A DNA stretch of 36,899 nucleotides from Candidatus Gastranaerophilales bacterium (GTDB lineage: Bacteria > Cyanobacteriota > Vampirovibrionia > Gastranaerophilales > Gastranaerophilaceae): positions 1 through 36,899 of the forward strand of contig CALUPP010000086.1 in NCBI GenBank assembly GCA_944322685.1, in the 5' to 3' direction. Position 1 is the stretch's first letter; every line of letters begins with the position of its first letter. The translations under genes and the position numbers were made by a program. Positions 1 through 36,899 of the stretch are shown here, piece by piece. The notes beneath the pieces are model-generated. The model searched no databases. It worked only from the letters and a program-made list of their open reading frames with translations, and was not told the origin of the DNA.

Positions 1-1
1 A

Positions 2-880
2 AAAATCCCATACTTTTTCTACACAGTATCAAGAGGATACTCGCTGCCGACGAGCTTTACAAGCTGGCTCGTTGCTTTTACGTATTGTTTAATGCATAAC
101 GGCAGCATTTCCAACGGAATAATCGCGCTTATCGGTGTCACATTCGCACATTTGGGCACAAACCTCTTTGATGACCTCATAGACACGATTTTCAAGGTAC
201 CGAAACAAAAATGCAAAACAGAATACCTTGACAAAGGGATTATTTCGCTCAAAACCGTCGCGATTGTTTGCTTTTTGTATTTTTTAATCGCAATTTGTAC
301 AGGGATTTACCTGTTTTTTGACTCGGGAATAAAAGTTCTCATTATTTCAGCAATTGCAGCCATGATTATGCTCGCATATCCGAAACTAAACCACTATGCA
401 ATGGGCGAAGCAGCGATTGCAGCCACTTACGGAGTGCTTTTGTTCGCGGGAATCAGCGTGGTAATGTGCGGATTTGTGGATTTTAAGCTCCTGTTAATCT
501 CCGCACCGGTAGCCTTGTTAATTATGAACCTTTTATACGCCCATTCTTTGATGGATTATGATTTCGACGTACAAAATAACAAGAAAACACTTTGCGTTCG
601 ACTGGGCTCAAAAGAAAGGGCTCTGAACGGTTTTTTATTAATCGGATTCGCTGCACTTTTTCTTCATTTGCTCCTTATATTCGGCAAGATTTTACCTGAA
701 ATAGCTGTTATTGTCATAATTCCGCCTATATTTTGGTATTATAAGGCGTATTTATTGCTAAAAAAATACATATCCGACAAATCACATCAAGAAAACGATT
801 TTATGGACATTTTTAAGCTTGTCAGAAACGCCTCCATCGCATACAATTTACTTGTCACAATAATAATTCTGCTAATATGA
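2..880 (+). CDS. menA: UbiA-family prenyltransferase, MenA-like (5' end outside window)
   Basis: An integral-membrane prenyltransferase that attaches a polyprenyl chain to an aromatic ring; with menG next to it, most likely 1,4-dihydroxy-2-naphthoate polyprenyltransferase of menaquinone synthesis. The reading frame is open from base 2, so about 292 residues are visible and the start codon lies outside the window; the first internal ATG (92) is not the real start. Two Asp-rich motifs of the UbiA family are present: NLFDDLID (first Mg-diphosphate site) and DYDFDVQNNKKTL (second). The rest is a series of hydrophobic helices, for example VAIVCFLYFLIAICTGIYLF. The last four bases overlap the start of the methyltransferase gene, so the two are translationally coupled. 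The exact aromatic substrate is inferred from context; other UbiA enzymes are possible. Confidence 0.85.
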   Translation, partial: KIPYFFYTVSRGYSLPTSFTSWLVAFTYCLMHNGSISNGIIALIGVTFAHLGTNLFDDLIDTIFKVPKQKCKTEYLDKGIISLKTVAIVCFLYFLIAICTGIYLFFDSGIKVLIISAIAAMIMLAYPKLNHYAMGEAAIAATYGVLLFAGISVVMCGFVDFKLLLISAPVALLIMNLLYAHSLMDYDFDVQNNKKTLCVRLGSKERALNGFLLIGFAALFLHLLLIFGKILPEIAVIVIIPPIFWYYKAYLLLKKYISDKSHQENDFMDIFKLVRNASIAYNLLVTIIILLI

Positions 881-1569
881 CAAACAAACGTCCTGAAAAA
901 ATAAAAAAAATGTTTGATGAGCTTGCACCGGGATATGATTTTATGAATTCAATGATTTCATTCGGCGTTCACAAGTTGATAAAAAAATCAGGGATAAAGT
1001 TTCTTAAGCTGCAAAAAAACGCTGTTGCTGCTGATTTATGCTGCGGAACGGGCGATATTGCAGGGCTTCTTGCTGAAAATAAAAATGTAAAAAAGGTTTT
1101 TGCCGTTGATTTTTCAGATGAGATGCTAAAAATCGCCAGGAAACGGAAGAATTCATCCAAAATCGAATTTATTAAGGCTGATTGTACGGATTTGCCCTTT
1201 GAAAATGCTTCTTTTGACGTTTGCACAATGTTTTTCGGCCTAAGAAACCTAAACGACCCGCAAAAGGCCGTTTCAGAAATAAACAGGGTGCTAAAAAACG
1301 GCGGACAGTTTCTGCATCTTGACATATTCAAGGGGATTGAGCCGTTTAACAGCATTTTTGACGGTTTTGCGCGTCTATTTGCAAAGCTTTTCAGCAATAA
1401 TCCCGAATCGTATAAATACCTCATTGCATCAAAAAACGAATTCTATTCACCGCAAAAATTGGCGCAAATTATAGAAAAACACGGGTTTAAATGCTCTAAA
1501 ATGCGAAAATGGGCATTTGGAATCATAAGCGCGCAGTTATTTATTAAAGATTGTTCTCAACCGGAATAA
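877..1569 (+). CDS. menG: Demethylmenaquinone methyltransferase (UbiE/MenG)
   Basis: A SAM-dependent C-methyltransferase that methylates demethylmenaquinone, the last step of menaquinone synthesis. At 230 residues it has the family's usual length. SAM motif I is ADLCCGTGDIA (about residues 52-62), followed by the acidic motif FAVDFSDEML. The UbiE signature FGLRNLNDP and RVLKNGG follow, and the C-terminal NEFYSPQKLAQIIEKHGF segment is typical of the family. Its ATG overlaps the upstream UbiA-family stop (ATGA), so it is probably translated by coupling. The 3' end overlaps the convergent TolC-like gene by 26 bp, leaving no room for a separate terminator. Two cysteines replace the more usual residues in motif I (CCGTGD against AGGTGD), which is not expected to abolish SAM binding. 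Confidence 0.92.
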   Translation: MTNKRPEKIKKMFDELAPGYDFMNSMISFGVHKLIKKSGIKFLKLQKNAVAADLCCGTGDIAGLLAENKNVKKVFAVDFSDEMLKIARKRKNSSKIEFIKADCTDLPFENASFDVCTMFFGLRNLNDPQKAVSEINRVLKNGGQFLHLDIFKGIEPFNSIFDGFARLFAKLFSNNPESYKYLIASKNEFYSPQKLAQIIEKHGFKCSKMRKWAFGIISAQLFIKDCSQPE

Positions 1570-3235
1570 TCGGCGCGCCAACTACCCTTTCAAGGTTCGC
1601 AGCCGACGTATTGTACTGGGTCAGAGTGTTGTAGTAGCCGAGCTGTGCGTTCAAATAAGTGTTTTGTGCGTCTTTCAGCTCAACAGCATCGCCTAAACCA
1701 ACTTTATACCGACCCGCAGCCAAATCATAGCGGTCTTTTGCCTCATTCATTGAAGAAAGCGCAACAGGTATTGATTCCTGGGCATTTTTAAACTGGATAT
1801 AAGCCTGTTTCACTTCGAGATAAACATTTTGGCGCTGAACTTCGTAATCTGCCTTATCTTTTAAATAAGTCAGCTTTGCTTCATCAACCTGCTGTTTCAA
1901 AAGCAGAAGATTCAAGTTTTGATATGCGATTTGTGCACCGATTTGGTAGCCGTAATCAGTTGACGGAGATTTACCGCCGCTTGTATAGCTGCCAAAACCG
2001 GTCAAATCCGGCAAGAATGCGTATTTTGAAGCTTTAATGAGGATTTTTGACCCCTCCATCTTCTTTTTAGCAGCAAGAAGCTGAGGACGCTGTTCATAAG
2101 CAACTTTTATAATATCATCAAAGATAATATCATATTTTCTCGTTGTAAGTTTTTCTTTTATTTCATAATCGGCGAATTCCGGCAGGCCCATAGCATTGTT
2201 CAAATCAGCATAAGCGCTGTCAACGGCATTTTTTGCCTGAATAAGGTTGAGTTTTGCATTATTAAGGTTGTATTGAGCCGTTGTGACATCAATTTTAGCC
2301 TTAGAACCAATTCGATAATACGCCTCCGCCTGTTTAAGATGAATTTCATACTGCGCAACCGCTTCTTCCTGCACTTCAACCTGCTGAATTGCATACAAAA
2401 GCGTATAGTAAGCGCTTTTAACGTTGTAAATAATCTCATTAATGTTCGCCTGAAGATTTTCCTCGGACGCTTCAAAGCTTTTCTTTGCAACTCCGGCTGA
2501 AGCTGAAGTTTTTCCAAAGTCAAAAAGCAGCATGTTAACACCTAGGTTTGGTGAATTCCAAAGATTATACTTTTGAACGGGAAATTTAAAATTTGACATC
2601 AACATATCATTTCTGGAAATACTAACTCCCGCATTAATTGTAGGAAAGTAGTTTGCCCACGCCTGAGCAACTTTATTCTTATATATGTTCCTGTCCATCA
2701 TCTGAGAAATGATTGACGGGTTGTTTTCCAGAGCCAATTTTACGCAATCATCAACGGAAACTATCTTGTTCGCTGTTACAGAACCGGTCATGACCTGTGT
2801 GGGTGCTTCGTTAGTAGTATTATTCACATTTTGAAGATTCTTGTCAGTTTCTGCCGGTTGATTTTTAGCTTTTTTGCCGGATTTCTTCTGTTTTGCCGCT
2901 TTTTTATTTGCTTTTTTTGCAGCTTTTTCTTCGCGTTTACGGTTATTATAGGCTTCTTCGGCATACTGCGTAGCCTTTTTAAAGCTGTGCTCATTAGATT
3001 TTTGTTTCGTAACTTTTTCTTTTTTATTTTTATTGAAAAGGCTGAATTTTTTCTTTTTATTTTTAGAATTTGCAGATTTTACTTCGCTTTTTTCTTCAAC
3101 GGCAGCACCGGAACTTTGTGCAGGGGCAAATGCATCGTCAGATGCCTGCTGATTTGAGCCCGCAGCAAAAGCAAAAGGCACATTAACACTTAAAAGCGAT
3201 ATAATTATTATTAATGTTGTCAGTTTTTTAATCAT
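1544..3235 (-). CDS. TolC-family outer-membrane efflux protein with Lys-rich N-terminal linker
   Basis: The outer-membrane channel of the tripartite pump encoded upstream. A signal peptide is clear (about residues 1-25, with cleavage near AFA-AGS). Residues about 50-130 form an unusual, very Lys/Ala-rich linker rich in KKAAKQKK-like runs. The OEP/TolC fold then begins near IVSVDDCVKLALENNPSI and shows the two long alpha-helical repeats: the first half contains AYYTLLYAIQQVEVQEEAVA and the second EVKQAYIQFKNAQESI. The length of 563 residues is longer than the usual 420-500 because of the linker. An SD-like AAGAGGAAG precedes the ATG by a few bases, and 46 bp separate it from the RND gene, so it is the last gene of the operon. 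The substrate cannot be told. Confidence 0.9.
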   Translation of the reverse strand: MIKKLTTLIIIISLLSVNVPFAFAAGSNQQASDDAFAPAQSSGAAVEEKSEVKSANSKNKKKKFSLFNKNKKEKVTKQKSNEHSFKKATQYAEEAYNNRKREEKAAKKANKKAAKQKKSGKKAKNQPAETDKNLQNVNNTTNEAPTQVMTGSVTANKIVSVDDCVKLALENNPSIISQMMDRNIYKNKVAQAWANYFPTINAGVSISRNDMLMSNFKFPVQKYNLWNSPNLGVNMLLFDFGKTSASAGVAKKSFEASEENLQANINEIIYNVKSAYYTLLYAIQQVEVQEEAVAQYEIHLKQAEAYYRIGSKAKIDVTTAQYNLNNAKLNLIQAKNAVDSAYADLNNAMGLPEFADYEIKEKLTTRKYDIIFDDIIKVAYEQRPQLLAAKKKMEGSKILIKASKYAFLPDLTGFGSYTSGGKSPSTDYGYQIGAQIAYQNLNLLLLKQQVDEAKLTYLKDKADYEVQRQNVYLEVKQAYIQFKNAQESIPVALSSMNEAKDRYDLAAGRYKVGLGDAVELKDAQNTYLNAQLGYYNTLTQYNTSAANLERVVGAPIIPVENNL

Positions 3236-3281
3236 TTCTTCCTCTTATTCATAACAGATAGAGTTTTAGCTACATTATGCA

Positions 3282-6200
3282 TTATTTTTGCTCATTTTTC
3301 TTGTGAGCAAATCTTTTTTCAACCCAATCAACCATCGACTGGATTATTACGTAAAAAGCAGGTGTTAAAAGCGTACCGATTGTACCAGCCGCAACCATAC
3401 CGCCGAATACCGTGCTTCCAAGTGAGATACGGCTCTGTGCACCTGCGCCTGTCGCAAGCACGAGCGGTAAAATACCAAGTACGAAAGCGATAACTGTCAT
3501 CATGATTGCCCTGAATCTTATATGAGCAGCCTCGATAGCAGCTTCTTCGATTGATTTTCCGTCCTCCTCATGGAGCACCTTTGCAAATTCTACAATCAAA
3601 ATCGCCTGTTTTGCCGCCATACCGATAAGCATAATCATACCAACCTGAGAATACAGGTCAAATGCCTGCCCCATCATAAGTTGGAATATCAAAGCACCAA
3701 CTGCCGCCAAAGGACAGATTAAAAGTACTGCCATCGGAATTGTCCAGCTTTCATACAAAGCAACCAAGAACAAATATACAAATGTCAGCGCCATCGCAAC
3801 GATAAAGCCAGTTTGACCCGAAGATTCAAGCTCCTGCTTTGAAGTACCAGACCATTCAAAAGAAATATCATTCGGTAATGTTTCCATTGATACCGCTTCC
3901 ATCGCTTTCATAGCCTCACCGGAGCTCTTACCTGTGGCAGGCTGACCGCTGAACTGAACATTTCGATACTGGTTGTATCGGGTAATCTGGTTCGCACCGA
4001 CAGACTGCTTCAATTCGACCATTGTTGAAATCGGTGTCATGATTCCTTGAGAATTTTTAACGTAAATGCCCGAAATATCAGTTGCTTTACGTCTGTATTT
4101 CTGCTCTGCCTGCAATTGAACCCTGAATACACGGCCGAGCTTGTTAAAGTCATTAACGTAGTATGTTCCCAACGTCGAAGACATCGTGCTGTACAAATCA
4201 CTCAGGCTGACGCCCTGTGACATCGCTTTTTCATAGTCAACATCAACAATATACTGCGGAACATTTGCCTGATATGTAGTATAAACGTTATTTAAGTCCT
4301 TATTTTGATTTGCAGCCGCGAGAAGTTTATTAGCCCAAGCCTCCATCTCCTGCGGGGTATATTCACCCTTAGAAAGCATCTGGAATTCAAAACCGCCAAG
4401 CATACTCATACCGGAAATCGCCGGAGGAGAGAAAACACCAACCTGTGCATCTCTAATTGGCGCAATTGCGGTTCTTACGCGGCCCAAAATTGCGTTTGCT
4501 GAAAGGTCAGTATCTTTGCCCTGAATCATTCTGACTAATTTTTGCCAGATATTGAATTCACGTTCAGACCATTCTTTCAATTCAACAACCATGAACGCAG
4601 AGTTTGAAGCCCCCATACCAACGAACATAATTCTGTTGCTTACACCTTCAATATTGCGTATAGCTTTGTCCATCTGCTGGGCAGCCTCAACGGTTCTGCT
4701 GATTGAAGAACCGGCAGGCATTGTAATTTGTGCAAGCAAAACGCCCTGATCCTCATCAGGGATAAATCCTGAGGGAATAACCTTAAACAAAATTAAAAGC
4801 AATATCAAAAATCCGCCATAAACCTTTAAAGTCAGCTTTTTATCATAAACGAAGATTTTAACATACTTCATGTAAACATCAGTAAGTTCTTTAAAGTACA
4901 CATTAAATTTTTCAAATATGAATTTAATCAGCGCCGACGCTTTGTTTGACGGTTTTCTGTTCGGATCTTCTTTTCTCAGGATAATCGAGCACAATGCAGG
5001 CGAAAGTGTCAACGCGCAAACCGCCGAAAGTGCAATTGAAACAGCAATACAAACCGCAAACTGCTTATACATCAACCCTGATAACCCCGGAACAAAGCCC
5101 ATAGGCACAAATACCGCCATAAGTACAAGCGCCATTGCAACAAGCGCACCGCCAACCTCTTGCATAGTCAGCTGAGTCGCTTCTACTGGGTCTTTGCCCT
5201 CCTCAAGGTGCCTTTTTACGTTTTCAATTACAACAATCGCGTCATCGACTACGGTCGCAACCGCCAGTACCATTGCAAATAGCGATAACAGGTTGATTGA
5301 CATTCCGAAAAACGGCAAAGCAAAGAAAGTACCTATCAATGACACAGGAATAGCCAAAAGCGGAACCAATGTAGCCCTTGGGTCACCAAGGAATACAAAT
5401 ATAATCGCAATAACGATAATTGAAGCTTCAACAATCGTATGAACAACTTCTGACATTGATTCGCGAATAAACTGAGTGTCATCGTGCATGATTTTGACGC
5501 TTACGCCGTCAGGAAGCGTTTTTTGGATTTCCTGAAGTTTCGCTTTAACTTCATCCACAATTTCAATTGCATTTGCACCCGGAATTTGTACAATCTGCAT
5601 AAGAGCAGCCGGTTTGTTGTTGACTTCACCGTAAATATTGTACGATTCGGCGCCAAGCTCGACTCTGCCGATATCTTTCATTCTTATAATTGAACCGTCA
5701 AGGTTTGCACGGATAATAATATTTTCAAATTCTTCCGGTTCAAGCAATCTGCCCTTTGTACGCAGAGTAATCTGGAATTTTTGCTTATCAGGGCCCGGTT
5801 CCTGACCTAAAGCGCCGGCAGAAACCTGAATATTTTGTGTTGTTATAGCATTTTGAATTTCTGTAACAGAAACGCCAAGATTTGCCATTTTTTCGGTATC
5901 AAGCCAAATACGCATACTGTAATTGCCCGCACCGAATACGTTAACTTCGCCGACACCGTTCAATCGCGCGATTTCATCCTTAATAAAGATTGATGCATAG
6001 TTAGTCAAATCCAACTGCGACCAGGAACCGTCCTCAGAAACAACGTTCAAAATGCAGACACCGGAGCCGCTAACCTGTTGTTTTGCAGTAACACCGAGCC
6101 TTTTTACGTCTTCAGGAAGTTTCGGCTGAATCTGCTGGATTCGGTTTTGGACATTAACAAGGTCAATATTACGGTCAGAACCGACTTTAAAATAGATTTG

Positions 6201-6506
6201 AAGCTTGTAGGATTCATCCGAGCTCGTCGAAATCATGTAAAGCATGTCCTCAACGCCGTTCACCTGAGCTTCGACAACAGCCGCAACAGACGATTCCACA
6301 ACATCGGCACTTGCGCCGGGATATGAAGCAGAAACCGCAATCTGAGGCGGGGTAATATCTGGATATTTTTCAAGCTGCAATCCCATGATGGAGATTATCC
6401 CGAGAAGCGTGATAAAAATTGAAATTACTATCGCAAATCTCGGCTTCTGGATAAAGAAATACAGATTTTTCTTATTATGTTGTCCGTTGTTATTCTGTTC
6501 AGCCAT
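3282..6506 (-). CDS. RND efflux transporter, HAE1 (AcrB/MexB) family
   Basis: A proton-driven inner-membrane pump for hydrophobic or amphiphilic compounds. Its 1074 residues match the family (about 1030-1070). The first transmembrane helix is near residues 20-42. The proton-relay aspartates are Asp421 and Asp422 in TM4 ([13 protein letters not shown]), and the relay lysine is Lys966 in TM10 ([15 protein letters not shown], where AcrB has N rather than Q after K). Both porter-domain halves and the docking loops are present, for example [14 protein letters not shown] and [15 protein letters not shown]. The C-terminus is short and charged ([13 protein letters not shown]). The start codon overlaps the stop of the membrane-fusion gene by one base (TAATG), indicating coupling. 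It fits HAE1 drug pumps better than heavy-metal CusA types. Substrates are unknown. Confidence 0.95.
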
Positions 6507-7684
6507 TATTTATTATCTTTCTGGTTATTTTCTTGTTTTTGTGCATCTTTCGCAGGAGCTTCTTCAATTTTAACCGGAGAACCGGGTCTGAGCTTTTGAA
6601 CGCCGGTCGAAATAACTTTTTCTCCCTCACTGAGCCCCTCGAGAACCTCCCAATCGGTATTTATAGCATCACCGATTTTAATTTTTCTTTGCTGAGCAAG
6701 CCCATCTTTATCAATTATCCAGACATAAAAGCCCTCAGTACTGTCTGAAACCGCTACTTGAGGTACAAGAACGACATGTCTTGGCTCTTTTGACGTTGCA
6801 GTAACGTTTATAAAGTCACCGGGGACGAGCAGATTATCTTTATTCTGGAAAGTAGCTCTTAAAGTAATTGTACCGGCCGTAGGGTCGACTTCGTTGTTAA
6901 CAAATTCAAGTTTTCCGTTTTCATTGTATTCGCTTCCGTCAGAAAGCTTGATTTTTACGTTCATGTTAGAAAAATCCTGATCAGACTTGTCGCCTTTTTT
7001 GAACTTCAAATAATCTTCACTTTTCAAAGTAAAAATACCGTAAATCGGGCTCGTGCTGACGATTTTGGCGAGCGAGCCTGACTGCGAATTAACAAGGTTA
7101 CCCTCGGTAATCAAGATTTTACCGATTTTACCGTCAACAGGCGAGGTTATTTTTGTATAGCTTAAATTAAGCTTAGCATTTGCAAGTGCAGCACGAGCCG
7201 CCTCGAGCGCAGCCTTATTTTGGTCGCGGGTTGCAAGCGCCTGATCATAGTATGACTTGCTTACAAAGTCATTTTTTACCAGTTCACGTGCACGAACCAG
7301 TTCTTTTTCAGCATTTACAAGTGCGGCATGGTTCTGATTTACAGAAGCCTGTGCCTGTTGAACCGCGATTGCATATTCATTCGGCTGAATCAAGAAAAGC
7401 GTCTGGCCTTTTTTTACATAGTCGCCTTCTTTAAAATAGCGTTTTTGAAGCCATCCGTTTATACGGGCAACAACGTCAACAGAATATTTCGCTTCAATTC
7501 TGCCGACAGATTCCGTTTTTTGATAGATATCCTCCCCCCTTACCTCGGCAACCTGGACTATTTGGGGACGCTTCATTGCTTCAGCAGCCAATTTTGCACC
7601 TATTACAGTCATAATCTTGTTAAAGCCAATAGGCACAATCATTATTGCTAATATTATTATTATCCACAGCTTCTTTTTATCCAT
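6506..7684 (-). CDS. RND membrane-fusion protein (AcrA/MexA/HlyD type)
   Basis: The periplasmic adaptor joining the RND pump to the TolC-like channel. It is 392 residues long. An N-terminal membrane anchor (about residues 6-22, [14 protein letters not shown]) has no lipobox cysteine, so it is held by a transmembrane helix rather than a lipid. The split lipoyl/barrel-sandwich region is visible ([19 protein letters not shown] and [20 protein letters not shown]), separated by an Ala/Gln/Lys-rich alpha-hairpin (about residues 105-170). The beta-barrel and membrane-proximal domains follow, with LVPGDFINV and [18 protein letters not shown]. It is first in the operon. An AGAGG Shine-Dalgarno sits about 8 bases before the ATG, and a strong promoter with an operator-like inverted repeat lies 45-75 bp upstream. 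The tail is Glu/Gln/Lys-rich. Confidence 0.93.
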
Positions 7685-7721
7685 GTAAAACCTCTATTAA
7701 CTTACTATTTTAGTTAGCACA

Positions 7722-7745
7722 CTAATGTTATCATAATAACATTAG
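7722..7745. promoter_or_regulatory. Operator-like perfect inverted repeat over the -10 box of the efflux operon
   Basis: CTAATGTTAT (7722-7731) and ATAACATTAG (7736-7745) are exact reverse complements separated by 4 bp (CATA). The repeat covers the -10 element and the predicted transcription start, the classic place for a TetR- or MarR-type repressor of an RND pump. No regulator gene lies beside the operon in this window, so the repressor would act from elsewhere. Function is inferred from position and symmetry. Confidence 0.6.
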
Positions 7746-7758
7746 CATGTACATGCAA
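7730..7758 (-). promoter_or_regulatory. Promoter of the MFP-RND-TolC operon
   Basis: Read on the minus strand: -35 TTGCAT (7758-7753), a 17-bp spacer, and -10 TATGAT (7735-7730). Both boxes are close to the sigma-70 consensus. The predicted start of transcription is near 7723, about 40 bases before the pump's first ATG. Confidence 0.75.
7745..7756. promoter_or_regulatory. 12-bp perfect palindrome in the efflux promoter spacer
   Basis: GCATGTACATGC is identical to its reverse complement. It abuts the larger inverted repeat (sharing base 7745) and overlaps the -35 box TTGCAT. It could be a second regulator site. It might also be chance, although a 12-bp perfect palindrome exactly at a promoter is unlikely to be random. 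Confidence 0.4.
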
Positions 7759-7803
7759 CATTTTTACATTAATATACAAAAAAATAAATATACCGATTAG
7801 ACG

Positions 7804-7830
7804 AAAAAGCTCCCGTGTAGGGAGCTTTTT
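7804..7830 (-). terminator. Rho-independent terminator of pgk
   Basis: An 11-bp stem (7804-7814 with 7820-7830) around a 5-base loop, containing GCTCCC/GGGAGC and flanked by A and T runs. It lies 19 bp after the pgk stop on the minus strand, and separates pgk from the efflux operon promoter. Confidence 0.85.
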
Positions 7831-7848
7831 CAAACCAATAAGAGTAGA

Positions 7849-9051
7849 CTAGTCGTCCAATGCAGCGACACCGGGCAGAACTTTACCCTCGATAAACTCA
7901 AGAGAAGCACCACCGCCCGTCGAAACATGCGTAAAATCATCAGCATTGCAGAATTTTTTAGCCGCAGAAACCGAATCGCCGCCTCCGATAACGGATGTTG
8001 CTCCGTTTTTCGTAGCCTCAACGATTGCTTTCAACACAGCTTTGGTTCCTTCTGCAAATGCAGGGTTTTCAAACGCACCGACAGGGCCGTTCATCAAGAT
8101 AGTTTTTGAATTTTTAATAACCTCTGCGAATGCTTTCTGAGTTTCCGGGCCTGCATCAACGCCCTCAAAACCGTCAGGAATAGCGTTTACGGGAACAACT
8201 TTGTTAGTACCGTTGCCGGAGAAGTCATCCGTAACCAAAACATCGGTCGCCATGATGATTTTAACGCCTTTATCAGCTGCTTTTTTCTCAATAGCTTTAG
8301 CAACGTCCATCTGGTCGTCTTCGCAGATTGAATTTCCGATTTTTCCGCCGTTTGCTTTAACAAAAGTATATGCCATGCCGCCGCCGATAATCAGATTATC
8401 AACTTTATCAATCAGATTTTCAAGAACGCCGATTTTTGAAGAAACTTTCGCTCCGCCAACAACAGCCGTGAAAGGTCTTACCGGGTTATCAAGCGCCTGA
8501 GAAAGGCATCTGAGTTCTTTTTCCATCAAAAGACCGGAAACAGCAGGTTTCAAAACTTTTGCAAGCTTAGCCGTTGAAGTGTGATTTCTGTGAGCAGCAC
8601 CAAACGCGTCGTTTACATAGAAATCGCCCAATTTTGCAAGCTCGTTCGCAAAAGTCATATCATCGTCTTTTGCTTCTTCAGCTTTGTAGAATCTAATGTT
8701 TTCAAGCAAAGCAACCTGGCCGTCTTTTAAGTTTTCAAGCTCTTTATCAGCACCCTGCCCCACAGGGGATTTTACAAACAGAACATCTTCGCCGAGAACT
8801 TTAGAAAGGTGTTTTGCAACGGGTTCAAGCGAAAATTCCTCGGCTTTCCATTCGCCTTTTGGTCTTCCGAGGTGTGCCATAAGGATAATTTTCGCACCTT
8901 TATCTTTTAAGAACTTAACCGTAGGCAAAATAGCCTGAATTCTAGTATCGTCAGTAACGTTTTTGTTTTCGTCCATAGGAACGTTAACATCTACACGAAC
9001 AAGCGCTCTTTTGCCCTTGATATCGCCTAAATCTTTGATTGATTTTTTCAT
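7849..9051 (-). CDS. pgk: Phosphoglycerate kinase
   Basis: Glycolytic and gluconeogenic enzyme interconverting 1,3-bisphosphoglycerate + ADP and 3-phosphoglycerate + ATP in the cytoplasm. At 400 residues it has the standard bacterial length. The N-terminal substrate site reads RVDVNVPMDENKNVTDDTRI with the MAHLGRPKG motif near residue 60. The central GGAKVSSKIGVL and the nucleotide-binding GGGDSVSAAKK near the C-terminus are intact, as is MNGPVGAFENPAFAEGT. A good Shine-Dalgarno (AAGAGG) lies about 7 bases before the ATG. It is monocistronic: non-coding DNA lies upstream and a strong terminator follows. Confidence 0.98.
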   Translation of the reverse strand: MKKSIKDLGDIKGKRALVRVDVNVPMDENKNVTDDTRIQAILPTVKFLKDKGAKIILMAHLGRPKGEWKAEEFSLEPVAKHLSKVLGEDVLFVKSPVGQGADKELENLKDGQVALLENIRFYKAEEAKDDDMTFANELAKLGDFYVNDAFGAAHRNHTSTAKLAKVLKPAVSGLLMEKELRCLSQALDNPVRPFTAVVGGAKVSSKIGVLENLIDKVDNLIIGGGMAYTFVKANGGKIGNSICEDDQMDVAKAIEKKAADKGVKIIMATDVLVTDDFSGNGTNKVVPVNAIPDGFEGVDAGPETQKAFAEVIKNSKTILMNGPVGAFENPAFAEGTKAVLKAIVEATKNGATSVIGGGDSVSAAKKFCNADDFTHVSTGGGASLEFIEGKVLPGVAALDD

Positions 9052-9201
9052 AGATACCTCTTTTCTTCGTCTCCGTACATGGATATTTTCGTAAAAACAT
9101 AAAAATTAGTAAAGATGTATTGAAGAAAAACGATTCCAGTGCTAAAACAGAGTTTTTGTCCGCATTTTAAACTTATAGTGCGCTTTCCATGCAAGTAAAA
9201 A

Positions 9202-9323
9202 GAAATGTTGTGTTGTTTTATTTGGAGTGACTATGGAGGAGGCGGCAAGCAGTAAAATAAACAGAATATCCCGAAAAATCCGCCGGGGGAATCGGAACGG
9301 AAAATAAAACAACACAATATTTC
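9202..9323. repeat. Long imperfect inverted repeat (22-bp arms, about 78-bp loop)
   Basis: The left arm (9202-9223, containing TGTTGTGTTGTTTTATTT) is matched on the opposite strand by the right arm (9302-9323), with a single difference that would be a G-U pair in RNA. The loop contains a smaller GGCGG/CCGCC pairing (from about 9239 and 9281) and a short ORF. It could be a structured RNA, a miniature transposable element (no clear target duplication seen) or an attenuator-like element. I cannot choose between these from one copy. Confidence 0.6.
9233..9307 (+). CDS. Possible 24-residue basic small ORF inside the inverted repeat
   Basis: ATG at 9233 is preceded by GGAG with a 5-base gap and opens a 24-codon frame ending TAA at 9305-9307. 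The product would be MEEAASSKINRISRKIRRGN plus four residues, strongly basic. Its stop lies in the right arm of the inverted repeat. It could be a leader peptide or simply a chance ORF; no homology is recognised. Confidence 0.25.
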   Translation: MEEAASSKINRISRKIRRGNRNGK

Positions 9324-9348
9324 TCGCATCAAGGCAAAATGCATAAAC

Positions 9349-9378
9349 TTGATAAAAAAACTCGGTTTATTTTATACT
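9349..9378 (+). promoter_or_regulatory. lepA promoter, predicted leaderless transcript
   Basis: -35 TTGATA (9349-9354), an 18-bp spacer and -10 TATACT (9373-9378). The ATG of lepA follows after only 7 bases (GTTTGTT), so transcription should begin at or within a base or two of the start codon. No Shine-Dalgarno is present. Confidence 0.65.
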
Positions 9379-9385
9379 GTTTGTT

Positions 9386-11188
9386 ATGAAAACAATTGAT
9401 AACGTACGTAATTTTTGCATAATTGCACATATTGACCACGGAAAATCAACACTTGCGGACAGACTGCTTGAAGCGACCGGAACCATCGCAGAACGCGACA
9501 TGCAAGACCAGCTTCTTGACACAATGGATATTGAGCGCGAGCGCGGTATCACAATCAAGCTCAACGCTGCAAGAATGAACTATAAAGCCACAGACGGCAA
9601 GGATTATATCCTAAATTTGATTGACACACCGGGTCATGTGGACTTTTCTTACGAAGTTTCACGCTCGCTTGCGGCTTGTGAGGGCGCTTTGCTTATTGTT
9701 GACGCTACTCAGGGCGTCGAAGCGCAAACATTGTCAAATGTTTACCTTGCAATTGAGCAGGATTTGGAAATTATTCCGGTTATCAACAAAATTGACCTGC
9801 CCTCAGCCGACGTTGAGAGAGTAAAGCAAGAAATCGAAGAGGTTCTGGGCATTGATGCCTCAATTGCCATCCCGGTCAGTGCAAAAACAGGCGAAGGAAT
9901 CGACAAAGTGCTTGAGGCCGTTGTAAATTTTGTACCGCCGCCTCAGGACACCTCTGATAAACCGCTCAGAGCGCTTGTTTTTGACAGCGCTTATGACCCG
10001 TATCTCGGCACATTATGCTTTTTTAAGGTAATCGACGGAAATATTAAACTTGGCGACAAAATTAAATTCATGGCATCGGGCAAAGAATACGAAATTGTCG
10101 AATTGGGCTATTTGAACCCCAAACGGGTTCCTGTAAATGAGCTCAAAACCGGCGACGTAGGCTACATGGCAGGCTCTATTAAAGAATTAACAAGGTTTGT
10201 AGGCGATACTGTAACCCATGTTGATGCGCCTGCGGCAGAACCGCTTCCGGGGTATAAAGAAGCGCTTCCGATGGTATTTTCCGGAATGTATCCGGTCGAT
10301 AATGACGATTATCAGGACTTAAAAGAGGCGTTGGAAAAGCTGAAACTGAATGATTCATCAATCACGTTTGAACCGGAAACGTCTTCTGCGCTTGGTTTCG
10401 GTTTTAGATGCGGCTTTTTGGGAATGCTGCACATGGAAATCGCGCAAGAGCGCCTCGAAAGGGAATATGACCTTGCGCTCGTTACAACTGCGCCTTCAGT
10501 AGTTTACAAAGTGCACAAAACAAATGGAGAAGTCGTTGAAATCGACAATCCAGCCAATTTGCCGGCAGCACAGTATCGCGACTACATTGAAGAGCCTTAT
10601 GTAAAGGTAAATATCATCGCGCCGAACGACTACACGGGAACTTTGATGGATCTTGCGCAGTCAAAACGCGGGATTTTCGTAAATATGCGATATATCGACA
10701 AAATCCGCGTAGATTTGGAATACGAAATCCCTCTGAGCGAAGTTATTGTTGATTTTTACGACCAATTGAAGTCCAGAACAAAAGGTTACGCGAGCATGGA
10801 CTACGAATTCAAGGAATATAAGCGTTCTGACCTTGTAAAACTTGATATTATGCTCGCAGGCGAAGTTGTGGACGCGCTTAGCGCAATTGTCCACAAAGAC
10901 AACGCGTTTTATATCGGGCAAAAACTTACTGCCAAGCTAAAAGACATTATTCCCCGCCAGATGTTTGAAGTTCCGATTCAAGCAGCATACGGCGGCCGAG
11001 TAATCGCAAGAACTAACATAAAAGCGCTCAGAAAAAGCGTTTTGGACAAATGTTACGGCGGTGACATCTCCCGTAAAAGAAAACTTCTTGAAAAACAAAA
11101 ACGAGGGAAAAAACGTATGAAAGCCGTCGGACGGGTTGAGGTTCCGCAAGAGGCGTTTATGGCTGTGCTTTCGCTTAATGATGATTAA
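9386..11188 (+). CDS. lepA: Elongation factor 4 (LepA), back-translocating GTPase
   Basis: A ribosome-associated GTPase that can reverse translocation; about 600 residues is the standard length. All G motifs are present: AHIDHGKST (G1, about residues 15-23), ERGITI (G2), DTPGHVDF (G3), NKIDLP (G4) and SAKTG (G5). The LepA-specific C-terminal domain is intact, with [29 protein letters not shown] and the basic tail [20 protein letters not shown] that separates LepA from EF-G. The start is fixed by the family's N-terminus ([20 protein letters not shown]). There is no Shine-Dalgarno, and a -10 box ends 7 bases before the ATG, so a leaderless mRNA is likely. A terminator follows about 45 bp after the stop. 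Confidence 0.98.
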
Positions 11189-11234
11189 AAGCCGGGAATA
11201 GCGTGCTTTTCTACTTATAGTAATATTTCTTAAC

Positions 11235-11261
11235 AAAATTGCCCCAAAAAGGCAATTTTTT
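11235..11261 (+). terminator. Rho-independent terminator after lepA
   Basis: A 9-bp stem AAAATTGCC (11235-11243) / GGCAATTTT (11251-11259) with a 7-base loop and a short T-run ending at 11261. It separates lepA from the glycine/asparagine-rich gene. Confidence 0.75.
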
Positions 11262-11310
11262 AAAATATATATCCTTTATATATGTAAGAAATAAAATTCA
11301 GAGGACAGAG

Positions 11311-12255
11311 ATGAGCACAATCAACGTAAAAATCACAGAAACAGGCTGGCTTTTAACAAAAGGCGACAAAACTATCTCAATAAAAGATAACGGCGACGGA
11401 AAGCTCGGAAACGGCGACGAATTGTCATCGGAATTGTCGGGCTCGGGCTTCACGCAGCAAGATATTAAGCTCGTCGCGAACACACTCAACAACCCGCAGC
11501 AGGCACAAACGCAAACCAAAGGCAATTTCTGGGGAAATTTCGGCGGATTTATGAGCGGACTATTTGGCGGAATGTCCTCACTGTTTAATTTGGGCGGATT
11601 GTTCGGATTTGGCGGACAGGATTCCTGGGCATTCAACGGATGCGGCGGTGTCGGCTTCAACGACATGCGAGTCTGGAACTACGGACTTAACTCAATGTGG
11701 AGCGGCGATATCGGTTACACAGGCAGTTCTCAAGGCGCCTATGATGTATTGGGTAACCTGTTTGGAGGCAGCCTTGGAACTCTTAGCGGTCTGCAATCTG
11801 ATGATGACGGACTCAATCTGAAAGTAACACCAAAAACAGAAACAGAAGTAGAAACCGATGACGGCAACGGCAATGGCAACGGCAATGGTAATATAAGCGG
11901 AGCCGGAAATGAAGCAAAAACTGGATCTGGAAACGGCGCTGGAAACGGAAATGGCGACGGCAATGGTTCGGGTTCAGGTACAGGTGACGGCAATGGTTCA
12001 GGCACCGGCTTGGGTGATGGAAATGGCAACGGAACCGGAAATCTTAACGGAAATGGCGATGGCAACAGCACTGGCGACGGCAACGGAAATGGCAACGGAA
12101 ATGGCAATGGCAATGGCGACGGAAATGGCAACGGAACCGGAGCAGGCGGCAAAAAAACGGGGCCGCGCTTCTACACAGGTGACGAATCCGATATTGATAA
12201 AATCAACGGCAGCGGAAACGGTAACGGCGGCAAAAAAAGAAGCATTACTGACTAA
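11311..12255 (+). CDS. Unrecognised Gly/Asn-rich repeat protein
   Basis: I do not recognise this 314-residue protein. The start at 11311 is chosen because AGAGGACAG precedes it; an in-frame TTG at 11239 lies inside the lepA terminator and is rejected. Residues 1-65 form a compact charged domain with a degenerate Ca-binding-like loop (KDNGDGKLGNGDEL; position 1 is Lys, so not a true EF-hand). Residues about 66-110 are Gly/Phe-rich (GNFWGNFGGFMSGLFGGM). Residues about 185-285 are a low-complexity region of GNGNGDG-type units encoded by GGNAAY repeats; Asp-Gly-Asn runs could bind calcium. The tail is basic (GGKKRSITD). No signal peptide is seen. A strong terminator follows directly. The repeat may vary in length between strains. 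Confidence 0.7.
   Translation: MSTINVKITETGWLLTKGDKTISIKDNGDGKLGNGDELSSELSGSGFTQQDIKLVANTLNNPQQAQTQTKGNFWGNFGGFMSGLFGGMSSLFNLGGLFGFGGQDSWAFNGCGGVGFNDMRVWNYGLNSMWSGDIGYTGSSQGAYDVLGNLFGGSLGTLSGLQSDDDGLNLKVTPKTETEVETDDGNGNGNGNGNISGAGNEAKTGSGNGAGNGNGDGNGSGSGTGDGNGSGTGLGDGNGNGTGNLNGNGDGNSTGDGNGNGNGNGNGNGDGNGNGTGAGGKKTGPRFYTGDESDIDKINGSGNGNGGKKRSITD
11872..12130 (+). repeat. Low-complexity GGNAAY/GGNGAY hexamer-type repeat inside a CDS
   Basis: Imperfect codon-pair repeats encoding Gly-Asn, Gly-Asp, Gly-Ser and Gly-Thr. The longest uninterrupted stretch is about 12080-12130. Such tracts are prone to slippage and to assembly collapse. The opposite strand shows a spurious Pro/Leu/Phe/Ser-rich open frame caused by this repeat. 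Confidence 0.8.
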
Positions 12256-12280
12256 AAAAAGCGCAAATTGCGCTTTTTTT
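12254..12280. terminator. Bidirectional terminator between convergent genes
   Basis: An 11-bp stem, AAAAAAAGCGC (12254-12264) and GCGCTTTTTTT (12270-12280), with a 5-base loop. A- and T-runs on both sides let it serve the Gly/Asn-rich gene (+) and the cyclase (-), whose stop codon touches it. Confidence 0.88.
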
Positions 12281-13371
12281 TATTGTTCAGTCACTCTTAA
12301 AACTTCATAAATATTGATTTTTTTCGCCTTACCCTTTATCGCAACTTCTCTGATTTTAATCACATCAACAATATGCGAAATTCTGGCATAAGTAAACTGG
12401 CTGATAAGAACATGGGTCTTGTAGATTTTATTATAATCTTCAATCCTGCTTGCAATATTAACCGCATCACCGATTACAGTATATTCAAATCTGTCGGCAG
12501 TACCGACATTTCCGACAAAAGCCTCGCCAGTATTTACGCCGATTCCTATGTCAATGCGCGGTTTTCCCTCACTCAACCATTTTTCCTGGATGCTTTTTAC
12601 CTTTTTATTGAGCTCATAGGCACACAAAACCGCGTTTTTTGCATGATTCTTGTCCTGAAGCGGCTCACCGAAAATTACAAGAACCGCATCGCCGATAAAT
12701 TTGTTAATTACGCCGTTGTACTTGTTAATAATGGGCTCAATCAATGAAAAGTACTCATTTAACAGGCTAGAAACTTCTTCTGCGCTGTGAGTTTCGGACA
12801 AAGAGGTAAAACCGCGAATATCCGCGAACATAATCGAAATTTCGGCCTTTTTTCCGCCCAATTCAGCATTTGTGTCGTTTTTTAAAATCTTGTTTTTTAT
12901 ATCTTTGGAAATATATTTGCCGAGAATTTTTTCGATTTTGTTATTTTTGCGCTCAAGAAAGATTCTGCGGTAAGTTCCTGCAAAAATAGGGCTGAAAATC
13001 ATTGCCGCAACCGGCCCTGCGAGGCTGACAAAAATATAATGGTCAAAAAGCAGCTTATATGCGGCAAAATACGCAAAAATGAAAATCAGCAGAATAAAAT
13101 ACTTAACCCAGCTATGCACAGTGAGCATGAGCAGCAAAACCGCAAACGAAACGGTCAAAACAACAATCAGCCTTGTGTTTTCGTCAGCAATCCGCACGTT
13201 TTTATCCTTTATGGCATGGTTTATCAGGTTAGAATCATAAGTATCAAACTTTTGCTGAACAAGATATGTATCAATCCTGTTGTCAATGTACTTAAAGCTC
13301 AGGTGATTTATTGAATAAATCACGCATAAAAAAGAAACTATAAAAATGATAAGCAAATTCTTCATTTCCAT
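12280..13371 (-). CDS. Membrane-anchored class III adenylate/guanylate cyclase
   Basis: Produces a cyclic nucleotide (most likely cAMP) from NTP at the inner face of the membrane. The N-terminus has one helix (residues about 5-25), a short extracytoplasmic segment of about 45 residues, then about three further helices (residues 70-140), a layout like a shrunken CHASE2 receptor. The catalytic domain spans about 178-360. Metal-binding Asp184 (MFADIRGFT) and Asp228 (GDAVLVIFG) are both present, as is VNIASRIE with the transition-state Asn and Arg. Only one catalytic domain exists, so it should work as a homodimer. There is no Shine-Dalgarno; a -10 hexamer ends exactly 6 bases before the ATG, suggesting a leaderless mRNA. 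Adenylate versus guanylate specificity is not certain. Confidence 0.88.
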   Translation of the reverse strand: MEMKNLLIIFIVSFLCVIYSINHLSFKYIDNRIDTYLVQQKFDTYDSNLINHAIKDKNVRIADENTRLIVVLTVSFAVLLLMLTVHSWVKYFILLIFIFAYFAAYKLLFDHYIFVSLAGPVAAMIFSPIFAGTYRRIFLERKNNKIEKILGKYISKDIKNKILKNDTNAELGGKKAEISIMFADIRGFTSLSETHSAEEVSSLLNEYFSLIEPIINKYNGVINKFIGDAVLVIFGEPLQDKNHAKNAVLCAYELNKKVKSIQEKWLSEGKPRIDIGIGVNTGEAFVGNVGTADRFEYTVIGDAVNIASRIEDYNKIYKTHVLISQFTYARISHIVDVIKIREVAIKGKAKKINIYEVLRVTEQ

Positions 13372-13377
13372 AGTTTC

Positions 13378-13406
13378 ATTTTACTTTTAAGTCTATTTTA
13401 AAGCAA
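13378..13406 (-). promoter_or_regulatory. Cyclase promoter, predicted leaderless transcript
   Basis: On the minus strand: -35 TTGCTT (13406-13401), a 17-bp spacer, and -10 TAAAAT (13383-13378). Six bases (GAAACT) then separate it from the ATG at 13371, which places the +1 at the A of the start codon. It lies just after the exbD stop (13411). Confidence 0.7.
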
Positions 13407-13410
13407 CATA

Positions 13411-13797
13411 TTATGATTCAGCGATAGAAATGCTTGTAACACCGGCATTTCTTGCTTCATCCATCAATTTAACGAGTGCACCATGCGACGCCTCCGGCTG
13501 AGCGAGGATTAAAAGCCCGTCCGGGAGGTCTTTTGCTTTATCTTTGATGACGGGAATAAGCTGAGAAGCCGAAACCTCTGAATCATCAATAAGATATTTA
13601 TCATCATTTGTGACTGTGACAGAAATCAGCTTGCTGTCCTTGACATCTTCTACCTCGACATTGTTCGGCACGGCCAAATTCAAGCCCTGCTGGTCAAGCA
13701 AAGGCGCAATTACCATCATAATGATTAACAGCACAAGAAAAATGTCTGTCAGCGGGGTGATATTTATATCATTAAATTCATTACGTTCTCTTGCCAC
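13411..13797 (-). CDS. exbD: ExbD/TolR-family biopolymer transport protein (second copy)
   Basis: A single-span inner-membrane protein that, with ExbB, uses the proton gradient to energise a TonB- or TolA-type protein. It has 128 residues, a normal length. The short cytoplasmic N-terminus reads NDINITPLTDIFLVLLIIMMV, with the essential transmembrane Asp in the PLTD motif (about residue 17). A periplasmic domain of about 90 residues follows. It shares the same N-terminal motif with the neighbouring exbD but diverges beyond the membrane helix. It lies 18 bp after the first exbD and is the last gene of the tonB cluster. Whether it pairs with the other ExbD as a heterodimer is unknown. Confidence 0.9.
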   Translation of the reverse strand: MARERNEFNDINITPLTDIFLVLLIIMMVIAPLLDQQGLNLAVPNNVEVEDVKDSKLISVTVTNDDKYLIDDSEVSASQLIPVIKDKAKDLPDGLLILAQPEASHGALVKLMDEARNAGVTSISIAES

Positions 13798-13815
13798 GAT
13801 TTTACCTCTGTAAAT

Positions 13816-14319
13816 TTATTCTTCTGACGGAATCTCGCCGAGCGTACGCCTGTATTCGTCGTTATTTTGTTCTTCTTTAGCTTTATTTGAGCTTTGCAGA
13901 GCTTTTTGTTCTTTTTTGCTAAGCGGTTCGCCTGCAACAATGAGTTTTTCGTACTCAGCAGCCTGCGCAGCCTGCATGACTTTCATTATTTCTTTACTTC
14001 TTGCGTCCTTATCGGCTTTTACAACGACTTCTTTCTTTTCAAGGCCGTCTTTAATCTTTGTAAGCTCAGACGCAATCTGATCAGACTGAACTTTTGTGCC
14101 GTTCACAAAGAAAGAGCCGTCTTTTGTCACTGAAACAGTCGCATTTTTTTGTTCAACAGCAATCCCGCTGTTAATTTCCGGAACTTTTATGTTGTTATCA
14201 ATCGACTGGAACGTTGGAGCGATAACCATCATGATAATCAACAGCACCAGAAAAATATCCGTCAACGGAGTTATGTTGATTTCAGTAAATAATGAACCTT
14301 TTGATTTTTTTATAGCCAT
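13816..14319 (-). CDS. exbD: ExbD/TolR-family biopolymer transport protein (first copy, with C-terminal extension)
   Basis: Proton-channel partner of ExbB. The N-terminus (FTEINITPLTDIFLVLLIIMMV) is almost identical to that of the next gene and keeps the PLTD aspartate (about residue 19). The periplasmic domain reaches about residue 130. It is followed by a charged, probably disordered tail rich in Lys, Glu, Asn and Ser (KKEQKALQSSNKAKEEQNND) that is unusual for ExbD and brings the length to 167. It starts 11 bp after exbB ends. The strong match of the first 30 residues in the two copies indicates an old or conversion-maintained duplication. Confidence 0.9.
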   Translation of the reverse strand: MAIKKSKGSLFTEINITPLTDIFLVLLIIMMVIAPTFQSIDNNIKVPEINSGIAVEQKNATVSVTKDGSFFVNGTKVQSDQIASELTKIKDGLEKKEVVVKADKDARSKEIMKVMQAAQAAEYEKLIVAGEPLSKKEQKALQSSNKAKEEQNNDEYRRTLGEIPSEE

Positions 14320-14330
14320 TTTTTTGCTTT

Positions 14331-14981
14331 CTATAATGCAATGTTGGTCTGAGTTCCCGAAAGTGTAACTTCGTCGTTATTATCAACAAAACTCAAGAAC
14401 AAGAGCTTGATTAATTGGAAATCGTCTTCAAATCTTTTTACAATTGACTGGAAATAGTTGTAAAAAATTACCGCAACAATCGCAACGCCAAGACCTAAAG
14501 CCGTAGCAATCAACGCCGAAGCAATACCTGTTGCAACAGCCGCAGACTGGTTGCCCTGCAACGCCAAATCCTGGAAAGTGTACAAAATTCTTACAACAGT
14601 ACCGAACAAACCTAAGAACGGGCAAACACCGCCGATTGTACCGAGGATAGTAAGGTGCGTTTCAAGTTTTCTGGTTGCAAGAGCCGCAGCAATATCAAAA
14701 GAGCGGGAAAATCCGGATTTTTGTTCCGTAAAAATTCTCACAGCTTCTTCAGAAACCTCGCCGACAATTCCGCCGAGCTGAACGCAGAGATTTTGTGCGG
14801 AATCAAGATTGTTTCTTGCGAGTTCTTTTTGGAGCTTAGGAATAAAAAGCACAACATCGCGTTTATTCTTGTGATAATAATAGGCTCTGTTAATAACAAC
14901 GCCGATTGTCAAAAAGGAGCACAGAAGAATGGGGGCAACAATCCAAATATCTTCAATCATAGCTCTTAAAAGTAAATCCAT
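14331..14981 (-). CDS. exbB: ExbB/TolQ/MotA-family proton channel
   Basis: Inner-membrane protein forming the pentameric proton channel of Ton/Tol motors. It has 216 residues and three predicted helices: residues about 10-30 (DIWIVAPILLCSFLTIGVVI), about 105-135 and about 145-175. The family signature is clear in LETHLTILGTIGGVCPFLGLFGTVVRI and in AVATGIASALIATALGLGVAI, the latter carrying the conserved Thr residue. The spacing to the downstream exbD is 11 bp and to the upstream TonB-like gene 28 bp, so the four genes form one operon. Context favours the Ton rather than the Tol role, because no TolB or Pal is seen beside it. Confidence 0.92.
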   Translation of the reverse strand: MDLLLRAMIEDIWIVAPILLCSFLTIGVVINRAYYYHKNKRDVVLFIPKLQKELARNNLDSAQNLCVQLGGIVGEVSEEAVRIFTEQKSGFSRSFDIAAALATRKLETHLTILGTIGGVCPFLGLFGTVVRILYTFQDLALQGNQSAAVATGIASALIATALGLGVAIVAVIFYNYFQSIVKRFEDDFQLIKLLFLSFVDNNDEVTLSGTQTNIAL

Positions 14982-15009
14982 AGTTTTAATCCTCTTTCTG
15001 TATTATTTC

Positions 15010-16176
15010 TTAGTAATAACTTGTTGCGCCAAAGACATTGTAGTCAAATGTGAACTGAATATCGACACTGCTGCCTTTGTATTCGGGCGGCAAGGGCTTA
15101 AACGGTGCCGTGAGCTCAACTGCGGCTTTAGCTGCATTGTCCGCAACCGCAAGACCCGATGATTTCAGGACTTTGTTCGACAGAAGTCTGCCGTCGCGGC
15201 CGATTCTGAACAACAGAACAACACGTTTGCTTTCATTACCCTTGGGCGGTTCCCAATTCATTTTAATTCGTCTTTGAAGTTCTCTCATATAAGGCCCAAA
15301 ATCCGGTTCTTTGACGGCATCAATGCCGGGAGCACCTTTTGGGTTGCCGGGGCCGGGATTGCCGACGTTTCCGCGGCTTCCGCTGCTGCCGGATGATGAG
15401 AATCTTCCGCCTGAAGTGCCTCTCGGGGCAAAACTCGGAGACGGAGCACCTACACCGCTGCCGGATTTTGAAGAAGAACCGCTTTTTGAAGCAGTAACCG
15501 GCCCTCCGGGGGTGCCTGCCAATTTAGGCGCGGAAGTTTTTGGTATCGGAATATTAAAATTGCCCTGAGGTTTAGCCGTAGGCTTGGGCGAAGTCGGTTT
15601 TAAAGCCGGGCGCGGCGCAGGCGTTGATGCTTTTGGCGTGCTAGCCTTTGGTGCAGGAGCAGGCGACGGTTTTTGAACCGGTTTATTGTCCCAAGGCATC
15701 TTAAATTGAGGTTTTTGCTGAACCGGCTGCTTTTTAGGCTGTTGTGCTTGTTGTTTTTTAGGCGTTTGTTTTGCAGGAGCAGCCTTTTGCTGCTGTTTAG
15801 CCGGCGCAGATGACGGTGATGGCATCGAAACAGGACGTTTGGGATCATGTATGCCGCCGGCACGCGAATTCATGTCAGCACGATAAGGTGTATTTTTGTT
15901 TATTGGTTCAGCCTCTTTATTTACAAGAACAAACTCAATATCTTTAGGCGGCTGCGCGGGTTTATGAAAAAGCTCCAAGTTAATCCCGACCAACGCGAGC
16001 AAAAAGACCACCAGCCATGCCAAACCGGCAACTGTCGGATGAAGAAGCGCTGAAATAAAAACGCATGACCTCAGAGGCAGTTCTTCTTCTGCATCCGCCT
16101 GATATATAGACGGAACCTCGTATTCTTCGCGAAGTTCTTCTTCCTCATATATATTTTTATCGCCGAGTAGTGTCAT
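15010..16176 (-). CDS. TonB-like protein with long Pro/Lys linker
   Basis: Couples the ExbB/ExbD motor to outer-membrane receptors. It is 388 residues. The N-terminus is cytoplasmic, acidic and about 36 residues long, which is longer than in classic TonB. One transmembrane helix (about residues 37-68) contains LAWLVVFLLALVGINL. A periplasmic linker (about residues 90-290) is rich in Pro, Lys, Ala, Gln, then Gly and Ser (APAKQTPKKQQAQQPKKQP). The C-terminal TonB-type domain (about 293-388) shows MNWEPPKGNES, VVLLFRIGRDGRLLSNKVLKSSG and AVELTAPFKPLPPEYKG. The histidine of the SHLS-type membrane motif may be replaced by the H in LLHPTVAG. It is first in the operon, with a promoter and inverted repeat upstream. 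Confidence 0.87.
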   Translation of the reverse strand: MTLLGDKNIYEEEELREEYEVPSIYQADAEEELPLRSCVFISALLHPTVAGLAWLVVFLLALVGINLELFHKPAQPPKDIEFVLVNKEAEPINKNTPYRADMNSRAGGIHDPKRPVSMPSPSSAPAKQQQKAAPAKQTPKKQQAQQPKKQPVQQKPQFKMPWDNKPVQKPSPAPAPKASTPKASTPAPRPALKPTSPKPTAKPQGNFNIPIPKTSAPKLAGTPGGPVTASKSGSSSKSGSGVGAPSPSFAPRGTSGGRFSSSGSSGSRGNVGNPGPGNPKGAPGIDAVKEPDFGPYMRELQRRIKMNWEPPKGNESKRVVLLFRIGRDGRLLSNKVLKSSGLAVADNAAKAAVELTAPFKPLPPEYKGSSVDIQFTFDYNVFGATSYY

Positions 16177-16200
16177 TTTCTCCCCAAATCTCGTTTATGG

Positions 16201-16239
16201 CTTATTACATAAACATTTTATTTCTGACTTCGTAATAAG
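16201..16239. promoter_or_regulatory. Inverted repeat bracketing the tonB-operon promoter
   Basis: CTTATTAC (16201-16208) and GTAATAAG (16232-16239) are perfect reverse complements 23 bp apart. One arm sits at the predicted transcription start and the other at the edge of the -35 box, with the -10 box between. This is a plausible operator for a nutrient-responsive regulator; it does not match the Fur consensus. Confidence 0.4.
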
Positions 16240-16243
16240 TCTA
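16215..16243 (-). promoter_or_regulatory. Promoter of the tonB-exbB-exbD-exbD operon
   Basis: Minus strand: -35 TAGACT (16243-16238), a 17-bp spacer, and -10 TAAAAT (16220-16215). The predicted +1 is near 16208, leaving a leader of about 30 bases that contains GGGGAG before the ATG at 16176. Confidence 0.55.
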
Positions 16244-16294
16244 GCAAAAAATCATTTACAAAACAAATTGCCTGATTAACTAATATTGCATGTA

Positions 16295-17017
16295 CTATTG
16301 CTGAACAGTAACTGTTATCGGCTGATCAACAACGATATCAATTTGCGCTCCAGCCGGAATTTCGACGGCAACACCCTTATCCCACAGGGATTTAGCAAGG
16401 CCGACACCAGCGCCAACCGCAGTACCGTATGCAGCGCCTTTTCCGACCTTACCTCCGGACAAAGCACCCATTACAACACCGCCGACAGCACCTGCACCGG
16501 CTCCGACAGCAACATCTTTTGCATATTCTTTAGCACTGTCGGTTTTTGTACCGCCGACAAGAAGCCCTGTGCCGTCATCGGTTTTTATATGCCCGGAAAT
16601 CGGTATCATTTGGCCGTAAGGAGTGATTATATTTGTAAATTTAATCATCAATCTTCCGTTAACACCAGCTCTGCCGGCTTTTTTAACCTGCACAACAGTG
16701 CCGTTTATGCTGCTTCCGGACGGAGCGACAAGAGAATTGCTGTAATAGAAGTTTTCACATACAGGAATTGATATACTTTGCCCCAAAGAAAGTGTTTCAG
16801 AGCTCAAAACCGTATTTGTGAGTGCTGGAATACTTACTCCAGCCGGAATCATGACAACTTTGCCCTTTAATGTCTGTGTGTTGTAAGACGGCTGTTGAGT
16901 ATATGTAGAATATGGATTTGTCGTTTGTTTTACTTCATAATTTGCAGCAGCAAATGCACCGGAAGTGCTCAATGTCATAGATACAATTATTAATGCTGAA
17001 ATAAATCTTTTATTCAT
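16295..17017 (-). CDS. Secreted or periplasmic glycine-zipper protein, function unknown
   Basis: A 240-residue protein with a clear signal peptide (cleavage near SGAFA-AANYEV, about residue 23). The middle (about residues 50-155) has repeated beta-rich segments: KGKVVMIPAGVSIPALTNTV, GSSINGTVVQVKKAGRAG and LMIKFTNIITPYGQMIPISG. A glycine-zipper membrane-like segment follows (about 168-210, GAGAGAVGGVVMGALSGGKV). It ends with VEIPAGAQIDIVVDQPITVT, so the IPAG pattern occurs on both sides of the zipper. Such proteins may sit in or against the outer membrane. GGAGG precedes the start with a good gap, and a strong promoter lies just upstream. I do not recognise a specific family; the layout resembles envelope proteins carrying glycine-zipper domains. 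Confidence 0.75.
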   Translation of the reverse strand: MNKRFISALIIVSMTLSTSGAFAAANYEVKQTTNPYSTYTQQPSYNTQTLKGKVVMIPAGVSIPALTNTVLSSETLSLGQSISIPVCENFYYSNSLVAPSGSSINGTVVQVKKAGRAGVNGRLMIKFTNIITPYGQMIPISGHIKTDDGTGLLVGGTKTDSAKEYAKDVAVGAGAGAVGGVVMGALSGGKVGKGAAYGTAVGAGVGLAKSLWDKGVAVEIPAGAQIDIVVDQPITVTVQQ

Positions 17018-17052
17018 AGTTCTTTGCCTCCGTATTTAACCTTGGTTTACCA

Positions 17053-17081
17053 ATTATAATGTCCTGTCAGCTAATTTACAA
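17053..17081 (-). promoter_or_regulatory. Strong sigma-70 promoter of the glycine-zipper gene
   Basis: Minus strand: -35 TTGTAA (17081-17076), a 17-bp spacer and a perfect -10 TATAAT (17058-17053). Predicted +1 is about 17046, leaving a 29-base leader with GGAGG. Confidence 0.75.
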
Positions 17082-17154
17082 TAGGTTTTAATTTTAAAAC
17101 TATATATTTATGTAACATAATGAATACAAGATATTCAAAAATCAAATCTTATAG

Positions 17155-17188
17155 TATAATTATTAAAGATTTGTTTATATGTTATAAT
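17155..17188 (+). promoter_or_regulatory. Candidate promoters of the coiled-coil protein gene
   Basis: Two perfect TATAAT boxes occur at 17155-17160 (possible -35 TATTCA at 17132, 17-bp spacer) and 17183-17188 (extended -10, TGTTATAAT). Either gives a leader of roughly 190-220 bases. I cannot tell which is used. Confidence 0.4.
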
Positions 17189-17385
17189 TAACGAAATTCG
17201 GGTTAAAAGGTTCAAACTTAAATTTCGCGAAAATTTCACAAGAATGTTACGAATTGTTAAAATTTTTAATGAAATTCCTCAAAAAAGCGCAATTTAAATT
17301 TTGTTCAATCTTTATAAAAATATCAAACCAAGCATGTGAAAGTATAAATAATACAATTTAATTAAAAAGTGGAGGTTAAAACCAA

Positions 17386-18270
17386 ATGGCTATTCAAGCA
17401 ATTTCATTCGGACAAGCTGATCCGGTACAAAAGAAAAACGCAATGCCCGCAGCAGCTACCGCAGCAGCAGTTCTCACAGCAGGCGGCGCTGCAACCGGCT
17501 ATTTCACAACAAAATTAAACGAAGACAAGTTTGTCAGAGCAGCAGTTGCTGATCAGGAAAAATCTGCTCAAAAAGACATCAAAAAAGCAGAAAAAGAACT
17601 CAATACTTTATTGAAAAAAGTCGACGGCGACGCTAAAACTAAATTCGACGCTGATATGAAAGCTCTTCAGGGCGACATCGACGCAAGAAAAGACTTAACA
17701 ACTGCTGAACAAAATCTTAAAAAAGCAGAAGCTGATTTTGCAAAAATGAAAGACAAAGACGGAAAAAGATTAGAAAACGTTTCCGAAGAAAAATTCAACA
17801 AAGCTCAAAAAGCAGTTGACGACGCAAAAACAGCTAAAGATACTGCATTCACAAAATACAACAAAGATGTTCCGGCTGAAAAAAGATTCAGCACCGAACA
17901 ACTCGAACAAAGAGGCAAAGACATCAAAAAAGCTGCATTAGAATCTTTGCAGGGCGATGACAAAAAAGCTGTTGAAACCGCTCAAAAAGTAATTACGGAA
18001 AAAACTCCCGTAATGAACGAAGCAAAAACAGCAGCAGAACATTTGAAAGATACAAAAGACATTTCTAAATCAGAAAATGCACTTGTTAAAAAATTCAAAG
18101 AAATGTTCTCACCCGGTGAAGGCAAAAAACGCACCGAAGAAGCTGAAAAATTAGTTCAAAAATTAACCAGCGCAGCTAAAAAATCAAAAGCAATGCTTTA
18201 CGGCGGAATCGGCCTCGTTGTAGGCGCAGCTGCAATGCTCGTTGCTCACTTTTCAAACAAAAAAGCTTAA
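17386..18270 (+). CDS. Unrecognised Lys/Ala-rich coiled-coil protein, likely abundant
   Basis: 294 residues, no family recognised. The N-terminus MAIQAISFGQADPVQKKN is followed by an Ala-rich hydrophobic segment (about residues 19-40). Residues about 50-265 are a highly charged alpha-helical, probably coiled-coil rod rich in Lys, Glu, Asp and Ala (KKAEKELNTLLKKVDGDAK; KAQKAVDDAKTAKDTAF). It ends with a hydrophobic helix (MLYGGIGLVVGAAAMLVAHF, about 269-288) and the tail SNKKA. So it may be anchored at one or both ends with the rod on one face of the membrane. A near-ideal GGAGG, a narrow codon set (GCA/GCT, AAA, GAA) and a strong terminator suggest high expression. Possible roles are structural or surface; this is inference only. 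Confidence 0.75.
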   Translation: MAIQAISFGQADPVQKKNAMPAAATAAAVLTAGGAATGYFTTKLNEDKFVRAAVADQEKSAQKDIKKAEKELNTLLKKVDGDAKTKFDADMKALQGDIDARKDLTTAEQNLKKAEADFAKMKDKDGKRLENVSEEKFNKAQKAVDDAKTAKDTAFTKYNKDVPAEKRFSTEQLEQRGKDIKKAALESLQGDDKKAVETAQKVITEKTPVMNEAKTAAEHLKDTKDISKSENALVKKFKEMFSPGEGKKRTEEAEKLVQKLTSAAKKSKAMLYGGIGLVVGAAAMLVAHFSNKKA

Positions 18271-18300
18271 TTAGTCACATTTAACTTCTAACAATAAAGC

Positions 18301-18331
18301 AAAAGAGTCCGATTATGTCGGGCTCTTTTGT
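18301..18331 (+). terminator. Rho-independent terminator after the coiled-coil gene
   Basis: A 12-bp stem AAAAGAGTCCGA (18301-18312) / TCGGGCTCTTTT (18318-18329) with one G-T pair and a 5-base loop, followed by GTT. Confidence 0.85.
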
Positions 18332-18334
18332 TAT

Positions 18335-18363
18335 AAGACAAAGATTGTATTTTTTGATATAAT
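18335..18363 (+). promoter_or_regulatory. Promoter of the YajQ-family gene
   Basis: -35 AAGACA (18335-18340), a 17-bp spacer and an extended -10 TGATATAAT ending at 18363. The leader of about 25 bases carries CGGAGG before the ATG at 18395. Confidence 0.5.
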
Positions 18364-18394
18364 AAATTAAAAATTTACAACGGAGGATAAAGAC

Positions 18395-18895
18395 ATGGCA
18401 AAAGACAGCAGCTTTGATGTGGTATCGGAATTCGACAAACAAGAACTTTTGAACGCAGTCGACCAGACAATGCGCGATATTAATTCCAGATTTGATTTAA
18501 AAAACACAAATTCCACAATTGAGCTCGACGCTGACAAAACAATCACAATTACCACCGCTGATGACATGAAACTCAGAAATATTTTGGATATCCTCCAGTC
18601 AAAACTCGTAAAAAGAAACCTCGACATAAAAATACTTGATCCGCAGCCCGCAGAAAACGCTCTGGGCGGAAATATCAGACAGGTTTTCAACTTAAAAAAA
18701 GGTTTGTCTCAAGAAATCGCAAAAAAAATAGTCGCGGACATAAAAAACTCAAAAATCAAGGTACAAGCCTCAATTCAAGGTGAACAGGTCAGAGTTTCGG
18801 GCAAAAGCAGGGATGATTTGCAAGAAGTCATAAAACTGCTCAAAGGAAACATCGACGCGTACAATTTGCCGCTGCAATTCACAAATTACCGCTAA
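18395..18895 (+). CDS. yajQ: YajQ-family (UPF0234) nucleotide-binding protein
   Basis: 166 residues, the family's usual size (about 160-165). The N-terminal signature DSSFDVVSEFDKQELLNAVD and the following RDINSRFDLKNT are diagnostic, as is the C-terminal VRVSGKSRDDLQEVIKLLKG with the ending LPLQFTNYR. The fold is a tandem ferredoxin-like repeat. Known members bind cyclic di-GMP or other nucleotides, and some affect transcription or stress. Which ligand applies here is unknown. GGAGG lies 8 bases before the ATG. It is transcribed alone, from its own promoter after the terminator of the preceding gene. Confidence 0.95.
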   Translation: MAKDSSFDVVSEFDKQELLNAVDQTMRDINSRFDLKNTNSTIELDADKTITITTADDMKLRNILDILQSKLVKRNLDIKILDPQPAENALGGNIRQVFNLKKGLSQEIAKKIVADIKNSKIKVQASIQGEQVRVSGKSRDDLQEVIKLLKGNIDAYNLPLQFTNYR

Positions 18896-18916
18896 ATTCC
18901 AACTTTTCCAAATAAA

Positions 18917-18945
18917 AAGCCGCCTTACGGGGCAGCTTAAATTTT
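18917..18945 (+). terminator. Weak possible terminator after yajQ
   Basis: Stem AAGC.GCC (18917-18924) / GGC.GCTT (18931-18938) with one C-A mismatch and a 6-base loop, followed by TAAATTTT. It is weaker than the other terminators in this window. Confidence 0.35.
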
Positions 18946-19085
18946 CATCATGGAGAAAAGGAGTGGAAGAGAAAGTATAAAAGAGAATTGGCTACATGTA
19001 TATAATGCCCATTTTTTTGATTTTTTAAACATATACAACGTATATATTTTACATATCTTTACAAATGGCTGATTTTTTTGAAATT

Positions 19086-19094
19086 TGATAAAAT
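19086..19094 (+). promoter_or_regulatory. Extended -10 element upstream of the LeuC-type gene
   Basis: TGATAAAAT, matching the extended -10 (TGN-TAAAAT), lies 33 bp before the ATG. No convincing -35 is visible. The leader contains GGGGG just before the ATG. Confidence 0.35.
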
Positions 19095-19127
19095 AAATAA
19101 AAATACTGTTAGCAAGGACGGGGGAAA

Positions 19128-20375
19128 ATGGGACAAACAATCGCAGAAAAGATAATTTCGCAGCACGCAGGCAAAGAGGTAAAAGCCGGAGAACTTTGCA
19201 TTGCAAAAGTGGACGTAGCAGCGGTTCAGGATGGCACAGGGCCGTTGATGGTACAGGAATTTAAAAAACTCGGCAAAAAAACACTCGCAAACCCGTCAAG
19301 AAGCATACTTTTTATTGACCATGCGTCCCCCAGCCCCAGAAAAGAGCTTTCAAACACGCATTTGGTGCTGAGAGAATTCGCCAAGGAAACCGGAGCCGTC
19401 ATGTCCGATACAGGGGCCGGCGTTTGCCACCAAAGGCTCGTAGAATCGTTTGTAAATCCGGGCGAAATCCTTGTCGGCGCAGATTCGCACACATGCACAT
19501 CCGGCGCTTTAGGCGCATTCGCAACGGGAATGGGCTCAACAGACATTGCTGTCGCCATGGCGCTGGGAAAAACTTGGCTTAAAGTGCCTTCAACATTCAA
19601 AATCGAGGTAAACGGAGAGTTTCAGAAAGGAGTTTACGCAAAAGATTTGATTTTGCACCTCATCGGTCTTATAGGTGCGGACGGCGCAACATACAGAGCG
19701 CTTGAATTTTGCGGCACAACCATAGAAAATATGACAATGTCCGACCGTTTTACGCTTGCGAACATGGCTGTCGAAGCTGGAGCAAAGGCCGGGTTGTTTT
19801 CTGCCGACGAAAAAACAAAAAAATACCTTGAAGAACAGGGACGCAGCGACAAATTCAAAGAAATCAAGCCGGATGCCGACGCGGTTTATGAAAAAGTAAT
19901 AAAAATTGACGCCTCAAAGCTTGAACCGACAGTTTCGTGCCCGCATACGGTCGACAACACAAAACCGGCGAAAGATTTGAAAGATGTAAAGGTAAATCAG
20001 GTTTTTATCGGCACATGCACGAACGGACGAATTGAAGATTTGAGAATTGCGGCAAAAATCCTCAAAAATAAAAAAATAAACCCTGATGTACGCCTGATTG
20101 TGGTGCCGGCGTCTCAAAAAGTTTATTTGCAGGCAATGGACGAGGGGCTTTTGAGGGTATTTGTCGAAGCAGGAGGCCAAATTCTCGGCCCGGGCTGCGG
20201 GCCTTGTGTGGGCGTGCATGCAGGGGTACTCGGCGACGGAGAAGTTTGTCTTGCAACGCAAAACAGGAATTTTCAGGGCCGCATGGGCAACACAAAAGGA
20301 TTTATCTACCTATCATCGCCCGCAACGGCGGCTGCGTCGGCAATTACGGGCTATATAACGCCTGCTGACGAATAA
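19128..20375 (+). CDS. leuC: Aconitase-family hydrolyase large subunit (LeuC-type 3-isopropylmalate dehydratase)
   Basis: An iron-sulfur hydrolyase of leucine synthesis (2- to 3-isopropylmalate) or a close relative such as homoaconitase. The 415 residues match the shorter, archaeal-type LeuC2 rather than the enterobacterial 466-residue form. The [4Fe-4S] ligands are Cys297 (FIGTCTNGR) and Cys357/Cys360 (GPGCGPC). DSHTCTSGALGA and the later MGNTKGFIYLSSPATAAASA are also conserved. The separate small subunit (LeuD swivelling domain) should be needed for activity, but the next 486 bases hold only non-coding DNA and a tiny ORF, so it must be elsewhere. A GGGGG-type SD sits 3-7 bases before the ATG. 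Because LeuC and homoaconitase are hard to tell apart, the name is provisional. Confidence 0.88.
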   Translation: MGQTIAEKIISQHAGKEVKAGELCIAKVDVAAVQDGTGPLMVQEFKKLGKKTLANPSRSILFIDHASPSPRKELSNTHLVLREFAKETGAVMSDTGAGVCHQRLVESFVNPGEILVGADSHTCTSGALGAFATGMGSTDIAVAMALGKTWLKVPSTFKIEVNGEFQKGVYAKDLILHLIGLIGADGATYRALEFCGTTIENMTMSDRFTLANMAVEAGAKAGLFSADEKTKKYLEEQGRSDKFKEIKPDADAVYEKVIKIDASKLEPTVSCPHTVDNTKPAKDLKDVKVNQVFIGTCTNGRIEDLRIAAKILKNKKINPDVRLIVVPASQKVYLQAMDEGLLRVFVEAGGQILGPGCGPCVGVHAGVLGDGEVCLATQNRNFQGRMGNTKGFIYLSSPATAAASAITGYITPADE

Positions 20376-20637
20376 AATATTAATTTTACAGCCCCAAAAT
20401 ACTATTAATGGATTATTTCGGGCAATTTGCAAAAGTTATTCAAAAATATGTGCGATTTTCTTTGACTGTCGGCACAAAAGCCGGATTGCAGCTATTTTGG
20501 GTAGTTTTTCGTGCATTTTTTAGCAAATATCTCAAAGAACCGATAAGAAACGCAAATTTTGCATAAAACAAACATTATTGTAAAGAAATATTAAGAAAGT
20601 ATATACTCTGTTACAATAGGCGTTTTCCGGAATATAG

Positions 20638-20666
20638 TTGACTTTCAGAAAAAATAAGTATAAAAT
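20638..20666 (+). promoter_or_regulatory. Promoter with a long leader before the 120-residue gene
   Basis: -35 TTGACT (20638-20643), a 17-bp spacer and -10 TAAAAT (20661-20666). Predicted start near 20673, leaving a leader of about 190 bases. Confidence 0.6.
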
Positions 20667-20717
20667 TTAAAAAAATTTGTATATATTTTTTAAATTAACT
20701 AGCAAAAAAATTTCGTT

Positions 20718-20775
20718 TCGTGTTTTATAGCATGCAACAGGAATTAATTAAAAAAAATTAATAGCCGGAACACGA
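20718..20775 (+). promoter_or_regulatory. Nested inverted repeats in a 5' leader (possible structured RNA)
   Basis: Outer pairing TCGTGTT (20718-20724) with AACACGA (20769-20775); inner hairpin ATTAATT (20743-20749) with AATTAAT (20756-20762) around six A. Downstream, GGCCG and CGGCC (around 20780 and 20820) could also pair. The arrangement is like a regulatory leader, but no known class is recognised. Confidence 0.35.
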
Positions 20776-20776
20776 G

Positions 20777-20875
20777 ATGGGCCGCAAAGCTAAAAAAGCA
20801 AGAAACATCAAAAGCAAAACGGCCGAAAAACATAAAAATAATAATAATGGAGAGCAAATAAATGGCAGAACTTAA
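20777..20875 (+). CDS. Possible 32-residue basic ORF overlapping the next gene
   Basis: ATG at 20777 opens MGRKAKKARNIKSKTAEKHK followed by 12 more residues (Asn-rich) and stops at 20873-20875, inside the next gene's start region. It is very Lys/Arg-rich and has no clear Shine-Dalgarno. It may be a leader peptide or a chance ORF. Confidence 0.25.
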   Translation: MGRKAKKARNIKSKTAEKHKNNNNGEQINGRT

Positions 20876-21224
20876 CAACAATTTAAATGTCGGCGCGATG
20901 TCGCAGGGTTATGTTCCCAGCTTTAAGAAAGGCGAGGACAAAACTCCGCCTACTATCGAAGAAAAATCGGCAGCACCGAAAAAAGAGACTTCGCTGGACA
21001 ACGACCCCAAGGCCATTGCCGGAAAATCGCAGATAAGCAAGTCCTCCACTGTAAATTTCAAAGCAGACATGGATATGTTTATGAAAAACCCGAAACTCGC
21101 TATGCATGCCATAAATGCGGGCGATCACGCATACGAGCTTATGGAAGCCGACGGCGTTGCGAATGCTTATGAAAAAGCCTGCTGCGGCTCGCTGGATGCG
21201 GCATACGAAAAATGCAAAAAATAA
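20862..21224 (+). CDS. Small hypothetical protein, function unknown
   Basis: 120 residues, no family recognised. Residues about 1-60 look disordered (Asn, Lys, Glu, Ser, Pro; SFKKGEDKTPPTIEEKSAAP). Residues about 65-120 form a probably helical domain starting VNFKADMDMFMKNPKLAMHA and ending in a segment with three cysteines (ACCGSLDAAYEKCKK). No signal peptide or membrane helix is visible. GGAGAGC lies about 8 bases upstream of the ATG, a usable Shine-Dalgarno. It lies just before nadK, whose own promoter overlaps the gap, so it is probably transcribed from the promoter at 20638. Confidence 0.65.
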   Translation: MAELNNNLNVGAMSQGYVPSFKKGEDKTPPTIEEKSAAPKKETSLDNDPKAIAGKSQISKSSTVNFKADMDMFMKNPKLAMHAINAGDHAYELMEADGVANAYEKACCGSLDAAYEKCKK

Positions 21225-21245
21225 GCTTAAATAAATAGTTTATTG

Positions 21246-21251
21246 TATAAT
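21246..21251 (+). promoter_or_regulatory. -10 box of nadK, predicted leaderless transcript
   Basis: A perfect TATAAT ends exactly 6 bases before the ATG at 21258, placing +1 on the start codon. The -35 region is poor (AAGCTT-like at 21223-21228), so the strength is uncertain. Confidence 0.5.
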
Positions 21252-21257
21252 TTTCAT

Positions 21258-22097
21258 ATGGATATGTCAGACAAAACTCCAGATGAAAAGATTTCTTTCC
21301 AAAAAATTGCCATCGTCTACAACGAAGATGTGCAGAAATCTTTCTCCACGGCAAAAACAGTACAGGACGTGCTGAAAACGAACAATTTGCCATCAGAAAC
21401 AACACCGTCGACCAAAAAAATAGACGCTGATTTTGTAATCACGGCCGGGGGCGACGGAACATTGTTAAAAGCAGCGAGATTGTACCCGGAAACGCCAATT
21501 TTCGGGATAAATCTGGGCAGACTGGGTTTTTTGGCGCAATCAAAACCGGATGAAATCGAAAATGCGGTAAAAAAGCTCATATCCGGGGAATACACCATTG
21601 AAAAGCGGATGATGCTGGAAACAAAGGCCCCCAAAACAACCGCGCTGAACGATATTGTCATAAAAGGCGACTCTTTTTCGAGGACATCGCGGCTGGATTT
21701 GTCAATAAACGGAAAGCGGGTCTGCGATTACCTTGCGGACGGGCTGATTATTTCAACTCCGACGGGTTCAACGGCTTATACGCTTTCTGCGGGCGGGCCG
21801 GTGATTTATCCGGCGATGGATGCGGTCGTAATTGTTCCGATTTGCCCGCATACACTGACAGCGCGGCCGCTTGTGATTCCTGCGGATGAAAAAATAGAAA
21901 TTTCCGGCTGCGGAAGCTGCTCGGGGATGAAACTTTCAGCGGACGGGCAAAATACAATAGATATCAAGGAAAATCAAACAATAATTATCGAAAAAAGCCC
22001 AAAAACCGCAAAACTTGTGGTCTTAAAGAGAGAAAACAACGGATTTTACAGCCTTTTGAGGCAAAAACTGCAATGGGGGGTCGCACCGCGCGCATAG
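21258..22097 (+). CDS. nadK: NAD kinase
   Basis: Phosphorylates NAD to NADP, the only de novo source of NADP. The start is set at ATG 21258 (279 residues); the in-frame TTG at 21243 would lie upstream of the -10 box. The family's GGDG motif is at residues 64-67 (FVITAGGDGTLLKAAR), followed by NLGRLGFLAQ. The second domain shows ALNDIVIKG, the NAD-binding DGLIISTPTGSTAYTLSAGG and the ending block HTLTARPLVIP. Length and motif order are standard. There is no Shine-Dalgarno; TATAAT lies 6 bases upstream, suggesting a leaderless mRNA. recN starts one base after the stop, so the two are co-transcribed. Confidence 0.96.
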   Translation: MDMSDKTPDEKISFQKIAIVYNEDVQKSFSTAKTVQDVLKTNNLPSETTPSTKKIDADFVITAGGDGTLLKAARLYPETPIFGINLGRLGFLAQSKPDEIENAVKKLISGEYTIEKRMMLETKAPKTTALNDIVIKGDSFSRTSRLDLSINGKRVCDYLADGLIISTPTGSTAYTLSAGGPVIYPAMDAVVIVPICPHTLTARPLVIPADEKIEISGCGSCSGMKLSADGQNTIDIKENQTIIIEKSPKTAKLVVLKRENNGFYSLLRQKLQWGVAPRA

Positions 22098-22098
22098 T

Positions 22099-23751
22099 AT
22101 GATTAAATCGTTGAAAATAAATGATTTCATATTAATTGACGAGCTGGAAATCGCTTTTGACAGGGGATTTAACGTAATCACAGGCGAAACAGGAGCGGGA
22201 AAAAGCATAATTATCAACGCAATCGACCTCGCGTTCGGCGCAAGAGCCAGCAAAGAGGTCATAAAAACTGGCAAAAACCGTGCGGTTATTGAATTATTGC
22301 TAAATGTTTCGGAGGATTTTGCAAAAACACTGCTTGAGGAGCAGGGGATTGAGGTTTTTGGCAATGAACTGGTAATTTCGCGCGAAATCTCCGAATCAGG
22401 CACACGCTCAAGAATAAACGGCGTAATGGTTTCCCAGGACGTAATGAAAGGGATACGCGAGCAGCTAATCGACATACATTCGCAGCACATGACCTACACA
22501 TATATCCAGCCAAAGCACCATATAAGGCTTTTGGACAGCTACGGAGGGCCGGAGCACCTTGAAAAGCTGCAAAACTACAAAGAAATTTTCTCAAAATACA
22601 ATAACGTTGCAAAAAGGCTTGAGGAGGCGAAAAACAAGACCGAACTTTCCGAGCAGCAGGTAGAATTCTTAAAATTTCAAATAAATGAGATAGAAGAAGC
22701 CCATATTGAGGACATAAACGAGGATGAGCAGCTGGAAAACGAGCTTCAGGTGCTTGCTAACGCAGAAAAGCTGAAAGATTATACATATTCTTCGTACTGG
22801 AGCCTTTACGGCGATGATTCAGCCATTGTGCCGGTTTTGGGCAAAATAAAAACAAATATCAGCAAGGCTGGCGAGTTTGATACAAATCTTTCTGAAATTG
22901 AATCCGAATTAATCAACTGTCAGGAGGTTTTGAGGGATATTTCGTCCAGATTGCGGGATTATGCGGAAAATATGGAGCTTGATGAAGCAAGATTGAACGA
23001 TATCCAGGAGCGGCTAGACACGCTGGAGAAAATCAAGCGCAAATACGGCAATTCGCTGGAAAAAGTGCTTGAAACTTACGACGGATTCGTGAAAGAGCTA
23101 AATTCGGTTGAATTTTCGGAGGAAGAAATCCAAAAACTTGAGGCGCAAAAGGCTGATTTGCTCCAAAAAATGACAGAAAGCGCCAAAAATCTTACCCAAT
23201 CGCGCAAAACTATCGCCAAAAAGCTCGGCAGCGTGCTCAGCGAGGAGCTGGAAAAGCTGGATATGCCGAAAGTAAGGTTCGAAATCGGCATAAACGCTTG
23301 TGATTTCAATGCTAACGGCGCAGACAACGTGGAATTTTTAATTTCAACGAACGTTTCGGAAGCGCCAAAACCGCTGGCAAAAATAGCCTCGGGCGGCGAG
23401 ATTTCTCGCGTCATGCTGGCGATTAAGACGATTTTTGCGAACACGGACAGCATAAACACCATTATTTTCGACGAAATCGACACGGGAATATCCGGAAAAG
23501 CTTGCCAGGCGGTCGCCGAGGAGATTTCTTCGCTCGCAAAATCGCACCAAATCATCTCAATAACCCACCAGCCAATCATTGCGGCAAAAGCCGACCGGCA
23601 TTTTTACGTTTCAAAAAGCCAGGAGGACCGCACGAGGGTGAAAGTTTACACGCTGGACGAAGAAAACAGGGTTAAGGCCATTGCAATGCTTGCTGCGGGC
23701 GATATTACGGAGGATTCGATTAAATTTGCAAAACAGCTGATAAATGCGTGA
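22099..23751 (+). CDS. recN: DNA repair protein RecN (SMC-like ATPase)
   Basis: Acts in recombinational repair of double-strand breaks. The 550 residues match the usual length. Walker A is GETGAGKS (residues 29-36). The ABC signature is ASGGEISR (SGGE at 431-434), and Walker B/D-loop is IIFDEIDTGISGKA (Asp458, Glu459). A Lys/Glu-rich coiled coil fills about residues 150-360 with the hinge between. The C-terminal SITHQPIIAAKADRHFYVSK is typical of RecN. It starts one base after nadK ends, with no separate Shine-Dalgarno, so it depends on coupling. The nadK-recN arrangement is found in many bacteria. Confidence 0.97.
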   Translation: MIKSLKINDFILIDELEIAFDRGFNVITGETGAGKSIIINAIDLAFGARASKEVIKTGKNRAVIELLLNVSEDFAKTLLEEQGIEVFGNELVISREISESGTRSRINGVMVSQDVMKGIREQLIDIHSQHMTYTYIQPKHHIRLLDSYGGPEHLEKLQNYKEIFSKYNNVAKRLEEAKNKTELSEQQVEFLKFQINEIEEAHIEDINEDEQLENELQVLANAEKLKDYTYSSYWSLYGDDSAIVPVLGKIKTNISKAGEFDTNLSEIESELINCQEVLRDISSRLRDYAENMELDEARLNDIQERLDTLEKIKRKYGNSLEKVLETYDGFVKELNSVEFSEEEIQKLEAQKADLLQKMTESAKNLTQSRKTIAKKLGSVLSEELEKLDMPKVRFEIGINACDFNANGADNVEFLISTNVSEAPKPLAKIASGGEISRVMLAIKTIFANTDSINTIIFDEIDTGISGKACQAVAEEISSLAKSHQIISITHQPIIAAKADRHFYVSKSQEDRTRVKVYTLDEENRVKAIAMLAAGDITEDSIKFAKQLINA

Positions 23752-23777
23752 ATTTTGCCTAAAATTCGGGGAGTTAT

Positions 23778-23894
23778 ATGCAAAATTTCACAAAAAAGGG
23801 CTTAAACTTGCTCATTAAACGCAAAAAGCCGGACAAATCTTGCGCCCATTCCCAAAAATCCCAGTTTTCGCGGCAATTTTGCAACGCAGCTTGA
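23778..23894 (+). CDS. Possible 38-residue basic small ORF downstream of recN
   Basis: ATG at 23778 has GGGGAG about 5 bases upstream and opens 38 codons to TGA at 23892-23894. The product begins MQNFTKKGLNLLIKRKKPDK and is basic, with two cysteines in the second half. No homology is recognised. The remainder of the 231-base gap to metF is AT-rich with an 8-bp inverted repeat (23891-23898 / 23906-23913) but no T-run. Confidence 0.3.
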   Translation: MQNFTKKGLNLLIKRKKPDKSCAHSQKSQFSRQFCNAA

Positions 23895-23982
23895 AAATAT
23901 CAAAGATTTTCAAAAAATCGCCAAAACCAATAATAAAAAAACACATTCAGCGCCCCGAAAAGGCAGCAGCAAAGCAAATAAA

Positions 23983-24852
23983 CTAAAACCGCTGCAAAAT
24001 CGAGCCCAAAATCCCCGAAAGAGCCGCAGATTTGTTCAGTGTGTAAAAATGAATGCCCTTAACCCCTGCATTTATGAGCTCCTGGCATTGTGCAGCCGCG
24101 AATTCAACGCCGATTTCCCGCACGGAGGCCGAATCGTCCTTGTATTTTTCGATTTTCTCAAGGAATTTCGCAGGAACGGTCACTCTGCACAAATTTGTCA
24201 TTTTTTCGAGCTGTTTAAAAGAAGTTACGGGCAAAATCCCCGGAATAATCGGGATAGCTATGCCGATTTTCGCACAAAGCTCCAAAAATATGAAAAATTT
24301 TGAATTATCAAAGAAAAGCTGGGTAAAAATAACGTCTGCTCCCTTGTCGACCTTGAATTTCAGCCATTTTAAATCTTCCTCCAATGAAGAAGAATCAATA
24401 TGCCCCTCCGGATAGCCCGCAACGGCCGCAGAGAGCTTGTGATCGGACTTTATGTAAGAAACAAGGTCGCTTGCATGCCGGAAATCCGAAAAATACGCGC
24501 CCTCCGGGATATCACCGCGCAAAGCGAGAACATTTTTGACGCCGAGCTGCTCAAGGTTGGTCATATAGGAGCGGATGTTCGCAAAACTCGAAGAAACGCA
24601 GGTAAAATGCGGCATTGGCTCAATATTCAGCTCGGTTTTGAGCCTTTTTACGATGCCGACAGATTGGTTTGCGTTGCTTCCTCCCGCGCCGTAGGTTACG
24701 GAAACCAATGCGGGGTTAAAATTTTTAAGAATTTTCAGTTCGTTAAATAATTTATCCTCTTTTTCGCCGTTTTCGTCGTCTTTTGGCGGAAAAATTTCGT
24801 ATGAAATCACAGTTTTGTCCTGTGAATAAATTTCTTTCAGTGTTTTAGTCAT
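23983..24852 (-). CDS. metF: 5,10-methylenetetrahydrofolate reductase
   Basis: A flavoprotein that reduces 5,10-methylene-THF to 5-methyl-THF, feeding methionine synthesis. Its 289 residues are near the bacterial MetF length (about 290-300). The substrate and flavin site motifs are visible: ISYEIFPPKDDENGEKED (catalytic Glu in the YEIFPPK segment), VSVTYGAGGSNANQSVGIV, VLALRGDIPEG, AGYPEGHIDS, and DVIFTQLFFDN, with GIHFYTLNKS at the C-terminus. It overlaps the upstream recombinase gene by 8 bp (ATG inside the last codons of xer), so it is translated by coupling after it. There is no separate promoter between them. Confidence 0.95.
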   Translation of the reverse strand: MTKTLKEIYSQDKTVISYEIFPPKDDENGEKEDKLFNELKILKNFNPALVSVTYGAGGSNANQSVGIVKRLKTELNIEPMPHFTCVSSSFANIRSYMTNLEQLGVKNVLALRGDIPEGAYFSDFRHASDLVSYIKSDHKLSAAVAGYPEGHIDSSSLEEDLKWLKFKVDKGADVIFTQLFFDNSKFFIFLELCAKIGIAIPIIPGILPVTSFKQLEKMTNLCRVTVPAKFLEKIEKYKDDSASVREIGVEFAAAQCQELINAGVKGIHFYTLNKSAALSGILGSILQRF

Positions 24853-25711
24853 TTATGGAAAAATAAATCTCTTTCAGTCGTTTTTTGCTTACATGCGTGT
24901 AGAGCTGGGTCGTGGAAACGTCGCTGTGACCGAGTAGCTCCTGCACGACCCTCAAATCCGCGCCGTTTTCGAGCATGTGCGTCGCAAAACTGTGCCTCAT
25001 TGTGTGCGGGGAGATATGTTTTTGCAAAATTTCTCCCTGCTTTCTTATAAAAACATAAATATCCTGCCTTGTCATCAGTTTGCCGTTTTCTTTGATTAAA
25101 AGGCGTTTTGTTGCGAGTTTGTATTTTTTCAGGTAAAAATCTCTGATTTTCAGATAGTTTTTTATGGATTTTTTGGCTTTTTCGCCGATAGGTATGATTC
25201 TTTCCTTGGAACCTTTACCAAAACACCGCACGTAGCGCGAATCCAGGTCAATATTAGGGATTTCGAGCCCGACAAGCTCCGAAACCCTCAACCCTGCGCC
25301 GTAAAGCAGCTCCATGATGACAGATTCGGTTTCGTTCAGGTGGTTTGAGAGGATTTTTTCTATTTCAGTGACCGAAACGACTTTAGGGAGCCTTTTGCTG
25401 AGCTTTGGGAGCTCAATACTCAGGCTCGGATCCTGCAAAATGACCTCGTTGGCCAAAAGCCACCTAAACCAGCCTCTTATTGCCGCAATTTTTCGCGTAA
25501 TGCTTGCCGGAGTGTAGTTTTCGTCGTGCAGCTGCTTAATATAGCGATTTATGTACGTTCTTTTTATTTCTTCAAAGGTTTTTATGCCCAGCCCGGCCAA
25601 AAACTCGCAAAAAGCCTCCAAATCGCGCCCGTAAGCCTCGATTGTGTTCTCGGAAAGCCCCCGTTCAACCTCCAGCGACTCCAAATATTCAGATAAGAGC
25701 TGCACAAACAT
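24845..25711 (-). CDS. Xer-type tyrosine site-specific recombinase
   Basis: A XerC/XerD-like recombinase, probably for resolving chromosome dimers. The start is set at ATG 25711 (288 residues, the normal Xer length); an in-frame upstream ATG at 25828 would add a Phe-rich stretch that overlaps the previous gene's terminator. The N-terminal SAM-like DNA-binding domain runs to about 105 (RGLSENTIEAYGRDLEAF). All catalytic residues are present: Arg142 (GAGLRVSEL), a conserved Lys in GKGSKER, His236 and Arg239 (HTMRHSF), His262 (LLGHSD) and the nucleophile Tyr271 (LYTHVS). No phage or IS genes surround it. There is no Shine-Dalgarno; TATAAT lies 6 bases before the ATG. XerC versus XerD cannot be told. 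Confidence 0.92.
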   Translation of the reverse strand: MFVQLLSEYLESLEVERGLSENTIEAYGRDLEAFCEFLAGLGIKTFEEIKRTYINRYIKQLHDENYTPASITRKIAAIRGWFRWLLANEVILQDPSLSIELPKLSKRLPKVVSVTEIEKILSNHLNETESVIMELLYGAGLRVSELVGLEIPNIDLDSRYVRCFGKGSKERIIPIGEKAKKSIKNYLKIRDFYLKKYKLATKRLLIKENGKLMTRQDIYVFIRKQGEILQKHISPHTMRHSFATHMLENGADLRVVQELLGHSDVSTTQLYTHVSKKRLKEIYFSIND

Positions 25712-25717
25712 AAAAAT

Positions 25718-25723
25718 ATTATA
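25718..25723 (-). promoter_or_regulatory. -10 box of the xer-metF operon, predicted leaderless transcript
   Basis: On the minus strand, TATAAT (25723-25718) is followed by ATTTTT and then the ATG at 25711, putting +1 on the start codon. The -35 is weak (TTTACC-like, spacing 18-19). Confidence 0.5.
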
Positions 25724-25801
25724 CAGAACCGGCCGATTTGCGGGTAAAAAGTACAAAAACCTTAACAAACCACCTTGCCCAAAGCAACAAAATAAAAAAA
25801 A

Positions 25802-25824
25802 GGAGATTTCGCCCCGAAATCTCC
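25802..25824 (-). terminator. Terminator of the 561-residue gene
   Basis: A perfect 10-bp stem GGAGATTTCG (25802-25811) / CGAAATCTCC (25815-25824) with a 3-base loop. On the minus strand it is followed by eight or more T. It lies 28 bp after that gene's stop. Confidence 0.85.
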
Positions 25825-25851
25825 GCATATGTGGTTAATAAGAAATTTTTA

Positions 25852-27537
25852 TTATGCTTCATCAGGATTGTAAGCGCCTGATGCTTTGATAGCTTCTTTG
25901 ATTTTAGCGTTGAACTCATCTAAGAGCTTGTCAGTGTTGATTGTGTATGTACCGCCTGTTGAGATGTTGCCGTTCATTGTTACCCAGCTTGTTTCGTTGA
26001 GAGCGGCTTCAGCAGCTGCGTTGATTATGTTTTCGATTTGCGAATCATCGATTTTTGGGCATTTTTCTTTGATTGCCTTGATTGCAGCTTCTTTATAGGG
26101 TGCGATTACGTTGTTTTCAGCGTCGGTTTTGTAGTTTCCGCCTATCATAGAAACTGTATATTCAGATTTTACGTTGCTGACTTCAGCTGTTTTTACGTCG
26201 TAGTTGTAGAAATTTTCATATTCGCCTTTGAGCTGTTCTCTTTCTTTGTTTTCAGCCTCTACTTCGGCAGAAGATTTACCGCCATTTGCACACATAGTGT
26301 CAAATTCGTCAAAGAAGTGATTTACAATACCTTGTACGTTGTATGTAGCTCTCACCTCACTTTGACCGTTTCTTTTTCCATACGCGAGTCTGTCCTCGGT
26401 AACGGGACGAGTATAATCACCGCCATCTGCATGAAACTGATATGTATTATCATTGAGATATTGTATTGTATTCTGTATTGCTTTCTCAATATAAGAATCC
26501 ATTTCATCAGTCAACTGATCTCCAAGCGAAGCTCGCAATGCAGAAGCAGCTGCATCCAAATCAGTACGCGCCAAAGACAATGCTTCAGCACGAGTTGCTG
26601 AGCGATCATCAGTTCTGTTTGCAACTCTGGTAACTCCAACAGTGTAATCGGTACTGATAGAAGAATTGTACATTACTTCGCTTCTATCATACTCAGGAAT
26701 AGCACTTTCATCCGAAGTAAGCTCACCTGTGCCTGTTTCAGAACCTGCAACATCATCAATCGGATTAGAACCGTTCACATTTTCAACGTGAGTATGATCG
26801 CCAAATGAGCCTGTTTGATCAAGTTTTTCAAGAATTATGTCAATCAAAGCCTGTTTATATTCGGCAGAATTCGGCTCAAGCGCATTCAAAGCAGCCAGTT
26901 CATCTTCTGTTATCCACTGTGTGACAGTTGCGCTCAAATATTGCCAATTATTCAATGCTTTTTGGTATTCTTCATCGGTTGCATCCTGCAAAGCGGAATC
27001 AAGAATATAACAAGGGTCAAATTCTTGAACAGCATAAGTAATATTTCTGTAAGAACCGTTTACGGTATATTCCTGGCGCTGCTGGCCATCCGAAAGGTCA
27101 GAAAATACGAAATCTGTGACTTCAGCCGAGTTTTGGCCGAGTACAATCGTATCAAAATTATAAGTTTCGGTATCCAGCCCGAGTGCAGCTGCCGCCGTTT
27201 GCGTGTCGGTAATATGTTTGTACTCACCGGAGTTCCAGTCTATTTCATAATAGCCTTCAAGGTCTTCTGTTTGGTACATTTGTGTGTTATTTGCACCGTT
27301 TACGTATCTGTTAGTACTCAGCGTATTGCCGTCAGTGCCATCGCCATAGCGTGCATCGCCGGTTTCAATAACGTTTTCAAATCCTTGCATTACCGTATCA
27401 TAATCAACGTTGAGCTGACGAAGATACATCTGAAAAGAAAGTCCGGAGCCGCCTCTTTGTGCCAAAGCTGCCTGGTAGTTTTTATAAAGCGTCTGGTAGT
27501 ACGAATTATTCGCCATTGATCCGATGCTGTCAACCAT
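25852..27537 (-). CDS. Large unrecognised Asn/Thr/Ser-rich protein
   Basis: 561 residues, no family recognised and no signal peptide or membrane helix seen. The N-terminus (MVDSIGSMANNSYYQTLYKN) is Asn/Gln/Tyr-rich. Residues about 60-260 are acidic and polar with short repeats (TDTQTAAAALGLDTETYNFD). A long, probably helical region follows from about 310 to 430 (SATRAEALSLARTDLDAAAS). Residues about 430-555 look globular (TAEVSNVKSEYTVSMIGGNY). Only two cysteines plus one further are scattered through it. AAGGAG lies about 8 bases before the ATG. It is monocistronic with its own terminator. The polar, low-cysteine make-up fits a secreted or scaffold-like protein, but nothing proves export. 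Confidence 0.7.
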   Translation of the reverse strand: MVDSIGSMANNSYYQTLYKNYQAALAQRGGSGLSFQMYLRQLNVDYDTVMQGFENVIETGDARYGDGTDGNTLSTNRYVNGANNTQMYQTEDLEGYYEIDWNSGEYKHITDTQTAAAALGLDTETYNFDTIVLGQNSAEVTDFVFSDLSDGQQRQEYTVNGSYRNITYAVQEFDPCYILDSALQDATDEEYQKALNNWQYLSATVTQWITEDELAALNALEPNSAEYKQALIDIILEKLDQTGSFGDHTHVENVNGSNPIDDVAGSETGTGELTSDESAIPEYDRSEVMYNSSISTDYTVGVTRVANRTDDRSATRAEALSLARTDLDAAASALRASLGDQLTDEMDSYIEKAIQNTIQYLNDNTYQFHADGGDYTRPVTEDRLAYGKRNGQSEVRATYNVQGIVNHFFDEFDTMCANGGKSSAEVEAENKEREQLKGEYENFYNYDVKTAEVSNVKSEYTVSMIGGNYKTDAENNVIAPYKEAAIKAIKEKCPKIDDSQIENIINAAAEAALNETSWVTMNGNISTGGTYTINTDKLLDEFNAKIKEAIKASGAYNPDEA

Positions 27538-27840
27538 TTTCGTTGCTCCTTACTTACTTAAATTAATTAACCACATATATATAAAAACAATTTATATATT
27601 GAGTATTCATTTTTTATATATTTTGTTACAAAAGTTAATATTTTAAAAAGCTGGCTCAAATTTGGCTCAAAGGAGTTTTTCAAGGTAAAATTTTTTGCAA
27701 ATTTCAGCAAAAATCCATGCGTTTTTCAACACTTTGAATCGCAGCTGAGAAAAAAGAGCAAAACGCACGTGGCATCATGCTTTTCACTGCAAAGCAGGCA
27801 AAAATGAAAGTTTTTTGGGCAAGTTTGCGAAAAAATAAGC
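27538..27840. other. Intergenic region between two minus-strand genes
   Basis: 303 bases. The part next to the 561-residue gene (27540-27640) is very AT-rich and should hold its promoter, but no single -35/-10 pair stands out; a hairpin-forming ATATATAAA/TTTATATAT pair occurs near 27576-27598. A 9-bp direct repeat TGGCTCAAA occurs at 27652 and 27663. I see no clear terminator for rsmG in 27680-27840. Confidence 0.4.
27652..27671. repeat. Tandem 9-bp direct repeat
   Basis: TGGCTCAAA is repeated exactly at 27652-27660 and 27663-27671, two bases apart. It may be a binding site or chance; no function is assigned. Confidence 0.5.
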
Positions 27841-28545
27841 TTACAACGGGTATTTTTTCGCGTTTCCGGATTTTCTGGGGTATTTTGATGGGGTTTTTCC
27901 CGTTTTTTTCACGATAATCAGCTTTCTTGTATGATCCTCGAGGTTCGGCAGCGAATATTCAATAACGTCAACGACCTTTGCGTTAAGGGTATTGAGCGCA
28001 TTTTGCGCATTTTCGATTTCCTCGTCAGCGGTTTGCGCTTTATATGCAACAAAATACCCGCCGACTTTCAAATAGGGCACGGAATATTCCAAAAGCGTGT
28101 TCAATTGCGCCACAGCGCGCGAAGTCGCAACATCAAAGCTTTCTTTGTCCGAAAAAAGCAAATCTTCGGCTCTTTTGCTTGCCGGAGTGAGATTTTCAAG
28201 CCCCAAAAGCTTCTGCACCATTTCAACGAAGCCGATTTTCTTAGAAATCGAATCAATGGCAAGAATCGGGCACGAATCATAAAAAATCGCAACCGGAACC
28301 GCCGGGAAACCGCCGCCCGTACCGATATCAAGCATGCGAAATTTTTCAAGACCGTATTTTTTAAAAAAAAGATTGATTGCGAGCGAGTCGTAGATGTGTT
28401 TTTCAAATAAAAACTGCTCATCATGCCTGCTGACGAGATTTGTGTGCGAATTATAGGCCTTTAGCGCCATCAAAAAGTCGTTCAGGCGCGTTTGGGCGGT
28501 TTTTGTAAGGTTTAAGCCTAATTGTTCAAGCAGTTCGGTTTTCAT
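27841..28545 (-). CDS. rsmG: 16S rRNA (guanine-527-N7)-methyltransferase RsmG (GidB)
   Basis: Methylates N7 of G527 in 16S rRNA using SAM; loss gives low-level streptomycin resistance in other bacteria. It is 234 residues. The SAM-binding motif is MLDIGTGGGFPAVP (residues 71-84), preceded by the family block YNSHTNLVSRHDEQFLFEKHIYDSL. ATSRAVAQLNTLLEYSVPYLKVGG is also characteristic, as is the basic tail KTPSKYPRKSGNAKKYPL. Its ATG overlaps the stop of the P-loop/TPR gene (ATGA), so the two genes are translationally coupled. This coupling to a large regulatory-looking protein is unusual, because gidB usually sits near gidA, parA or mnmE. Confidence 0.97.
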   Translation of the reverse strand: MKTELLEQLGLNLTKTAQTRLNDFLMALKAYNSHTNLVSRHDEQFLFEKHIYDSLAINLFFKKYGLEKFRMLDIGTGGGFPAVPVAIFYDSCPILAIDSISKKIGFVEMVQKLLGLENLTPASKRAEDLLFSDKESFDVATSRAVAQLNTLLEYSVPYLKVGGYFVAYKAQTADEEIENAQNALNTLNAKVVDVIEYSLPNLEDHTRKLIIVKKTGKTPSKYPRKSGNAKKYPL

Positions 28546-31016
28546 TTTTTGATTCCTTTCAAAACACGCTCATAATCGGCAGGAGGAATGAGATTCTTCA
28601 CCTCGGAAAGCCTCTTTTCGATTACCGCGAGCTCATTTTTATCAAAATCGCCCTGCATGAGCGAATCTTTTGCGCTAAGGTAAGCTTTAAGCGCTTTTTC
28701 GCAGTTTTTTGCCGCAAAATAGCAATCACCGGCCCGCAAATAAGAATTTACTATATAAAATCTATCTTGCAAGTGTTTTGCGGCGCCCAAGCCCTTTAAA
28801 ACGAAGTTAAGTTCCAAATCGGGCCTGATTTTGTGAGCAATTTGCGCGAGTTTTTCACAAAGGTAATAAATTCCGTCATAATTCGCCAGCTCAGAGTCGA
28901 TTTTCAAGGCTTGTGCAAAATATTTGAACGATTTTCGCTCATCGCCGGATTCTGCGCAGATTTCTGCGATATTTGTGTAGGCTGAGCTCAAATAGGGATT
29001 TTTTTGAAAATCATCGCATGCCTGAACGGATTTTTGATAAAATTCCATCGCATTTTCAGCCTCAGACGCGTCATCCAGCAGCAGTGCGTATTTAAAATAA
29101 GCCTCGGAAAGCTCCGCTCCTGTTTTTTCGGGGTCAATCAATGAAAAAGCCTTGCGGTAATGCTCCGCAGCAAGCCCTGAATCCGAAGAATCATCGGCAA
29201 TTTGCGCAAGTCCGATATGCGCGTAAGCAAGAATTTCGTGCGAAACCGGAAGTTTTGAGTTAATAAAGCGCTCGTAAATGTCCTTTGCTTTCAAAAACCG
29301 GTACGAATTTTTATATATGCCGGCGATTTCAAGCAAAACCTCGTTTGCATCGTCATTTTTGCCCTTTTCGTAATAAAAATCGTAAAGAGAATCAAGATAT
29401 TTCACGGAATCATCGATTTTATTGAGTTTGAGGGCACATTCCGACGCATTTTTAAAGATTTCGGGCACAATATCCTCCGCATCACCGGTAATTTTGTGCA
29501 CAGCGGAATCATAAGCGTCTAGCGCGTCTTGATATTCGTGGTTTTGTTGAAAATTCAGCGCCTCATGGAAAAACTCAAGCGCGCTTTTTTCAGGAACCGG
29601 ATTTTCACGCCCGTGTTGTTCCCGCGCAGCCGCCGGCACGGTGCCCGACGACAAATCCACCGGCAAACCGAGCAAAGCGAGCTCATTTTGGGTCAATTCG
29701 TATTTTTCAAGCGACTTTTTGCGCTCATCGCGGGATTCTTTGCGCGCAGGCCGCTCGCGCCGCTCATGTTTTGTTGACTTTGGACGTTCTTTTTTGGGCT
29801 CGGGCGTTGACCATTCGGCAAAATTGCTGTTTACATATCCCAGATATGACGTATCGAGCTTTTTTCCGGGTTTATCAGACAAAAACGACGAATGATAAGC
29901 GATTTGTTCTCTCATTGTCGTTCTGGAAAGAGGCATGATGCGTTGAGCGGGTTTAAGCGGAAGCTGTGACTCAAAAAAGTCGTATAAATACTTATGCAGC
30001 TCCTGTTTTTCAAACAACGAAACGGAGGAGAGCCAAAATTGCTTCAAATAGCCTTTCATATAGACATAACCTGCACCAAAGCTTAAAATTTTTCTGTCAA
30101 TTAAGTAATTTAGCTGCTCTAAGGTAAAAAATCCCGCTCCTATGAGAAATTCTTTTGATAAACCGATTTTTGCAAGCGCCAGCAGGGATACGGATTTTTT
30201 CAGCGCCTCCGGCACAAAAGAGGTCAGTTTTTGAAGCAAAAAATCGCCGTAAGAGGTTCTTTTGACCTCAAATTCTTCGATAAAATCCTTGAGCGAGGTT
30301 TTCAAAATCGAAATTATGTTCACAGTCAAAGAAATCTGGCTTGTATTGCCTTTTGTTGCCTGAAAAAGCCTGAACAAGTCCTCCTGCTCGGCATTTATGC
30401 CCGAAGCTTCAAGATACAAGCCCATTTGCAGCTGATTAAAAGGTTTAAGCTCAATCGCTTTCTGGTTTTCTACGGAAAATTCCTCATTTTTTCGCGAAAT
30501 AACGAGAACTTTAAACTTGTTCATCCTCACAAGGTGCTGAACGAAGCGCTTAATTTCCTCATGGTTTTCCGGATTCGCATTCAAGCACTCAAAAGAGTCA
30601 AAAACAAACACGCATGGCGCTGAAATGTGGGTCAAATAGGAATTTATTTTTTTTGTGAGGGAATTTGTTTCAATTTTTATCGCGGAAATGCGCCCCATTT
30701 TGCAATATGTACGCAAATCGGCAAAAAGTGAAAGAAAAATATCATCCAAAGTCGTCGCCTCAAAGCACTCATAGCGAAAAATCAGCACATTTTCGTCAAG
30801 CAATTGCAGGGAAATTCCCGCGAGTTTTGATTTAAAAGTACCGAAAGAACCGGTGATTTGGCACAATTTTATGTCCGAATCCTCGTAAAAATTCAGAATT
30901 TCTGCAAGTTCGGCACCGTCTTTGAAAAAACCGCTGCGCGAAAGCCCGTTTTCTTTCAAATAAGAGCCTGCATCCATGGCGCCGGACGCAATATTTTTCA
31001 CTTCTTCCTTTATCAT
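28542..31016 (-). CDS. STAND-like P-loop ATPase with C-terminal TPR repeats
   Basis: 824 residues, no named family recognised. The N-terminal part (about residues 1-300) looks like a signal-transduction NTPase: a degenerate P-loop GSFGTFKS (residues 56-63, with Phe where Gly usually precedes the Lys), a Walker B CVFVFDSFE (Asp140, Glu143) and a sensor-like KVLVISRK strand. Winged-helix-like segments follow. Residues about 405-440 are a basic, probably disordered linker (KKERPKSTKHERRERPARKE). Residues about 470-820 are tetratricopeptide-type helices (ALEFFHEALNFQQNHEYQDA; AEHYRKAFSLIDP; AYTNIAEICAESGDERKSFK). There is no Shine-Dalgarno; an extended -10 ends 6 bases before the ATG. It might be a regulator or scaffold resembling MalT or TPR-containing STAND proteins. 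A weakened P-loop could mean binding without hydrolysis. Confidence 0.75.
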   Translation of the reverse strand: MIKEEVKNIASGAMDAGSYLKENGLSRSGFFKDGAELAEILNFYEDSDIKLCQITGSFGTFKSKLAGISLQLLDENVLIFRYECFEATTLDDIFLSLFADLRTYCKMGRISAIKIETNSLTKKINSYLTHISAPCVFVFDSFECLNANPENHEEIKRFVQHLVRMNKFKVLVISRKNEEFSVENQKAIELKPFNQLQMGLYLEASGINAEQEDLFRLFQATKGNTSQISLTVNIISILKTSLKDFIEEFEVKRTSYGDFLLQKLTSFVPEALKKSVSLLALAKIGLSKEFLIGAGFFTLEQLNYLIDRKILSFGAGYVYMKGYLKQFWLSSVSLFEKQELHKYLYDFFESQLPLKPAQRIMPLSRTTMREQIAYHSSFLSDKPGKKLDTSYLGYVNSNFAEWSTPEPKKERPKSTKHERRERPARKESRDERKKSLEKYELTQNELALLGLPVDLSSGTVPAAAREQHGRENPVPEKSALEFFHEALNFQQNHEYQDALDAYDSAVHKITGDAEDIVPEIFKNASECALKLNKIDDSVKYLDSLYDFYYEKGKNDDANEVLLEIAGIYKNSYRFLKAKDIYERFINSKLPVSHEILAYAHIGLAQIADDSSDSGLAAEHYRKAFSLIDPEKTGAELSEAYFKYALLLDDASEAENAMEFYQKSVQACDDFQKNPYLSSAYTNIAEICAESGDERKSFKYFAQALKIDSELANYDGIYYLCEKLAQIAHKIRPDLELNFVLKGLGAAKHLQDRFYIVNSYLRAGDCYFAAKNCEKALKAYLSAKDSLMQGDFDKNELAVIEKRLSEVKNLIPPADYERVLKGIKK

Positions 31017-31022
31017 TCTAAT

Positions 31023-31030
31023 ATTTTATC
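31023..31030 (-). promoter_or_regulatory. Extended -10 box of the STAND/TPR-rsmG operon, predicted leaderless
   Basis: Minus strand: TGATAAAAT-type extended -10, with TAAAAT at 31028-31023, followed by six bases (ATTAGA) and the ATG at 31016. A possible -35 TTAAAC lies in the palindrome 17 bp upstream. Confidence 0.55.
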
Positions 31031-31041
31031 ACATCTTTCAG

Positions 31042-31058
31042 GGTAGTTTAAAACTACC
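31042..31058. promoter_or_regulatory. Perfect 8+1+8 bp palindrome between divergent operons
   Basis: GGTAGTTT (31042-31049), one base, AAACTACC (31051-31058). It sits where the -35 elements of both the STAND/TPR gene (minus) and dapB (plus) would fall, so one protein could regulate both. The repeat could also be the stem of a small hairpin. Confidence 0.5.
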
Positions 31059-31068
31059 ATTTATATGA

Positions 31069-31074
31069 GATAAT
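31069..31074 (+). promoter_or_regulatory. Possible -10 box of dapB
   Basis: GATAAT, with a TTTAAA-like -35 (31047-31052) in the palindrome. This gives a leader of about 40 bases containing AAAGGA before the ATG at 31121. Confidence 0.4.
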
Positions 31075-31120
31075 TAATATGAAATTTTGCGATAAATCGA
31101 AAAAACAGAAAGGATTTTAT

Positions 31121-31897
31121 ATGATTAAAGTCGGAGTATCGGGAGCAGCAGGAAAAATGGGCAGGGAGGTTGTTCAGGCAGTTTGCAAAGCAGAGGACAT
31201 GGAGCTTGTCTGTGCGATTGACATAAATGAGCTGGAAAAACTCACCTGCTCGGACATCAGAATCCACGGAAACCTTGAAGCGGCAATAAAAGAAGCAAAA
31301 CCGGACGTAATTGTTGATTTCACCCAGCCAAAATTTGTTTTTGAAAACGCAAAAAAATGCATTGAAAACGGCGTCCGCCCCGTAATCGGCACAACAGGGC
31401 TTTCTGACGAACAAATCGCCGAACTTGAAAAAATGTCGCAGGAAAAAGGCCTCGGCTGCTTGATTGCACCCAATTTTTCAACAGGCGCGGTGCTCATGAT
31501 GATGTTTGCGAAACAGGCGGCTAAATATTTTAACAATGCGGAAATTATTGAACTCCACCACAACCAAAAAAAGGATGCACCATCAGGCACGGCAATAAAA
31601 ACAGCCCTGATGATGTCAGAAGCACGCGATGGAAGCTTCACAACAGGCAACTGCGACGAAACAGAAACACTCGCAGGCGCACGCGGGGCAAAATCTTACT
31701 CTGACATACACATTCACTCGGTAAGAATGCCCGGATATATCGCTTCGCAAGAGGTTATTTTCGGTTCTTCAGGCCAAATTCTCAAAATATCGCACGATAC
31801 TATGGACAGGCAGTGCTATATGGCCGGTGTTCTGCTCGCGGTAAGGCATGTGGCTCAAAATAACGACTTTATTTACGGATTGGAAAAAATAATGTAA
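31121..31897 (+). CDS. dapB: 4-hydroxy-tetrahydrodipicolinate reductase
   Basis: Reduces the product of DapA with NAD(P)H in the diaminopimelate/lysine pathway. The start at 31121 (258 residues) is chosen because AGAAAGGA precedes it and the protein then begins MIKVGVSGAAGKMGREV, the family N-terminus; the earlier ATG at 31079 would add a basic tail and lies 4 bases after the -10. The nucleotide-binding loop is GAAGKMG. PVIGTTGLSDEQI, APNFSTGAVLMM and ELHHNQKKDAPSGTA (with the catalytic His-His and Lys segment) are all present, as is SVRMPGYIASQEVIF. A long bidirectional terminator follows. Confidence 0.97.
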   Translation: MIKVGVSGAAGKMGREVVQAVCKAEDMELVCAIDINELEKLTCSDIRIHGNLEAAIKEAKPDVIVDFTQPKFVFENAKKCIENGVRPVIGTTGLSDEQIAELEKMSQEKGLGCLIAPNFSTGAVLMMMFAKQAAKYFNNAEIIELHHNQKKDAPSGTAIKTALMMSEARDGSFTTGNCDETETLAGARGAKSYSDIHIHSVRMPGYIASQEVIFGSSGQILKISHDTMDRQCYMAGVLLAVRHVAQNNDFIYGLEKIM

Positions 31898-31936
31898 AAA
31901 ATAAAGGCAGATAACCAAATATCTGCCTTTATTTTT
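31896..31936. terminator. Strong bidirectional terminator between dapB and the 78-residue gene
   Basis: A long stem, with AAATAAAGGCAGATA (31899-31913) pairing with TATCTGCCTTTATTT (31920-31934) around a 6-base loop and further A-T pairs outside. A- and T-tracts on both sides let it work for both converging genes. Confidence 0.9.
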
Positions 31937-31938
31937 GA

Positions 31939-32175
31939 TTAAACAATTGTGCCTTCGTCATCTTTGTCAGCCTGCGGCCCAAAATACATATCAATAATGT
32001 CCTGCGGAACGCCCAGATTGATAAAATCTTGTTTAGTGTAGGATTTTTGGGTCGTGTCAACTTTATTATCAGCAAAAAGCTGGCCCTCTTCACCGGTTGT
32101 TTGGGCAGATTTGATATACTGCGTTACAAAGCTTGCAGGCAGCATATTTACGTTTACACTGTTGACATCACTCAT
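31939..32175 (-). CDS. Small hypothetical protein (78 residues)
   Basis: Not recognised. Acidic, with no signal peptide or membrane helix: MSDVNSVNVNMLPASFVTQY begins a polar N-terminus, followed by a central KVDTTQKSYTKQDFINLGVP and an acidic end (DKDDEGTIV). A reasonable Shine-Dalgarno (AAAGG) lies about 8 bases before the ATG. It faces dapB (convergent) and is divergent from asd, with the shared terminator at its 3' end, so it has its own promoter. It lies between two lysine-pathway genes, but nothing in its sequence links it to that pathway. Confidence 0.6.
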   Translation of the reverse strand: MSDVNSVNVNMLPASFVTQYIKSAQTTGEEGQLFADNKVDTTQKSYTKQDFINLGVPQDIIDMYFGPQADKDDEGTIV

Positions 32176-32330
32176 AGTTTTTACCTTTCTTTTTTGCTTA
32201 CAAGTTTTTTATCGGCAAGAATGTGCAAATCTTTAACCTGGTAATTCAATTTGTACGGTTAAAATCCAATAATGAAAATAAAAAATGGATTTGTAAATTT
32301 TTTTTAAGCATTTTAATAATCTTTTTATTA

Positions 32331-32336
32331 TATAAT
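32331..32336 (+). promoter_or_regulatory. -10 box of asd
   Basis: TATAAT 31 bp before the ATG; predicted +1 near 32343, leaving a 25-base leader with AGGCGG. The -35 is poor. Two 7-bp inverted repeats (TTTAACC/GGTTAAA near 32233-32265 and AAATCCA/TGGATTT near 32264-32294) lie upstream in the divergent gap. Confidence 0.45.
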
Positions 32337-32367
32337 TGTTTTGTAATACAGAATAGGCGGAAATAAA

Positions 32368-33384
32368 ATGAAAAAACCCAATATTGCAGTGCTCGGCGCA
32401 ACCGGCGTGGTCGGAAGAGAAATCCTCAAAATTCTTGTTGAAGATAATGTACAGTACAACGAAATAAAATTCCTGGCGAGCGCAAAAAGTGCCGGAAAAA
32501 CAATAGATTTTAAGGGGGAAAAACATACAATTATCGAAGCGACGCCTGATTCGTTTGAGGGCGTAAATATTGTTCTCGCGTCGGCTGGCGGAGGCACGTC
32601 ATTGAAGCTTGCACCTGAAGCTGTTAAAAGAGGTGCGGTTTATATCGACAATTCCAGCGCATTTCGCATGGAAAAGGATGTTCCGCTTGTTATTGCGGGC
32701 GTAAACGACGATGATTTAAGAAAACATAAGGGCATAATCGCAAATCCGAACTGCTCAACGTCGCAATTAATGCTGGTTTTGAAACCGCTGCACGATTATG
32801 CGCAGATAAAAAGAATGATTGTAAGCACTTATCAGGCGGTTTCCGGCGCAGGACTCGCGGCAATCAACGAACTCAGAGAAAACACAATCGCTGAAAACGA
32901 GGGAAAACCGTTCCAATGCGAAAAATTCAAAAAACCAATCGCTTACAACGTAATTCCGCAAATAGACGTGTTCTGCGAAAACGGCTACACAAAAGAAGAA
33001 ATGAAAGTGACCAACGAAACGAAAAAAATTCTTCATCTTGATGAAAAAACGCCGATTTCCTGCACAGCTGTACGCGTTCCGGTTTTTCACGGGCACTCGG
33101 AAGCCGTAACTATTGAATTTCAAAAGGAAATCACCCCCCAAAAAGCAAGAGAAATCCTTGAAAATGCTTGGGGCGTCGAAGTTATGGACGATATTGAGAA
33201 CTACGTTTACCCGACACCGCGCGATGCAGCCGGAAAAAACCCGGTTTACGTCGGAAGAATCAGAAAAAACATAGCTTTTGACAATGCAATCGACCTATGG
33301 TGCGTCGCGGACAACATCAGAATCGGCGCTGCACTAAATACTGTCAGACTAGCGGAAAAAGTCATTGAAATGCAGCTTTTTTAA
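32368..33384 (+). CDS. asd: Aspartate-semialdehyde dehydrogenase
   Basis: Reduces aspartyl phosphate to aspartate semialdehyde with NADPH, the branch point to lysine/diaminopimelate, threonine and methionine. At 338 residues it has the standard length. The dinucleotide loop is GATGVVGREIL (about residues 10-20). Cys129 (ANPNCSTSQ) is the catalytic nucleophile. TYQAVSGAG and the later RVPVFHGHSEAVTIEF (with the catalytic His) are present. The C-terminal NIRIGAALNTVRLAE is typical. An AGGCGG Shine-Dalgarno lies about 9 bases before the ATG. It is co-directional with queA, 16 bp away, so they share an operon. Confidence 0.97.
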   Translation: MKKPNIAVLGATGVVGREILKILVEDNVQYNEIKFLASAKSAGKTIDFKGEKHTIIEATPDSFEGVNIVLASAGGGTSLKLAPEAVKRGAVYIDNSSAFRMEKDVPLVIAGVNDDDLRKHKGIIANPNCSTSQLMLVLKPLHDYAQIKRMIVSTYQAVSGAGLAAINELRENTIAENEGKPFQCEKFKKPIAYNVIPQIDVFCENGYTKEEMKVTNETKKILHLDEKTPISCTAVRVPVFHGHSEAVTIEFQKEITPQKAREILENAWGVEVMDDIENYVYPTPRDAAGKNPVYVGRIRKNIAFDNAIDLWCVADNIRIGAALNTVRLAEKVIEMQLF

Positions 33385-33400
33385 AAGGAAAAATTAAAAA

Positions 33401-34468
33401 ATGAGCTTTGGTAAAGAAAAAACAATGATGAAATTAAGCGATTTTGACTACGAACTTCCCAAAGAGCTCATAGCCCAAATTCCTGAACAAAAAAGAGAAA
33501 ATTCAAAGATGATGGTGCTCGACAGAAAGGACAAAACCATTGAGCATCGCCATTTTTACGATATTTGCGACTATTTTGACGAAAACGACGTGCTTGTGCT
33601 TAACAATACAAAGGTTATCCCCGCGCGGCTATACGGAAAAAAGGAAACCGGCGCAAATATTGAGGTTTTTCTGCTGAAAATCATTAGCGGCAAGACCTGG
33701 CAGGTGCTTTTGAACCCGTCAAAGCGCATTAAAGAAGAAATGATTATAAAAATCTCCGACGAGCTCAGCGCAAAAGTCCTGACACGCGAAGATAACGGAA
33801 AATGGCTAGTTGAAATGATTTATGACGGAAATTTTTACGATATTATCCGCAAAATCGGGAATATTCCGCTTCCGCCATACATTGAGCGCAATATGACGAA
33901 CGAACAGCTAAAAAATCTCGATTATGAGCGTTATCAGACCGTTTTTGCACAAAAAGAGGGTTCTGTGGCCGCGCCGACAGCAGGTTTGCACTTTACTGAC
34001 GAAATTCTTGAAAAACTCAAGGCAAAAGGCGTAACAATCTGCTACGTTACGCTAAATGTGGGCCTGGGCACGTTCAAACCCGTAAAAACCGAAAACATTC
34101 TTGAGCACAAAATGGAATCAGAAGAATTTGAAATTTCAAAAGAAACAGCAGAAATAATTATGAACGCAAAAAAGGCAGGGAAAAGGATTACAGCCGTCGG
34201 AACAACCACCGTTCGCACGCTCGAAACCTGCATGCAAAAATATGATGAAATTTTGGAAGTTATTGATGATTCAACGCTTTTTATTTATCCGGGCTTCAAT
34301 TTCAGGGTTATTGACCGGCTGATTACGAATTTCCATCTGCCAAAATCCACGCTGATTATGCTGGTAAGCGCTTTTGCCGGGAAAGATTTCATTTTTAAAG
34401 CGTATGAAGAAGCGATTAAAGAGAAATACAGGTTTTACAGCTACGGCGATTGCATGCTCATTGAATAA
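33401..34468 (+). CDS. queA: S-adenosylmethionine:tRNA ribosyltransferase-isomerase (QueA)
   Basis: Transfers the ribosyl group of SAM to 7-aminomethyl-7-deazaguanine in tRNA, making epoxyqueuosine. It has 355 residues from ATG 33401 (347 from the in-frame ATG at 33425, which gives MMKLSDFDYELPKELIAQ and fits the family N-terminus better; both are possible). Family blocks are visible: VLVLNNTKVIPARL, GNIPLPPYI, ERYQTVFAQKEGSVAAPTAG, LHFTDEIL, LNVGLGTFKPV and FRVIDRLITNFHLPKSTLIM. It follows asd in the same operon. AAAGGA lies 12 bases before the first ATG. No other queuosine genes are in the window. Confidence 0.97.
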   Translation: MSFGKEKTMMKLSDFDYELPKELIAQIPEQKRENSKMMVLDRKDKTIEHRHFYDICDYFDENDVLVLNNTKVIPARLYGKKETGANIEVFLLKIISGKTWQVLLNPSKRIKEEMIIKISDELSAKVLTREDNGKWLVEMIYDGNFYDIIRKIGNIPLPPYIERNMTNEQLKNLDYERYQTVFAQKEGSVAAPTAGLHFTDEILEKLKAKGVTICYVTLNVGLGTFKPVKTENILEHKMESEEFEISKETAEIIMNAKKAGKRITAVGTTTVRTLETCMQKYDEILEVIDDSTLFIYPGFNFRVIDRLITNFHLPKSTLIMLVSAFAGKDFIFKAYEEAIKEKYRFYSYGDCMLIE

Positions 34469-34576
34469 TTGTAACAAAATCTTAACATAGCTCTTGATTA
34501 TATCAATTTTATATACGAAATATCCTTTATTTTAATAGAGAGATTACACTAGACTATCTAAAATACGAGGAATATT

Positions 34577-36502
34577 ATGTCATTGATTGGAGCAATCAAG
34601 AGCTTCCTTGGCGTAGGAGAAGCCAAAACCGAGGATTCAAAAAAAGAAACCCAAATAAGAACAGCAGCCGACCCCGCCACCGGAAAAATCGGCACAATGC
34701 TCCTCACGGGCCAAATTTCAGAAACGGAAGCACACTCAGGGCAAAACGGCCAGCAAACAAACACCGGCGCAGGCGACACTTATACTGCTGCTCCCGTAAA
34801 AGACGTCGAAATTGACGTCAAAAAGATGGCAAAAACATACAAAAAGAACCCGCTTGAAGCGCTCAAAGACGTCACAATCGGAAGAACATACTCCGCAGAA
34901 GAAGCTGAAGAACTCAAAGAACTTTTGCAAGACAAAGATGACCTGCAAAACTATTTTGAATTGGCTAAAAAGGGAACTTTGTCCAACAAAGACATCATTG
35001 CAGGTTTAAAAGAACTCACCGCTAACAAAACATCATATTTGTGGGGTTTGATTAAAGGAAACAAACTCGATGAAGAAAAATTTGCATCAAATATGAGCAG
35101 AGTTCGCAAAATCAGAAAAGAATTCACTTCAAACGGCGTAGCGCACATATCAAAGGTTATTACAAAAAATGAAGAATTCACGGATACGGCTGTTCACATG
35201 ATGTCGAAACGCGATACTTACAACGAAGAAAACGTCATTGAGGGCGTAGACTATATGGAAGAAAACCCTAAAAACGCCGAAGCGTTCTTCAACAATATGG
35301 TTGAGATGGAAGAAATCCGCAAAGACAACGGCGCGATAAAATACAAAGGCGACACAATCTTGAAAGTAACGAAAGCAAGAACGTCAAACGCCCAAATTTC
35401 TACTGCACTTATAAAAGCAGCAAAAAGAACGGACATGAACGACGAAAGTTTGACAAAAATCACAGATAACGTTGAAAGCACGCCGCAGATGGCAAAAGCA
35501 ATGGAAGATTTCATTGATAAAAAGAACTCAAAAGGCGAATTTACATTCAACGCTAAGAATTTGGAAGATCAATCATCATACTTAGTGGGAAAAAGCACTA
35601 AAACGATTGAATCATACAGAAAAAACACATTGGAACTTGCCGGATATGACAAAATGCTCGGAGATGCGATAGTAGAATGCGCACAAAGAGTAACTGACTA
35701 CCCGCAAACTCTTGAAGAAGTCATGACAGCCGCAGCAGACAAAAATATCAGCTGCGAAGAGGTGGTCACGATTTCAAAAAGCCTTACAAATCCGGCAGAA
35801 GCTTATAATACACAAAAAGCTACTGCAAACTCCGCAGCAACTAACAATTTTGCAACAGAAAAAGAAAGCATCGCTACTGCAAGTGAAGCAAAATACGTTC
35901 AGAGCGGCGCAAATTACTTACAAACAGCAGAACCCCAAGAATTAAGAACATCACAGGCAATGACTGCACCGATGAACACAGAAACTACGGCAAGAAAAGA
36001 TATAACAAGAGTTTTTGGTAACGAAAGCGACTTTGAATATGTTGCTGAACAGGTAAAAAAAGCTCCTGAACTCAAGCCAATCATTGCAAAACTCTATTTT
36101 AACCCTAACATGCCAGCAAATAAAATCGCAGGACTAATAAAACAGTATTCAACGCAGGAACTTGAAGTTTACGCGAACGATCCTATTTACTTTGAGCAAA
36201 ACCCGCAAATGCTGAAACTTTACATCAAAAATAAAAGCTTTTTTGACAAGTTAAGTCTATACGGTGTACCCGCAAAACAAAAAGAGCAGCTTGCTGCATT
36301 TGCGAGCGGGCCGTCAAAAGAACTTCTTTTTGAAATGCTCGACAACGGCATCTCAGCGGACAAAGTTCTTTCATATCTCACGACAGCAAAACAAGAAAAC
36401 AAAGAAAATGAGTTAAAAACACTTGTAACAGACGCCACTATCAACAGCGCAGAAAGGCTTGCTAAATTACGCAACAAAGATTTTACCAAAACTACTGTTT
36501 AA
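34577..36502 (+). CDS. Large unrecognised alpha-helical repeat protein
   Basis: 641 residues, no family recognised, no signal peptide. Residues about 1-75 are polar and disordered (TEAHSGQNGQQTNTGAGD). From about 75 to 410 the protein is helical with internal similarity: the segment NEEFTDTAVHMMSKRDTYNE (with VDYMEENPKNAEAFFNNM) and NAQISTALIKAAKRTDMNDE (with VESTPQMAKAMEDFIDKK) share spacing of Asn, Ala, Lys-Arg and Pro. A Ser/Thr/Ala linker (about 415-480) precedes a second helical region (about 485-641) ending KLRNKDFTKTTV. The pattern suggests an alpha-solenoid scaffold. AGGA sits about 7 bases before the ATG. The reading frame stays open for 53 codons after the TAA at 36500-36502, so the 3' end may be disrupted or readable. 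Confidence 0.7.
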   Translation: MSLIGAIKSFLGVGEAKTEDSKKETQIRTAADPATGKIGTMLLTGQISETEAHSGQNGQQTNTGAGDTYTAAPVKDVEIDVKKMAKTYKKNPLEALKDVTIGRTYSAEEAEELKELLQDKDDLQNYFELAKKGTLSNKDIIAGLKELTANKTSYLWGLIKGNKLDEEKFASNMSRVRKIRKEFTSNGVAHISKVITKNEEFTDTAVHMMSKRDTYNEENVIEGVDYMEENPKNAEAFFNNMVEMEEIRKDNGAIKYKGDTILKVTKARTSNAQISTALIKAAKRTDMNDESLTKITDNVESTPQMAKAMEDFIDKKNSKGEFTFNAKNLEDQSSYLVGKSTKTIESYRKNTLELAGYDKMLGDAIVECAQRVTDYPQTLEEVMTAAADKNISCEEVVTISKSLTNPAEAYNTQKATANSAATNNFATEKESIATASEAKYVQSGANYLQTAEPQELRTSQAMTAPMNTETTARKDITRVFGNESDFEYVAEQVKKAPELKPIIAKLYFNPNMPANKIAGLIKQYSTQELEVYANDPIYFEQNPQMLKLYIKNKSFFDKLSLYGVPAKQKEQLAAFASGPSKELLFEMLDNGISADKVLSYLTTAKQENKENELKTLVTDATINSAERLAKLRNKDFTKTTV

Positions 36503-36664
36503 CAAATTTTAAAAGGGTTTACAGCAAAAAGCGCAAAAGAGCGCTTGACCATGCCACAAGTTAATGTTAATTTATACATGGCGTTGGCTAAAATCCACAG
36601 GAAAAAACTCAATTTCGACTTTTCTAAAAGAGTTAAGCTCATAAACGCCAATTACCGGTTATGA
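36503..36664 (+). other. Open 53-codon in-frame extension beyond the stop of the 641-residue gene
   Basis: Directly after TAA (36500-36502) the same frame runs open for 53 codons to TGA at 36662-36664. The last 37 codons begin at an ATG (36551) and read MPQVNVNLYMALAKIHRKKL followed by 17 residues. The composition is protein-like. There is no Shine-Dalgarno at 36551. A GCGC hairpin (36529-36546) lies inside. It could be the lost C-terminus of the upstream gene, a separate small gene, or chance. Confidence 0.35.
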
Positions 36665-36667
36665 AAA

Positions 36668-36811
36668 GCCACGGGCCTGTGGCACTCTGCCGAAAAAAAA
36701 CGATTGAGTATCGTTTTTTTGAGAGGTAGGTAGCGTCGCTGCCGCTGCGCCCGATTGACAAGTTAATAATTTCATATCGCCACGAGCCTGTGGCACTCTG
36801 CCGAAAAAAAA
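36668..36811. repeat. 33-bp repeat with hairpins, two copies 111 bp apart
   Basis: Copies at 36668-36700 and 36779-36811 differ at one base (GCCACGGG against GCCACGAG). Each contains GCCAC/GTGGC and GGCA/TGCC stem-loops and ends in eight A. The second copy runs into degraded sequence, so it may come from a poor-quality read tail rather than the chromosome. The first copy could be an interspersed palindromic element. Confidence 0.55.
36694..36720. terminator. Terminator-like hairpin at the end of the window
   Basis: An 11-bp stem, AAAAAAACGAT (36694-36704) and ATCGTTTTTTT (36710-36720), with a 5-base loop; it could stop transcription in either direction. It is part of the repeat unit just described and is the nearest candidate terminator for the 641-residue gene. 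Confidence 0.5.
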
Positions 36812-36828
36812 GGATGGGGAATGGTTTT

Positions 36829-36899
36829 TGATTGGGAGAGGGGCCGGGAGGGAAAGAGGGTAGAATTTCGTGGTTGCCGGATCCATAAAAAAAAAAAAA
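36829..36899 (+). other. Corrupted Illumina adapter read-through plus poly-A (artefact)
   Basis: From about 36829 the sequence aligns without gaps to the reverse complement of the Illumina TruSeq universal adapter: GATTGGGAGAG (36830) against GATCGGAAGAG, AGGGAAAGAG identical at 36849-36858, GTAGA, GTGGT.GCCG and AT.C before a run of 13 A. I count about 41 of 58 adapter bases matching, and many of the errors are T read as G. This is non-biological. Confidence 0.85.

Follow-up and report, generated by a model that had tools for sequence, protein, structure and literature searches.

Adapter read-through at a contig end and a tRNA-gene-associated hairpin repeat in Gastranaerophilales

Contig C86 of a Candidatus Gastranaerophilales bacterium (36,899 nucleotides, analysed here in full and referred to as the window) carries no real feature in bases 36829-36899; these bases are almost certainly a sequencing artefact, consisting of adapter read-through followed by poly-A, rather than biology. 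What is apparently undescribed in this contig is the repeat next to them. The repeat unit is real and consists of a partial copy of a tRNA-gene end, interrupted at nt 11/12 by a hairpin module, here designated X; the 'second repeat copy' mentioned in the original prediction is likewise real, being part of a family-wide repeat attached to tRNA genes. As the window represents one entire contig of a 1.9-Mb draft genome in 117 contigs, position 36899 is the true contig end, and the terminal region is made up as follows:

36673-36683, plus strand: copy of the first 11 nt of tRNA-Met(CAT), GGGCCTGTGGC; identical to the tRNA-Met 5' end in relatives L016 and L023 and located directly before X copy 1
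36684-36726, plus strand: X copy 1 (ACTCTGCCG, stem-loop, GAGAGG); matches the pattern, hairpin z-score -4.6, stem covariation
36727-36778, plus strand: remainder of unit 1 (D-loop-like GGTAGCG, inverted tRNA-5'-like segment, leader with TTGACAAGTTAATA); same part order in relatives
36784-36794, plus strand: second copy of the tRNA 5' end, GAGCCTGTGGC; one mismatch to the first
36795-36811, plus strand: start of X copy 2, still reliable, ACTCTGCCGAAAAAAAA; the contig break falls within this copy
36812-36828, plus strand: misread stem-loop of X copy 2, of genomic origin; approximately 28% errors relative to copy 1
36829-36886, plus strand: TruSeq universal adapter, reverse complement; 41/58 identities without gaps, error-rich, non-genomic
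36887-36899, plus strand: poly-A run-off, non-genomic; 13 A from the adapter's last base to the contig end

Genes elsewhere in the window, as assigned by Pfam, comprise:

3282-6506: AcrB-type efflux pump
9386-11188: LepA
32368-33384: semialdehyde dehydrogenase
33401-34468: queuosine synthesis protein (QueA type)

A protein of 641 aa encoded at 34577-36502 has no Pfam match; it has relatives of about 40% identity in two genomes of the same genus and of 31% identity, over partial length, in another genus.

The terminal sequence of the contig

Several common Illumina adapters were slid along both strands of the window without gaps, among them the 58-nt TruSeq universal adapter. This adapter alone stands out, with 41 of 58 identities at 36829-36886 in reverse complement, while Nextera, TruSeq indexed and small-RNA adapters do not fit the tail. 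The second-best position for the same adapter in an ungapped slide over both strands of the window reaches 30/58, the best of 3000 composition-matched Markov sequences of the tail 32/58, and the best of 1000 shuffled adapters, each slid over the whole window, 35/58. An unaltered AGGGAAAGAG block lies inside the match, and the 13 A residues begin one base beyond the adapter's end, so that the gapless adapter match with its identical block, the poly-A expected when a read runs off its fragment and the proposed alignment of the contig end to the adapter are all borne out. The alignment also reveals that an i5 index is absent between AGGGAAAGAG and the flow-cell part, which identifies it as the universal adapter of the single-index type. 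In the core and the reverse-specific part, the query agrees with the adapter as given in PMC11536531.

A search of the same genome with the adapter core AGGGAAAGAGTGTAGATCTCGG returned one exact match, near the start of contig C115 and in the opposite orientation, where the full adapter is found at 38-95 with 54 of 58 identities. This constitutes independent proof of adapter contamination in the assembly, and it is the combination of the C115 adapter, the position at the contig end and the adjoining poly-A that leads us to accept a match as degraded as 41/58. In positions 1-120 of C115 (L035), the bases before the adapter resemble the genomic sequence just after it (GTTCAAAATG.CGGGAGAAAGTTGT), and the start of this contig is therefore chimeric. 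In contaminated microbial assemblies, contigs have been reported to end in the adapter or to start with its reverse complement (PMC11536531); the present assembly is similar in that the adapter ends one contig and its reverse complement starts another, with the reverse-specific part CGTCGTGTAGGGAAAGAGTGT, but differs in that the adapter in C86 is so error-rich that an exact search with AGATCGGAAGAG misses it. Filters that depend on exact adapter matches would equally miss the C86 tail.

The 17 mismatches to the adapter (17/58, 29%) comprise five T>G, four C>T, two G>C, two T>A and four single changes. T>G is thus the commonest class, but at five of 17 it does not bear out the statement that the mismatches are mostly of this kind. 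A comparable error rate is found before the adapter: the first 33 bases of repeat copy 2 differ from copy 1 at one position and the next 18 at five (28%), namely 36812 C>G, 36816 T>G, 36818 A>G, 36820 T>A and 36823 C>G. The original prediction was accordingly right that the second copy is degraded, while its proposed onset near 36800 has to be moved to 36812, directly after a run of eight A residues at the foot of the hairpin. These changes weaken the hairpin of copy 2 from -9.4 to -5.9 kcal/mol, while the hairpin is kept in other copies. Since the error rates are alike (5/18 and 17/58), one poor read plausibly covers both the misread repeat and the adapter. The usable sequence of C86 stops at about 36811. 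An open frame of 86 codons on the minus strand (36639-36899) begins in the artefact and, as the sequence is unreliable past approximately 36811, is meaningless at its start, in agreement with the earlier caution against interpreting ORFs or structures at the contig end. We recommend that 36812-36899 be trimmed and that any ORF or structure in this stretch be disregarded.

There is next to no probability that the tail is natural DNA, such as a diverged part of the repeat or the next gene, which resembles the adapter by chance; it does lie directly 3' of a genuine repeat whose copies in the family show stem variation, but the 41/58 match exceeds the shuffled-adapter maximum, the poly-A begins exactly where the adapter stops, C115 also contains adapter, and the stem weakened in copy 2 is one in which nearly all distinct copies of X, across the four tabulated length classes, keep the inner pairs. 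Read-through with run-off was the sole reading found that covers the ungapped full-length match, the start of the poly-A, the equal error rates and the adapter in C115. On this reading, the sequencing of a short fragment would have continued beyond the insert, first through the TruSeq universal adapter and, past the end of the molecule, as poly-A, with base calling failing already at 36812, before the adapter, and this low-quality read would have been retained by the assembler as the last stretch of C86.

The assembly break itself may be attributed to the tandem array of near-identical units of approximately 111 bp before a tRNA gene. Such arrays, with near-identical units of approximately 90-125 bp, are hard to resolve with short reads and are often found at contig ends, which would explain the break; among the copies of X listed from other genomes, at least 17 begin no more than 200 nt from the start of their contig (counted by eye). 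We infer that C86 is one case of an array-caused break to which the poor read was appended, consistent with the unit structure, and that X arrays account for some assembly breaks in these genomes. When the natural continuation of C86 was sought in the same genome, no other contig was found with the X unit of C86, nor was a tRNA-Met start. As such a start is absent elsewhere in the assembly, the contig probably broke just before tRNA-Met, this being the probable gene flanked by the array and missing from the assembly.

A repeat attached to tRNA genes

The repeat copies in C86 begin at 36668 and 36779, and a second array of the same genome (C89, 7870-8050) lies directly before tRNA-Lys. A consensus scan identified no promoter-like site upstream of the array. 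X is a hairpin module of 39-47 nt with the form ACTCTGCCG-stem-loop-GAGAGG. A search for the repeat in 29 related genomes gave matches in 16, and a tRNA gene adjoins nearly every locus that was fetched. In these loci the parts keep a constant order: the first 11 nt of the adjacent tRNA gene, X, a D-loop-like stretch, in many cases an inverted second stretch, and a leader that includes a TTGAAAACTTAATA-like sequence. The leader is succeeded by a further unit or by the tRNA gene in full. The loci considered are the window (36668-36811), C89 7870-8050, L016-L034, L040-L119 and L183-L222; the collections of X overlap and were drawn from pattern searches, and the counts given below thus describe these sets and are not population estimates.

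X is present in 169 of 192 genomes of the order Gastranaerophilales, these being 165 of 170 in the family of the present genome and four of 22 in the other families, with 0 to 80 copies per genome, while a reversed control pattern gave no matches. Outside the order, five single, non-palindromic matches were obtained as against five control matches, which places X at chance level there. In a pattern scan of named genomes, nearly all informative names were Gastranaerophilales or Melainabacteria among the matches listed, the other listed records being gut bacteria and a few oddly labelled bins; no viral contig matched the GTGGC-prefixed X pattern. The stem shows covariation among 181 distinct copies of X. 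In copies of the 41-nt class, positions 17 and 29 form C-G in 28, A-T in 12 and T-A in nine, so that 49 of 49 are paired as compared with 25.7 expected from independent columns. Palindrome correction could produce such covariation as well as selection could.

With respect to location, 286 copies with distinct flanks were considered, of which 221 are directed towards a tRNA gene: 199 towards its 5' end within 420 nt and 22, in antisense, towards its 3' end. Of the remaining 65, 42 lie so close to the edge of the retrieved sequence that they could not be judged. On the 5' side, 161 of the 199 copies have their junction at tRNA nt 11 or 12, and 20 have it at nt 17-20. The 3'-side copies mirror this arrangement with the last 11-12 nt of the tRNA on the antisense strand; the distance between junction and gene end is 11 or 12 nt in 14 of 22 copies and 14 nt in three, where the encoded CCA is possibly included. 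In the first collection, an exact 11-mer of the own tRNA precedes X in 72 of 83 copies, as against a mean of 7.1/11 when other isotypes are compared with the same 11-mer, a figure that includes five bases fixed by the scan pattern.

At L193 (689-894), X lies on the 3' side of a 5S rRNA gene without a tRNA. Five further loci (L194, L195, L199, L041 and L048) contain X without a nearby tRNA or Rfam match, with AGCAGAGTGC or TTTTGAGTGGC recurring before X. The flanks of such tRNA-less copies may represent another structured RNA or a tRNA remnant.

Origin and possible role of module X

Our tentative reading, which we hold at somewhat below an even chance, is that X is mobile, a short palindrome that does not move autonomously and that inserts into tRNA-gene ends which have been duplicated, leaving the complete tRNA gene intact. 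Presence and absence at the same type of site, as would be characteristic of a mobile palindrome, is observed at tRNA-Met and tRNA-Lys: among the genes with enough flanking sequence, X lies up- or downstream in 20 of 49 and is absent from 29. Furthermore, two copies of X occur within one D-loop copy at L043, L048, L050 and L090. It is the covarying stem, the presence in 20 of 49 genes and these doubly occupied D-loop copies that favour a mobile module over a fixed regulatory part. The sense orientation at 5' ends, the antisense orientation at 3' ends, the mirrored junctions and the restriction to one order were also counted in favour of mobility. An enzyme that moves X was not found, and Y1 transposases do not track it; a same-site pair of empty and filled loci with conserved flanks was likewise not obtained, the gene order at the C89 tRNA-Lys (with its pdxJ-like neighbour) being unconserved in relatives.

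X arrays might alternatively act in cis as regulators of the pre-tRNA, in that the decoy of the tRNA 5' end, together with a partly complementary segment, could delay or switch folding, processing or termination. The C86 unit folds better than shuffled sequences (z -2.7), the part following X is similar to the 5' region of its own tRNA in reverse complement, with a mean alignment score of 17.5 versus 13.6 for other isotypes, the X stem covaries, and X lies upstream on the sense strand in 199 of 221 tRNA-directed copies, all of which would suit a regulator. We nevertheless regard this as unlikely, given the 22 antisense copies at 3' ends with their mirrored junctions, the copy at the 3' side of 5S rRNA, the same tRNA occurring without X in 29 of 49 cases, and a copy number that ranges from 0 to 80 per genome.

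Rather improbable, too, is that X spread solely by recombination among tRNA genes, i.e. by tandem duplication and gene conversion without a transposable element. Near-identical units within an array and the duplication of the leader and tRNA end along with X are as such processes would leave them, but X is found at many isotypes, at both gene ends and at two D-loop positions, and two copies with different stems can share one D-loop copy.

Movement of X as a REP-type element by a RAYT transposase (Y1, IS200/IS605-like) seems quite doubtful. X is a short imperfect palindrome of REP size, Cyanobacteria possess REP families (PMC3733652), and one Y1 gene in G007 adjoins X and tRNA-Gln; against this, Y1_Tnp is present in just 16 of 40 genomes and in none of the X-rich genomes G142, G185 and G011, X is found in the examined flanks of just two of 29 Y1 loci, and X carries neither a GTAG nor a CGTC tag.

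Returning to a mobile palindrome, X could well be of an undescribed kind, though we would stop a little short of even confidence in this: such an element would invade duplicated tRNA ends at a constant site, 11-12 nt from either gene terminus, would build tandem arrays of decoys of these ends, would be near-universal in one family of Gastranaerophilales and would maybe alter tRNA expression. If X is indeed a palindromic repeat at one fixed point of tRNA ends with a mirror form at the 3' end, it would newly illustrate the way in which small elements locate safe sites. The occurrence of the same tRNA with and without an array also provides natural replicates in which effects on tRNA expression may be tested.

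Comparison with known repeats

REP elements are defined as palindromes with a GTAG or CGTC tag on one side (PMC3733652). X resembles the REPtrons formed by REP and RAYT in being palindromic (20-40 bp in REPtrons), present in high copy number, possibly transcribed and probably mobile, but differs from them in its lack of a constant link to a Y1 transposase and in being bound to tRNA-gene ends (PMC3733652). Every copy collected with the X pattern has ACTCTGCCG and GAGAGG at its ends rather than a REP tag, and X shows no consistent association with a Y1 transposase gene.

Palindromic elements of Rickettsia are best known from protein genes. As described in PMC3733652, they are, like X, palindromes that insert into genes and for which a transposase is not known; they end in CGTC (PMC3733652), whereas X sits in partial copies of tRNA ends. 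Literature searches for Gastranaerophilales repeats at tRNA genes and for MITEs upstream of tRNA genes returned nothing relevant among the papers covered, and one for rtT repeats yielded papers on other subjects; with neither an Rfam family nor a paper found, X is apparently undescribed.

The rtT repeats of Escherichia coli tyrT (Rfam RtT) are tandem units of about 178 bp beside a tRNA gene, each with a copy of the tRNA end. Rfam gave no match in the window and tRNA only at seven X loci, with RtT matched in neither. X arrays are similar to rtT in that tandem units adjoin a tRNA gene and every unit holds a tRNA-end copy, while rtT lacks X and is situated at the 3' end of a single locus.
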